Origin: Bdellovibrionales bacterium
Lineage (GTDB): Bacteria; Bdellovibrionota; Bdellovibrionia; Bdellovibrionales; UBA1609
Direction: 5' to 3'
NCBI GenBank assembly: GCA_013216195.1
Contig: JABSOQ010000017.1
Span: forward strand, 1 to 38,979
Length of the DNA stretch: 38,979 nucleotides
The translations under genes and the position numbers were made by a program. The notes beneath the pieces are model-generated. The model saw only the letters and a list, made by a program, of their open reading frames with translations, ran no database searches and had not been told where the DNA came from. Shown piece by piece: positions 1 through 38,979 of the stretch. The stretch's first letter is position 1; each line of letters begins with the position of its first letter.

Positions 1-1
1 G

Positions 2-787
2 GTTGAGTATCTCGACATCACTGCTGAGCAAGAGATTCCTAGTGAGAAGTTTAAGACAATGGTTAAGCGAGATCCGAATTCAGATCAGTTTCTGTTTGTG
101 CAGGTGCCTGAGAGTCACGTCGGTATCGTCTATATTGATGGCCGCCTAACAAAGACAATTGAAGCTGGCTCATACGCATACTGGGTCGGGCGTGCCGATA
201 TTTATGTTCAAATTCTTGATCTTAGGTTTCAGAACATGGAGGTTGGAGGTCAAGAGATTTTGACCGCAGACCGAGTAAGTTTGAGGCTTAATTTTGAAGC
301 TTTCTATAGAATTGTTGATCCTCTTAAGATGGTACGTGAGGCCAAAAGCATCGATGAGTTTTTGTACAAAGAGTTTCAGTTTGCTCTGCGAAGATACGTG
401 GGTCAAAAAACACTTGATGAAATTTTGGGTGATAAAGAGAACCTATCTGAGGCTCTGACTACTGAAGTAGCCGAAAAAGCAAGTTCAGTAGGTGTCGAGC
501 TGAAAAGTGCGGGAATCAAAGATGTGATTTTGCCGGGTGGGATGAAAGAGATTTTAAATCAAGTTGTAGCAGCTGAAAAGGCAGCTCAAGCAAATCTTAT
601 CAGAAGGCGAGAAGAGGTAGCTGCGACTAGGTCACTACTTAATACGGCAAAAATGATTGATTCAAACCCAACTTTGATGAGGCTTAAAGAGTTAAAAACC
701 TTAGAGAAGCTTGCAGACAAAGTCGACAGTATTCAGGTCGGTGGCGGAGTTCAGGGGTTGTTAGAGCAACTCAGAAAAGGAGGTTAA
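2..787 (+). CDS. Slipin/stomatin-like SPFH (band 7) protein, 5' end outside window
   Basis: The frame is open to the window's first bases, so the N-terminus is missing; the first in-window ATG (59) is internal. The visible part has the SPFH fold pattern: a beta-rich stretch that includes 'TADRVSLRLNFEAFYRI', then 'SIDEFLYKEFQFALRRYVG', 'LDEILGDKENL' and 'GVELKSAGIKDVILP', followed by an Ala/Glu-rich helix ('AAEKAAQANLIRRREEVAATRS') and a Gly-rich tail. Slipins are membrane-anchored oligomeric scaffold proteins that organise membrane microdomains; the anchor would be in the missing part. The gene ends 5 nt before the convergent uup stop. A second, different SPFH gene lies at the other end of the window. 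Confidence 0.85.
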   Translation, partial: VEYLDITAEQEIPSEKFKTMVKRDPNSDQFLFVQVPESHVGIVYIDGRLTKTIEAGSYAYWVGRADIYVQILDLRFQNMEVGGQEILTADRVSLRLNFEAFYRIVDPLKMVREAKSIDEFLYKEFQFALRRYVGQKTLDEILGDKENLSEALTTEVAEKASSVGVELKSAGIKDVILPGGMKEILNQVVAAEKAAQANLIRRREEVAATRSLLNTAKMIDSNPTLMRLKELKTLEKLADKVDSIQVGGGVQGLLEQLRKGG

Positions 788-792
788 TGCCC

Positions 793-2601
793 TCACTTCA
801 TATGTGCTTCGACTTTCTCCCAGAAGGCATACAGTTCGTCCACCCGAGCCTGCTTTTGCTCCATGATCTTGATACACTCGCTAAGCTTTGCTTGATCGGA
901 GTTGATTTCTGGGTCTTCTAGCTTTGCAACAGCTTCGGCAAGTTCAGCCTCTGCGGTCTCGAGATCTTGCTCAAGGGTCTCCATTTGTCTTTTATCTTTG
1001 TAAGACAATTTTGGCTTATTTTTCAATTGCTGTTGAGTTCTGGGTTTTTCTGTACCTTCACCTTTGGTTGTCGCAGGTTTATTTTGAAGGCTCTGCTTTA
1101 GCCACTGATCTAAATCAGCGTACATGGCCCATGACTCTGTATTTTCAAGGCCAAGATACTTGTCACACAATCTAGATAAAAAGTAGCGGTCATGTGACAC
1201 TAAAATCACTAAACCAGGAAACTGGCTCAATATCTCTTCTAAAACTTCAATGCTGTCTATATCGAGATCATTAGTTGGCTCATCCAGAATCAAAACATCA
1301 GCGGGTTGCAAAAGTAATTTGCCGATGAGAAGTCGAGCTTGTTCACCACCAGATAGATGCTCGATTCGAAGTTTCATTTTCTCAGACGGGAACAACAGCC
1401 GACTTGCGTAGGCAGCCACTGAGGTGGCTCGTTCACGAAAAATAACAGAGTCTGCACCGTCACCTAGGTAGTGCAAAAGGTCCACATCTTGTGGCAGCGA
1501 TTCTCGTTTCTGGTCAAAATAGACAATTCTAAGATCGTCAGCATGATACAGTTGGCCGGTATGGTTACTTGCTTGTTTTGCCAGAACTTTTAGAAGACTG
1601 GTTTTGCCACTGCCATTCGAGCCTAGGAGGCCCAGCGTTGTTTTGGGCCCTAGAAGCAAATCAAGATCTTTTACCAGGCAGTTTTCTCCGTGAGCGATAG
1701 AAAGTGCTTTAAGCTCGATGAGTTTTTTCGAAAGCCGGTTGGTGCTTTCGATCTCCAGCTTCACCTTAGCTTGATTCGCTCTGTTTCGAGCGGTGACTTC
1801 AGCCAGATCATCAAGAAGCTGGTGAGCTTCTTTGATTCGGCTCTGGCTTTTGGTGGTGCGGGCCTTAACTCCTGCTCGGAGCCATTCGACTTCTCGGCGG
1901 GCTTTGTTTGACATTGTCGACTGAAGTTTTAATTGGCTCTCAATGTATTCAGCTTTCTTTGTGAGAAACTGATCATAAGAGCCTTCAAATGCGAGAAAAC
2001 CATTTCGGTATAGCTTGTTGATCTCCATGGTTTTGCTGCACACACGGTTCAAGAAAGCCCGGTCGTGGCTGACTAGCATGAACGAGCCCTTGAAGGCCTT
2101 AAGGTAACTCTCTAGCCAAAGAATACCCTCCCAGTCCATGTGGTTTGTTGGCTCGTCTAAGATGAGCAATTCTGGTTCACTTGCAAGGGCAATAGCAATT
2201 GCTAGTCTCTTTCGCCAACCGCCAGATAGTTGAGAGACCTTTTGCTCTAGGTTCTCGAAGCCCACTATGCTGAGGTACATTGGGGCGTAGATCATGCTAT
2301 CGTTCGAGCTCATCCCCTGGCTTTCAAGTCTCTCGGTAGCGGCTTGTACCAAAGAATGACTCTCTTCGAAGTTTTCCTCTTGCTTTACAAAACTGAGCTT
2401 AAGGCCCTTACGCCTCGAAACATTGCCTGATTCTACGCTCTCCTCGCCACTTAAAACTCTGAGAAGAGTCGACTTGCCAGATCCATTGGGACCTATCAAG
2501 CCAAGCTTCTCTCGCTCAAATATGCCAAAGCTAAGATCTTCAAAAAGCAGTTTTGAGCCCATTTGCTTTTGAATTTTGTCGGCAGAAAGAAGCAACGACA
2601 T
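793..2601 (-). CDS. uup: ABC-F family ATPase, Uup type
   Basis: This is a 602-residue soluble protein with two ABC ATPase domains and no membrane segments. It shows two Walker A motifs ('GPNGSGKST' near residue 37 and 'GSNGSGKTS'), two signature motifs ('LSGGWRKRLAIA' and 'LSGGEQARLLIG') and two Walker B sequences ending 'LILDEPTNHMD' and 'LILDEPTNDLD'. An inter-domain arm of about 80 residues and a charged C-terminal coiled coil (about residues 530-602) match Uup, an ABC-F protein known to act on ribosomes and affect transposon excision. The start sits 4 nt after the stop of the YheU-like gene, so the two are probably one operon. Confidence 0.93.
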   Translation of the reverse strand: MSLLLSADKIQKQMGSKLLFEDLSFGIFEREKLGLIGPNGSGKSTLLRVLSGEESVESGNVSRRKGLKLSFVKQEENFEESHSLVQAATERLESQGMSSNDSMIYAPMYLSIVGFENLEQKVSQLSGGWRKRLAIAIALASEPELLILDEPTNHMDWEGILWLESYLKAFKGSFMLVSHDRAFLNRVCSKTMEINKLYRNGFLAFEGSYDQFLTKKAEYIESQLKLQSTMSNKARREVEWLRAGVKARTTKSQSRIKEAHQLLDDLAEVTARNRANQAKVKLEIESTNRLSKKLIELKALSIAHGENCLVKDLDLLLGPKTTLGLLGSNGSGKTSLLKVLAKQASNHTGQLYHADDLRIVYFDQKRESLPQDVDLLHYLGDGADSVIFRERATSVAAYASRLLFPSEKMKLRIEHLSGGEQARLLIGKLLLQPADVLILDEPTNDLDIDSIEVLEEILSQFPGLVILVSHDRYFLSRLCDKYLGLENTESWAMYADLDQWLKQSLQNKPATTKGEGTEKPRTQQQLKNKPKLSYKDKRQMETLEQDLETAEAELAEAVAKLEDPEINSDQAKLSECIKIMEQKQARVDELYAFWEKVEAHMK

Positions 2602-2605
2602 AAAG

Positions 2606-2914
2606 CTAGCTTTCCTCTTGCTGAGTGTTAGCTAATTCCGAGCCTTGTCTCTGTGCGTATTCTTCTTCAAGCCTAGGCAGCTCTGAGGCCTTAATGATGG
2701 TGCAGCTTTGATTCTCTGGGCTGTACACGATTTGGGCGTGGCCCTGTTCGATCTGTTTGAGTGCTCTCGCCCGTTTCGCATCAAGGCTGAGTTCGACCGA
2801 TCCGTAATCTGTACCCTCTCTCAGCAGAAACTCGTCGAGAAGGGCTTCAAAAGCCTCTTCAGAGAGCTTCTCTGGAGGTATGACAACAAAATGCGGTTGG
2901 TCTTCTTCATGCAT
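2606..2914 (-). CDS. YheU-like (UPF0270) small protein
   Basis: This 102-residue acidic protein has the UPF0270/YheU pattern in its first two thirds: 'VIPPEKLSEEAFEALLDEF', then 'LREGTDYG', then a helix 'LDAKRARALKQIEQG' and a strand 'AQIVYSPE'. E. coli YheU is about 72 residues; this one has a Gln/Glu-rich tail of roughly 30 extra residues. The function of the family is not established to my knowledge. It lies directly upstream of uup on the same strand and is divergent from radD, with about 75 nt between them for both promoters. Confidence 0.8.
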   Translation of the reverse strand: MHEEDQPHFVVIPPEKLSEEAFEALLDEFLLREGTDYGSVELSLDAKRARALKQIEQGHAQIVYSPENQSCTIIKASELPRLEEEYAQRQGSELANTQQEES

Positions 2915-2991
2915 ACTTGGCTTCTACACGATGGAGCCTTGAGAGGGAAGCGAAGAAGTTGTAAAGTGCTGTAGAACAGCGATAGAGGGCT

Positions 2992-4728
2992 ATGTACAAG
3001 TTAAGAGACTACCAGCAGACTGCAGTTGATAACACTCTGGCGTATTTCAGAAAAACCAGAGACCCAGCTGTAATCGTGCTGCCCACCGGGGCAGGTAAAA
3101 GCTTGGTAATTGCTGAGCTGGCAAAGATTGCAAAGGGCCGAGTTTTGGTGCTCGCTCATGTAAAAGAGCTGGTTGAGCAAAATCATCAAAAGTATGAAAG
3201 CTACGGTCTGGAGGCCGGAATCTACTCAGCTGGTCTGAATCTGAAACAGTCTCATCAGAAAGTGATTTTTGGAAGTATTCAATCTGTTGCTAGAGCTAAT
3301 GATGACTTTTTTCGTGATTTCACTCTATTGGTTATTGATGAGTGTCACCGTGTTGGCCTTGAACAAGAGACCCAGTACTCGCAAGTTATCAAAAAGCTTC
3401 AGACCGATAACGAAGAAATTGCGATACTTGGTCTTACTGCCACGCCTTACCGCATGGGTTTAGGTTGGATCTTCAATCACAGTCATCTTGGCATTGAGAG
3501 AACTAAAGAGCCCAGATTCTTTAAAAATAGTGTTTATGAGCTGCCGCTTGAATACATGATTCGTAACAACTATCTTACACCTCCGGTTAAGGTTGATATT
3601 CCTGTTACCTGCTATGACTTTTCTGAAATTACAGAGTCGGGGCGTAAGTTCACAATGAATGAAGTCGAAGCAGTCCTTAACTCTCAGCGAAGGTTGACTC
3701 CTCTCATTGTGAAAAATATTGTGGATATCACTGAGAAATATGACAGGCAGGGCGTGATGATCTTCAGCAGTACAGTGAAGCATGCTCAAGAGATTCTTGA
3801 TTGTTTGCCAGAAGGTCAGGCCCGTATCGTTCTGGGTGATACTGAAGAGTCTGATCGTGATCGAATAATCGATGATTTTAAAGCTAAAAAAGTCAGGTAT
3901 CTGGTCAATGTGTCAGTCTTGACTACTGGGTTTGATGCGCCTCATGTCGATGTTATTGCTATTCTGAGACCTACAGATTCAGTAAGCCTTTATCAACAGA
4001 TCATTGGTCGTGGGCTGAGGCTGCATGAGGGTAAGAAAGACTGTTTTGTTCTCGATTATACGGGTGTGACCCACGACATCTACTCACCAGAGATTAGCGA
4101 TAAGAAGCCTACACCAGAATCGGTAAGTGTGCCGATCCCTTGCCCGAAATGTGGTTTTGAGAACAACTTTTGGGGCAGAGTAGACGACGATGGAAACATC
4201 ATGGAGCACTACGGCCGCACTTGTAAGGGCGGAATTCAAAATCCTGACACCTTGAAATTTGAACCTTGTGGCTACAGGTTTCGTTTTAAGATCTGCCCAG
4301 CTTGCTCTACCGAAAACGATCTTACAGCGCGTGATTGTGAGAAGTGTGGCCAGGTTCTGGTAGACGCCGACACAAAGCTAAAACAGGCCAGACTTTCTAA
4401 AAATGCACACATTCTTAAACCAGATACGATTGAGCTAGAGCAGAGATCAGACAAAAAGGGTCGAGAGTATTTACAGGTGAAATACTATGACTACGATGCA
4501 AAATACTTGTCAGAGATACATTATCTCGACAACGATACGAGTTTAAAGCGCTTCAATATCAACTTTTTGCGTTCTCACATGAGGCGTCCAGAGTTCGAAT
4601 TGCCCATTGAGACTGTACACGACGCCATTCGTTGCCAAGGTTTTTACCGCATGCCTTCATTTCTGATTGCGAGAAAGCAAGGTAAGTTTTGGCGCATTAC
4701 CGAAAAGATTTTTGCAGAGGAGTTATAG
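2992..4728 (+). CDS. radD: RadD (YejH)-like superfamily 2 DNA helicase
   Basis: This 578-residue protein resembles E. coli RadD along its whole length. It starts '[13 protein letters not shown]', followed by Walker A 'LPTGAGKS' (residues 30-37), '[12 protein letters not shown]', the DECH box at residues 116-119, '[11 protein letters not shown]', '[17 protein letters not shown]' and motif VI 'QIIGRGLRL'. The C-terminal half carries paired cysteines typical of the RadD zinc-binding region ('CPKCGF', 'CKGG', 'CGYRFRF', 'CPACSTEND', '[10 protein letters not shown]'). RadD is a DNA-repair ATPase that works with SSB and RecA during recombination and fork repair. It is convergent with the broken histidine kinase gene. 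Confidence 0.93.
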
Positions 4729-4741
4729 CAAAGTTCTGAAT

Positions 4742-5170
4742 TTACGAGTGTTTAGGTAGCTTAATCTCAACTTTTGCACCTGAGTTTTCTGCTGTTCGAA
4801 TTGAAGTTTCACCGCCCATTTTGCTGACGATTGATTGGCTAATGCTCAGGCCAAGGCCAGAGCCCTTTCCGACGTCTTTGGTGGTGAAAAACGGATCAAG
4901 TATTTGTGATTTGATATCTTCGTTCACACCATGGCCGGTATCCACCAGGGTAAAAGAAAGATTGTCATCGGCAGCTGATATTTGGATGCTCAGTTTCTTA
5001 ATCTTTGAGTTCTCCATAGCATCGACAGCATTCTTGAAAATATTGAGAAGCACTTGCTGAAGTTGACTTCTGTTACCGAGCACCAAGAACTCATCTACTT
5101 GAATCGATGTCTCGACCTCAATATTTTCTTCTTTAAAAGTGCTGTAGAGAAACTCTATTGTTGAAGTCAC
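4742..5170 (-). pseudogene. Sensor histidine kinase, C-terminal part (HATPase domain), separated by frameshift
   Basis: This open frame encodes the catalytic ATP-binding half of a histidine kinase: N box 'QQVLLNIFKNAVDAME', G1 'DTGHGV', F box 'PFFTTK', and G2 'GKGSGLGLSISQSIVSKMGG'. The GTG at its 5' end is probably not a real start. The same frame stays open and protein-like upstream, reading through 'LKTHLKKQYD' and 'RISEIVAQLRQF', back to about 5345, where it meets the frame of the N-terminal half. One extra base near 5338-5346 would join the two into a kinase of about 423 residues. No response regulator gene is adjacent. Confidence 0.85.
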
Positions 5171-5277
5171 TGTTTCTACAAAATCAAAAGGCTGAGTTGA
5201 GTGTTGCTCCTTTTTGTTGAATTGCCTGAGTTGAGCGACAATCTCACTGATTCGTGTATTTGTTGATTCAAGGTTAT

Positions 5278-6012
5278 TTAGCAGTTTTTGAAGCTTTTGA
5301 TCTTGGTCGACATCGTACTGCTTTTTGAGATGAGTCTTAAGCTGACAAAACCAATTGCAAGAGGGTTGTTGATTTCGTGGCCCACACCGCCGACGACTTG
5401 AGAAATACTCTTAAGTCGATTTTCATTGTAGAGATCGCTAAGTATTTTATGATTAAGCTCATTCACGAGGGCTCTGAGCCGAATACTGAGCAGTGCAAAT
5501 GAGCCTGTATAGGCTAAAATCATTATGACATTCATAAAATGCGAAATGAAACGGCCTTTTTCGTTTTGAAAATTGGGGTACTTGATACCAGCCAGATGAA
5601 GCACAAACATCAAAACCAAAATTCCGGACGTGACAGAGATCCAGATGAGGGTGGCCTTCTTTTCAAGCAGAACAGATGCTGAATAGACAATGGCTGGCAG
5701 CCAGAACACACCCGGAGCAATCATGCCTTCTGCCACCGTGCTGGTAATTGTCAGCAGAAGTGTAACGTGCCCTAACCACGAATTTGAAATTGTAGTAAAA
5801 GATGCGAAGTCTTTCTTAAGAATTCGCCAGTGCGCGAGAAAGACGATAGCGAAGCCTAGCTCAATAACACCTACGATGGGTAATTTTAGTAAAAGAGTGA
5901 AGTAGACTGCAAACAGCAGGGCAATAGAGGCAGAGATCACAATCAGCTTTAGTAGAAAGGCTCTTTTGATCTGATTTACGGACTCTAGGTTTTTGGCATC
6001 AAGTTGTTTCAT
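5278..6012 (-). pseudogene. Sensor histidine kinase, N-terminal part (membrane sensor and H box), frameshifted
   Basis: The N-terminal half has about six hydrophobic segments ('LIVISASIALLFAVYFTLL', 'VIELGFAIVFLAH', 'LGHVTLLLTITSTV' and others) followed by the phosphoacceptor box 'GGVGHEINNPLAIGFVS'. Right after this the frame changes to 'LRLISKSSTMS' and stops, in the middle of the dimerisation helix, while the expected continuation is in another frame. The start is taken at the ATG at 6012; a TTG at 6048 would add 12 residues. The product as read would lack the ATPase domain and could not autophosphorylate. No slippery heptamer is evident at the junction, so a mutation or sequence error is more likely than programmed frameshifting. 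Confidence 0.8.
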
Positions 6013-6159
6013 TGAGACTTGCGGCTCCCCGAATTCAAAAACGGTCAAGGCTTAAAGAGTAGTACTAGATAGTCCTACCTGTCTAGCTACAGACTTGTCG
6101 CTACCTTCAAAATTTGGGGTGATAACTGCGAATAGTCGACTTTTGAGATTGGGTAGGCA

Positions 6160-7011
6160 GTGGCTAAAAATATCATCATCACACAGTGTTTACAGAACGA
6201 CTTTATCGCGCCCATCGAGCGATACAAGCAGTTGCCTAATCTGCTGCACATCGGGTTTACCGAGTCTAAACGTCTAGTTGGTGATTCGAGCCATGATGGG
6301 CCATTAGTTCAAACTATCGACTACATTCATAGTCTCCCAGAAGACGAAATTGAAGTTTTGCATATACGTGACTGGCATGATCTGAACGACGAAGGGCAAA
6401 AAGCTCACCTTAGACAGTTTGGTGAGCATTGCATTAAAGAGACCACAGGCGCCAGGTTCCTATTCAACCTACCCGATCAGAGTAATGTGCGGGTTATTGA
6501 CTCGCTAACGCTAAATGATTTCGTGAGTACCAACTTAAAAGAGCTTCTTGAGCCATTCAGTGACCAAGCACTTACAGTGGGGCTGGTAGGAGTCTGGACA
6601 GAGGCTAAAATCACTTATCTCTCATATGAACTTAAGACCCGCTACCCAAAGTTCGAAATAGTCATTTGTTCTGCACTGACTGCAAGTTCAACTCGTCACA
6701 ACCACTTTGTAGCTCTGGAGCAGCTCACTCGATTGCTCGGTGTTAAGGTCGTGCACTCGGTTGGTCAATTTATGGATCTGTTATCAGGCACGAACTTTTC
6801 ATCTGATGTCACAGGCATGTCAGCAGAGGGCTTGCAGATCAATTCAAAAGGGCAAGCGCTATCACATAATGATGAGACCATTATCAAATACCTTTTTAGA
6901 GATTGCCGCTCTATTGACTTAAAGGTTTTAGATGGCGGGTTCTCAGGAAACTTGGTGGCTTCAGTGGTGAGCTATGATTTGGATAATCACGAACAAGCCC
7001 TCATGTGTTAA
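6160..7011 (+). CDS. Isochorismatase-like domain protein (first part of an interrupted three-domain protein)
   Basis: The frame starts with GTG at 6160 and reads 'MAKNIIITQCLQNDF', the usual opening of the isochorismatase/cysteine-hydrolase fold with its aspartate. The later family motif reads 'LVGVWTEAKITYLSYEL'; the position normally held by the catalytic cysteine is Lys150, so hydrolase activity is doubtful. The last third ('LKVLDGGFSGNLVASVVSY') no longer looks like isochorismatase but like the glycine-rich start of a kinase-like domain. It then ends abruptly at 'EQALMC'. Adding one base in the C run near 6998-7002 would give '...EQAPHVLKIG' and join it to the next frame. Confidence 0.8.
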   Translation: MAKNIIITQCLQNDFIAPIERYKQLPNLLHIGFTESKRLVGDSSHDGPLVQTIDYIHSLPEDEIEVLHIRDWHDLNDEGQKAHLRQFGEHCIKETTGARFLFNLPDQSNVRVIDSLTLNDFVSTNLKELLEPFSDQALTVGLVGVWTEAKITYLSYELKTRYPKFEIVICSALTASSTRHNHFVALEQLTRLLGVKVVHSVGQFMDLLSGTNFSSDVTGMSAEGLQINSKGQALSHNDETIIKYLFRDCRSIDLKVLDGGFSGNLVASVVSYDLDNHEQALMC

Positions 7012-7808
7012 AGATAGGTGACTCTGAGCTGATTGGTAAGGAGCGCATGTCTTTTGAATCTATCGAGATGATTCTTGGCAATAATGCACCCAGAATTGTC
7101 GACTATGTCGATTACGAGGGTAGAGGTGCATTAAAGTACAGGTATGCGTCTATGGGCTCGGGTGGTTCTTTGAGCTTACAAAAGCTCTATCAATCTGGTG
7201 CTAGCCGACTTCAGCTAAAGCGCATTCTAAAAGATGTCTTTAGTAGTCAGTTGGGCAGGCTATACAGAGCCTCAGAGGTCGAACAGATAAATCTTCTCGA
7301 GTACTATGGCATTCAGCCTAGATCATCTAGCTTAGTGAAGAGTTGGATTGAACCAGTTGCCTTGGGTGATTTGGCTGCCGACGAGATATCGGTCAGTGAA
7401 GGAGAAACTTGCCCAAATGTATTAAAGTTTTACGAGTCTGGTTTGACGCACGTATTGCCCTATGCCACTAGGCAACCAAGGTTGTGCTACGTTCACGGTG
7501 ATTTAAATGGAGCGAATATCGTAGTTGATGCCAACAATAACACATGGATCATTGACTTCTTTCACACACATCGAGGTCATGTGCTGCGAGATCTAGTAAA
7601 ACTAGAAAACGATTTACTCTACATCTTCACACCAATTCAATCAGAGGCTCAGTTCAAAGAGGCTATTCAGCTAATCAATATCATTTTAGATGTCGATGAT
7701 CTGGGTAAGAGGTTTGAGCCTCCAGCGCAGAAGTTTGAGCACGATGAGCTTAATTGTACCCTTGAGACTGTAGCTTTATTGCGGTCTTTTTATCCAGATT
7801 TAGTTTAA
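7005..7808 (+). CDS. APH/choline-kinase-like phosphotransferase domain (middle part of the interrupted protein)
   Basis: This frame overlaps the end of the previous one and continues the kinase-like domain ('LKIGDSELIGKERMSFESIE', 'APRIVDYVDYEGRGALKYRY'). The catalytic core is intact: 'YVHGDLNGANIVVD' with His164, Asp166 and Asn171, then 'WIIDF' with Asp184, the arrangement of aminoglycoside/choline-kinase-fold enzymes. The following stretch 'THRGHVLRDLVKLENDLLY' recalls a conflict-system-associated domain I remember as TCAD9, but I cannot verify that. No good ribosome-binding site precedes the GTG at 7005, so it is unlikely to be translated on its own. It stops at TAA 7806-7808, and the same frame stays open and protein-like beyond the stop ('EDRDPFQLMVAKLRYRVHT'). 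Confidence 0.78.
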   Translation: MLKIGDSELIGKERMSFESIEMILGNNAPRIVDYVDYEGRGALKYRYASMGSGGSLSLQKLYQSGASRLQLKRILKDVFSSQLGRLYRASEVEQINLLEYYGIQPRSSSLVKSWIEPVALGDLAADEISVSEGETCPNVLKFYESGLTHVLPYATRQPRLCYVHGDLNGANIVVDANNNTWIIDFFHTHRGHVLRDLVKLENDLLYIFTPIQSEAQFKEAIQLINIILDVDDLGKRFEPPAQKFEHDELNCTLETVALLRSFYPDLV

Positions 7809-7832
7809 GAAGATCGAGATCCGTTTCAGCTA

Positions 7833-8456
7833 ATGGTGGCCAAGCTTCGCTACCGTGTGCACACGGTTTCATTTGAGAAGTGCAACATTTGGCAGAAAAG
7901 GCTGGCTCTCTACACATCGGGGCTTTTGGCCAAAAAAATTGAAGACTCAATTGAATCAACACTTCACTTGAGAGTCGATTGGCTACCTGAGAAATACTCA
8001 TCAAGTGGCAGAATGGGCATCACGATCTTGCCTGGTCGAAAAGACCGCAACAGAGATCTTGAGACAGATATCAATGAGTTGAAGGCCAAGAGTGTGACTC
8101 ATGTGGTTTCAGTCATCACAACTGAGGAAATGAATCATTACGGTGTGGGTGAATTGCAAGATGCACTGCAGAGTGCCGGGCTGAACCCTAAGCTCTTTTC
8201 ATTGAAAGACCAGAAGGTACCGAGTGTGTCTTTGGCCGGAGAGTTTTACGAGCATGTTAGTAAACTACTAGAAACCGATCAAAAAGTGGTAGTGCATTGT
8301 GTGGGTGGCCTTGGTCGATCAGGCACTCTTGTTGCTGACTATCTAAAAAAGCAATCCGGTCTAACCGGTGTAGAGGCAATGTCAGTCGTTCGTGCCTTTC
8401 GGTCTCCAAGGGCGATTGAGTCGAAAGAGCAAGAGAAGTTCTTAGTTGAAGACTAG
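7833..8456 (+). CDS. Dual-specificity/tyrosine phosphatase-like protein (last part of the interrupted protein)
   Basis: This frame carries the CX5R phosphatase signature 'HCVGGLGRSG' (His155, Cys156, Arg162). The upstream region 'MGITILPGRKDRNRDLETD' and 'VTHVVSVITTEEM' is typical of CDKN3/DSP-like phosphatases, and the tail 'VVRAFRSPRAIESKEQEKF' fits too. The CX5R core suggests hydrolysis of phosphoester bonds on protein or small-molecule substrates. The first 60 residues look like the C-terminal lobe of the preceding kinase domain. The frame is the same as that of the kinase part and is separated from it only by one TAA. Its stop lies 2 nt from the convergent DUF2461 gene. Confidence 0.85.
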   Translation: MVAKLRYRVHTVSFEKCNIWQKRLALYTSGLLAKKIEDSIESTLHLRVDWLPEKYSSSGRMGITILPGRKDRNRDLETDINELKAKSVTHVVSVITTEEMNHYGVGELQDALQSAGLNPKLFSLKDQKVPSVSLAGEFYEHVSKLLETDQKVVVHCVGGLGRSGTLVADYLKKQSGLTGVEAMSVVRAFRSPRAIESKEQEKFLVED

Positions 8457-8458
8457 TT

Positions 8459-9151
8459 CTATCTGTACACTCCAACTGTTTTTCGTAGCCATTTCATAAA
8501 AGGTAGAGCGAGACCGATATCTGCAACAAGGCGCTCTGTGAATTCTTTGCTTTTCACTTCGGTTCTCGTGAATATCTGTTGCATGAAAAACTGTTTATGC
8601 CAGAGGTATTTCGCTGCTTCACCACCTGGGTCAAAAGCCTTAGGAAAGCGCTTGTATTTCTCGCCAGCTAAACCACCCCAGGCTTTAAGCATTTTCTTAT
8701 TGGTCATGATCTGATCAAACTCGTCAAAATTGTCGACGATTCCGGCTCTCATGCGGCTCATTTGACGTGATGAAACCATATAGATGCCAATGCCCATAAG
8801 GTTGTCCTCTTTCATTGCGCCAAATTGAATATGAATAGCTGGGTTCCATTCAAAGCGAGAGCGGTTCTTTTCACAGAGGGTTGCAAAGCTGAAGTTCTTA
8901 ACGTGGCCCTGCTCTTCGGCGCGGTTACTAGGTCTCAAGGGGCGAGTGATCTTTTTCGAACTAATCTCCATTTTCGGAAGATCTCTTTTGTACTCCTGAT
9001 TAATTCTCTCAAGCATATGAGAAAAAGGGTCTTTCACGCCCTCAAGGTAGAGGCCAGAGTTCGCCTCATACCAAGGTTTTTTAAATTTGTTTGTTTCGGC
9101 TCCGTCAAAGTACTTGAAGGTCTTGACTGAAAACTTTGGATCTTTTGCCAT
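8459..9151 (-). CDS. DUF2461 (TIGR02453) family protein
   Basis: This 230-residue soluble protein matches the DUF2461 pattern: an N-terminal 'FKYFDGAETNKFKKPWYEAN' segment, 'VKDPFSHMLERIN', a central 'PAIHIQFGAM...GIGIYMVSSRQMSRMRAGI' strand-rich part and a C-terminal helical region with 'PKAFDPGG'. The biochemical role of the family is not known to me. An AGGGG motif lies about 11 nt before the ATG. It is followed upstream, on the same strand, by a small secreted protein gene 13 nt away, suggesting co-transcription. Confidence 0.75.
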   Translation of the reverse strand: MAKDPKFSVKTFKYFDGAETNKFKKPWYEANSGLYLEGVKDPFSHMLERINQEYKRDLPKMEISSKKITRPLRPSNRAEEQGHVKNFSFATLCEKNRSRFEWNPAIHIQFGAMKEDNLMGIGIYMVSSRQMSRMRAGIVDNFDEFDQIMTNKKMLKAWGGLAGEKYKRFPKAFDPGGEAAKYLWHKQFFMQQIFTRTEVKSKEFTERLVADIGLALPFMKWLRKTVGVYR

Positions 9152-9164
9152 TTGTTCGATGCCC

Positions 9165-9539
9165 CTATTGTTGAATGTGGCAGATAAAATTAAAGACCAG
9201 TGGTGTGAAGGTGTCTTTGTTCAACTTCGGAAAAACAAAGCTCTGCATTTTGGTGTTAAAATCTGAGAGATGTGGCTCGATTGACTGATTAAAGAAAAAC
9301 GAGGGATTGGCCAGGCAAATGGGTGGCGAAAGCAGGTCGAGGGTCTGTAAATCTATAGTGACCTTTAATGGGAGATTTCCATTTGCCAGATCAACCGAAC
9401 AGCTCACCTGCTCTTTGCTTGATTGCCAGTACACTTTGCAGTCATCTTGTGCTGAGGCAACGACACTGCCAGAAAGCATTATGGCTGCACTTGGAGCAGT
9501 GAAGACAAGTGTCACCAGTAAGAAAGCCGCTCGAGTCAT
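9165..9539 (-). CDS. Hypothetical secreted protein
   Basis: This 124-residue protein has a clear Sec-type signal sequence ('MTRAAFLLVTLVFTAPSAA' followed by further hydrophobic residues and 'ASAQ', a likely signal-peptidase site near residue 30). The mature part contains four cysteines ('DDCKVY', 'VSCSVDL', 'PICLANP', 'NFICHI') that could form two disulfides, which fits the periplasm. A GAGAGGGAAT sequence precedes the ATG. I do not recognise the family. It is probably the first gene of a two-gene unit with the DUF2461 gene. Confidence 0.65.
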   Translation of the reverse strand: MTRAAFLLVTLVFTAPSAAIMLSGSVVASAQDDCKVYWQSSKEQVSCSVDLANGNLPLKVTIDLQTLDLLSPPICLANPSFFFNQSIEPHLSDFNTKMQSFVFPKLNKDTFTPLVFNFICHIQQ

Positions 9540-9646
9540 AATTCCCTCTCTCTGAAGCCTTTAAGAGTATGTCTGAAATTTGAACTCAGGAGTAACATTA
9601 TTTCAGACCTATGGAGCTTTACAGTAGAATTGTGTAGGCTCTCCCG

Positions 9647-10897
9647 ATGTCTTTCTTAGCTACCCCAGGATTTCGAAAAGTGCCCCGAACAGGGGTAATC
9701 TATGTCATGACCAAGGCTGCCGAGCAAAATTACAGCTCGACCGATGCAGCTTGGGCCAATCTTGGCCAAGGCTCTCCAGAAGAAGGAGCGCTGGAGGGTG
9801 CGCCCGGTAGAGTTAATGAGGTGCTCATTGATATGAATGATCATCAATACGCCAGTGTTGAAGGTCTTTTAGAGCTTAGGCAACGTGTGGCTGATTTCTA
9901 CAATCAGGAGTTCCGCTCTGGTAAGAGTTCTAAGTACACCCATAAGAACGTCGCAATCTGTGGAGGTGGCCGGCTAGCTCTTACCCGTATTGCTGCGGCC
10001 ATCAAGGGCGCGAACATGGGGCATTTTTTGCCAGACTACACCGCTTACGAAGAGTTGCTGACCATTTTTAGAGGCTTTAACCCAATACCTCTCTTGTTAA
10101 AGAAAGAAGAGAACTACAAAATGACAGCTGAGAAGCTTGAAGAGCAAATTCTCGGCTTGGGCTTAAGCGTGATTCTGATTAGCAACCCCTGCAACCCAAC
10201 CGGCCAAGTCTTGAAGGGTGAAGAGCTTAACGGTTGGGTAGCAAAGTCTCGAAGTACCAACTGCACAATGATATTTGACGAGTTCTACTCTCATTACATC
10301 TACAATGAGCAGGCGGGCTACATCAATTCTGCTGCTAGATTCGTAGACGACATCAATTCAGACCCCGTCATCATAGTCGATGGCCTAACTAAGAATTGGC
10401 GCTACCCTGGTTGGAGAATCAGCTGGATCGTGGGCCCTGAGCAAGTTATTGAGAGTGTCTCGAGTGTGGCCTCCTTTTTAGATGGCGGAGCTAACCGACC
10501 TTTTCAAAGAAAGGCTGTCGAACTTTTTCAACCTGAATGGATCAAGGCAGAGACCCTTGCCATCCAAAATCATTTCACTAAAAAAAGATCCTACATGTTG
10601 GAGAGAATCAAAAACCTACCCTTAACCTTAGATGCGGAGCCCGAGGGCTCATTTTACTTTTGGGTGAACCTTGACCAGTTGCCTGGCGCGATCAGAGATG
10701 GGCACAGCTTTTTTGAAGAATGTTTAAAAGAGAATGTGATCGTCGTACCCGGCATTTACTTTGACGTAAACCCCGGTAATAGAAGAAGTGAGCGCAACTC
10801 TAAGTACCACAACTATTGCCGGTTGAGTTTTGGGCCGAGTTTAGAGAGGCTTGAGGTCGGCATGGACTCAATAGAGAGGGTGATCAAGAAGTTCTGA
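9647..10897 (+). CDS. PLP-dependent class I/II aminotransferase
   Basis: This 416-residue protein shows fold-type I aminotransferase landmarks: 'LISNPCNPTGQVL' in the middle, 'TMIFDEFYSHYIYN' with the pyridine-binding Asp and Tyr, and 'DGLTKNWRYPGWR' with the likely Schiff-base lysine Lys249 and downstream phosphate-binding Arg. The C-terminal part has 'PEGSFYFWVNL' and 'NYCRLSFGP', where the arginine normally binds the substrate carboxylate. The substrate cannot be read from sequence; the Asp/Ala/branched-chain transaminase group is the nearest fit. Being next to gdhA (convergent) is compatible with amino-acid nitrogen metabolism. Confidence 0.88.
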   Translation: MSFLATPGFRKVPRTGVIYVMTKAAEQNYSSTDAAWANLGQGSPEEGALEGAPGRVNEVLIDMNDHQYASVEGLLELRQRVADFYNQEFRSGKSSKYTHKNVAICGGGRLALTRIAAAIKGANMGHFLPDYTAYEELLTIFRGFNPIPLLLKKEENYKMTAEKLEEQILGLGLSVILISNPCNPTGQVLKGEELNGWVAKSRSTNCTMIFDEFYSHYIYNEQAGYINSAARFVDDINSDPVIIVDGLTKNWRYPGWRISWIVGPEQVIESVSSVASFLDGGANRPFQRKAVELFQPEWIKAETLAIQNHFTKKRSYMLERIKNLPLTLDAEPEGSFYFWVNLDQLPGAIRDGHSFFEECLKENVIVVPGIYFDVNPGNRRSERNSKYHNYCRLSFGPSLERLEVGMDSIERVIKKF

Positions 10898-10909
10898 AGT
10901 TATCTAGAA

Positions 10910-12277
10910 CTAGTTGATGCCGTAAGCAAGCATAGCATCGGCAACTTTCACAAAACCTCCGATATTCGCTCCGGTTAGATAGCAGGTACGCCCGTTCTTT
11001 TCGCCGTAGAGCACACAGGTTTTATGAATGTCAGACATGATTTGTTTTAGCCTACTGTCGACATTTTCAGCGTCCCAACTCATACCCATGCTGTTTTGAC
11101 TCATTTCAAGCGCCGAGATTGCAACACCTCCAGCATTCGCGGCCTTTGCTGGGCCAAAAAACAGTTCTTTTTCTTGAAAGTACTCAATTGCCTCGTTGGT
11201 GCAAGGCATGTTGGCTCCTTCAAATACGCCTTTGCAGCCGTTTTCAGTGAGGGCCTTTGCATCACTAAGATCAATCTCATTCTGAGTAGCGCAAGGAAAA
11301 GCAAAGTCGGCCTCAATGCCCCACGGTTTTTGACCTTCTCGGTACTCGGCCCCTGGGTTTTCGAGCTTTGCTAATGGCTGCCGATTCAGTTTCAGTTCTC
11401 GGATCTGGTCAAGAAGCTCAACAGTCAGCCCGTTTTTCATATACAGAGTTCCTCGGCTGTCACTCATGGCGACCACCTTTGCATTTAGAGACATGAGTTT
11501 CTGAGCTGCATATTGGGCCACATTACCTGAGCCAGAAACCAGACACACTTTGCCGTCAAGAGAGTCGCCATTGTGCTCGAGTGCATTCATTGTGAAGTAA
11601 ATCAGGCCATAGCCGGTTGCTTCGGTTCGAATGTGGCTGCCGCCAAACTCGAGCCCTTTACCAGTTAAAACGCCAGTGAAGCGGTTTACTAGACGCTTGT
11701 ATTGGCCGAACATATAAGACACCTCTTTGGCACCAACCCCGATATCTCCAGCGGGTACGTCAGTGTTTTCTCCAATATGCCGATACAATTCAGTCATAAA
11801 CGACTGACAAAAACGCATGATCTCGCGGTCTGACTTTCCTTTTGGGTCGAAGTCAGAGCCACCCTTACCGCCGCCGATTGGCAGCGTCGTTAAACTGTTC
11901 TTAAAGATTTGCTCAAAACCAAGAAACTTTAGTACGCTTTGATTCACGCTAGGGTGAAACCTTAGGCCGCCTTTGTAGGGGCCAATCGAATTGTTAAATT
12001 GAACGCGGTACCCCCTATTGACTCTCACATCTCCTTTGTCGTCTTCCCAGCAGACCCGAAAGCTAATCACTCGGTCAGGTTCAGTGAGTCTTTCGAGAAT
12101 CTTGGCTTCAATGTATTTCTTATGATCAAAAACATACGGCAGAAGTGTGCTTGCCACTTCAGATGCAGCTTGATGGAACTCGGGTTCGCCAGGGTTTCTC
12201 TTTACGAGACCTTGCATGAAACATTCATGATACTCTTTCGGATTGTCGGCAATACAGAAGAAGTCAGACATATTCAC
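10910..12277 (-). CDS. gdhA: Glutamate dehydrogenase, NADP-type hexameric family
   Basis: The 455-residue length and motifs match bacterial GdhA. They include 'NSIGPYKGGLRFHPSVN', 'LTTLPIGGGKGGSDFDPKGK' with Lys138 in the GGGKGG loop, and 'DVPAGDIGVGAKEVSYMFGQYK' with the catalytic Asp178. There is also a Rossmann motif 'VSGSGNVAQYAAQKL' and 'GANMPCTNEA'. The enzyme makes glutamate from 2-oxoglutarate and ammonium in the cytoplasm. The NADP preference is inferred from the similarity to E. coli-type GdhA. Confidence 0.96.
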   Translation of the reverse strand: MNMSDFFCIADNPKEYHECFMQGLVKRNPGEPEFHQAASEVASTLLPYVFDHKKYIEAKILERLTEPDRVISFRVCWEDDKGDVRVNRGYRVQFNNSIGPYKGGLRFHPSVNQSVLKFLGFEQIFKNSLTTLPIGGGKGGSDFDPKGKSDREIMRFCQSFMTELYRHIGENTDVPAGDIGVGAKEVSYMFGQYKRLVNRFTGVLTGKGLEFGGSHIRTEATGYGLIYFTMNALEHNGDSLDGKVCLVSGSGNVAQYAAQKLMSLNAKVVAMSDSRGTLYMKNGLTVELLDQIRELKLNRQPLAKLENPGAEYREGQKPWGIEADFAFPCATQNEIDLSDAKALTENGCKGVFEGANMPCTNEAIEYFQEKELFFGPAKAANAGGVAISALEMSQNSMGMSWDAENVDSRLKQIMSDIHKTCVLYGEKNGRTCYLTGANIGGFVKVADAMLAYGIN

Positions 12278-12367
12278 CCTCGCAAAAAATAGGAATCACC
12301 AGGGTATTGTTTTGGACATACGAAAACAAGTGATGTCAGACGATTGCCAAACGCAGATGCACTGTGC

Positions 12368-13054
12368 CTAACTGTGGTCAATCTCTCGTTCATTGATGTT
12401 TTTGTAAATATCAACAATCTGCGATAGCGGCTTCTTTTTGAGAACAGGAACTTGAGCGTCTTTAGCAGGTCTGCCAACGGCTAAGACCATGAAAACGTGC
12501 TCATTTTCAGATCTGTTTAGAAGCTTAACCATAAAGCGACTATTTGATGGAGTATAGGTTAAAGTCGAAAGACCCACCATATGAAGGGCTGCCAATAAAA
12601 ACCCAGTGGCCAAACCAACCGATTCTTTAACGTAATAATTGTGAGCCTTTTTGTTCGACTCATCGAGTTCATAGTTTTTGAAGAAAATAGGTATTAAGTA
12701 AGAGGCCTCGGTAATAAAAGCCTTGTTCGAGTCTGTGTGAAGGGGTTTGAGATCATTCAACCACTTCTCTGGCGCTCGCTCATGATAGAATCGATACTCC
12801 TCTGCTTCAGCCTGCTTTCTGATCTTCATTTTTGTCTCTTGCTCAGAAATCACTGCAAATTGCCAAGGCTGCTTGTTTGCGCCACTAGGTGCCGTGCCCG
12901 CAATAGCTATCGCATTGAGAATAATATCGAGATCAACATGCTCGCCAGAAAACTGCCGAGTTGTTTTTCTTTTGCGAAAGACACTCAGTAGCTGTTCTAT
13001 GAGTTCAAGCGATGTCTGATTGTGAAACTTTTGGCGGCTTTGTGGTTCTAGCAC
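12368..13054 (-). CDS. Nitroreductase-fold flavoprotein of the iodotyrosine deiodinase (IYD) subfamily
   Basis: This 228-residue protein has the FMN-binding nitroreductase opening ('RKRKTTRQFSGEHVD', 'GTAPSGANKQPWQF') and resembles IYD in the regions that separate that subfamily from ordinary nitroreductases. Glu86, Tyr90 and Lys111 have exactly the spacing of the human IYD substrate-clamping residues Glu157, Tyr161 and Lys182. The C-terminal part ('VGLATGFLLAALHMVGLSTLTYTP', 'VPVLKKKPLSQI') also matches IYD. IYD enzymes reductively dehalogenate halotyrosines using FMN. A GTG start preceded by GGAGGAG was chosen. It is followed by gdhA about 90 nt away on the same strand. Confidence 0.87.
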   Translation of the reverse strand: MLEPQSRQKFHNQTSLELIEQLLSVFRKRKTTRQFSGEHVDLDIILNAIAIAGTAPSGANKQPWQFAVISEQETKMKIRKQAEAEEYRFYHERAPEKWLNDLKPLHTDSNKAFITEASYLIPIFFKNYELDESNKKAHNYYVKESVGLATGFLLAALHMVGLSTLTYTPSNSRFMVKLLNRSENEHVFMVLAVGRPAKDAQVPVLKKKPLSQIVDIYKNINEREIDHS

Positions 13055-13212
13055 TCTCTCCTCCAGGTGGTAGATCTACTAGAATTAAGCTATCAACCTG
13101 AAGGTGCTAGAAAAACTATTTTAAAGCCGTAGGCGCAATAGACTGCACCTATTACCATAGCCTATTGAAATTACTGAATAATTCGACTTTTAACAAACCG
13201 GTTTCAGACGGC

Positions 13213-13683
13213 TTAAGCTAACAAAGCGTCACAAGCCTTAATGCAGTCTAGGCATGCCTTCATGCAGGCTTTGCACTCTTTATGCTTCTTGTGCTTTTCG
13301 CACTCATCCGCGCATAGCTTGCAAATGGCACTACAGCTTTTTACATAGGCTGCAAATTCTGCTTTCGGAAGAGTGTCAACATTGGCTAAAGTGGCAAGAC
13401 CTTCGCAAACCGCTACGGTGTTCATCACGATAGCTTGGCAAGCTGCCATCATCGTGTTGCCCTTGGCTAATTCGGAGATGCAGTGAGAGATACACAGCTC
13501 ACCAGTAGACACACACTCTTGTGCAGTCTCTGAGACTTTAGCTAGCTTTTTTTTACTAAAACCAGAGGCTTCAATACTCATTTTTTTACCATGCTTGTGA
13601 TCATGATCTTTTGCTATCGCTTGGCCAGCAGCCATCGCAGCGACTGAAAGTGTAGAGGCTTTGACAAATTCACGTCTTTTCAT
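13213..13683 (-). CDS. Tat-exported four-helix-bundle copper-storage protein (Csp1-like, DUF326)
   Basis: This 156-residue protein begins with a twin-arginine signal ('MKRREFVKASTLSVAAMAAG', Ala-X-Ala near residue 24) followed by a His-rich stretch 'DHDHKHGKK'. The mature region is helical and contains 14 cysteines with three- or four-residue spacing ('GELCISHC', 'SCSAICKLCADEC', 'CKACMKACLDCIKAC'). This is the pattern of Csp proteins, which fill the core of a four-helix bundle with thiolate-bound Cu(I). Tat export implies a folded protein in the periplasm. An AGGAG site precedes the ATG. Confidence 0.88.
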   Translation of the reverse strand: MKRREFVKASTLSVAAMAAGQAIAKDHDHKHGKKMSIEASGFSKKKLAKVSETAQECVSTGELCISHCISELAKGNTMMAACQAIVMNTVAVCEGLATLANVDTLPKAEFAAYVKSCSAICKLCADECEKHKKHKECKACMKACLDCIKACDALLA

Positions 13684-13843
13684 TTTGATTCTCCTGTTAT
13701 CAAGGCATGTTTAACCAGCAATTCGCTTCAGTCAATATAGGCTGGGCTTTTGTTGGTTCTGTTGTTGTGTGGGCAGTCATGACAGGCTTTAAATTTAGTA
13801 TAAAGTTTGAATCAATAGAGCTCTCATGGTTTGTGGAGGCTAA

Positions 13844-14335
13844 GTGACTATTGAAGATTGTATTTCTAAGCTGAATTTAGAGCCTCACCCAGAAGGTGGC
13901 TACTTTCGAGAGACCTACAGGTCAGAACTAAGTTTACAGAATCTCAAAGACTTTGAGGGTGAGAGAAGCTGCTCGACGGGTATTTACTTCTTACTCACAT
14001 CAGCTTCGAGGTCTCATTTGCACAAGATCAAGTCTGATGAAATGTGGCACTTTTACTTAGGTGACCCGATTCGAATTGTCATGCTCAACTCTGAGGGGGT
14101 GCACTCAGAGTGCACCCTTGGCAGAGACTTGGCTTCAGGTCATCACCTGCAATTTGTGGTTCCCAAAGGAGTCTGGTTTGGCGCTGAAGTTTTAAAAGGT
14201 GGTGAGCATGGCCTTGCAGGCTGCACTGTAGCCCCTGGTTTTGATTTTGCCGATTTTGAAATGGCTAAGAGAGAAGAGTTGGTAGCAGAGTGGCCTCAGC
14301 ATAAGAAGTTTTTGGAGGAGTTTTGCATCTCTTAA
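13844..14335 (+). CDS. Cupin_5 (DUF985) family protein
   Basis: The 163-residue protein opens with 'LEPHPEGGYFRETYRS' and continues 'STGIYFLLTSASRSHLHKIKSDEMWHFYLGDPI', the typical start of the DUF985 cupin family, followed by 'HHLQFVVPKGVWFGA' and 'GCTVAPGFDFADFE'. The fold is a beta-barrel cupin that could bind a sugar or metal; the reaction is not known. The GTG at 13844 follows a GTGGAGG sequence at suitable distance. The 3' end overlaps the next gene's putative TTG start, which suggests translational coupling. Confidence 0.85.
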   Translation: MTIEDCISKLNLEPHPEGGYFRETYRSELSLQNLKDFEGERSCSTGIYFLLTSASRSHLHKIKSDEMWHFYLGDPIRIVMLNSEGVHSECTLGRDLASGHHLQFVVPKGVWFGAEVLKGGEHGLAGCTVAPGFDFADFEMAKREELVAEWPQHKKFLEEFCIS

Positions 14336-15036
14336 ATAGAGGCTGCCTTTTGATTTTCTGCTTTGTAGTGGCTCAGAGTTCTTTGGCCAAGGTGATCAGC
14401 ACATGTTACGGAACGACAGCTAATGGCCGCCTTGAGAAAGGTGTGAAGCTGCCTTCGAAGGGTAAGAACTTTAAGGCCTACTCATGGATGGGCCAGCAGC
14501 TCGGAAGAACCTATCTGCATTCATCAGTGCATGATATTTTGATAGCAGCTTACAAAAGCCTTGAGAAAAAGGCTCCCTCAAAAGTGTTCATGTATGCCGA
14601 AACGGGTTTCGCCTCTGGTGGTAAATTTAAACCTCACAAAACTCATCAAAACGGCCTTTCGCTTGATCATATGGTGCCAGTGTTGAGGGGAGAAAAGTCT
14701 GTTCATTTGCCGACAAGCGTTTTTAATAGGTTTGGTTACGACATAGAATTTGATCTAACCGGTAAGTATGAGAGCTATAAAATTGACTACGAGGCTCTTG
14801 CTCTTCTGATTGGTGAGATTCATAAGCAGGCATTAAAGCGCAAGCTCGATTTGTGGCGGGTCATTTTTGATCCAAAAATGACGCCAAGTTTGTACAAGAC
14901 TTCTTACGGTGAGTATCTAAAAGAAAACATCATGTTTAGTAAGAAGAGGTCATGGGTTAGGCATGATGAGCACATACATATTGATTTCAAAGTGCCTCGC
15001 AAGAGCCTAGACAAGAAGCCTGCTAGCTCTCTATAA
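14323..15036 (+). CDS. Secreted MepA-like (penicillin-insensitive murein endopeptidase) metallopeptidase
   Basis: The protein (up to 237 residues) has a hydrophobic signal sequence ('LLIFCFVVAQSSLA') and zinc-peptidase motifs of the LAS/MepA group: 'HKTHQNGLSLDH' with His105, His108 and Asp115, and 'WVRHDEHIHIDF' with His217 and His219. MepA cleaves the D-Ala-meso-DAP cross-link in periplasmic peptidoglycan; this protein is somewhat shorter and diverged, so substrate specificity is an inference. The TTG at 14323 is only 2 nt after a GGAGGAG; a second TTG at 14350 still keeps the signal peptide. It overlaps the DUF985 gene. Confidence 0.78.
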   Translation: MHLLNRGCLLIFCFVVAQSSLAKVISTCYGTTANGRLEKGVKLPSKGKNFKAYSWMGQQLGRTYLHSSVHDILIAAYKSLEKKAPSKVFMYAETGFASGGKFKPHKTHQNGLSLDHMVPVLRGEKSVHLPTSVFNRFGYDIEFDLTGKYESYKIDYEALALLIGEIHKQALKRKLDLWRVIFDPKMTPSLYKTSYGEYLKENIMFSKKRSWVRHDEHIHIDFKVPRKSLDKKPASSL

Positions 15037-15165
15037 TTTACTCTGTCAGAGTTCGAATTGAGTCTTAACAGTCGGCAAAAAAGTGCCTATAAGAAAACCC
15101 TGAACTCTCAACTCTCAACTCAGCAAAATGAGATAAGTAAAACGAATTTACACACTAGGACCGTT

Positions 15166-15612
15166 ATGAACTTTGTTGACCTACTTGAAGAGCAGTACGG
15201 AGTGAAACCAAGAATTGCCGATCATTATGGTGATTGGTTAGGTTATGAAATATCTAAGCTTGATCGAAAGCAAAGCAAGGTAACGACGATTCTCACAGTG
15301 CGTGAAGACCATTTGTCTCCGAGCGCGGCAGTGCACGGGGGAGTGATATCAGGCTTCTTAGATTTCACATGTGGCTGCTCGGTTTTTCTAACTCTTGATA
15401 GGACCGAGCTTTGCTCGACGGTCGAGTTAAATGTGAAATATTTTAAGCCTCTTAAGTCAGGGGATACAATCATAGCAGAAGCTCAGGTCGTCAACAGGGG
15501 TAAAAAGCTTTGCTCAGTGCTAGCGAAAGTATTTTTGAAAGACCGAGAAGGTAGTGCCGTTGCCTTAGCCACGGGCACATTCAACGTTTACCCAATTGAT
15601 CGAAAAAGGTAG
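15166..15612 (+). CDS. PaaI-type hotdog-fold thioesterase
   Basis: With the ATG at 15166, preceded by AGGA, the product is 148 residues. The frame is open further upstream to 15058, but that part looks non-coding (Lys/Ser/Gln-rich). Hotdog features are 'LSPSAAVHGGVISGFLDFTCGCSVFL' (the HGG loop that lines the active site), 'CSTVELNVKYFKPLKSGDTIIAEAQVV' and 'AVALATGTFNVYP'. PaaI-like enzymes hydrolyse acyl-CoA or aryl-CoA thioesters in the cytoplasm; the substrate cannot be assigned here. Confidence 0.85.
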   Translation: MNFVDLLEEQYGVKPRIADHYGDWLGYEISKLDRKQSKVTTILTVREDHLSPSAAVHGGVISGFLDFTCGCSVFLTLDRTELCSTVELNVKYFKPLKSGDTIIAEAQVVNRGKKLCSVLAKVFLKDREGSAVALATGTFNVYPIDRKR

Positions 15613-15643
15613 ATTAGACAAAGCCTCTTTGAGATAGGCTGCG

Positions 15644-15799
15644 CTAGAGCTGCGCAGTGCAGGCAGCAAACTCGTTCTGCCAAGACTCTGGGTGCTTAAG
15701 TCCGAGCTTTTCTGCTGTCTGATGCAATTGGTCCCTGAAGCTTTCGACCTCGATGGGTTTGCGGTCATTTATTTCAAAAGCTAGATCTCTTAAAAATAG
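15644..15799 (-). pseudogene. Possible gene remnant in-frame after the MBL gene stop
   Basis: Directly after the TAA of the MBL gene, the same frame stays open for about 50 codons. It reads protein-like sequence ('RDLAFEINDRKPIEVESF', 'QTAEKLGLKHPESWQNEF') up to TAG at 15644-15646. There is no start codon of its own near the 5' end. A second short open stretch in another frame (ATG at 15893 to TGA at 15774, reading 'MSDFKVSHEKTFERGEI') runs into the same region and could be its N-terminal half after a frameshift. I do not recognise either piece, and chance open frames cannot be excluded. Confidence 0.3.
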
Positions 15800-17032
15800 T
15801 TAGTTTTTGTAAAGTGGGGATTTTATTAGCAAAGGGTTGTTGTATTTCACCTCTTTCAAATGTCTTTTCATGGCTGACCTTGAAATCAGACATGTCTTTT
15901 GTGTGAGCAGTTCAGCCCACCTTGTGGCTTGGTGAAGGTGTCGGTAGATTTGGCTGTCAGAATACCCCTTGTGGTTGGCAGCACTTTGATCGTTGGTTTC
16001 GCATTTTTTAAGTTTGTTTTCAGTCAGAATAAAGCAGTCACCGTTTTCTGGTACCACAAAATTTTCAACGGGCTTTTTCTGAAAGTACTCCTTAGGCCTT
16101 AAGCGACCTTCGTTTGTAAGTTGAAAAGTGCCCCAGTGCATACCAATACTGTTTTTGGACTTCAGGTCGTAATGGGCTTTTACAGCCTCTTTTGGGTCCA
16201 TGTGGTTCCACTTCATAAAGCTACGAGGTTTGTAGGCTCCGATTGGAATGAGAGCGACATCGATTGCACCAAACTTTTCGAAAACTTTTTGAAAGTGATC
16301 TGCGTAGCCTGTGTCTCCAGCAAAGTAAATCAGTTTGTTCTGAGCTTTAATAACGAATGCGCCCCAGAGGGTCGACTTTTGATCTAGTAGTCCTCGGCCA
16401 GAAGAGTGCTGGGCTGGGGCAAACACAAAACTCACTTTTTTGTAGGCTTGTTCTTGCCACCACTGCATTTCAAGAGATTGACCAGCAGTTAGGTGACCAC
16501 CAACACCGAGGCCCATCAGTATCTTTGGGTTGTCTCGTTTAACGAAAAACTCAATGCTCGGGAGATCGAGGTGATCGTAGTGGTCGTGACTTATGATAAT
16601 GTAGTCAATCTTTGGAAGAGCTGCCATCTCGAAGGCCGGTTTGATGACCCGTTTTGGCCCAGCCCAGGTCAAGGGGCTCGCCCGTTCTGAAAAAATAGGA
16701 TCAGTGAGAATGTTAATGCCATCAGATTGAATTAAAAATGTCGAATGATTGATGTAATGAATCTTGAGTTTTTCAGACTTTGCAGAGGGCAAAATAATAT
16801 TTTCTTGAAGCTCAACCTTCTCAGGCCATTCTTCAGAGGTGGTGTTCATCTTCATCCAAACATAGCCTAGCGGCGTTTTACTAGGAATGTCTGCTAGGTT
16901 TCGAAATTTGCCGTCTTTGTAATAGTCGAGATCATAGTCTTTGGCTGTGGCACAACCGAGCCCAATGAAAAACAGGGTTAGAGTCATTAGAGTAAACGAA
17001 ACAAGCCTTAAGGCAGAATTCGGAAATTGCAT
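15800..17032 (-). CDS. MBL-fold hydrolase lipoprotein, NAPE-PLD/UlaG-like
   Basis: This 410-residue protein starts with a lipoprotein-like signal ('FTLMTLTLFFIGLGCATA', Cys27). The metallo-beta-lactamase motifs are all present: 'ISHDHYDHLD' (HxHxDH, residues 149-154), 'FAPAQHSSGRG', 'YFAGDTGYADHF' and 'GMHWGTFQLTNEG'. The segment 'RSFMKWNHMDPKEAV' is typical of the N-acyl-phosphatidylethanolamine phospholipase D-like branch. It is probably membrane-anchored on the periplasmic face. After 'VPENGDCFILTEN', where relatives normally end, there are about 75 further residues of unusual composition. It lies downstream of ttcA on the same strand, about 49 nt away. Confidence 0.86.
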   Translation of the reverse strand: MQFPNSALRLVSFTLMTLTLFFIGLGCATAKDYDLDYYKDGKFRNLADIPSKTPLGYVWMKMNTTSEEWPEKVELQENIILPSAKSEKLKIHYINHSTFLIQSDGINILTDPIFSERASPLTWAGPKRVIKPAFEMAALPKIDYIIISHDHYDHLDLPSIEFFVKRDNPKILMGLGVGGHLTAGQSLEMQWWQEQAYKKVSFVFAPAQHSSGRGLLDQKSTLWGAFVIKAQNKLIYFAGDTGYADHFQKVFEKFGAIDVALIPIGAYKPRSFMKWNHMDPKEAVKAHYDLKSKNSIGMHWGTFQLTNEGRLRPKEYFQKKPVENFVVPENGDCFILTENKLKKCETNDQSAANHKGYSDSQIYRHLHQATRWAELLTQKTCLISRSAMKRHLKEVKYNNPLLIKSPLYKN

Positions 17033-17081
17033 TGAGAAAGTTTAGCATACTGAAACCCGCTTTCGAATCGAAAGAATTCTG

Positions 17082-17864
17082 TCAGTGGTCTGGTTTTAGT
17101 GATTCGTCTAGCAAATGAGATGGCAGCACATTACTCATGGCTGACAGAAGAGAGTTGTCGACATGAGGGATCTTTTTGCGCAGATCGGCCAACATCTTCT
17201 TCATTTCAACTCGTTTTAAACCATCTTGCGAGCCACACAGGTTGCAGGGAATAACCGGGAAGCCCCACATCACTTGCAAATCAAGAAGACTCTGTTCTTT
17301 CACATAAGCAAGTGGCCGAATGACAATGTTTCTGGCGTCTTTTGAGTAGAGTTTCGGGGGCATTGTCGCCATCTTGCCTGAGTAGAACATGTTTAGCATA
17401 AGCGTTTCGATAAGATCGTCTCGGTGGTGACCGAGTGCGAGTTTGGTAAAGCCATTTTCATGGGCATAGTTGTACAGAATGCCTCTTCTGAGTCTCGAGC
17501 AAAGCGAGCAGTAGGTTTTGCCCTCTTCAACTTTATCTTTAACAATCGTGTAAGTGTCTTCTTCAAGCACGGTCAGTTTGATGCCGAGCGAGTTCACCCA
17601 GTTCAAGAACGACTTTGGCTCAAAGCCCGGTTGCTTTTGATCAAGGATAGCGGCTTCAATTTCAAACTGAAATGGAGCACGCCGTCTGATTTGTTCAAGC
17701 AGTGCGAGCATGATCGATGAGTCTTTGCCTCCCGAAACCGCAACCAGAACTCTGTCTCCTTCTTCAATCATCTTGAAGTCAGCCAAAGCCTGAGTCATCT
17801 GTTTGCGAATAGACACAGCCAACTCAGAGTGCTCAGCGGTTCTGTCAGGTGTGAACAATTCCAA
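17082..17864 (-). CDS. ttcA: tRNA 2-thiocytidine biosynthesis protein TtcA
   Basis: The 260-residue protein has the PP-loop 'VAVSGGKDSSIML' (Ser44-Ser49) and two CXXC pairs, Cys119/Cys122 in 'YCSLCSRLRRG' and Cys207/Cys210 in 'PCNLCGSQ'. It also has the 'LALGHHRDDLIETLMLNMFY' segment and 'VIRPLAYVKE'. TtcA is an Fe-S, ATP-dependent enzyme that thiolates cytidine 32 of some tRNAs. The TTG start at 17864 is preceded by AAGGA at about 8 nt. It is 20 nt downstream of the secreted cupin gene, with which it may be co-transcribed. Confidence 0.94.
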   Translation of the reverse strand: MELFTPDRTAEHSELAVSIRKQMTQALADFKMIEEGDRVLVAVSGGKDSSIMLALLEQIRRRAPFQFEIEAAILDQKQPGFEPKSFLNWVNSLGIKLTVLEEDTYTIVKDKVEEGKTYCSLCSRLRRGILYNYAHENGFTKLALGHHRDDLIETLMLNMFYSGKMATMPPKLYSKDARNIVIRPLAYVKEQSLLDLQVMWGFPVIPCNLCGSQDGLKRVEMKKMLADLRKKIPHVDNSLLSAMSNVLPSHLLDESLKPDH

Positions 17865-17884
17865 TAAGAGATCCTTGAAAAGAG

Positions 17885-18367
17885 TTAATCGCGAACCGCC
17901 TGAGAGCCCATAAAGATGTAATCAATTTCTGAGAGCTTTGAGGCGGCAAAGGTGAATTCAAAAATTAGGTCCTCGTCACGACTTGCTCCAGATATCTGAT
18001 GCGGCACGTTGGGTGGAATATAGATGTAATCCCCTGGTCCGACAAGGATCTCTTGCTCTCCGAGCTGCATTTGGCCTTGGCCAGAGATAATTCGGTAGGT
18101 TTCCGTTTCTTGGTGCCTGTGCAGAGGCAGTGTTTCGCTGTAGCTGAGTGCTGCCTGACCGATAATCAAGTCTTGGGTTGGGGTAAGACCTTGGTCGAAT
18201 AAAAGAGTCACTCGTACGGGGCTGACCTCAGGGTCCCAAACCGTCCAGTAATTTCCTTCGATCTGAGATGCCTCTTTAAGGTTAGTTACACAGACCTGAG
18301 GTATTTTAGCGCTAGCATGCGAGTAAGTCGGCAGCAAAAACAGAGCGCTTATCACAACTCGAATCAT
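17885..18367 (-). CDS. Secreted cupin-domain protein
   Basis: The 160-residue protein has a short signal peptide ('MIRVVISALFLLPTYSHASA') and one cupin_2 barrel. Motif 1 reads 'LPLHRHQETETYRIISGQGQMQLG' with the metal-ligand histidines, and motif 2 reads 'VGPGDYIYIPPNVPHQI'. It should bind a metal ion in the periplasm. Cupins range from enzymes to binding proteins, so no function is assigned. It lies upstream of ttcA on the same strand. Confidence 0.82.
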   Translation of the reverse strand: MIRVVISALFLLPTYSHASAKIPQVCVTNLKEASQIEGNYWTVWDPEVSPVRVTLLFDQGLTPTQDLIIGQAALSYSETLPLHRHQETETYRIISGQGQMQLGEQEILVGPGDYIYIPPNVPHQISGASRDEDLIFEFTFAASKLSEIDYIFMGSQAVRD

Positions 18368-18608
18368 CTTTCCCCCTATGAAAGCGTTTTGAATAATCGC
18401 TGCAACTGGAGGGCCAGTCTGACGTCTGGTGTGCTCTTTCAGGGGCTGTGGAGTTTGTAGAAAGTTCTCATTGCCCTTTAAAAAATGCTAATTCTCAGGC
18501 CAAACTGAGGCCAAAAATCTAGACCCAGATAGCCGCTTTGGGCTCTCAGCCCGAGTGCCGAAAAAACCGATAAAGCAATGAGATTAAGAACGGTTATGGA
18601 GAGAGTCT

Positions 18609-19553
18609 GTGACACCAGAAGCTGAAATATTTGAGCGCATATTGAGCAATGTCTCGAAAGTCATTGTCGGCAAAGACGATGTCGTAAAGAAGATCATCTG
18701 TTGCTGGATATCAGGGGGCCACGTTTTACTAGAAGACGTGCCGGGTACAGGTAAAACAGTGTTGGCGCGAGCAATAGCAAAGTCTACGAATTGCGAGTTT
18801 AATCGTGTGCAATTTACTCCTGACCTTCTGCCTTCAGATATTTTGGGTTCATCGATTTTCAATCAAAAGGATCGAGTTTTTGAGTTTCACAAAGGGCCAA
18901 TTTTTACGACCATTTTTTTAGGCGACGAAATCAATCGAGCCACTCCTCGAACACAGTCAGCACTGCTAGAAGCCATGGCCGAGAGACAGGTCACGATAGA
19001 TGGTGAGACCAGAAAAATTGATCGTAACTTTTTTGCGCTGGCAACTCAAAACCCCGTCGATCAGCTCGGTACATTTCAGCTACCCGAAGCTCAACTTGAT
19101 CGATTTTATATGAAGCTTTCAATTGGCTACCCGACGCCTGAGCAAGAGATTCAAATCGCCAAGAACCAAAACAAACAACATCCGATTCATGCTCTGTCTC
19201 CTGTTGAGTCTAAAGAGCGAATTGCGTGGCTTGCAGATCAAGTGTCTAACGTTAGAATCGATGATGATGTCTATCAGTACATAATGGAGTTCGTGCATCT
19301 AACCCGAAATTGTGAACATGTCAAAATTGGAGCGAGCCCGAGAACGACTCTAGCATTAGCCAAAGTCTGTCAGGCTATGGCATGTGTTGAGGGTATGGAC
19401 TACGTGCTCCCAAATCACGTGTTCTCTGTTCTTGATGAGGTGGTTGGTCATCGCCTTATTCTAACTCCCGAAGCTAGATTAGCAGGCTGGAATAGCCATG
19501 AGGTTATTGAGTTTCTAAAGACTCTCGTTGAGGCTCCAATACAAGCGGCATGA
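18609..19553 (+). CDS. MoxR-family AAA+ ATPase
   Basis: This 314-residue protein has 'VIVGKDDVVKKIICCWISGG' at the N-terminus, Walker A 'DVPGTGKTVLAR' (Lys49-Thr50), the MoxR signature 'RVQFTPDLLPSDILGSSIF', Walker B 'IFLGDEINRATPRTQSALLEAM' and the sensor region 'FALATQNPVDQLGTFQLPEAQLDRF'. MoxR ATPases act as chaperones for assembling or activating von Willebrand-type or DUF58 proteins. The GTG at 18609 follows a GGAGAG sequence. It is the first gene of a seven-gene cluster, and its stop overlaps the DUF58 start (ATGA). Confidence 0.94.
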   Translation: MTPEAEIFERILSNVSKVIVGKDDVVKKIICCWISGGHVLLEDVPGTGKTVLARAIAKSTNCEFNRVQFTPDLLPSDILGSSIFNQKDRVFEFHKGPIFTTIFLGDEINRATPRTQSALLEAMAERQVTIDGETRKIDRNFFALATQNPVDQLGTFQLPEAQLDRFYMKLSIGYPTPEQEIQIAKNQNKQHPIHALSPVESKERIAWLADQVSNVRIDDDVYQYIMEFVHLTRNCEHVKIGASPRTTLALAKVCQAMACVEGMDYVLPNHVFSVLDEVVGHRLILTPEARLAGWNSHEVIEFLKTLVEAPIQAA

Positions 19554-20956
19554 GACGTATAATTGAGAGGCCTTTTCTAGATTATCTCAAACCCAATTTA
19601 CACGAAGTTGATTCGGTTGCTTACAACCTACCGGCATTGATCCGCTGGAAGCGAGTCATTAACCCATTCAATTTCATGCTAGGTTTAATAGGCCTTTCAT
19701 TGGTTGTCGGCATTTTCTCTAACATTGCCTTAAGCTTTTGTATCGGCCTCATTGGCTTCATGTGCTACAGCTACATTCGAACAAGGTCTCTAGCCAAGAA
19801 GCTCTACGTTTCGAGAGAGTTGAACAAAAAAAAGCTCTTTCAATCAGATGATGTGATCGTCACCTACAAGTTGGTGAACGCCTCATTGGCGACCTCACCC
19901 CCAATGCGCATTCGCGATCTATTGTCGTTTAGCGATCAGCCCAATCGTGATCTCGAGGTTCCTTTTCTATTACCGGCCAGGAGCCATCGCTCACTCGAAC
20001 TTCACCTCAAGGCCGATGGTGGAATGGGAGTAAGGCGAGTGGGGCCTTTGTCTCTCACAATTACCGACCCATTTGGTATTTTTGAGTTCTCGGTGCTTGA
20101 AGATGACGAGTTTGAGGTCGAAGTGTTGCCCAGGATCGGTGAGGTGCCTGAGCTTAGGCTAAAAGGGGCTCCACACAGCAATCGTTACGGCATATATGAC
20201 GTTCAGTCTATCGGAAGCAGCGTAAACTTTGTAGGCGTCAGAGAGTATGAACAGGGTGATTCTCTTAGAAATATTGCATGGAAACTTTCAGCAAAACGGG
20301 GAGAGCTGTTTGTCAAAGAATTTGAAAGCATGGTGAATGCTGAGATCGCCCTATTTCTAAACTTGCGACCAAATATTCATCAGGGAGCACCAGGCTATTC
20401 AACCTGGGAGCTTACAAAAGACATTGCGCTTTCTTTAGTCACTCAGCAAGTGGCCAATTCAAATAGTGTTCGGGTTTTTACTCAACAGTTTTTTATCGAG
20501 AACCTTAGAGGTCAGCAAGACACTTATGAGCTGGCACAGCAACTCCTTAAGGTTGATCCGTTAAGAAAATACCTAGATGGCACTGTTCACCATGACGATG
20601 AGGAGACCTCACCATCCTCTGCTGATCTTCTTCACAAGTATGTTGCAATGCAAAGGCCTGGCAGCAATGTGATCTTGATCACTCCATTTTTGACCTACGA
20701 ATCGACTGCTCTCATTTCGCATTTGAAAGGTCTCCGAGAGATGGGGTGTGAGGTTTTTGTGATTTTAATTGATTCGCAAAGTTACTTCACAAGAATTAGC
20801 AAACGAGTAGAAAACTCGATGAAGTTCTCTTCCCCGACTATGACTGGTGTTGACAGGTTTGCAGATCAACTTTCAGTGATGGGTGTGCATGTTGCCATAA
20901 TCGACTCTGAACAAAGTATTGCCGACAGCCTATTGAAGATGCGGGTGGCATTATGA
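19550..20956 (+). CDS. DUF58 domain protein, MoxR partner
   Basis: The 468-residue protein has two membrane segments near residues 40-80 ('FNFMLGLIGLSLVVGIFSNI', 'LSFCIGLIGFMCYSYI'), a periplasmic-type beta region, and the DUF58 core starting near residue 212 ('FVGVREYEQGDSLRNIAWKLSAKRGELFVKEFE'). A vWA-like region follows ('AEIALFLNLRP', later 'VILITPFLTY'). DUF58 proteins are the usual partners of MoxR. Overlapping ATGA junctions at both ends point to translational coupling with moxR and the next gene. Confidence 0.9.
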   Translation: MRRIIERPFLDYLKPNLHEVDSVAYNLPALIRWKRVINPFNFMLGLIGLSLVVGIFSNIALSFCIGLIGFMCYSYIRTRSLAKKLYVSRELNKKKLFQSDDVIVTYKLVNASLATSPPMRIRDLLSFSDQPNRDLEVPFLLPARSHRSLELHLKADGGMGVRRVGPLSLTITDPFGIFEFSVLEDDEFEVEVLPRIGEVPELRLKGAPHSNRYGIYDVQSIGSSVNFVGVREYEQGDSLRNIAWKLSAKRGELFVKEFESMVNAEIALFLNLRPNIHQGAPGYSTWELTKDIALSLVTQQVANSNSVRVFTQQFFIENLRGQQDTYELAQQLLKVDPLRKYLDGTVHHDDEETSPSSADLLHKYVAMQRPGSNVILITPFLTYESTALISHLKGLREMGCEVFVILIDSQSYFTRISKRVENSMKFSSPTMTGVDRFADQLSVMGVHVAIIDSEQSIADSLLKMRVAL

Positions 20957-23556
20957 AGAGTATCGACGAGGGTAAAGAACGTTGGTTTGTTTTCAATCTC
21001 ATTTGTTCGGCTTCTCTGACATTGAATGCAAGTTTGATCTTTGGCATGGAGGGCTGGCGATACACAGCCTTTTTTGCATTGCACTTGGTACTTGCCAGTT
21101 GGTTAAGAGAGGTGTTTTGGCGACCAGAGCTTCAAACCTTGGCTAAAGACTTTGAGGTCTACAGTGAATCTCCGCCAACCCTCTTCGTTTTTGGCGAGGC
21201 TTCAAAAGACAAGATGAGTCTGTTGCAGAGAATGGACGTTCTGTACGATACCTTTGCCGACCCCAAATACATCTGGGGGCCAGCAGTTGCTGGGGTATGG
21301 TTTTGCGTTTGTAAATACCTGTTTATTTACGAGTATCATCAGAGTTTCTCAATCGCTTACATCATGTTTGGCATCATGTGTGTTGCAATCATGATGTCTT
21401 TCCATAAAAACAGTTTGCTGGTGGTTATGGCTCTCAATGCTTTGTTGAGTTTTGCGTTGCTGATAAAAATGGGGCCAGAGTTTTATCTCGTCCAAGCGGT
21501 GAATTTGTTTTTTATACTAGCCGCCTTGAGTATTTTTGCAACTTCAGGTTTTCGTGCACAAAGTCGATTTCAATACCCGATATCAGTATTTAGCCAGACT
21601 CTGCTGATTTCATTGATAAGCTTCATGGCTTACCGTGTTCTTGATCGGCAAGATCAAGGTGCGAAAGGCATCAACGACAGGCCAACCCTAAAGCAAAAGG
21701 TTTCGAGAAGAACTGCAGAGTTGGCCGCCAAGTTGGTTCCGGAAAGTCTGTCTCAGCCCTCTGCCAGTCAGTCAGGGGGAGAGCCTGAGAGCGGCCAAGA
21801 TTCTCAGAGTAAGCAAAGGTCTCATGGGGCTACAGAGGCTAAGAGTTCATCTGCGGATGCGAATCAAAGAGCAGGCTTTGAGGCGAAAGGGTCTCAGCCG
21901 TCTGGTGCCGACGGTGGCTCTGATCGCCTCGAAACTAAGCCAAGCATTGACCCTGAGGTGAGAAAGAGACTTGAGCAGAACATTCTTGCTAATAGTCAGA
22001 GGTTACAGAGCCGGATGGAGCAGCAGGCAGGGGTAAGTGGGGGGCTAGGTAAAGACCCTGAGCCAGTAGGAGTGAGTCGAAGACGCGCTGAAAAAGAGAG
22101 AAACCTTCTTCGTGAATTAAAAGAGCAAGATGACCTTGCCATGTATGAAGCTTTTCAGGCTGCACAAGAGCAGGTTCTAAAGCAACAGTCTATTGTGCCA
22201 CAAGACTTGCAGCAGCTGGAGCAGCAATACACAGAGTTATCCAGGCAGCTGCAAAATCAGGTGGAGAACCAGAATTTGACCAGCCAACAAGCTGACATGG
22301 CTAAGCTTCAAATGGAGCAGCAAAAAAAGATCGAAAAGCTTGAGAAAATAGCCAGTAAGCTTAAAAAGGATCAGGGCACAAACCACAAAAAGATTATCAA
22401 AAAGCTCGAGCGTAAAATTGATCGCTTAAAAAAAGAGAAGAGTCTACAGGCTAGGAGAAAAGCTCCATCAGACCTTCGAAAACAATTGAATTCGAATTCA
22501 GCTTTGAGCTCGCAAACGAACATGGCACAGAATTCAAATTCAAACATGGGCACTCAGAGAGTTTCGCCGGCAGGAGGTTACGGGCCTGACGAAATGCCAA
22601 ATCAAATTGGTCGAAATGGTATTGACCCTAGAAATGGTTGGCCAGAAGTTAACGTCAAGCAAAACGGTGTTGTAGGTGGGACTGCTACTACTGCTTCAAA
22701 AGTAGGGGCGGGTGGGCCCCAAAGCTTGTCACCTAATGTTGGCAATACAAAGGTAAATAATGGGAGCTCTTTGCGGGAGCGGGGTGGTCGCGAGGGGCAG
22801 GCACTAGGTGATGCGAGTGAGCGGTTTGGCTCTGGTTCTGAAAAAAATGGCAGCGGTAAAAATCAAGCGGCCAACAAGGGGCTGCAAGGTCAAGAAGGTC
22901 CAGGCTCAAAGTCTGCCAGTGGTGAAAGTATCAAGGGAGGTAAATCAAAAACAGGTGAGTCATTGGCCACACAAGAAGCTGGCAATCCTGACCTCGCAAA
23001 TACAGAGTCAAGTCAAACGCCTTTGGCCAGTGGCAAGAAGAGCAAAGAGGCGCTGAGAAAAGAGAAGCTAAAAAAGAGAATCGAGTCGATTCAAAAAAAG
23101 GTAGATAGCTTTTTTGACCTTCTAGGTACCTTCATCAAAATTTTAGCAATCATGCTGGTGAGCTACATCCTGTATCAGGTTTACCAGTTCTCAAGATCAG
23201 AACCAGTTGAAGAGATCACGAAAGAGCCCGAGGAGCTGAGCCCAGATGAAAAGAGGCAACTCAAATTGGAGTATGCGGCCGCATTTGCTCGTGAAATGAG
23301 CCCGGAGCAAGAGGTCGTCGAGACCTATCAGTTTTTTCTTAAGACGATGGATCTCATAAATCGGCCAAAAGAGAATTGGCGACCAGCCATGAGCTTTCAA
23401 AAGGAGCTTGAGGTGCAAAGCTTTACCCTTTCACCTTGCTCTTCTGTAATCACGCGGGCTTATTGCGACATTCAGTATGGCGGGATTCAAATACAGCCAG
23501 CGGATCTTACTGGATTGCGGCAGGCTCGTGACCAGTTTCTAAAAGAGGTCTCTTAA
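20953..23556 (+). CDS. Large membrane protein with TgpA-like outline but no transglutaminase core; low-complexity/coiled-coil linker
   Basis: The 867-residue protein occupies the slot normally taken by a TgpA-type transglutaminase after moxR and DUF58. About six or seven hydrophobic segments lie in residues 12-230. A roughly 490-residue hydrophilic region (about 227-720) follows, rich in Ser, Gly, Gln, Asn and Lys, with a strong coiled coil near residues 420-495 ('LEQQYTELSRQLQNQVENQ', 'IIKKLERKIDRLKKEKS'). Then come one membrane helix (about 721-745, 'LGTFIKILAIMLVSYILYQV') and a C-terminal cytosolic domain resembling DUF4129. No Cys-His-Asp transglutaminase motif was found. The function is unknown; a scaffold or tether role is an inference. 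Its start overlaps the DUF58 stop. Confidence 0.8.
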   Translation: MKSIDEGKERWFVFNLICSASLTLNASLIFGMEGWRYTAFFALHLVLASWLREVFWRPELQTLAKDFEVYSESPPTLFVFGEASKDKMSLLQRMDVLYDTFADPKYIWGPAVAGVWFCVCKYLFIYEYHQSFSIAYIMFGIMCVAIMMSFHKNSLLVVMALNALLSFALLIKMGPEFYLVQAVNLFFILAALSIFATSGFRAQSRFQYPISVFSQTLLISLISFMAYRVLDRQDQGAKGINDRPTLKQKVSRRTAELAAKLVPESLSQPSASQSGGEPESGQDSQSKQRSHGATEAKSSSADANQRAGFEAKGSQPSGADGGSDRLETKPSIDPEVRKRLEQNILANSQRLQSRMEQQAGVSGGLGKDPEPVGVSRRRAEKERNLLRELKEQDDLAMYEAFQAAQEQVLKQQSIVPQDLQQLEQQYTELSRQLQNQVENQNLTSQQADMAKLQMEQQKKIEKLEKIASKLKKDQGTNHKKIIKKLERKIDRLKKEKSLQARRKAPSDLRKQLNSNSALSSQTNMAQNSNSNMGTQRVSPAGGYGPDEMPNQIGRNGIDPRNGWPEVNVKQNGVVGGTATTASKVGAGGPQSLSPNVGNTKVNNGSSLRERGGREGQALGDASERFGSGSEKNGSGKNQAANKGLQGQEGPGSKSASGESIKGGKSKTGESLATQEAGNPDLANTESSQTPLASGKKSKEALRKEKLKKRIESIQKKVDSFFDLLGTFIKILAIMLVSYILYQVYQFSRSEPVEEITKEPEELSPDEKRQLKLEYAAAFAREMSPEQEVVETYQFFLKTMDLINRPKENWRPAMSFQKELEVQSFTLSPCSSVITRAYCDIQYGGIQIQPADLTGLRQARDQFLKEVS

Positions 23557-23661
23557 CTCGGCCTTCATATAACCAATTAATGCTACGGGCCAAATTCGTT
23601 GAACGGTTTTTATATTGCAATGTCTTTGCAAGGTAAAACTGTCGCCATAGGCTCATTGCCT

Positions 23662-24849
23662 ATGAGGAACCAAAGAAAAATTCTATTTTTGATAGCGATG
23701 GTTGGTTTGCTGCCAGCTTGTTCTAGTAAGATGAAAATGCAGGGCAGGCCTATGCCAGTAATGGCCGATAGCGCTGGCTCTGACTATTTCGAGAGTGAGG
23801 CTGACGAACCCGTTGAGTACGCAGAGGAAGCTCAAGACATGTCAGATGATTCAGAGCTCGTGTCTTCTTCGCCAATGCAAAGCTCAGAGCTGGCACAACC
23901 AGTCAAAGTTCAAACTCGAAAAGTGTTCTACAATGGCGACATCAAGCTAGAATTGGCATCACCACAAGAGATTATTTCCACTCTGATTGAAGACGTCGAA
24001 AAGCTTGGGGGTTACGTCGAAAAACGAAGTCTTTCTACAGTGACTTTGCGAGTGCCGGTTAAAAAGTTTCAGTTGGTTTTTGACGATGTTCTGAAGCGTG
24101 GTGTTGTGCTTGAAAAATCTATTGAGGCTCGTGATATCACAAGAGAGTTTCAAGATCTTGAGCTTCGCAAAAAATTTATGAAAGCTTCTCTCGACAAGTT
24201 CTATGCTCTTTTGAAGTCGGCAAAGTCTGCTTCAGAAAAAATTGCTATTCTACGTGAAATTACGCAATTGAAAGAGCGATTGCGATCCATGGAAGCTCGC
24301 TTGGCTCAACTCGACAACATGGCGAAGTTCTCTAAACTCGCTGTTGCTGCAGTTGGGCGTAACCGTCAGCCCGCTGGCATCGGTGGACATCAAGTTCGTG
24401 CTTTTAGATGGCTTGATGAGCTGAGCCCTAATAGTCGCGGTTTAGCAATTCGGAACTCAAAAGTAGAGCCTCCTTTGCCAGCACAATTCGTAGAAGTAGA
24501 TAAGCGAAGGCACTGGGAGTCACAAACGACTGGCAAGAGTTCATTCTGGGCTTACCGTTTGAAGAACGAGCTTGAAGCAAGCTCCGAATTCTGGATCCAG
24601 ACAATGAGCCACAAACTCAAGACCCGCTTTGATAAGCTTGATGGTTACACGAAGGGCAAAGTAAAGGGGCTTCGTTTTGAAGACGGCGTTGGGGAGAGGT
24701 ACAGTTACCATATCCAGGTGATTGCAACAGAGGACTATATTTACATGTTCGAAGCTTCGTTTCCTAATCTAGACGAAGAGAGAAAGCACATCGATCATGT
24801 TTCAAAATCTGTAGCCAATTATGCAGCAGGAGTTGAAGATGACATTTAA
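23662..24849 (+). CDS. DUF4349 lipoprotein with extra C-terminal domain
   Basis: With the ATG at 23662, the product of about 395 residues starts with a classical lipoprotein signal ('MRNQRKILFLIAMVGLLPAC'). An acidic linker follows, and then the DUF4349 core: 'RKVFYNGDIKLELASPQEI', 'VEKLGGYVEKRSLSTVTLRV', a coiled coil 'EKIAILREITQLKERLRSME', and 'AQLDNMAKFSKLAVA'. The last 100 residues ('SEFWIQTMSHKLK', 'IQVIATEDYIYMFEASF') form a separate domain also found in the small lipoprotein two genes downstream. In-frame starts further upstream (23599, 23620) are possible but would bury the signal peptide. It begins about 105 nt after the previous gene. Confidence 0.82.
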   Translation: MRNQRKILFLIAMVGLLPACSSKMKMQGRPMPVMADSAGSDYFESEADEPVEYAEEAQDMSDDSELVSSSPMQSSELAQPVKVQTRKVFYNGDIKLELASPQEIISTLIEDVEKLGGYVEKRSLSTVTLRVPVKKFQLVFDDVLKRGVVLEKSIEARDITREFQDLELRKKFMKASLDKFYALLKSAKSASEKIAILREITQLKERLRSMEARLAQLDNMAKFSKLAVAAVGRNRQPAGIGGHQVRAFRWLDELSPNSRGLAIRNSKVEPPLPAQFVEVDKRRHWESQTTGKSSFWAYRLKNELEASSEFWIQTMSHKLKTRFDKLDGYTKGKVKGLRFEDGVGERYSYHIQVIATEDYIYMFEASFPNLDEERKHIDHVSKSVANYAAGVEDDI

Positions 24850-25444
24850 ATCTTTGTTTGGAGCTTTTTTAGCTATCAGCCTTTTTTCTGAGCTGGCGTC
24901 AGCTGGTTCAATGGATCACAAAAGTATGCAATTGACCTTGCTTGTCTCTGAGTCTGAGGCATCAATGTCGTCAATCGTCGAAAAGGTAGAAGGCGCTGGA
25001 GGGTATTTTGTGTACCAAAGTGCAGACCGTCTAAAGGTGAAGTTCCCAAATGCCAATGCTGAAGCGATTCTTGAGGCAATTCAGGCGATCGGCCCCTATG
25101 TTGAATTCAATATGAAGAGATGGGACATGCGCCCTTTTCTTGTTGATGACAAGGCCAAACTACAAGCTAAAGAAGAGTCTCTGAAAGATTACATGAGAGT
25201 CTTGCGGACTACAAAAAAGAGAGAAGAGCTTGTGCCAATACAGGCAGAAATCAATCGTTTGATTTTGGCAATTGAAAGTCTAAAAGGGCAGATTCGCTAT
25301 CAGACTCACCAATCTAAATTTGCTGAGATGGACATTACGTTTAAACAGAGACAGCGCAATGTGAAGTTAAACCGTCAGGTAAGCTCTGATTTCGACTGGA
25401 TCAACGGTGTAAACGTTGGGGCTTTGTTGGAGGATTACAAATGA
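24839..25444 (+). CDS. Secreted DUF4349-like protein without the C-terminal domain
   Basis: With the ATG at 24839 (CAGGAG 7 nt before), the protein has 201 residues. It has a signal peptide ('LFGAFLAISLFSELASAG') and a short DUF4349-like body: 'MQLTLLVSESEASMSSIVEKV', 'GAGGYFVYQSADRLKVKFP', then the coiled coil 'EELVPIQAEINRLILAIESL' and the terminal strand 'FAEMDITFKQRQ'. No membrane anchor follows. The start lies inside the end of the previous gene, and the stop overlaps the next start (ATGA). It is probably a paralogue of the N-terminal part of the preceding lipoprotein. Confidence 0.78.
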   Translation: MTFKSLFGAFLAISLFSELASAGSMDHKSMQLTLLVSESEASMSSIVEKVEGAGGYFVYQSADRLKVKFPNANAEAILEAIQAIGPYVEFNMKRWDMRPFLVDDKAKLQAKEESLKDYMRVLRTTKKREELVPIQAEINRLILAIESLKGQIRYQTHQSKFAEMDITFKQRQRNVKLNRQVSSDFDWINGVNVGALLEDYK

Positions 25445-25911
25445 GAAAACTGATTTTAGGTTTGATTTTAGTATTCGTTTCTACTCTGACTGTTGGTTGT
25501 CAAACCTCTAGGGTAAAGCCTTCGGTGCCAAAGCATTTTGCCGTCGATAAGAAAATCAAGGGCAAAGGTATTGTGTTGGCGGCCGTAGAGCCACAGGGGA
25601 CAGTCTACAGAGTGAGAAAAGTGAAGCCGAAGCAAGATGGCAGTTTTGAGTTTTGGTCAGAGGCGTTGGCTAATCATCTCACTGAGAATGGCTACGTCAA
25701 GCTCTCTCAGTCTGACATCAAGGTCTCGGGAGTTAAGGGCCAGCAGTTCGAATACAACGTGCCGGTAGGTTCGGAAGACTACATTTACCAAGTTGCAGTG
25801 ATACCCTCGAATAAAGAGCTGATTGTTGTCGAGGCTTCTGGCGCTAGAAAGAGATTTGATCAGTTGAGAGCCAGTGTTGATTCTGCAATTCAAAAGATAG
25901 AAGTGAAGTAG
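25441..25911 (+). CDS. Small lipoprotein sharing the C-terminal domain of the DUF4349 lipoprotein
   Basis: The 156-residue protein has a lipobox signal ('LILVFVSTLTVGCQTS', Cys20). Its mature part aligns with the last 100 residues of the lipoprotein two genes upstream: 'FEFWSEALANHL' against 'SEFWIQTMSHKL', 'VSGVKGQQFEYNVPVGSEDYIYQVAV' against 'VKGLRFEDGVGERYSYHIQVIATEDYIY', and 'LIVVEASGA' against 'MFEASF'. The shape is reminiscent of a PsbP/Mog1-like fold but I cannot confirm this. The overlapping start and stop codons place it firmly in the moxR operon. Confidence 0.8.
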   Translation: MRKLILGLILVFVSTLTVGCQTSRVKPSVPKHFAVDKKIKGKGIVLAAVEPQGTVYRVRKVKPKQDGSFEFWSEALANHLTENGYVKLSQSDIKVSGVKGQQFEYNVPVGSEDYIYQVAVIPSNKELIVVEASGARKRFDQLRASVDSAIQKIEVK

Positions 25912-26294
25912 TGAAAGGCGTAAGGGTCATTCTTGCCCTTACGGTGTCTGTGGTTATGTCATCGCTGTCAGCTTCGGCCCTCGAGTTAGAGCAATATCAA
26001 TGGAAGAACCGAATATTGCTGTTGAACGCTGATGATGTAGATCAATCAGCAGCTCAAATGCAGAGGTTTCTTGATTCTCAAGCTGAGTGCGAAGAGCGAG
26101 ATCTTATAATCTTTGAAATTACAGAAGGTGAAGTGAGCCGAAAGTTTGGTTTTAATAAAACTGTCTTCTCCATGGTGCTTATTGGTAAAGACGGGGGCGT
26201 TAAGAAGCGGTTTTCATCACTAACCGAGATGACTGAAGTTTTTGAAATTATCGACTCGATGCCGATGCGGCGAAGAGAAATGAAGCAGAAGTAA
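25911..26294 (+). CDS. Exported DUF4174 domain protein
   Basis: The 127-residue protein has a signal peptide ('VILALTVSVVMSSLSASA'), then the DUF4174 pattern: 'YQWKNRILLLNADDVDQSAAQMQRFL', 'CEERDLIIFEI', 'FSMVLIGKDGGVKKRFSSL' and the tail 'IDSMPMRRREM'. DUF4174 is a thioredoxin-like fold family of unknown function. The GTG start shares one base with the preceding TAG. It is the last gene of the moxR operon. Confidence 0.86.
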   Translation: MKGVRVILALTVSVVMSSLSASALELEQYQWKNRILLLNADDVDQSAAQMQRFLDSQAECEERDLIIFEITEGEVSRKFGFNKTVFSMVLIGKDGGVKKRFSSLTEMTEVFEIIDSMPMRRREMKQK

Positions 26295-26373
26295 GTGGCT
26301 TAAACCCCGCAATCTTGGCCGATCTAGCTCCACTAGGGCGGTATTGGCCTGTTCAGCCACGGAACCTGCTAAT

Positions 26374-26688
26374 ATGCCTCTAATGGGTATTTCAAGAAAA
26401 ACCAAAGATGATTGGGCTGAGTTATCAGCAGAAGACCAAGACCGAATAGTTCGAATGGCTTGGGAGGATCGAACAAGTTTCGAGGCGATCCAGCGTCAGT
26501 TTGGTTTGACACCAAATCAAGTCGAGAGATTCATGCGGACTCAACTCGATGAGAAGGCCTATCGTCGCTGGCGTAAGCGTGCATCAGAACGAGGGCACCT
26601 TAAACAAGGTCGACTTCGCCCAGAGTCTGTCGACCGTTTCAAATGCACTCGGCAAAGATCTGATGGAAGCACCAAAGGTTGGAAGTGA
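26374..26688 (+). CDS. TIGR03643/DUF2805 family small protein
   Basis: From the ATG at 26374, the product has about 104 residues and includes the family core 'LSAEDQDRIVRMAWEDRTSFEAIQRQFGLTPNQVERFMR' in pieces. It is followed by 'YRRWRKRASERG' and a basic tail. The core resembles a helix-turn-helix fold, but no DNA-binding role has been shown to my knowledge. An alternative ATG lies at 26383. It is convergent with the membrane protein gene 2 nt downstream. Confidence 0.83.
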   Translation: MPLMGISRKTKDDWAELSAEDQDRIVRMAWEDRTSFEAIQRQFGLTPNQVERFMRTQLDEKAYRRWRKRASERGHLKQGRLRPESVDRFKCTRQRSDGSTKGWK

Positions 26689-26690
26689 GC

Positions 26691-27251
26691 TTAAGCACTT
26701 AGCCTAAACTCAGTTTCAGTAACTTCAAATTTTGCGGTTGCCCTGCGGGCAAGAAACAGATCTTGGTAGTTGGGCAGTGAGTATTTTTTTCGGGCTCTAG
26801 AATTGAGTGCTAAGCGAGGCAGTGTCACGGCCAAGGCTGATAATGTTGAAAAGGCAATATGAACCCATAGCGTGTCTGGTGACGCCACTAAGGCATATGC
26901 CTCTACGAGACCAATGTGGGCCGTAGGGTCTATTAGGCTAGTCATGGAAGTTGCCAGGGCCACAGCTGCAGGAAGTAAAAATACCGATAGATAAAAGGTC
27001 GGAAAGAACACAAGCAGAAGCATTTCATGGGTCGTCATATAGACTGTCGGTTTGTAGTCTATTCCCAATTTGTACAAGGCTCTGTCGGCCGGTGTGATGA
27101 GCTCGTTATCTGCAATTTGCCTGGCATCAAGCCAAGCCTCAAACTTCTTATAAAAAGTCATAGAATGCCACCCTTCATGCAACTTCAGTAACAAGTATTG
27201 TGCCGGGTGAGCCATAAGCTGTTGATTGAAGGCTGTCTCATAATTTGACAC
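26691..27251 (-). CDS. Hypothetical membrane protein
   Basis: The 186-residue protein has two or three hydrophobic segments ('MLLLVFFPTFYLSVFLLPAAVALA' near residues 78-100, and 'LWVHIAFSTLSALAVTLPRLAL' near 128-150). The N-terminal part is soluble and contains 'HEGWHSMTFYKKFEAWLDAR'. I do not recognise the family. A GTG start was chosen; the ribosome-binding site is weak. It lies between the katG terminator and a convergent small gene. Confidence 0.55.
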   Translation of the reverse strand: MSNYETAFNQQLMAHPAQYLLLKLHEGWHSMTFYKKFEAWLDARQIADNELITPADRALYKLGIDYKPTVYMTTHEMLLLVFFPTFYLSVFLLPAAVALATSMTSLIDPTAHIGLVEAYALVASPDTLWVHIAFSTLSALAVTLPRLALNSRARKKYSLPNYQDLFLARRATAKFEVTETEFRLSA

Positions 27252-27358
27252 CTGCCACGTAGGTTATGAAATATGAACTTAGTTAAAAAACCTTCTTTTA
27301 AATCGTGTTCTCAAATTGTTGCAACTGTTTCGATTTCGAGGTGATGGTCTTCAGGCAT

Positions 27359-27386
27359 AAAAAAAGGGCCTCTTATGAGGCCCTTT
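27359..27386 (-). terminator. Rho-independent terminator of katG
   Basis: A perfect 10-bp stem (27363-27372 with 27377-27386) and a 4-nt loop are followed, on the minus strand, by a run of T residues (27359-27365). It sits about 30 nt after the katG stop. Confidence 0.9.
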
Positions 27387-27416
27387 GAAATTCAAGAATC
27401 AATTGTCTACAGAGAA

Positions 27417-29648
27417 CTAGAACATGTCTGCATGCATGACTTTAGAAAAGGCCGCCGCAAAATCTTTTGCGAACTGCTTTCTGCCATCGTCTGATGCATA
27501 GACTTCTGCGATTGCTCTTAGTTCAGCACTAGATCCAAACATCAAGTCAACAGCCGTAGCAGTGTACTTCACTTTACCGGAGGCTCTGTCGACTCCCTCG
27601 TACATGCCTTCAGTAGAGGCCTTTCTCCACATGGTTGACATGTCGAGCAGGTTTACGAAGAAGTCATTGCTGAGTTGACCTGGTCTATCAGTGAATACAC
27701 CGTGTTTCGTGCCGCCAGTGTTGGCATTTAGCGCTCTCATTCCACCGACTAAAACAGTCATTTCAGGAACTGACAGCCCAAGTAGAGCTGCTTTGTCGAT
27801 CATCGCGTTCACTGGTGAGAAGTAGCTCGCCTTTGTGTAGTAGTTTCTGAAGCCGTCAGCCTTGGGCTCGAGGGCTTCGAACGATTTCGCATCAGTTTGC
27901 TTTTCAGTCGCATCAGTTCGGCCAGCCTTAAAGGGAACGCGAACGGCGTTGCCAGCTAGTCGCGAGGCTTTTTCTACTGCAGCAACACCACCCAATACAA
28001 TTGTATCAGCCAGTGAAACGCGAACACCTTTCGGAAGCGACTTGTTGAATTTCTCTTGCACGCTAGTGAGAGTTTTAAGTGACGAGGCCAGCTCATCAGG
28101 GTTGTTAACAGCCCATCCTGATTGAGGAGCTAAACGAACTCGAGCACCGTTTGCGCCACCGCGCATGTCTGTGTCGCGAAAGCTAGATGCTGAAGCCCAA
28201 GCAGTTCTCACAAGTTGTGGGATAGTAAGGCCAGAGGCCAAGATCTTCTTCTTCAGTGAGTTGATTTGGCTGTTGTTGATCTTTCGGTAAGTTCTCTTTG
28301 GCACTGGATCTTGCCAGATCAAGATTTCTTTTGGTGACTCACTTCCGATGTAGCGAGCTCGTGGGCCCATATCTCGGTGAGTAAGTTTGAACCATGCTTT
28401 GGCAAATGCTCTCTCAAAACCTTTAGGATCTTTCAGCCAACCTTGAGTAATTTTTCGGTAAGCCGGGTCAAACTTGAGTGCCAGGTCAGTTGTGAACATG
28501 ATCGGCTGGTGCTTTTTACCTTTGATGTGAGCATCAGGAACAGTGTTCGCTGCTGCACCATCTTTCGGTACCCATTGAATTGCACCTGTAGGGCTTTTAG
28601 TCTTTTCCCATTCGAATGCATAGAGATTAGCAAGATATTGCATAGACCATTGAGTTGGTGTCGAAGTCCAGGCGCCTTCGAGGCCGCTAGTCACAGTGTC
28701 TTCTGAATGACCTTTGCCACATTTATTTTTCCAACCAAAGCCTTGCTTCTCTAAAGATTCATTAGAAGGTGCCTTGCCTACACAGCTAACTTTGTGTGCT
28801 CCGTGAGCCTTTCCGAAGGTGTGACCACCAGCGATCAAAGCCGCTGTTTCTTCATCGTTCATTGCCATCAGGCCAAATGATTCGCGAATCGACTTTGCAG
28901 CCAAAAGTGGATCAGGGTTTCCGCCAGGGCCCTCTGGGTTGACATAAATCAAGCCCATTTGAACGGCGCCAAGAGGCTTGCGAAGTTTACCGTTTCCATC
29001 TCTTCTGTTGGCTTCAAGCATCTCATGCTCTGGGCCCCAGTAGACCAAGTCTGGTTCCCAATCATCAGATCTTCCACCTGCGAAACCGAAGGTTTGGAAG
29101 CCCATGTCTTCAAGGGCCACGTTGCCAGCAAGAACCATGATGTCAGCCCATGAAAGGCTGCGACCATATTTTTTCTTGATAGGCCATAGCAGCCTACGAG
29201 CTTTGTCGAGGTTTCCATTATCTGGCCAACTATTTAGAGGTTCGAAGCGTTGTTGTCCTCCGCCGGCTCCGCCGCGACCATCGTGAATTCTGTAAGTACC
29301 AGCACTGTGCCATGCCATACGAATAAAGAATGGAGCATAGGTTCCATAGTCAGCAGGCCACCACGGCTGAGAGTCTTTTAGAACTTTGCTAATATCTGCT
29401 TTTACTGCTTTGAGATTCAATTTTTTAAAAGCTTTTGCATAATCAAAGTCATCTCCGTAGGGGTTTGACTCAGCAGCGTGCTGCCTCAGTGGGTTGAGGT
29501 TGATCATTTCTGGGAACCAGAATGAATTTGGCTTTGCAACGCCTTTAGCAAAAAGGTTGGCTGACTTATCTCTTTTTGTGGATGATGACGAACACCCCAT
29601 GGCTGCTACAGCGACAGCGGCGACCACAAACATCATTGTGTGTTTCAT
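27417..29648 (-). CDS. katG: Catalase-peroxidase KatG with a lipoprotein signal peptide
   Basis: The 743-residue protein is a full-length two-domain catalase-peroxidase. Distal-side residues Arg110, Trp113 and His114 ('[11 protein letters not shown]') are present, as is Tyr235 ('IYVNPEGP'). Met261 is within '[20 protein letters not shown]', which also carries the proximal haem ligand His276. The Trp113-Tyr235-Met261 triad needed for catalase activity is therefore complete. The N-terminus is not cytoplasmic-like: it is a hydrophobic signal with a lipobox ('AVAVAAMGC', Cys19) and a Ser-rich linker. The enzyme is probably exported and lipid-anchored. A GGGG sequence precedes the ATG, and a strong terminator follows the gene. 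Confidence 0.96.
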
Positions 29649-29817
29649 GAAAACCCCTTTCCAAGTTTTTGAGACTTGAAAAGTGTGGCACAGTTCCTAC
29701 CGGGGGGCTAACAATAAATAACTAATATTTAATAGGTTTTAGCTATCGGGCACTGAAAAATCATAATGATTTGGGTGGGTTTGCTAACGTGGTCTTCTCA
29801 GCGAGTCTGCATTTTTA

Positions 29818-30636
29818 CTAGTGGCCGACTTTAGCGGGCAGGGCTTTGTTCTTTAGTTCCATCAAGCCCACGCAAACAGCACCTGCGACAAGCCCGATGA
29901 GACAATTTTGCACATGTTCATTTGTGTACAAGGGCAAATGAAAAGTGTGAGCTAAAATGCCCCCGCCGACCAATAGCATGGCGACTGTGCCGATTACTCC
30001 CAGGCCCTTCATGGTGTAGGGCATGATTCTCACCAAAGAGGAGCCCACTCTCTTAAAGCCCTTTTTCATCAACGAAAGCCCGAGGTCATCAATTTTCACA
30101 ACAGCCGCAACCAATCCGTAAATAATTATCGAGGCAGCAAGACCAACTGCAATAAGAGTTAACACTTGTGTTAGAAAATCGCCTGACAGTGTACTTTTCG
30201 CAATCACAATGATCTCAATGGAGAGAATGAGATCGGTGCGAATCGCACCTTTTACTTTTTCTTTTTCAGGTATCGTCTTGCGGTCTTGCTTTGTCTTTTC
30301 GTTGCTGTGAAACAGCTTTTCAACAATTTTGTGAACGCCTTCATAGCTGAGGTATAGGCCTCCAATAACCATGATAACGGTCAGCAGTGGCGGGTAGACG
30401 GCCATTAGCACTAACACTCCTACGATGCAGTAGAATTTGTTTAGCAAAGAGCCAATAAAAATGGCCTTTACCATAGGAAGCTCTCGATCTGGGCTTACGC
30501 CGTCGACCACACCTGCATTTACAGCCAGATCGTCAGACATCAGTGCACTGGTTTTTTGCATCGCCACTTTGCTCATGACAGCGACGTCGTCAAGAGTTGT
30601 AGCAATATCATCAAGAAGCGTTAACAAACTGACCAT
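29818..30636 (-). CDS. DUF808 (YedI-like) inner-membrane protein
   Basis: The 272-residue protein opens 'LLTLLDDIATTLDDVAVMSK', contains 'DDLAVNAGVVDGVSPDRELPMV', and has several hydrophobic segments ('YCIVGVLVLMAVYPPLLTVI', 'VLTLIAVGLAASIIIYGLVAAVV', 'VIGTVAMLLVGGGILAHTF', 'LIGLVAGAVCVGLM'). These match the DUF808/YedI family of unknown function. Length is slightly below that of E. coli YedI (about 305). Confidence 0.88.
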   Translation of the reverse strand: MVSLLTLLDDIATTLDDVAVMSKVAMQKTSALMSDDLAVNAGVVDGVSPDRELPMVKAIFIGSLLNKFYCIVGVLVLMAVYPPLLTVIMVIGGLYLSYEGVHKIVEKLFHSNEKTKQDRKTIPEKEKVKGAIRTDLILSIEIIVIAKSTLSGDFLTQVLTLIAVGLAASIIIYGLVAAVVKIDDLGLSLMKKGFKRVGSSLVRIMPYTMKGLGVIGTVAMLLVGGGILAHTFHLPLYTNEHVQNCLIGLVAGAVCVGLMELKNKALPAKVGH

Positions 30637-30671
30637 AATGAAACTCTAGTGTAGTGCGGCAGAGATCGCAA

Positions 30672-31262
30672 TCACTTCCAGCGAGCCTTGAAGCCAATAG
30701 TTGCGATCAGTCCGTTTAGCAAATCTGGTCGCCCTGCGATTCTGTCAGCTTTCGGGAAGCCAACAAGCCAGCCACCTTCTACGAAAAAGTACCCATACAA
30801 AAATTCGTCAGGTTTACGGGTGCGTGCATATTGCGCATAAGGCAGGTCAAAGCCGAAAGCAATGCGGCTTCCCCATTGACCGGTTTCTTCAAAGACGATG
30901 TCTTCATTGTTTAAAGTGTAGAGTGCGTTGATGTCGAGGTAGCTATTGTTGGCATAGCCTTCAACAATACGGCGAATTCTCAAGCCCACAGATGCCATCG
31001 GAACTGTCTCATCTGAGACATTCAAAGACTCCATACCGAATAGTACACTGTAGCTGTCTTTGCGTTTTTCAGTTGCGTGAGGCTTGACCATTAGGGTTCG
31101 AGACTCCAGCAAAAATCTGAGGCCCGAGCCATCGTTTGCGCTGCCGAAGCCAAATTCGTATCCCCAGCCCAAAGGTGGTTCAGCGGGAGGTTCTGCAAAA
31201 CTTGAATTGTAAAAGCTGGTGATAAGCAGTAGCGCAATGAGTTTGGAGGTCATTCGAATCAT
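30672..31262 (-). CDS. Hypothetical exported protein, possible outer-membrane beta-barrel
   Basis: The 196-residue protein has a signal peptide ('LIALLLITSFYNSSFAEPP'). The mature part is made of alternating hydrophobic and polar strands ending in aromatic residues ('WGYEFGFGSAN', 'DSYSVLFGME', 'YGYFFVEGGWLVGF', 'LIATIGFKARWK'). This looks like a small outer-membrane barrel. No family is recognised. It lies about 35 nt upstream of the DUF808 gene on the same strand. Confidence 0.6.
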   Translation of the reverse strand: MIRMTSKLIALLLITSFYNSSFAEPPAEPPLGWGYEFGFGSANDGSGLRFLLESRTLMVKPHATEKRKDSYSVLFGMESLNVSDETVPMASVGLRIRRIVEGYANNSYLDINALYTLNNEDIVFEETGQWGSRIAFGFDLPYAQYARTRKPDEFLYGYFFVEGGWLVGFPKADRIAGRPDLLNGLIATIGFKARWK

Positions 31263-31519
31263 TATCGTGGTCCCGTTGGGTTTTATTGTTATACGGCATC
31301 ATTATGGCTTGGGATCTTCAGAAGAGCTAACCTATTGATTATTGATGCGTGATGACGATTTTTGAACACAGACCAAGCAAAATATGCACTGTCTTGCCTG
31401 TCAGATGCCGTGAGTTTCAGTACACAAATTGTCTCTTGCGAGCAAAAATGGCGGGGGTATAGTCGTTAGCTTTAAGACATTTAGTATTGAAAACTAAGCT
31501 CTCTATGGAGGATATGAAT

Positions 31520-32233
31520 ATGAAAATCATGAGTTTCGTGATCTTGGGTGCTTTGATGTCTTTTGCCCCCCTCAGCTTTGCTGGAAAATTTAAGAAGTGT
31601 GATAAGCAAGAAAGACAGTGCCTTAAGAACCCTCTTCGAAAAGCTAGCGGCGATTGCAAGAAGGCCAAAAGACGCTGCGAAAAAGATATGAAAAAGAAGA
31701 TGGCTAAAAGAACTGAAAAAGCCAACCGACCTCTTCCTGTAGAGCGAGTAGAAGGTGATCTTCTTGCGAACTCTGCTTTCGAAGATATGAAGGGCTCTTC
31801 TCCTGCTAGTTGGCAGATGGTTGGCTCAAAAAAGAATTGGCAAGCGCACGGCGGTAGAAAGCATGCCCGCACAGGTTCAACAGCTATTCAGCTTAAGAAT
31901 GGTTCAGGTAAATTCAGCCAGTTGGTGCCGCTTCCTGGCGAAGGTAAATCTCGCGGTTTCTACAAGCTAAGATACTGGGTTAGAGGCGAAGGCGTTGGCG
32001 CAGGCAGTAAAGTTTCTGTTCTTTCAGAAGCTATGTCTCGATCGAAATCTACTTCGGACAGACTTGGTGAGCATAGAGCTCTAAAGAACGAGTGGACAAT
32101 GCACGAAAAGACAATCGCCATTAAGGGTGATGAGTTTGCAGCTCGTGTTAGTTTCTCTTGGAACATTGACAGAAACGATGCCAAGAAGAACGGAACAATT
32201 TGGATTGATGACGTCTCTCTAGTTAAAGAGTAG
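31520..32233 (+). CDS. Exported protein with Cys/Lys-rich N-terminus and carbohydrate-binding-module-like domain
   Basis: With the ATG at 31520 (GGAGG about 8 nt before), the protein has 237 residues. It has a signal peptide ('IMSFVILGALMSFAPLSFAG'). A short highly basic segment with four cysteines follows ('KKCDKQERQC', 'DCKKAKRRC'), and then a domain starting 'LLANSAFEDMKGSSPASWQM' and ending 'TIWIDDVSLVKE'. That start and end are typical of CBM4/9-type jelly-roll domains that bind glycans. The glycan and role are unknown. It is followed by a clear terminator and is probably monocistronic. Confidence 0.7.
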   Translation: MKIMSFVILGALMSFAPLSFAGKFKKCDKQERQCLKNPLRKASGDCKKAKRRCEKDMKKKMAKRTEKANRPLPVERVEGDLLANSAFEDMKGSSPASWQMVGSKKNWQAHGGRKHARTGSTAIQLKNGSGKFSQLVPLPGEGKSRGFYKLRYWVRGEGVGAGSKVSVLSEAMSRSKSTSDRLGEHRALKNEWTMHEKTIAIKGDEFAARVSFSWNIDRNDAKKNGTIWIDDVSLVKE

Positions 32234-32256
32234 TACATCGCATTCGAGTTTTTTTG

Positions 32257-32287
32257 AAAAAGCCGCTGATATTCAGGCGGCTTTTTT
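32257..32287 (+). terminator. Rho-independent terminator
   Basis: A stem (AAAAAGCCGC with a matching GCGGCTTTTT, extended by a CTGA/TCAG inner stem with one bulge) ends in a run of T residues about 25 nt after the CBM-like gene. Confidence 0.85.
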
Positions 32288-32362
32288 GTTTAGAGTTGTA
32301 GGCTGCTAATAGGCCTGTTCAAAGCTTTTCTTTGCGGTTAAAAGTCAAACTAGGAGTCAGGT

Positions 32363-32734
32363 GTGCATGTGAATCATTCAGCGAACTCAGAGCCCGAACC
32401 AGAGATTGGGTTTGATGACTTTATGAAGGTCGATATAAGGGTGGGCACTATTAAATCGGCTGAAGTTTTCAAAGAGGCGCGAAAGCCAGCTTACATTCTC
32501 ATGATAGACTTTGGAGACCCGATAGGTATCAAAAAGTCGAGTGCTCAAATTACAGAGCACTACGATTGTGAGAACTTGCCTGGTAAGAAGGTGGCGGCAG
32601 TGGTGAACTTTGCAGCTCGGCAGATTGGCCCGATCCGGTCAGAGGTTCTAACTTTAGGTTTTCCTGATGAGCAGGGCAGGGTGGTGTTGTTTTCGCCTGA
32701 TCAGAGCGTACCCAATGGAGCCAGGCTGTTCTAG
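32363..32734 (+). CDS. csaA: CsaA-type tRNA-binding domain protein
   Basis: The 123-residue protein is essentially one OB-fold tRNA-binding domain. Its features are 'FDDFMKVDIRVGTIKSAEVF', 'EARKPAYILMIDFGDPIGIKKSSAQIT', 'KVAAVVNFAARQIG' and the C-terminal 'VPNGARLF'. These match CsaA, a chaperone-like protein related to the Trbp111/MetRS C-domain. The start is taken at GTG 32363, 6 nt after AGGAG; another GTG lies at 32361 in a different frame. Confidence 0.92.
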   Translation: MHVNHSANSEPEPEIGFDDFMKVDIRVGTIKSAEVFKEARKPAYILMIDFGDPIGIKKSSAQITEHYDCENLPGKKVAAVVNFAARQIGPIRSEVLTLGFPDEQGRVVLFSPDQSVPNGARLF

Positions 32735-32834
32735 CTAGGCACTAATAATGATTGCCCTATCTCCGCTCGCGAATGGCGGCTCATTGGTGATGGAGGCTTA
32801 CTGACCCTCTGATTAGCTGATGACCTTTTAGAGG

Positions 32835-32851
32835 TAAATAAAATTTATTTA
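32835..32851. repeat. A/T-rich inverted repeat (TAAATAAA-A-TTTATTTA)
   Basis: A perfect 8-bp inverted repeat with a 1-nt centre. A related sequence (GTAAATA with TATTTAC) occurs about 110 nt downstream. It may be a protein-binding site, but A/T-rich palindromes also arise by chance. Confidence 0.5.
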
Positions 32852-32890
32852 TAAATTAGTTTGACTTCAGCTGAGCAATCTCGCGAATAA

Positions 32891-32926
32891 AGATTCCCAG
32901 ATTCCCAGATTCCCAGATTCCCAGAT
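32891..32926 (+). repeat. 8-bp tandem repeat AGATTCCC
   Basis: Four perfect head-to-tail copies of AGATTCCC plus a partial fifth (AGATTC). This is a microsatellite-like tract that could vary in copy number by slipped-strand pairing. Confidence 0.95.
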
Positions 32927-32953
32927 TCTGCAGAGGTAAGATTTAAGTGCACA

Positions 32954-32972
32954 GTAAATAAATTCTATTTAC
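32954..32972. repeat. Inverted repeat GTAAATA-N5-TATTTAC
   Basis: A perfect 7-bp inverted repeat with a 5-nt spacer, 176 nt before the likely TetR start. It resembles the inverted repeat at 32835-32851. Confidence 0.5.
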
Positions 32973-33074
32973 CACAGCCAGAATCTCGCCCGAGAGCAGG
33001 GTTTTGCCTGCTTAGAAAAACCTTCAATTCATAAATCAATAAAATTAGATACTTAGAGCAGTCTCTTCTATTTT

Positions 33075-33088
33075 TTGAACGCGTTCAA
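33075..33088. promoter_or_regulatory. TetR-type operator 1 (perfect 14-bp palindrome)
   Basis: TTGAACGCGTTCAA is a perfect palindrome. It shares the half-site TTGAAC with operator 2, which lies 49 nt downstream (first base to first base). It is likely a binding site for the adjacent TetR regulator (autoregulation), by inference from its location and symmetry. Confidence 0.75.
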
Positions 33089-33123
33089 TATTTTCTCGAC
33101 AACGAGGCCGACTTGAGGCATTA

Positions 33124-33139
33124 TTTGAACATGTTCAAA
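33124..33139. promoter_or_regulatory. TetR-type operator 2 overlapping the tetR start
   Basis: TTTGAACATGTTCAAA is a perfect 16-bp palindrome with the same TTGAAC/GTTCAA half-sites as operator 1. The ATG at its centre (33131) is the likely start codon of the regulator itself. Confidence 0.75.
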
Positions 33140-33832
33140 ACTACTGAAAAAGCTCAAAATACTAAGAAGCACCTCTTTGACGTCGCGATTCAAGCCTTCG
33201 CAGATCAAGGTTTCGATAAAACGACAATGAGGGGGTTGGCAAAGATGGCAGGGGTGACCCCTAGCCACTTCTACTATTATTACCCCTCTAAAGAGAGCTT
33301 GGTGATGTCTTATTACGAGCTCTCTCAGCAGCAACATGAAGAGGCCATGGGCGAATACTTCACCCAGGAGCGCAACTTCGAAAAGAGACTTCACCGCCTC
33401 TTCAGAACAAAGGTTGAGACGGCCGAGCCCTACAAAGACATGGCTCGAAGTTTGTTTCGTACTGCGGCCGATCCTAGGAGCCCGATGTCTCCCTTTTCGG
33501 AGCAGTCACGTGACCTGAGAACTCAGGCCATGATGATGTGCAAAGAGCTGGTTGAAACTTCTGATGAAGACTTTCATCCAAGACTCAAAGAGACTCTGCC
33601 TCATTATCTTTGGTTGTTAATGTTGGGGATCATTCTTTTTTGGATCTACGACAGAAGTGAAGGCTCCAAAAACACCTTTGATCTAGTCGACAAAGTTGTG
33701 CCGCTTCTTGTGAGTTTTCACAAGTCTCTTAACTCACCTCTTGGGCTTTTGGTGAGAGGGCGTGTTTTTGGCATCTTAGACGATTTTGATGGACTGTTTG
33801 ATTTTTCTGAAACGAACAACAAAGGAGAGTAA
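33131..33832 (+). CDS. TetR/AcrR-family transcriptional regulator
   Basis: This 233-residue protein (239 if started at TTG 33113) has the TetR N-terminal helix-turn-helix: 'KKHLFDVAIQAFADQGFDKTTMRGLAKMAGVTPSHFYYYYPSKESLV' in outline. A helical ligand-binding domain of about 170 residues follows ('HYLWLLMLGIILFWIYDRSEG'). The ligand is unknown. The ATG at 33131 lies inside operator 2; a TTG at 33113 has a GAGG 5 nt before it and is also possible. The two palindromes suggest negative autoregulation that would also cover the membrane protein gene 2 nt downstream. Confidence 0.9.
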   Translation: MFKTTEKAQNTKKHLFDVAIQAFADQGFDKTTMRGLAKMAGVTPSHFYYYYPSKESLVMSYYELSQQQHEEAMGEYFTQERNFEKRLHRLFRTKVETAEPYKDMARSLFRTAADPRSPMSPFSEQSRDLRTQAMMMCKELVETSDEDFHPRLKETLPHYLWLLMLGIILFWIYDRSEGSKNTFDLVDKVVPLLVSFHKSLNSPLGLLVRGRVFGILDDFDGLFDFSETNNKGE

Positions 33833-33834
33833 CT

Positions 33835-34197
33835 ATGTTACCAATAGCGTATCACAGTGTTTATCTGGCATTGTCTGTGGTGTTCACCATATTGGTAGGC
33901 CAGAATCTATACCGCAATGGCTATCGCTTTTTGCTAGATGCATTCGATAGTGATGAGGAGATGGCGGGGTCTATAAATAGGCTGTTGCTCACAGGTTTTT
34001 ATCTGGTCAACTTTGGCCTTGTGTCTTTGTTTGTGAGCATTGGCAGTGTGCCCACTGATGCAGGCGAGGTGTTTCAGGCCATGACATTCAAGCTGGGTTG
34101 GGTTCTGCTTGTTCTTGGTGGAATGCACTTTTTTAATATGAAGAATGTGGCCAAGATCCGCAGCAAAGCGAAGGCAAAAGTGGCCTACGCGCGTTGA
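33835..34197 (+). CDS. Small membrane protein co-transcribed with the TetR regulator
   Basis: The 120-residue protein has three predicted membrane helices ('VYLALSVVFTILVGQNLY', 'LLTGFYLVNFGLVSLFVSI', 'LGWVLLVLGGMHFFNM') and a basic C-terminus. It starts 2 nt after the regulator stop with AAGGAG before the ATG, so it is probably the regulator's operon partner and target. I do not recognise the family; it is too small for a typical efflux pump. A terminator follows. Confidence 0.7.
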   Translation: MLPIAYHSVYLALSVVFTILVGQNLYRNGYRFLLDAFDSDEEMAGSINRLLLTGFYLVNFGLVSLFVSIGSVPTDAGEVFQAMTFKLGWVLLVLGGMHFFNMKNVAKIRSKAKAKVAYAR

Positions 34198-34224
34198 GAG
34201 GTTTCATTTCTCAATACCAATTGA

Positions 34225-34253
34225 AGTGCCGAGCTTAAGTCTCGGCACTTTTT
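34225..34253 (+). terminator. Rho-independent terminator
   Basis: A perfect 9-bp stem (AGTGCCGAG with CTCGGCACT) and a 7-nt loop end in TTTTT, about 28 nt after the small membrane protein gene. Confidence 0.9.
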
Positions 34254-34322
34254 ATTTATAAGTCACATGACACCTAATCTCAGGAATGAAATAATTCAGG
34301 TGTTCTCAAAGGGGGAAGGTAA

Positions 34323-34958
34323 ATGAAGGCTGCTATCTTTGCACTCATATTGGTGTTTTCTCTAAGCTTACAGGCTGCAGAAACAGTTCGTGTTGTTTCA
34401 GTAAAAGGGCTTGTTTCTTACAATGGTGAGTATATCAAAAAGGGAGAGCAGCTAGAGCCGGGCCATTTGCTGGATGCTAGTGGCGAAAATTCTTTCGCGG
34501 TTATTGAGTATCCAGGCGGGCGAAAACTTCAGGTCAGATCTGGTCGAGCAAGAATCTATACAAGCACAGCAAAAGAGAGTCAGGTTGAGCTTATCGCTGG
34601 TAAACTTTTTGGCTGGTTTCTGCCTGCTAAAAAAGAGGCAAAAAGAAAGCCCTTTCGAATCAAGACCCGAGGGGTGACAGCAGGGGTGAGAGGAACAAAG
34701 TTCATGATCGAAGAAAAGCCAGAGAAAACCTACCTTTGCGTTTGCGAAGGTGAAGTTGCAATTCAAAAAGGTGAACAAGAAGTGGCGTTGAAGAAGGGGT
34801 TTGATCTGTGGGACAAAGCAGGGGCCTCTTCTCTCAAACAGCCCAAGTATGCCCAAACGCGCATGCTTCAAATGGTTGCTGATAGCGTGAAAGAAATGGG
34901 TGGCGAAACCGAGGCATATTGGCAGAGCAAAGACTGGCCAGGTGCAAAAGCCGAATAG
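34323..34958 (+). CDS. Exported FecR-domain protein
   Basis: The 211-residue protein has a signal peptide ('AIFALILVFSLSLQAAE') and a FecR domain. The domain has 'VSVKGLVSYNGEYIKKGEQLEPGHLLDA' at the start, 'FAVIEYPGGRKLQVRSGRARI', and the characteristic 'FRIKTRGVTAGVRGTKFMIE' followed by 'CVCEGEVAI'. There is no membrane helix for anti-sigma signalling, so it is more likely a periplasmic or surface FecR-type protein than a classical iron regulator. A GGGGGAAGG sequence precedes the ATG. Confidence 0.85.
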   Translation: MKAAIFALILVFSLSLQAAETVRVVSVKGLVSYNGEYIKKGEQLEPGHLLDASGENSFAVIEYPGGRKLQVRSGRARIYTSTAKESQVELIAGKLFGWFLPAKKEAKRKPFRIKTRGVTAGVRGTKFMIEEKPEKTYLCVCEGEVAIQKGEQEVALKKGFDLWDKAGASSLKQPKYAQTRMLQMVADSVKEMGGETEAYWQSKDWPGAKAE

Positions 34959-34990
34959 AACTTCACCCAATTAAAACCAGAGACAAGCTT

Positions 34991-35008
34991 AGGGCCATCA
35001 AAGGCCCT
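34991..35008. other. Hairpin between convergent genes
   Basis: A 6-bp stem (AGGGCC with GGCCCT) and a 6-nt loop lie between the fecR-domain gene and the convergent FBP-type gene. There is no good T run on either strand, so it is a weak terminator candidate only. Confidence 0.35.
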
Positions 35009-35013
35009 CTATT

Positions 35014-35436
35014 CTAAAGGATCTCTCGATTGATAAAATTGTGAATCTTTTGATTCAATCGAATTGTTTTTTCAGTTTTGTCTAAGGTCTCTCGCATATC
35101 GTGCACAGACGGCTTGTCTAATACATTCGATTTGCAACTAATGTCGCTACACAAGTACAACCCGACTCGCTTTCTTTTTGTTACAGCAGCTGTCATCAGA
35201 GCAACATCACTCGCAGGTCGAACAGCATGGCACCAATTGCACATCATCGGCACTGCCTCTGTGTTTTTGGTTCTTTCAAATGTCATAGCAAAGGGCCTGC
35301 CCGAGGCTTTGTCTTCAAGAACCAAAAAAGTTCTGTGGCCAGAGGGCTCTTTCCAGGCAAGGTAATCGACAACTGCCAGGGGAAACTTGATATCTGTTGG
35401 CACAATGACCTGATCTCGGTCGATGTCTCGAAACAA
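35014..35436 (-). CDS. FBP/FusB-like C-terminal treble-clef zinc-finger protein, natural start cut off by TAA
   Basis: The 140-residue open frame has the FBP_C zinc finger found in FusB-type elongation-factor-G-binding proteins: 'MMCNWCHAVRPASDVALMTA' and 'RVGLYLCSDISCKSNV' with four cysteines. It also has the upstream 'FPLAVVDYLAWKEPSGHRTFLVLED' part. The TTG at 35436 has no ribosome-binding site. In the same frame, an ATG at 35472 preceded by GGAGAGG reads 'MLRI', then TAA (35458-35460), then 'DQNALLDLFRD'. The natural gene thus probably spans 35014-35472 and carries a nonsense codon at position 5. Relatives bind EF-G or ribosomes; the role here is inferred. Confidence 0.75.
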   Translation of the reverse strand: MFRDIDRDQVIVPTDIKFPLAVVDYLAWKEPSGHRTFLVLEDKASGRPFAMTFERTKNTEAVPMMCNWCHAVRPASDVALMTAAVTKRKRVGLYLCSDISCKSNVLDKPSVHDMRETLDKTEKTIRLNQKIHNFINREIL

Positions 35437-35515
35437 ATCTAAAAGAGCGTTTTGGTCTTAAATCCGTAGCATAACCTCTCCTTTTGCGATGGCAGTCTAC
35501 CACACAAGAGTGCAT

Positions 35516-35545
35516 AACAAAACAAAGGCCCCCTTTACGGGAGCC
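35516..35545 (-). terminator. Rho-independent terminator of the telA operon
   Basis: On the minus strand, GGCTCCC-GTAAA-GGGGGCC forms a 7-bp stem with one G-T pair and is followed by TTTGTTTTGTT. It lies about 35 nt after the telA stop. Confidence 0.75.
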
Positions 35546-35580
35546 AAGTCACACTTTTAGCTCTCTTTCTAGCTGTCAGA

Positions 35581-36786
35581 TCAAAGAGACAAGGAGAGTT
35601 GTCCCTCGGCTCTAGAGCTCTCCTCCATTTTTTGAATCGATTCCTCGGCCTTCTCAGTGAGTTGATCCATTTCGATTATGGTTTCGGCCATATGTGGTAA
35701 GGCCTCAGATCTAAAGGTTGAGATGTCCTCTAAAGCGGTGTTGATGTCTAAAAATGCTTGTTTCAGCGTCTCGATGTCAAGCTGGCTCGAAGCGGCTCGC
35801 TTTTGAATCTCTGCGCCTTGTGTTTTTAGTCGCTCGGCTGTGCCTCCGATTAGGCTATTCGTAGTGTTGGTTAAGGCGTCGATTTTCTTTAGAACAATCT
35901 CTTGATTTGTCAGGGCTACAGCTACTGTGACTGCGACCTCTAATGCCGATACTGTAACATTCAGAGCTCGGTTGACTCCACGAATCAGCTCTCTGTTGTT
36001 TCTCATCAGAACTTCTGTCGCGAGAACCCCTTGTTGGTTGACCGCCAGTTGCTGCTGGAGATCCATGATTCTTTGTCTCAAAGGAAACAAAAGCTCCTCT
36101 TTGATAAACTTGTGTCTTGGGTCTTCTGAGCCGATGTCTCTCTCGAGGCGATAGCTCAGCTTCTGGTCCATCAATTGCCCAACTGTTATGGCCTTTTGAA
36201 GCTCGTGAGTACTTTCTCTCATTAACTTTTGGTCTTCATTGAGAGTTGTGTTGTCGCGAGTAAGTTCATCACGGCCTTTTTCAAGAGAATGAATAATGGC
36301 ATTGATAGCGGTTTGAGCAGATTCGTATTTGGAGAAGTACTTTTTCATAGGGGTGCCAATAAAAGGCAAAAAGCCAAGGGTTCGAGTCATCCAGCCTGGC
36401 TCAAAGTTGAACTTAGCAGGATCAAGAGATTCAACTTCAACTTTGAGGTCTATCAAGCTCTTGGCGACTCCGCCTCCGTCTTCGCTCTGCCTCGACATGT
36501 CTTTCAAAGGCTGTTTGAGCATTTGAGTTTGTTTTGCCGCTTTTCTTTGTATGGCAGAGCCGTAATCTTCAACTGCGTTCTTTCTCTCGCCAGTCTCGTC
36601 GTGATTGTCAGCAGTAAAGGCGATGATTTGGTCAACAAACTCTTCGGCCTTTTTTTCTAGAGTGTCGTCTTTATTCACTTCGGCAAGGTTGGCTGATGGT
36701 GGCTCGAGATTGAGGTCCATTTTTATCTGAGACTTATCTAGGGTCTTCAGTTTGGTCTGATCTGTACTATTGCCGTTTGTGCTCAT
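35581..36786 (-). CDS. TelA/KlaA family protein (toxic anion resistance)
   Basis: The 401-residue, highly helical and charged protein matches the TelA family. Its features are 'WMTRTLGFLPFIGTPMKKYFSKYESAQTAINAIIHSLEKGRDEL', in outline, then 'LQKAITVGQLMDQKL', 'ALNVTVSALEVAVTVAVALTNQEIVLKKI' and a C-terminal coiled coil ending 'EESIQKMEESSRAEG'. TelA proteins are linked to tellurite and colicin resistance and membrane-stress responses, but the biochemical role is unclear. A strong AGGAGG site precedes the ATG. It follows the rhomboid gene by 10 nt on the same strand. Confidence 0.93.
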   Translation of the reverse strand: MSTNGNSTDQTKLKTLDKSQIKMDLNLEPPSANLAEVNKDDTLEKKAEEFVDQIIAFTADNHDETGERKNAVEDYGSAIQRKAAKQTQMLKQPLKDMSRQSEDGGGVAKSLIDLKVEVESLDPAKFNFEPGWMTRTLGFLPFIGTPMKKYFSKYESAQTAINAIIHSLEKGRDELTRDNTTLNEDQKLMRESTHELQKAITVGQLMDQKLSYRLERDIGSEDPRHKFIKEELLFPLRQRIMDLQQQLAVNQQGVLATEVLMRNNRELIRGVNRALNVTVSALEVAVTVAVALTNQEIVLKKIDALTNTTNSLIGGTAERLKTQGAEIQKRAASSQLDIETLKQAFLDINTALEDISTFRSEALPHMAETIIEMDQLTEKAEESIQKMEESSRAEGQLSLSL

Positions 36787-36796
36787 TAAGATCCTC

Positions 36797-37354
36797 CTAG
36801 TGGTGAACCCGTTTACTATAAACTCTTGCGACGATTAAACCAGCAAAAAAACCAGCAACATGAGCTTGCCAGCTCACTCCGGGCTGAGATGGCAGTAAGC
36901 CAAACACAGCACCTCCATGCAGGAGGACCACAACTATTGAAAAGAAAATATTTTTGAAGCTACGACTCATCATACCCATAAAAATCATGAAACCTAGTAA
37001 GGCATAAGTGTATCCGCTGGCGCCGATTATAAGGGTTCGAGAGGGGCCAATAGCCCAAGTGAGTAACCCACTTAGTAAAATCAGAGCTGAGGTCAGTTGA
37101 AGAAAATGTTTGGCATAAGACAAACAAAACAGAATACCGATACTGGCTATCGCGAGACTGTTTGCGGTTATGTGTTGAAGGCTGCCATGTAGCCATGGCG
37201 AACAGACAACCCCAATTAAGCCAGTTTGGGAGCGGGGAACTATGCCGAGATAGGTTATGGGTGGTAAGACAAACTGGAGAGCAAAAGTCGCCCATATGGT
37301 AATTATGAGTAGGGCCAGCCTCTTGGTGCTTCTGAGAAGTTCATTCCATTGCAA
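36797..37354 (-). CDS. Rhomboid-family intramembrane serine protease
   Basis: The 185-residue protein has about six hydrophobic segments and the rhomboid catalytic set: 'HGSLQHITANS' (His56, Asn65), 'LIIGASGYTYALLG' with the nucleophile Ser113 in a GASG motif, and 'SWQAHVAGFFAGLIVAR' with His165. It is predicted to cut substrate helices within the inner membrane. A TTG start at 37354 was chosen (AGGGAG upstream). It sits between telA and the coiled-coil membrane protein, in what looks like one operon. Confidence 0.88.
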   Translation of the reverse strand: MQWNELLRSTKRLALLIITIWATFALQFVLPPITYLGIVPRSQTGLIGVVCSPWLHGSLQHITANSLAIASIGILFCLSYAKHFLQLTSALILLSGLLTWAIGPSRTLIIGASGYTYALLGFMIFMGMMSRSFKNIFFSIVVVLLHGGAVFGLLPSQPGVSWQAHVAGFFAGLIVARVYSKRVHH

Positions 37355-37367
37355 GTTGTATGGCTCC

Positions 37368-38180
37368 CTACTTTGCTGAGTACTTGTGCGCTCGGTCCGC
37401 GAGGGTCTTAAGTTGTAACATGATGTCCTCGAGGTCTTTCTTCTGATCTGTCGAATCTGTAACCACTTTGCTGATCTCGTCAGTCGTGTGCTGCAAAGAG
37501 CTCATGGCTTCGACGATGAGCTGATCAAGCCCAGTGGCCCTCTCCCAGAGACCGTTGAGTTTTGTTAAACGGGGCTCTTCGAATTTTTCGCCTGCCTTCT
37601 CGGCTTTTTTCTGCTGCTTTCTCAGCTTGTCTTCGTTGAAAACGGCAATTTGCTCCAGCACTTGTTGGAGCTCTAAGAAACTTGATGTTAAGGCCAAATA
37701 AAGATTTTCGCCGGCTTGCAGATACCTGCCGTAGGTCAACTCGCCCGGCTCAAACTTCGCTTTGAGTTGTGAAAGATATAGCTGATACTGCTTGTCAAAA
37801 GCTTCAATGTGTTCAACGCAAGCTTCAATAAACTCTTCTCTTGCGAAGCCCTCTTCGTATCTCAATTTGCTAATGGCTCTCTTCAGTTGTTTGAGTTCGA
37901 AGTGCTGGGCTGATTTTGTAGGTGAATGGTTCTCAATGTAGTGACCGCCCTGAATATAACGCACAAGTCCAAGTCCTGCCCCAGCGAAGGAGGCAGCGGC
38001 GCCGAGTGCAAGCACGGCAAATGAGCTCATCACAGTAAAACTGGCCACCATTATGCTAAGGCCAGTTACTGACAGGACTAGAGCCGAGGGGCCTATTTTT
38101 TGTACAAAACTAGTCGAGCTCATATGGCTGCTTGTGGGTTGAGAGTTGCCTCGGTTGGTGGGTAAGTTGCTGTTTGTCAT
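37368..38180 (-). CDS. Membrane-anchored coiled-coil protein of the telA operon (XpaC-like?)
   Basis: With the ATG at 38180, the protein has 270 residues (288 from the GTG at 38234). It has two adjacent membrane segments ('PSALVLSVTGLSIMVASF', 'VLALGAAASFAGAGLGLV') near residues 30-75. A long helical cytosolic part follows ('LSQLKAKFEPGELTYGRYL', 'EDIMLQLKTLADRAHKYS'). This layout and its position next to telA resemble XpaC-type proteins, but sequence recognition is weak. It is 13 nt upstream of the rhomboid gene and divergent from the SPFH gene. Confidence 0.65.
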   Translation of the reverse strand: MTNSNLPTNRGNSQPTSSHMSSTSFVQKIGPSALVLSVTGLSIMVASFTVMSSFAVLALGAAASFAGAGLGLVRYIQGGHYIENHSPTKSAQHFELKQLKRAISKLRYEEGFAREEFIEACVEHIEAFDKQYQLYLSQLKAKFEPGELTYGRYLQAGENLYLALTSSFLELQQVLEQIAVFNEDKLRKQQKKAEKAGEKFEEPRLTKLNGLWERATGLDQLIVEAMSSLQHTTDEISKVVTDSTDQKKDLEDIMLQLKTLADRAHKYSAK

Positions 38181-38288
38181 AAGTGACTTTGACCCTTTGG
38201 TTAAAAACTTGCCAGTCTCCTCTGAGAACGACACAATAGTTTTTCAAAATTACACGACCTCGATTCGCGGTGCAATGAAGGAGACCAC

Positions 38289-38979
38289 ATGGTTTTTGAT
38301 TTTCTAAAAAAGCAGTTTATTGACGTTATTCAATGGAACGAAGAAGAAGACGGTGTACTCGCATTTAAATACCCGATGATGGACAAAGAAATCCAGAATG
38401 GAGCTCAGCTTACAGTAAGAGAAACTCAGTTGGCTCTTTTTCTGAATGAAGGTGAATTGGCCGATGTTTTTGAGCCAGGTCTTCATACATTGAACACCAA
38501 CACTCTACCTCTTTTAACAAACTTAAAAAACTGGGACAAAGGTTTCGAATCGCCTTTTAAATCAGATGTGATCTTTTTTAGCACTCGTGAGCAGCTTGAT
38601 CTTCGCTGGGGCACAGCGAATCCGGTGACAATTCGAGACAAAGAGTTTGGAGCTATCCGGCTGCGAGCTCACGGCAGCTACACTTACAAAGTTAAGAACC
38701 CTAAAGTCTTTTTCAACAAGGTGAGTGGCACTCGCGACAAGTACTATGCCGAAGAGTTGAATGGTCAGATTCGAGCGATCATCACAACTTCGATGGCAGA
38801 TTTTTTTGGCAACTCAGATGTTGGTTTTGTCGACATGGCAGCTAACCAACTCGAGTTCTCAGAGAACCTACAAGGCTTTTTGCAAGATGAGTTCGACAAT
38901 TATGGGTTAGAGCTAGAAAAGTTTTTGGTACAAAGCATTTCATTGCCACAGGAACTTCAAGACAAACTCGATAAAAAAG
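38289..38979 (+). CDS. SPFH-domain/YdjI-like protein, 3' end outside window
   Basis: The frame starts with ATG at 38289 after AAGGAG and stays open to the window end (230 residues visible). The start 'MVFDFLKKQFIDVIQWNE' is followed by 'AFKYPMMDKEIQNGAQLTVRE', 'ALFLNEGELADVFEPGLHTL' and 'FGAIRLRAHGSYTYKVKNP'. These match the SPFH proteins related to B. subtilis YdjI (also annotated as 'virion core protein'), which often sit beside TelA/XpaC-type genes. Its function would be a membrane-stress scaffold. It is divergent from the telA operon. Confidence 0.88.
   Translation, partial: MVFDFLKKQFIDVIQWNEEEDGVLAFKYPMMDKEIQNGAQLTVRETQLALFLNEGELADVFEPGLHTLNTNTLPLLTNLKNWDKGFESPFKSDVIFFSTREQLDLRWGTANPVTIRDKEFGAIRLRAHGSYTYKVKNPKVFFNKVSGTRDKYYAEELNGQIRAIITTSMADFFGNSDVGFVDMAANQLEFSENLQGFLQDEFDNYGLELEKFLVQSISLPQELQDKLDKK

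Follow-up and report, generated by a model that had tools for sequence, protein, structure and literature searches.

A pseudo-nicotinamidase, kinase and phosphatase chain, interrupted in a Bdellovibrionales bacterium and intact in other phyla, with a possible link to NAD metabolism

Introduction

Bifunctional kinase/phosphatases such as PFKFB and AceK carry opposed activities on one chain. Nicotinamidases, pyrazinamidases and isochorismatase-like hydrolases (PF00857) use an Asp-Lys-Cys triad, and in nicotinamidases the DWH and HC residues hold a metal. Phosphatases of the KAP/CDKN3 type and other DSP-PTPases, including those linked to ADP-ribosylglycohydrolases (Tc-R-P, PTP-SAK), occur as separate partners of a protein kinase or of a glycohydrolase; KAP itself acts on phospho-CDK2. 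In a survey of ARG-centred NAD/ADP-ribose systems (PMC9503650), rhodanese-superfamily phosphatases were described in association with ADP-ribosylglycohydrolases, Nudix regulators and vWA genes. A CRISPR survey listed TCAD9, one of the TCAD domains named for ternary vWA-MoxR conflict systems, as associated with vWA-MoxR-VMAP (PMC10910872).

We analysed a twice-interrupted gene in a window of 38,979 nucleotides (the whole stretch of DNA presented here), whose product would join relatives of these hydrolases, kinases and phosphatases in one chain. Like PFKFB and AceK, this chain is predicted to hold opposed activities, but its domain combination is different and includes a pseudo-nicotinamidase domain. 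Each domain is already known singly, and a description of the three-domain chain, or of any activity of TCAD9, was not found in the literature searched, where TCAD9 was named by a single paper.

Results and discussion

Reading frames of the interrupted gene and their homologues

The three consecutive frames at the locus (Table 1) were compared with homologues from other genomes, and over their full lengths the three aligned with successive segments of single unbroken proteins, as expected from the suggestion in the first-pass annotation that they form one protein of about 765 residues. Together with the Pfam matches of the three pieces, the lack of other stops and the retained invariant columns (all described below), this agreement is far beyond chance. 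The search for unbroken homologues that the annotation had called for yielded 31 proteins of about 760–825 residues, each a single chain containing the three domains, and frame 1 was 42–49% identical to such homologues. Their sequences are continuous across both break points, and among the homologues found none was divided into three separate proteins at these boundaries. The reading frames also confirmed that frames 2 and 3 are in phase and divided only by the stop codon; no further stop occurs across the approximately 765 codons.

Table 1. Positions of the frames of the interrupted gene, its neighbours in the window and informative clusters at homologous loci
Feature	Source	Positions	Strand	Description
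Frame 1	Window	6160–7011	+	Pseudo-hydrolase domain (about residues 1–235) and kinase start; GTG start, stop TAA 7009–7011
Frame 2	Window	6987–7808	+	Rest of APH-type (TCAD9) kinase, from beta-3 Lys (LKIG) onward; stop TAA 7806–7808
In-frame TAA	Window	7806–7808	+	Inter-helix linker at the kinase module's end; LV(stop)EDRDPFQ aligns with LIHTDRDPIQ and similar sequences
Frame 3	Window	7809–8456	+	Last helices of the kinase module (DRDPFQLMVAKLRYRVHTVSF) and KAP/CDKN3-like dual-specificity phosphatase; Pfam CDKN3 match
Histidine kinase gene	Window	4742–6048	-	Adjoins the interrupted gene, divergent; HATPase_c E 1.8e-23
DUF2461 gene	Window	8459–9151	-	Beside the interrupted gene
MoxR-like, DUF58-like and large membrane protein genes in a row	Window	18609–23556	+	10 kb from the interrupted gene
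NAD-type run (L066/L010)	L066	8632–16817	same strand	NrtR, NAMPT, PRPP synthetase, unknown 294-aa protein, vWA-like, PurA-like, three-domain gene last
Lokiarchaeal cluster	L015	2061–5660		Nicotinamidase-type gene (intact triad), WD-repeat-like gene, stand-alone pseudo-hydrolase domain

The first break cuts through the N-lobe of the kinase, because frame 1 carries the Gly-rich loop (LDGGFSGN) and frame 2 encodes the beta-3 lysine; the kinase is thus incomplete without the end of frame 1. At the second break, a nonsense codon interrupts a linker ahead of a conserved DRDP motif. As read, the window copy would not yield a working kinase. All catalytic residues of the kinase and phosphatase domains are nevertheless kept, so the breaks are either recent or errors of assembly. 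At 136 alignment columns that are invariant in the other sequences, the window copy departs at 5–6, one of which is the frame junction itself, and intact copies depart at 0–6. With no further stop and with these columns and residues kept, the gene has otherwise been constrained until recently, and we favour the view that the window copy is a recent pseudogene.

The divergent histidine kinase gene next to it is apparently frame-shifted near 5280, with the H-box HEINNPL close to where one frame ends and the continuing helix and HATPase_c in another. This H-box was assigned by reading the sequence, Pfam giving no HisKA call.

It is also possible, though less likely than not, that both interruptions in the three-domain gene are assembly or sequencing errors, so that the organism carries an intact gene with the architecture and function best explained below. 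The retention of the catalytic residues and of nearly all invariant columns without a third lesion in the gene would be expected from this, the genome is a draft of 296 contigs, and the frameshift in the neighbouring gene brings the count to three breaks in about 2.6 kb, which resembles a low-quality patch. Three lesions at this spacing are compatible with either local decay or a poorly assembled patch. We searched for other split genes by homology, comparing about 320 kb of the same genome with other genomes, because a frameshift-detecting Viterbi script was insensitive and reported zero events even at the known breaks. The three-domain gene was the only convincing split match, which argues against error, although only 55 fragments had any match. 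Further points against error are that one break is a clean nonsense codon and that the copy at locus L124, in another phylum, also contains an in-frame TAA, located elsewhere in the gene. The L124 homologue (2987–5302) has this stop at 4439–4441, with conserved sequence on either side. In the Bdellovibrionales genome itself, a possible second gene split by a single in-frame stop was noted at L073 (8975–10303, minus strand), although its match to the subject, no better than about 30%, could be spurious.

Very unlikely, in our view, is a third reading, in which nothing is broken and three co-translated polypeptides reassemble. In its favour, the stop of frame 1 is overlapped by a GTG (7005), and 24 bases past the second stop there is an ATG (7833); both breaks fall in loops between secondary-structure elements of a homologue model, and no catalytic residue is lost. 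However, no convincing ribosome-binding site was seen by eye upstream of 7005 or 7833, no canonical slippery heptamer was found at the junction by inspection, no homologue is divided in this way, and the N-lobe of the kinase would be cut apart, with frame 2 beginning just two residues ahead of the beta-3 Lys.

Distribution of intact copies

A scan of genome contigs with frame 1 returned seven loci, five of which contained one uninterrupted frame of 762–819 residues with all three domains. Strong profile matches to the first domain were found in 27 of 296 genomes of the Turneriella phylum, where all copies are open frames of 776–831 residues apart from one ended by a contig edge, and in 5 of 292 genomes of the Sericytochromatia phylum. 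The Chryseobacterium phylum gave a first-domain match in 1 of 345 genomes (a Chryseobacterium-labelled MAG), and the only match among 241 genomes of the window's own phylum was the window copy itself. The kinase was absent from both same-genus genomes searched, one of which is only 61% complete. Natural shorter forms also exist: a gene from Thermoanaerobaculia (L014, 4998–6797) encodes the pseudo-hydrolase and kinase with no phosphatase, and the first domain stands alone in the Lokiarchaeal cluster. The protein is real but uncharacterised, a single chain that is intact in distantly related bacteria.

In a tree of the 31 intact copies and the window pieces, the window copy formed a long branch and was placed as the sister of the Sericytochromatia copies with a support of 0.998. 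This position suggests that the gene was transferred between phyla. Comparison with relatives for an insertion site found no synteny of the flanking genes, and the adjacent DUF2461 gene may belong to the same acquired stretch, because it was not found in ten relatives searched.

Residue states and structural matches of the three domains

Frame 1 matched the Pfam Isochorismatase family (PF00857; E 2.4e-9, 38 bits against a cut-off of 27), and the first domain had PDB profile matches to 3hb7 and nicotinamidases as well as a Foldseek match to 3hb7; by hhalign, its match to one nicotinamidase was weak. The fold, the QNDF motif, the G-V-x-T motif preceding the nucleophile position and the DWH and HC metal-site residues are shared with these hydrolases. 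The metal-site D-x-H and second H are almost invariant in the homologues, and a genuine nicotinamidase has the same residues. In contrast to the hydrolases, the family has all three triad positions replaced and is fused to a kinase. Alignment with the genuine nicotinamidase placed an invariant Cys of the homologues at the catalytic Asp position, and profile alignments to 3hb7 and 3s2s placed a Lys at the catalytic Cys position and, together with the homologue alignment, Ala, Ser or Thr at the catalytic Lys position. The first domain therefore belongs to the isochorismatase/nicotinamidase fold but is not a classical hydrolase, as the label of pseudo-hydrolase given on first inspection had implied, and a binding or sensing role would fit. 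The full-length model was poor over this domain and the linkers (block pLDDT about 30–87).

Frame 2 matched TCAD9 (PF19974; E 6e-40, 138 bits against a cut-off of 40) and APH (E 3e-6). The Gly-rich loop and the invariant Lys, Glu, HxDxxxxN catalytic Asp and Asn and DF metal Asp of TCAD9 and APH-type kinases are kept, with HGDLNGAN and IIDF intact in the window copy, so the APH-fold kinase recognised at first reading stands. What sets it apart from these kinases is the pseudo-hydrolase before it and the phosphatase after it in one chain. A model of a homologue's kinase (pLDDT 86, pTM 0.86) resembled LxmK, PsiK, glucosamine kinase, 5-methylthioribose kinase, maltokinase, fructosamine kinase and APHs, with Z 12–16.5 over 223–294 residues; for APH-type kinases such as 5-methylthioribose kinase, Z was about 14–15. 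Most of the best matches are small-molecule APH-type kinases, and the modelled domain accordingly resembles this class in its predicted fold. No single substrate is indicated, because many of the structural matches are tied: the top match, LxmK (Z 16.5), is a component of a peptide-modifying enzyme, and small-molecule kinases follow within about 1 Z.

In frame 3, Pfam matches were obtained to CDKN3, PTP-SAK, Tc-R-P and DSPc (best CDKN3, E 1.6e-15). The CX5R loop HCVGGLGRS is present in the window copy and the homologues, and the model of a homologue's phosphatase superposed on KAP with Z 25 (165 residues, 2.0 Å, 32% identity), which bears out the CX5R phosphatase proposed at first reading. It shares the loop and fold with KAP/CDKN3, but forms the C-terminal part of a kinase-containing chain. 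In a plasmid search, the best matches to the phosphatase domain were under genes annotated as ADP-ribosylglycohydrolase family.

Gene neighbourhoods and possible functions

Most homologues lie among lineage-specific, ordinary and unrelated neighbours. The NAD-type run of L066 comes from the Chryseobacterium-labelled MAG, and its same-strand NrtR and NAMPT context was seen at this locus only, not in the window nor at most other homologues. In common with NrtR/NAMPT NAD-salvage operons and the ARG-centred systems (PMC9503650), this run has a Nudix-type regulator, NAMPT, PRPP synthetase, a vWA-like gene and a phosphatase domain of the rhodanese superfamily, but no ADP-ribosylglycohydrolase was recognised in it, and the kinase and pseudo-nicotinamidase are additional. 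In the Lokiarchaeal cluster, the WD-repeat-like gene separates the nicotinamidase-type gene from the stand-alone first domain, which follows two genes downstream of it.

The first-pass annotation had also raised a conflict-type effector, which the surroundings of the gene do not bear out, most homologues standing alone among ordinary genes. PADLOC models gave no meaningful match to the pieces or homologues (one E of 0.004 in the phosphatase piece), NCBIfam gave none at the family cut-off, no relative was found in viral contigs, and matches in phages and plasmids concerned the phosphatase domain only. The name TCAD9, together with vWA/MoxR genes beside a few homologues, leaves a weak link to ternary conflict systems.

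Among alternative functions, the leading one is a protein kinase/phosphatase switch that would modify a vWA or MoxR partner, as a branch of those ternary systems. We consider it unlikely. The TCAD9 match and the reported association of TCAD9 (PMC10910872) argue for it, as does the resemblance of the phosphatase to KAP, whose target is a phosphorylated protein kinase. At four loci (L048, L049, L051 and L052), moreover, the homologue lies directly before the MoxR gene of a MoxR-Bat operon with vWA-type genes, Bat-type genes following in three, and in L010 a vWA-like gene lies two genes upstream of the homologue. However, vWA assignments were made by reading the sequence, and Pfam gave no match for the L010 gene. 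MoxR or vWA genes are beside few homologues only, most having neither adjacent; the neighbours in the window are the histidine kinase and DUF2461 genes, with many genes between the interrupted gene and the distant MoxR/DUF58-like genes; and the kinase matches mostly small-molecule kinases.

We prefer, tentatively and at somewhat below an even chance, a conserved chain, recently interrupted here, that consists of a pseudo-nicotinamidase sensor, an APH-type small-molecule kinase and a KAP-like phosphatase, the sensor's ligand gating the action of the other two on one NAD-linked metabolite. Its architecture, residue states, interruptions and distribution are given by the sequences and models described above; we infer the ligand, the gating, the substrate and the sharing of that substrate by the two catalytic domains. 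Since the metal-site residues persist and every triad position is replaced, the first domain of intact relatives would probably bind, but not hydrolyse, an NAD-related ligand such as a pyridine. Whether this ligand is bound might then bias the opposed kinase and phosphatase, which may act on one shared, probably ribose-containing, NAD-linked metabolite. The L066 run of NrtR, NAMPT and PRPP synthetase and the nicotinamidase-type gene near the stand-alone first domain in L015 point to such a link with NAD. Against it, these amount to one operon locus and one Lokiarchaeal cluster, and four loci instead adjoin a MoxR-Bat operon; against the small-molecule reading of the kinase, the top match LxmK modifies a peptide. 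The specific version, in which the chain is a metabolite sensor-modifier of a new kind whose dead nicotinamidase, with Cys and Lys now at catalytic positions, senses the level of NAD precursors and switches between a ribose-type kinase and the KAP-like phosphatase, both acting on the same small NAD-linked molecule, is doubtful.

The value of these observations rests on the intact homologues rather than on the broken window copy. If the preferred reading is correct, the family would be a bifunctional kinase/phosphatase, so far uncharacterised, in which a nicotinamidase domain has been repurposed and which several phyla retain intact, and TCAD9 would gain a testable activity tied to NAD metabolism.
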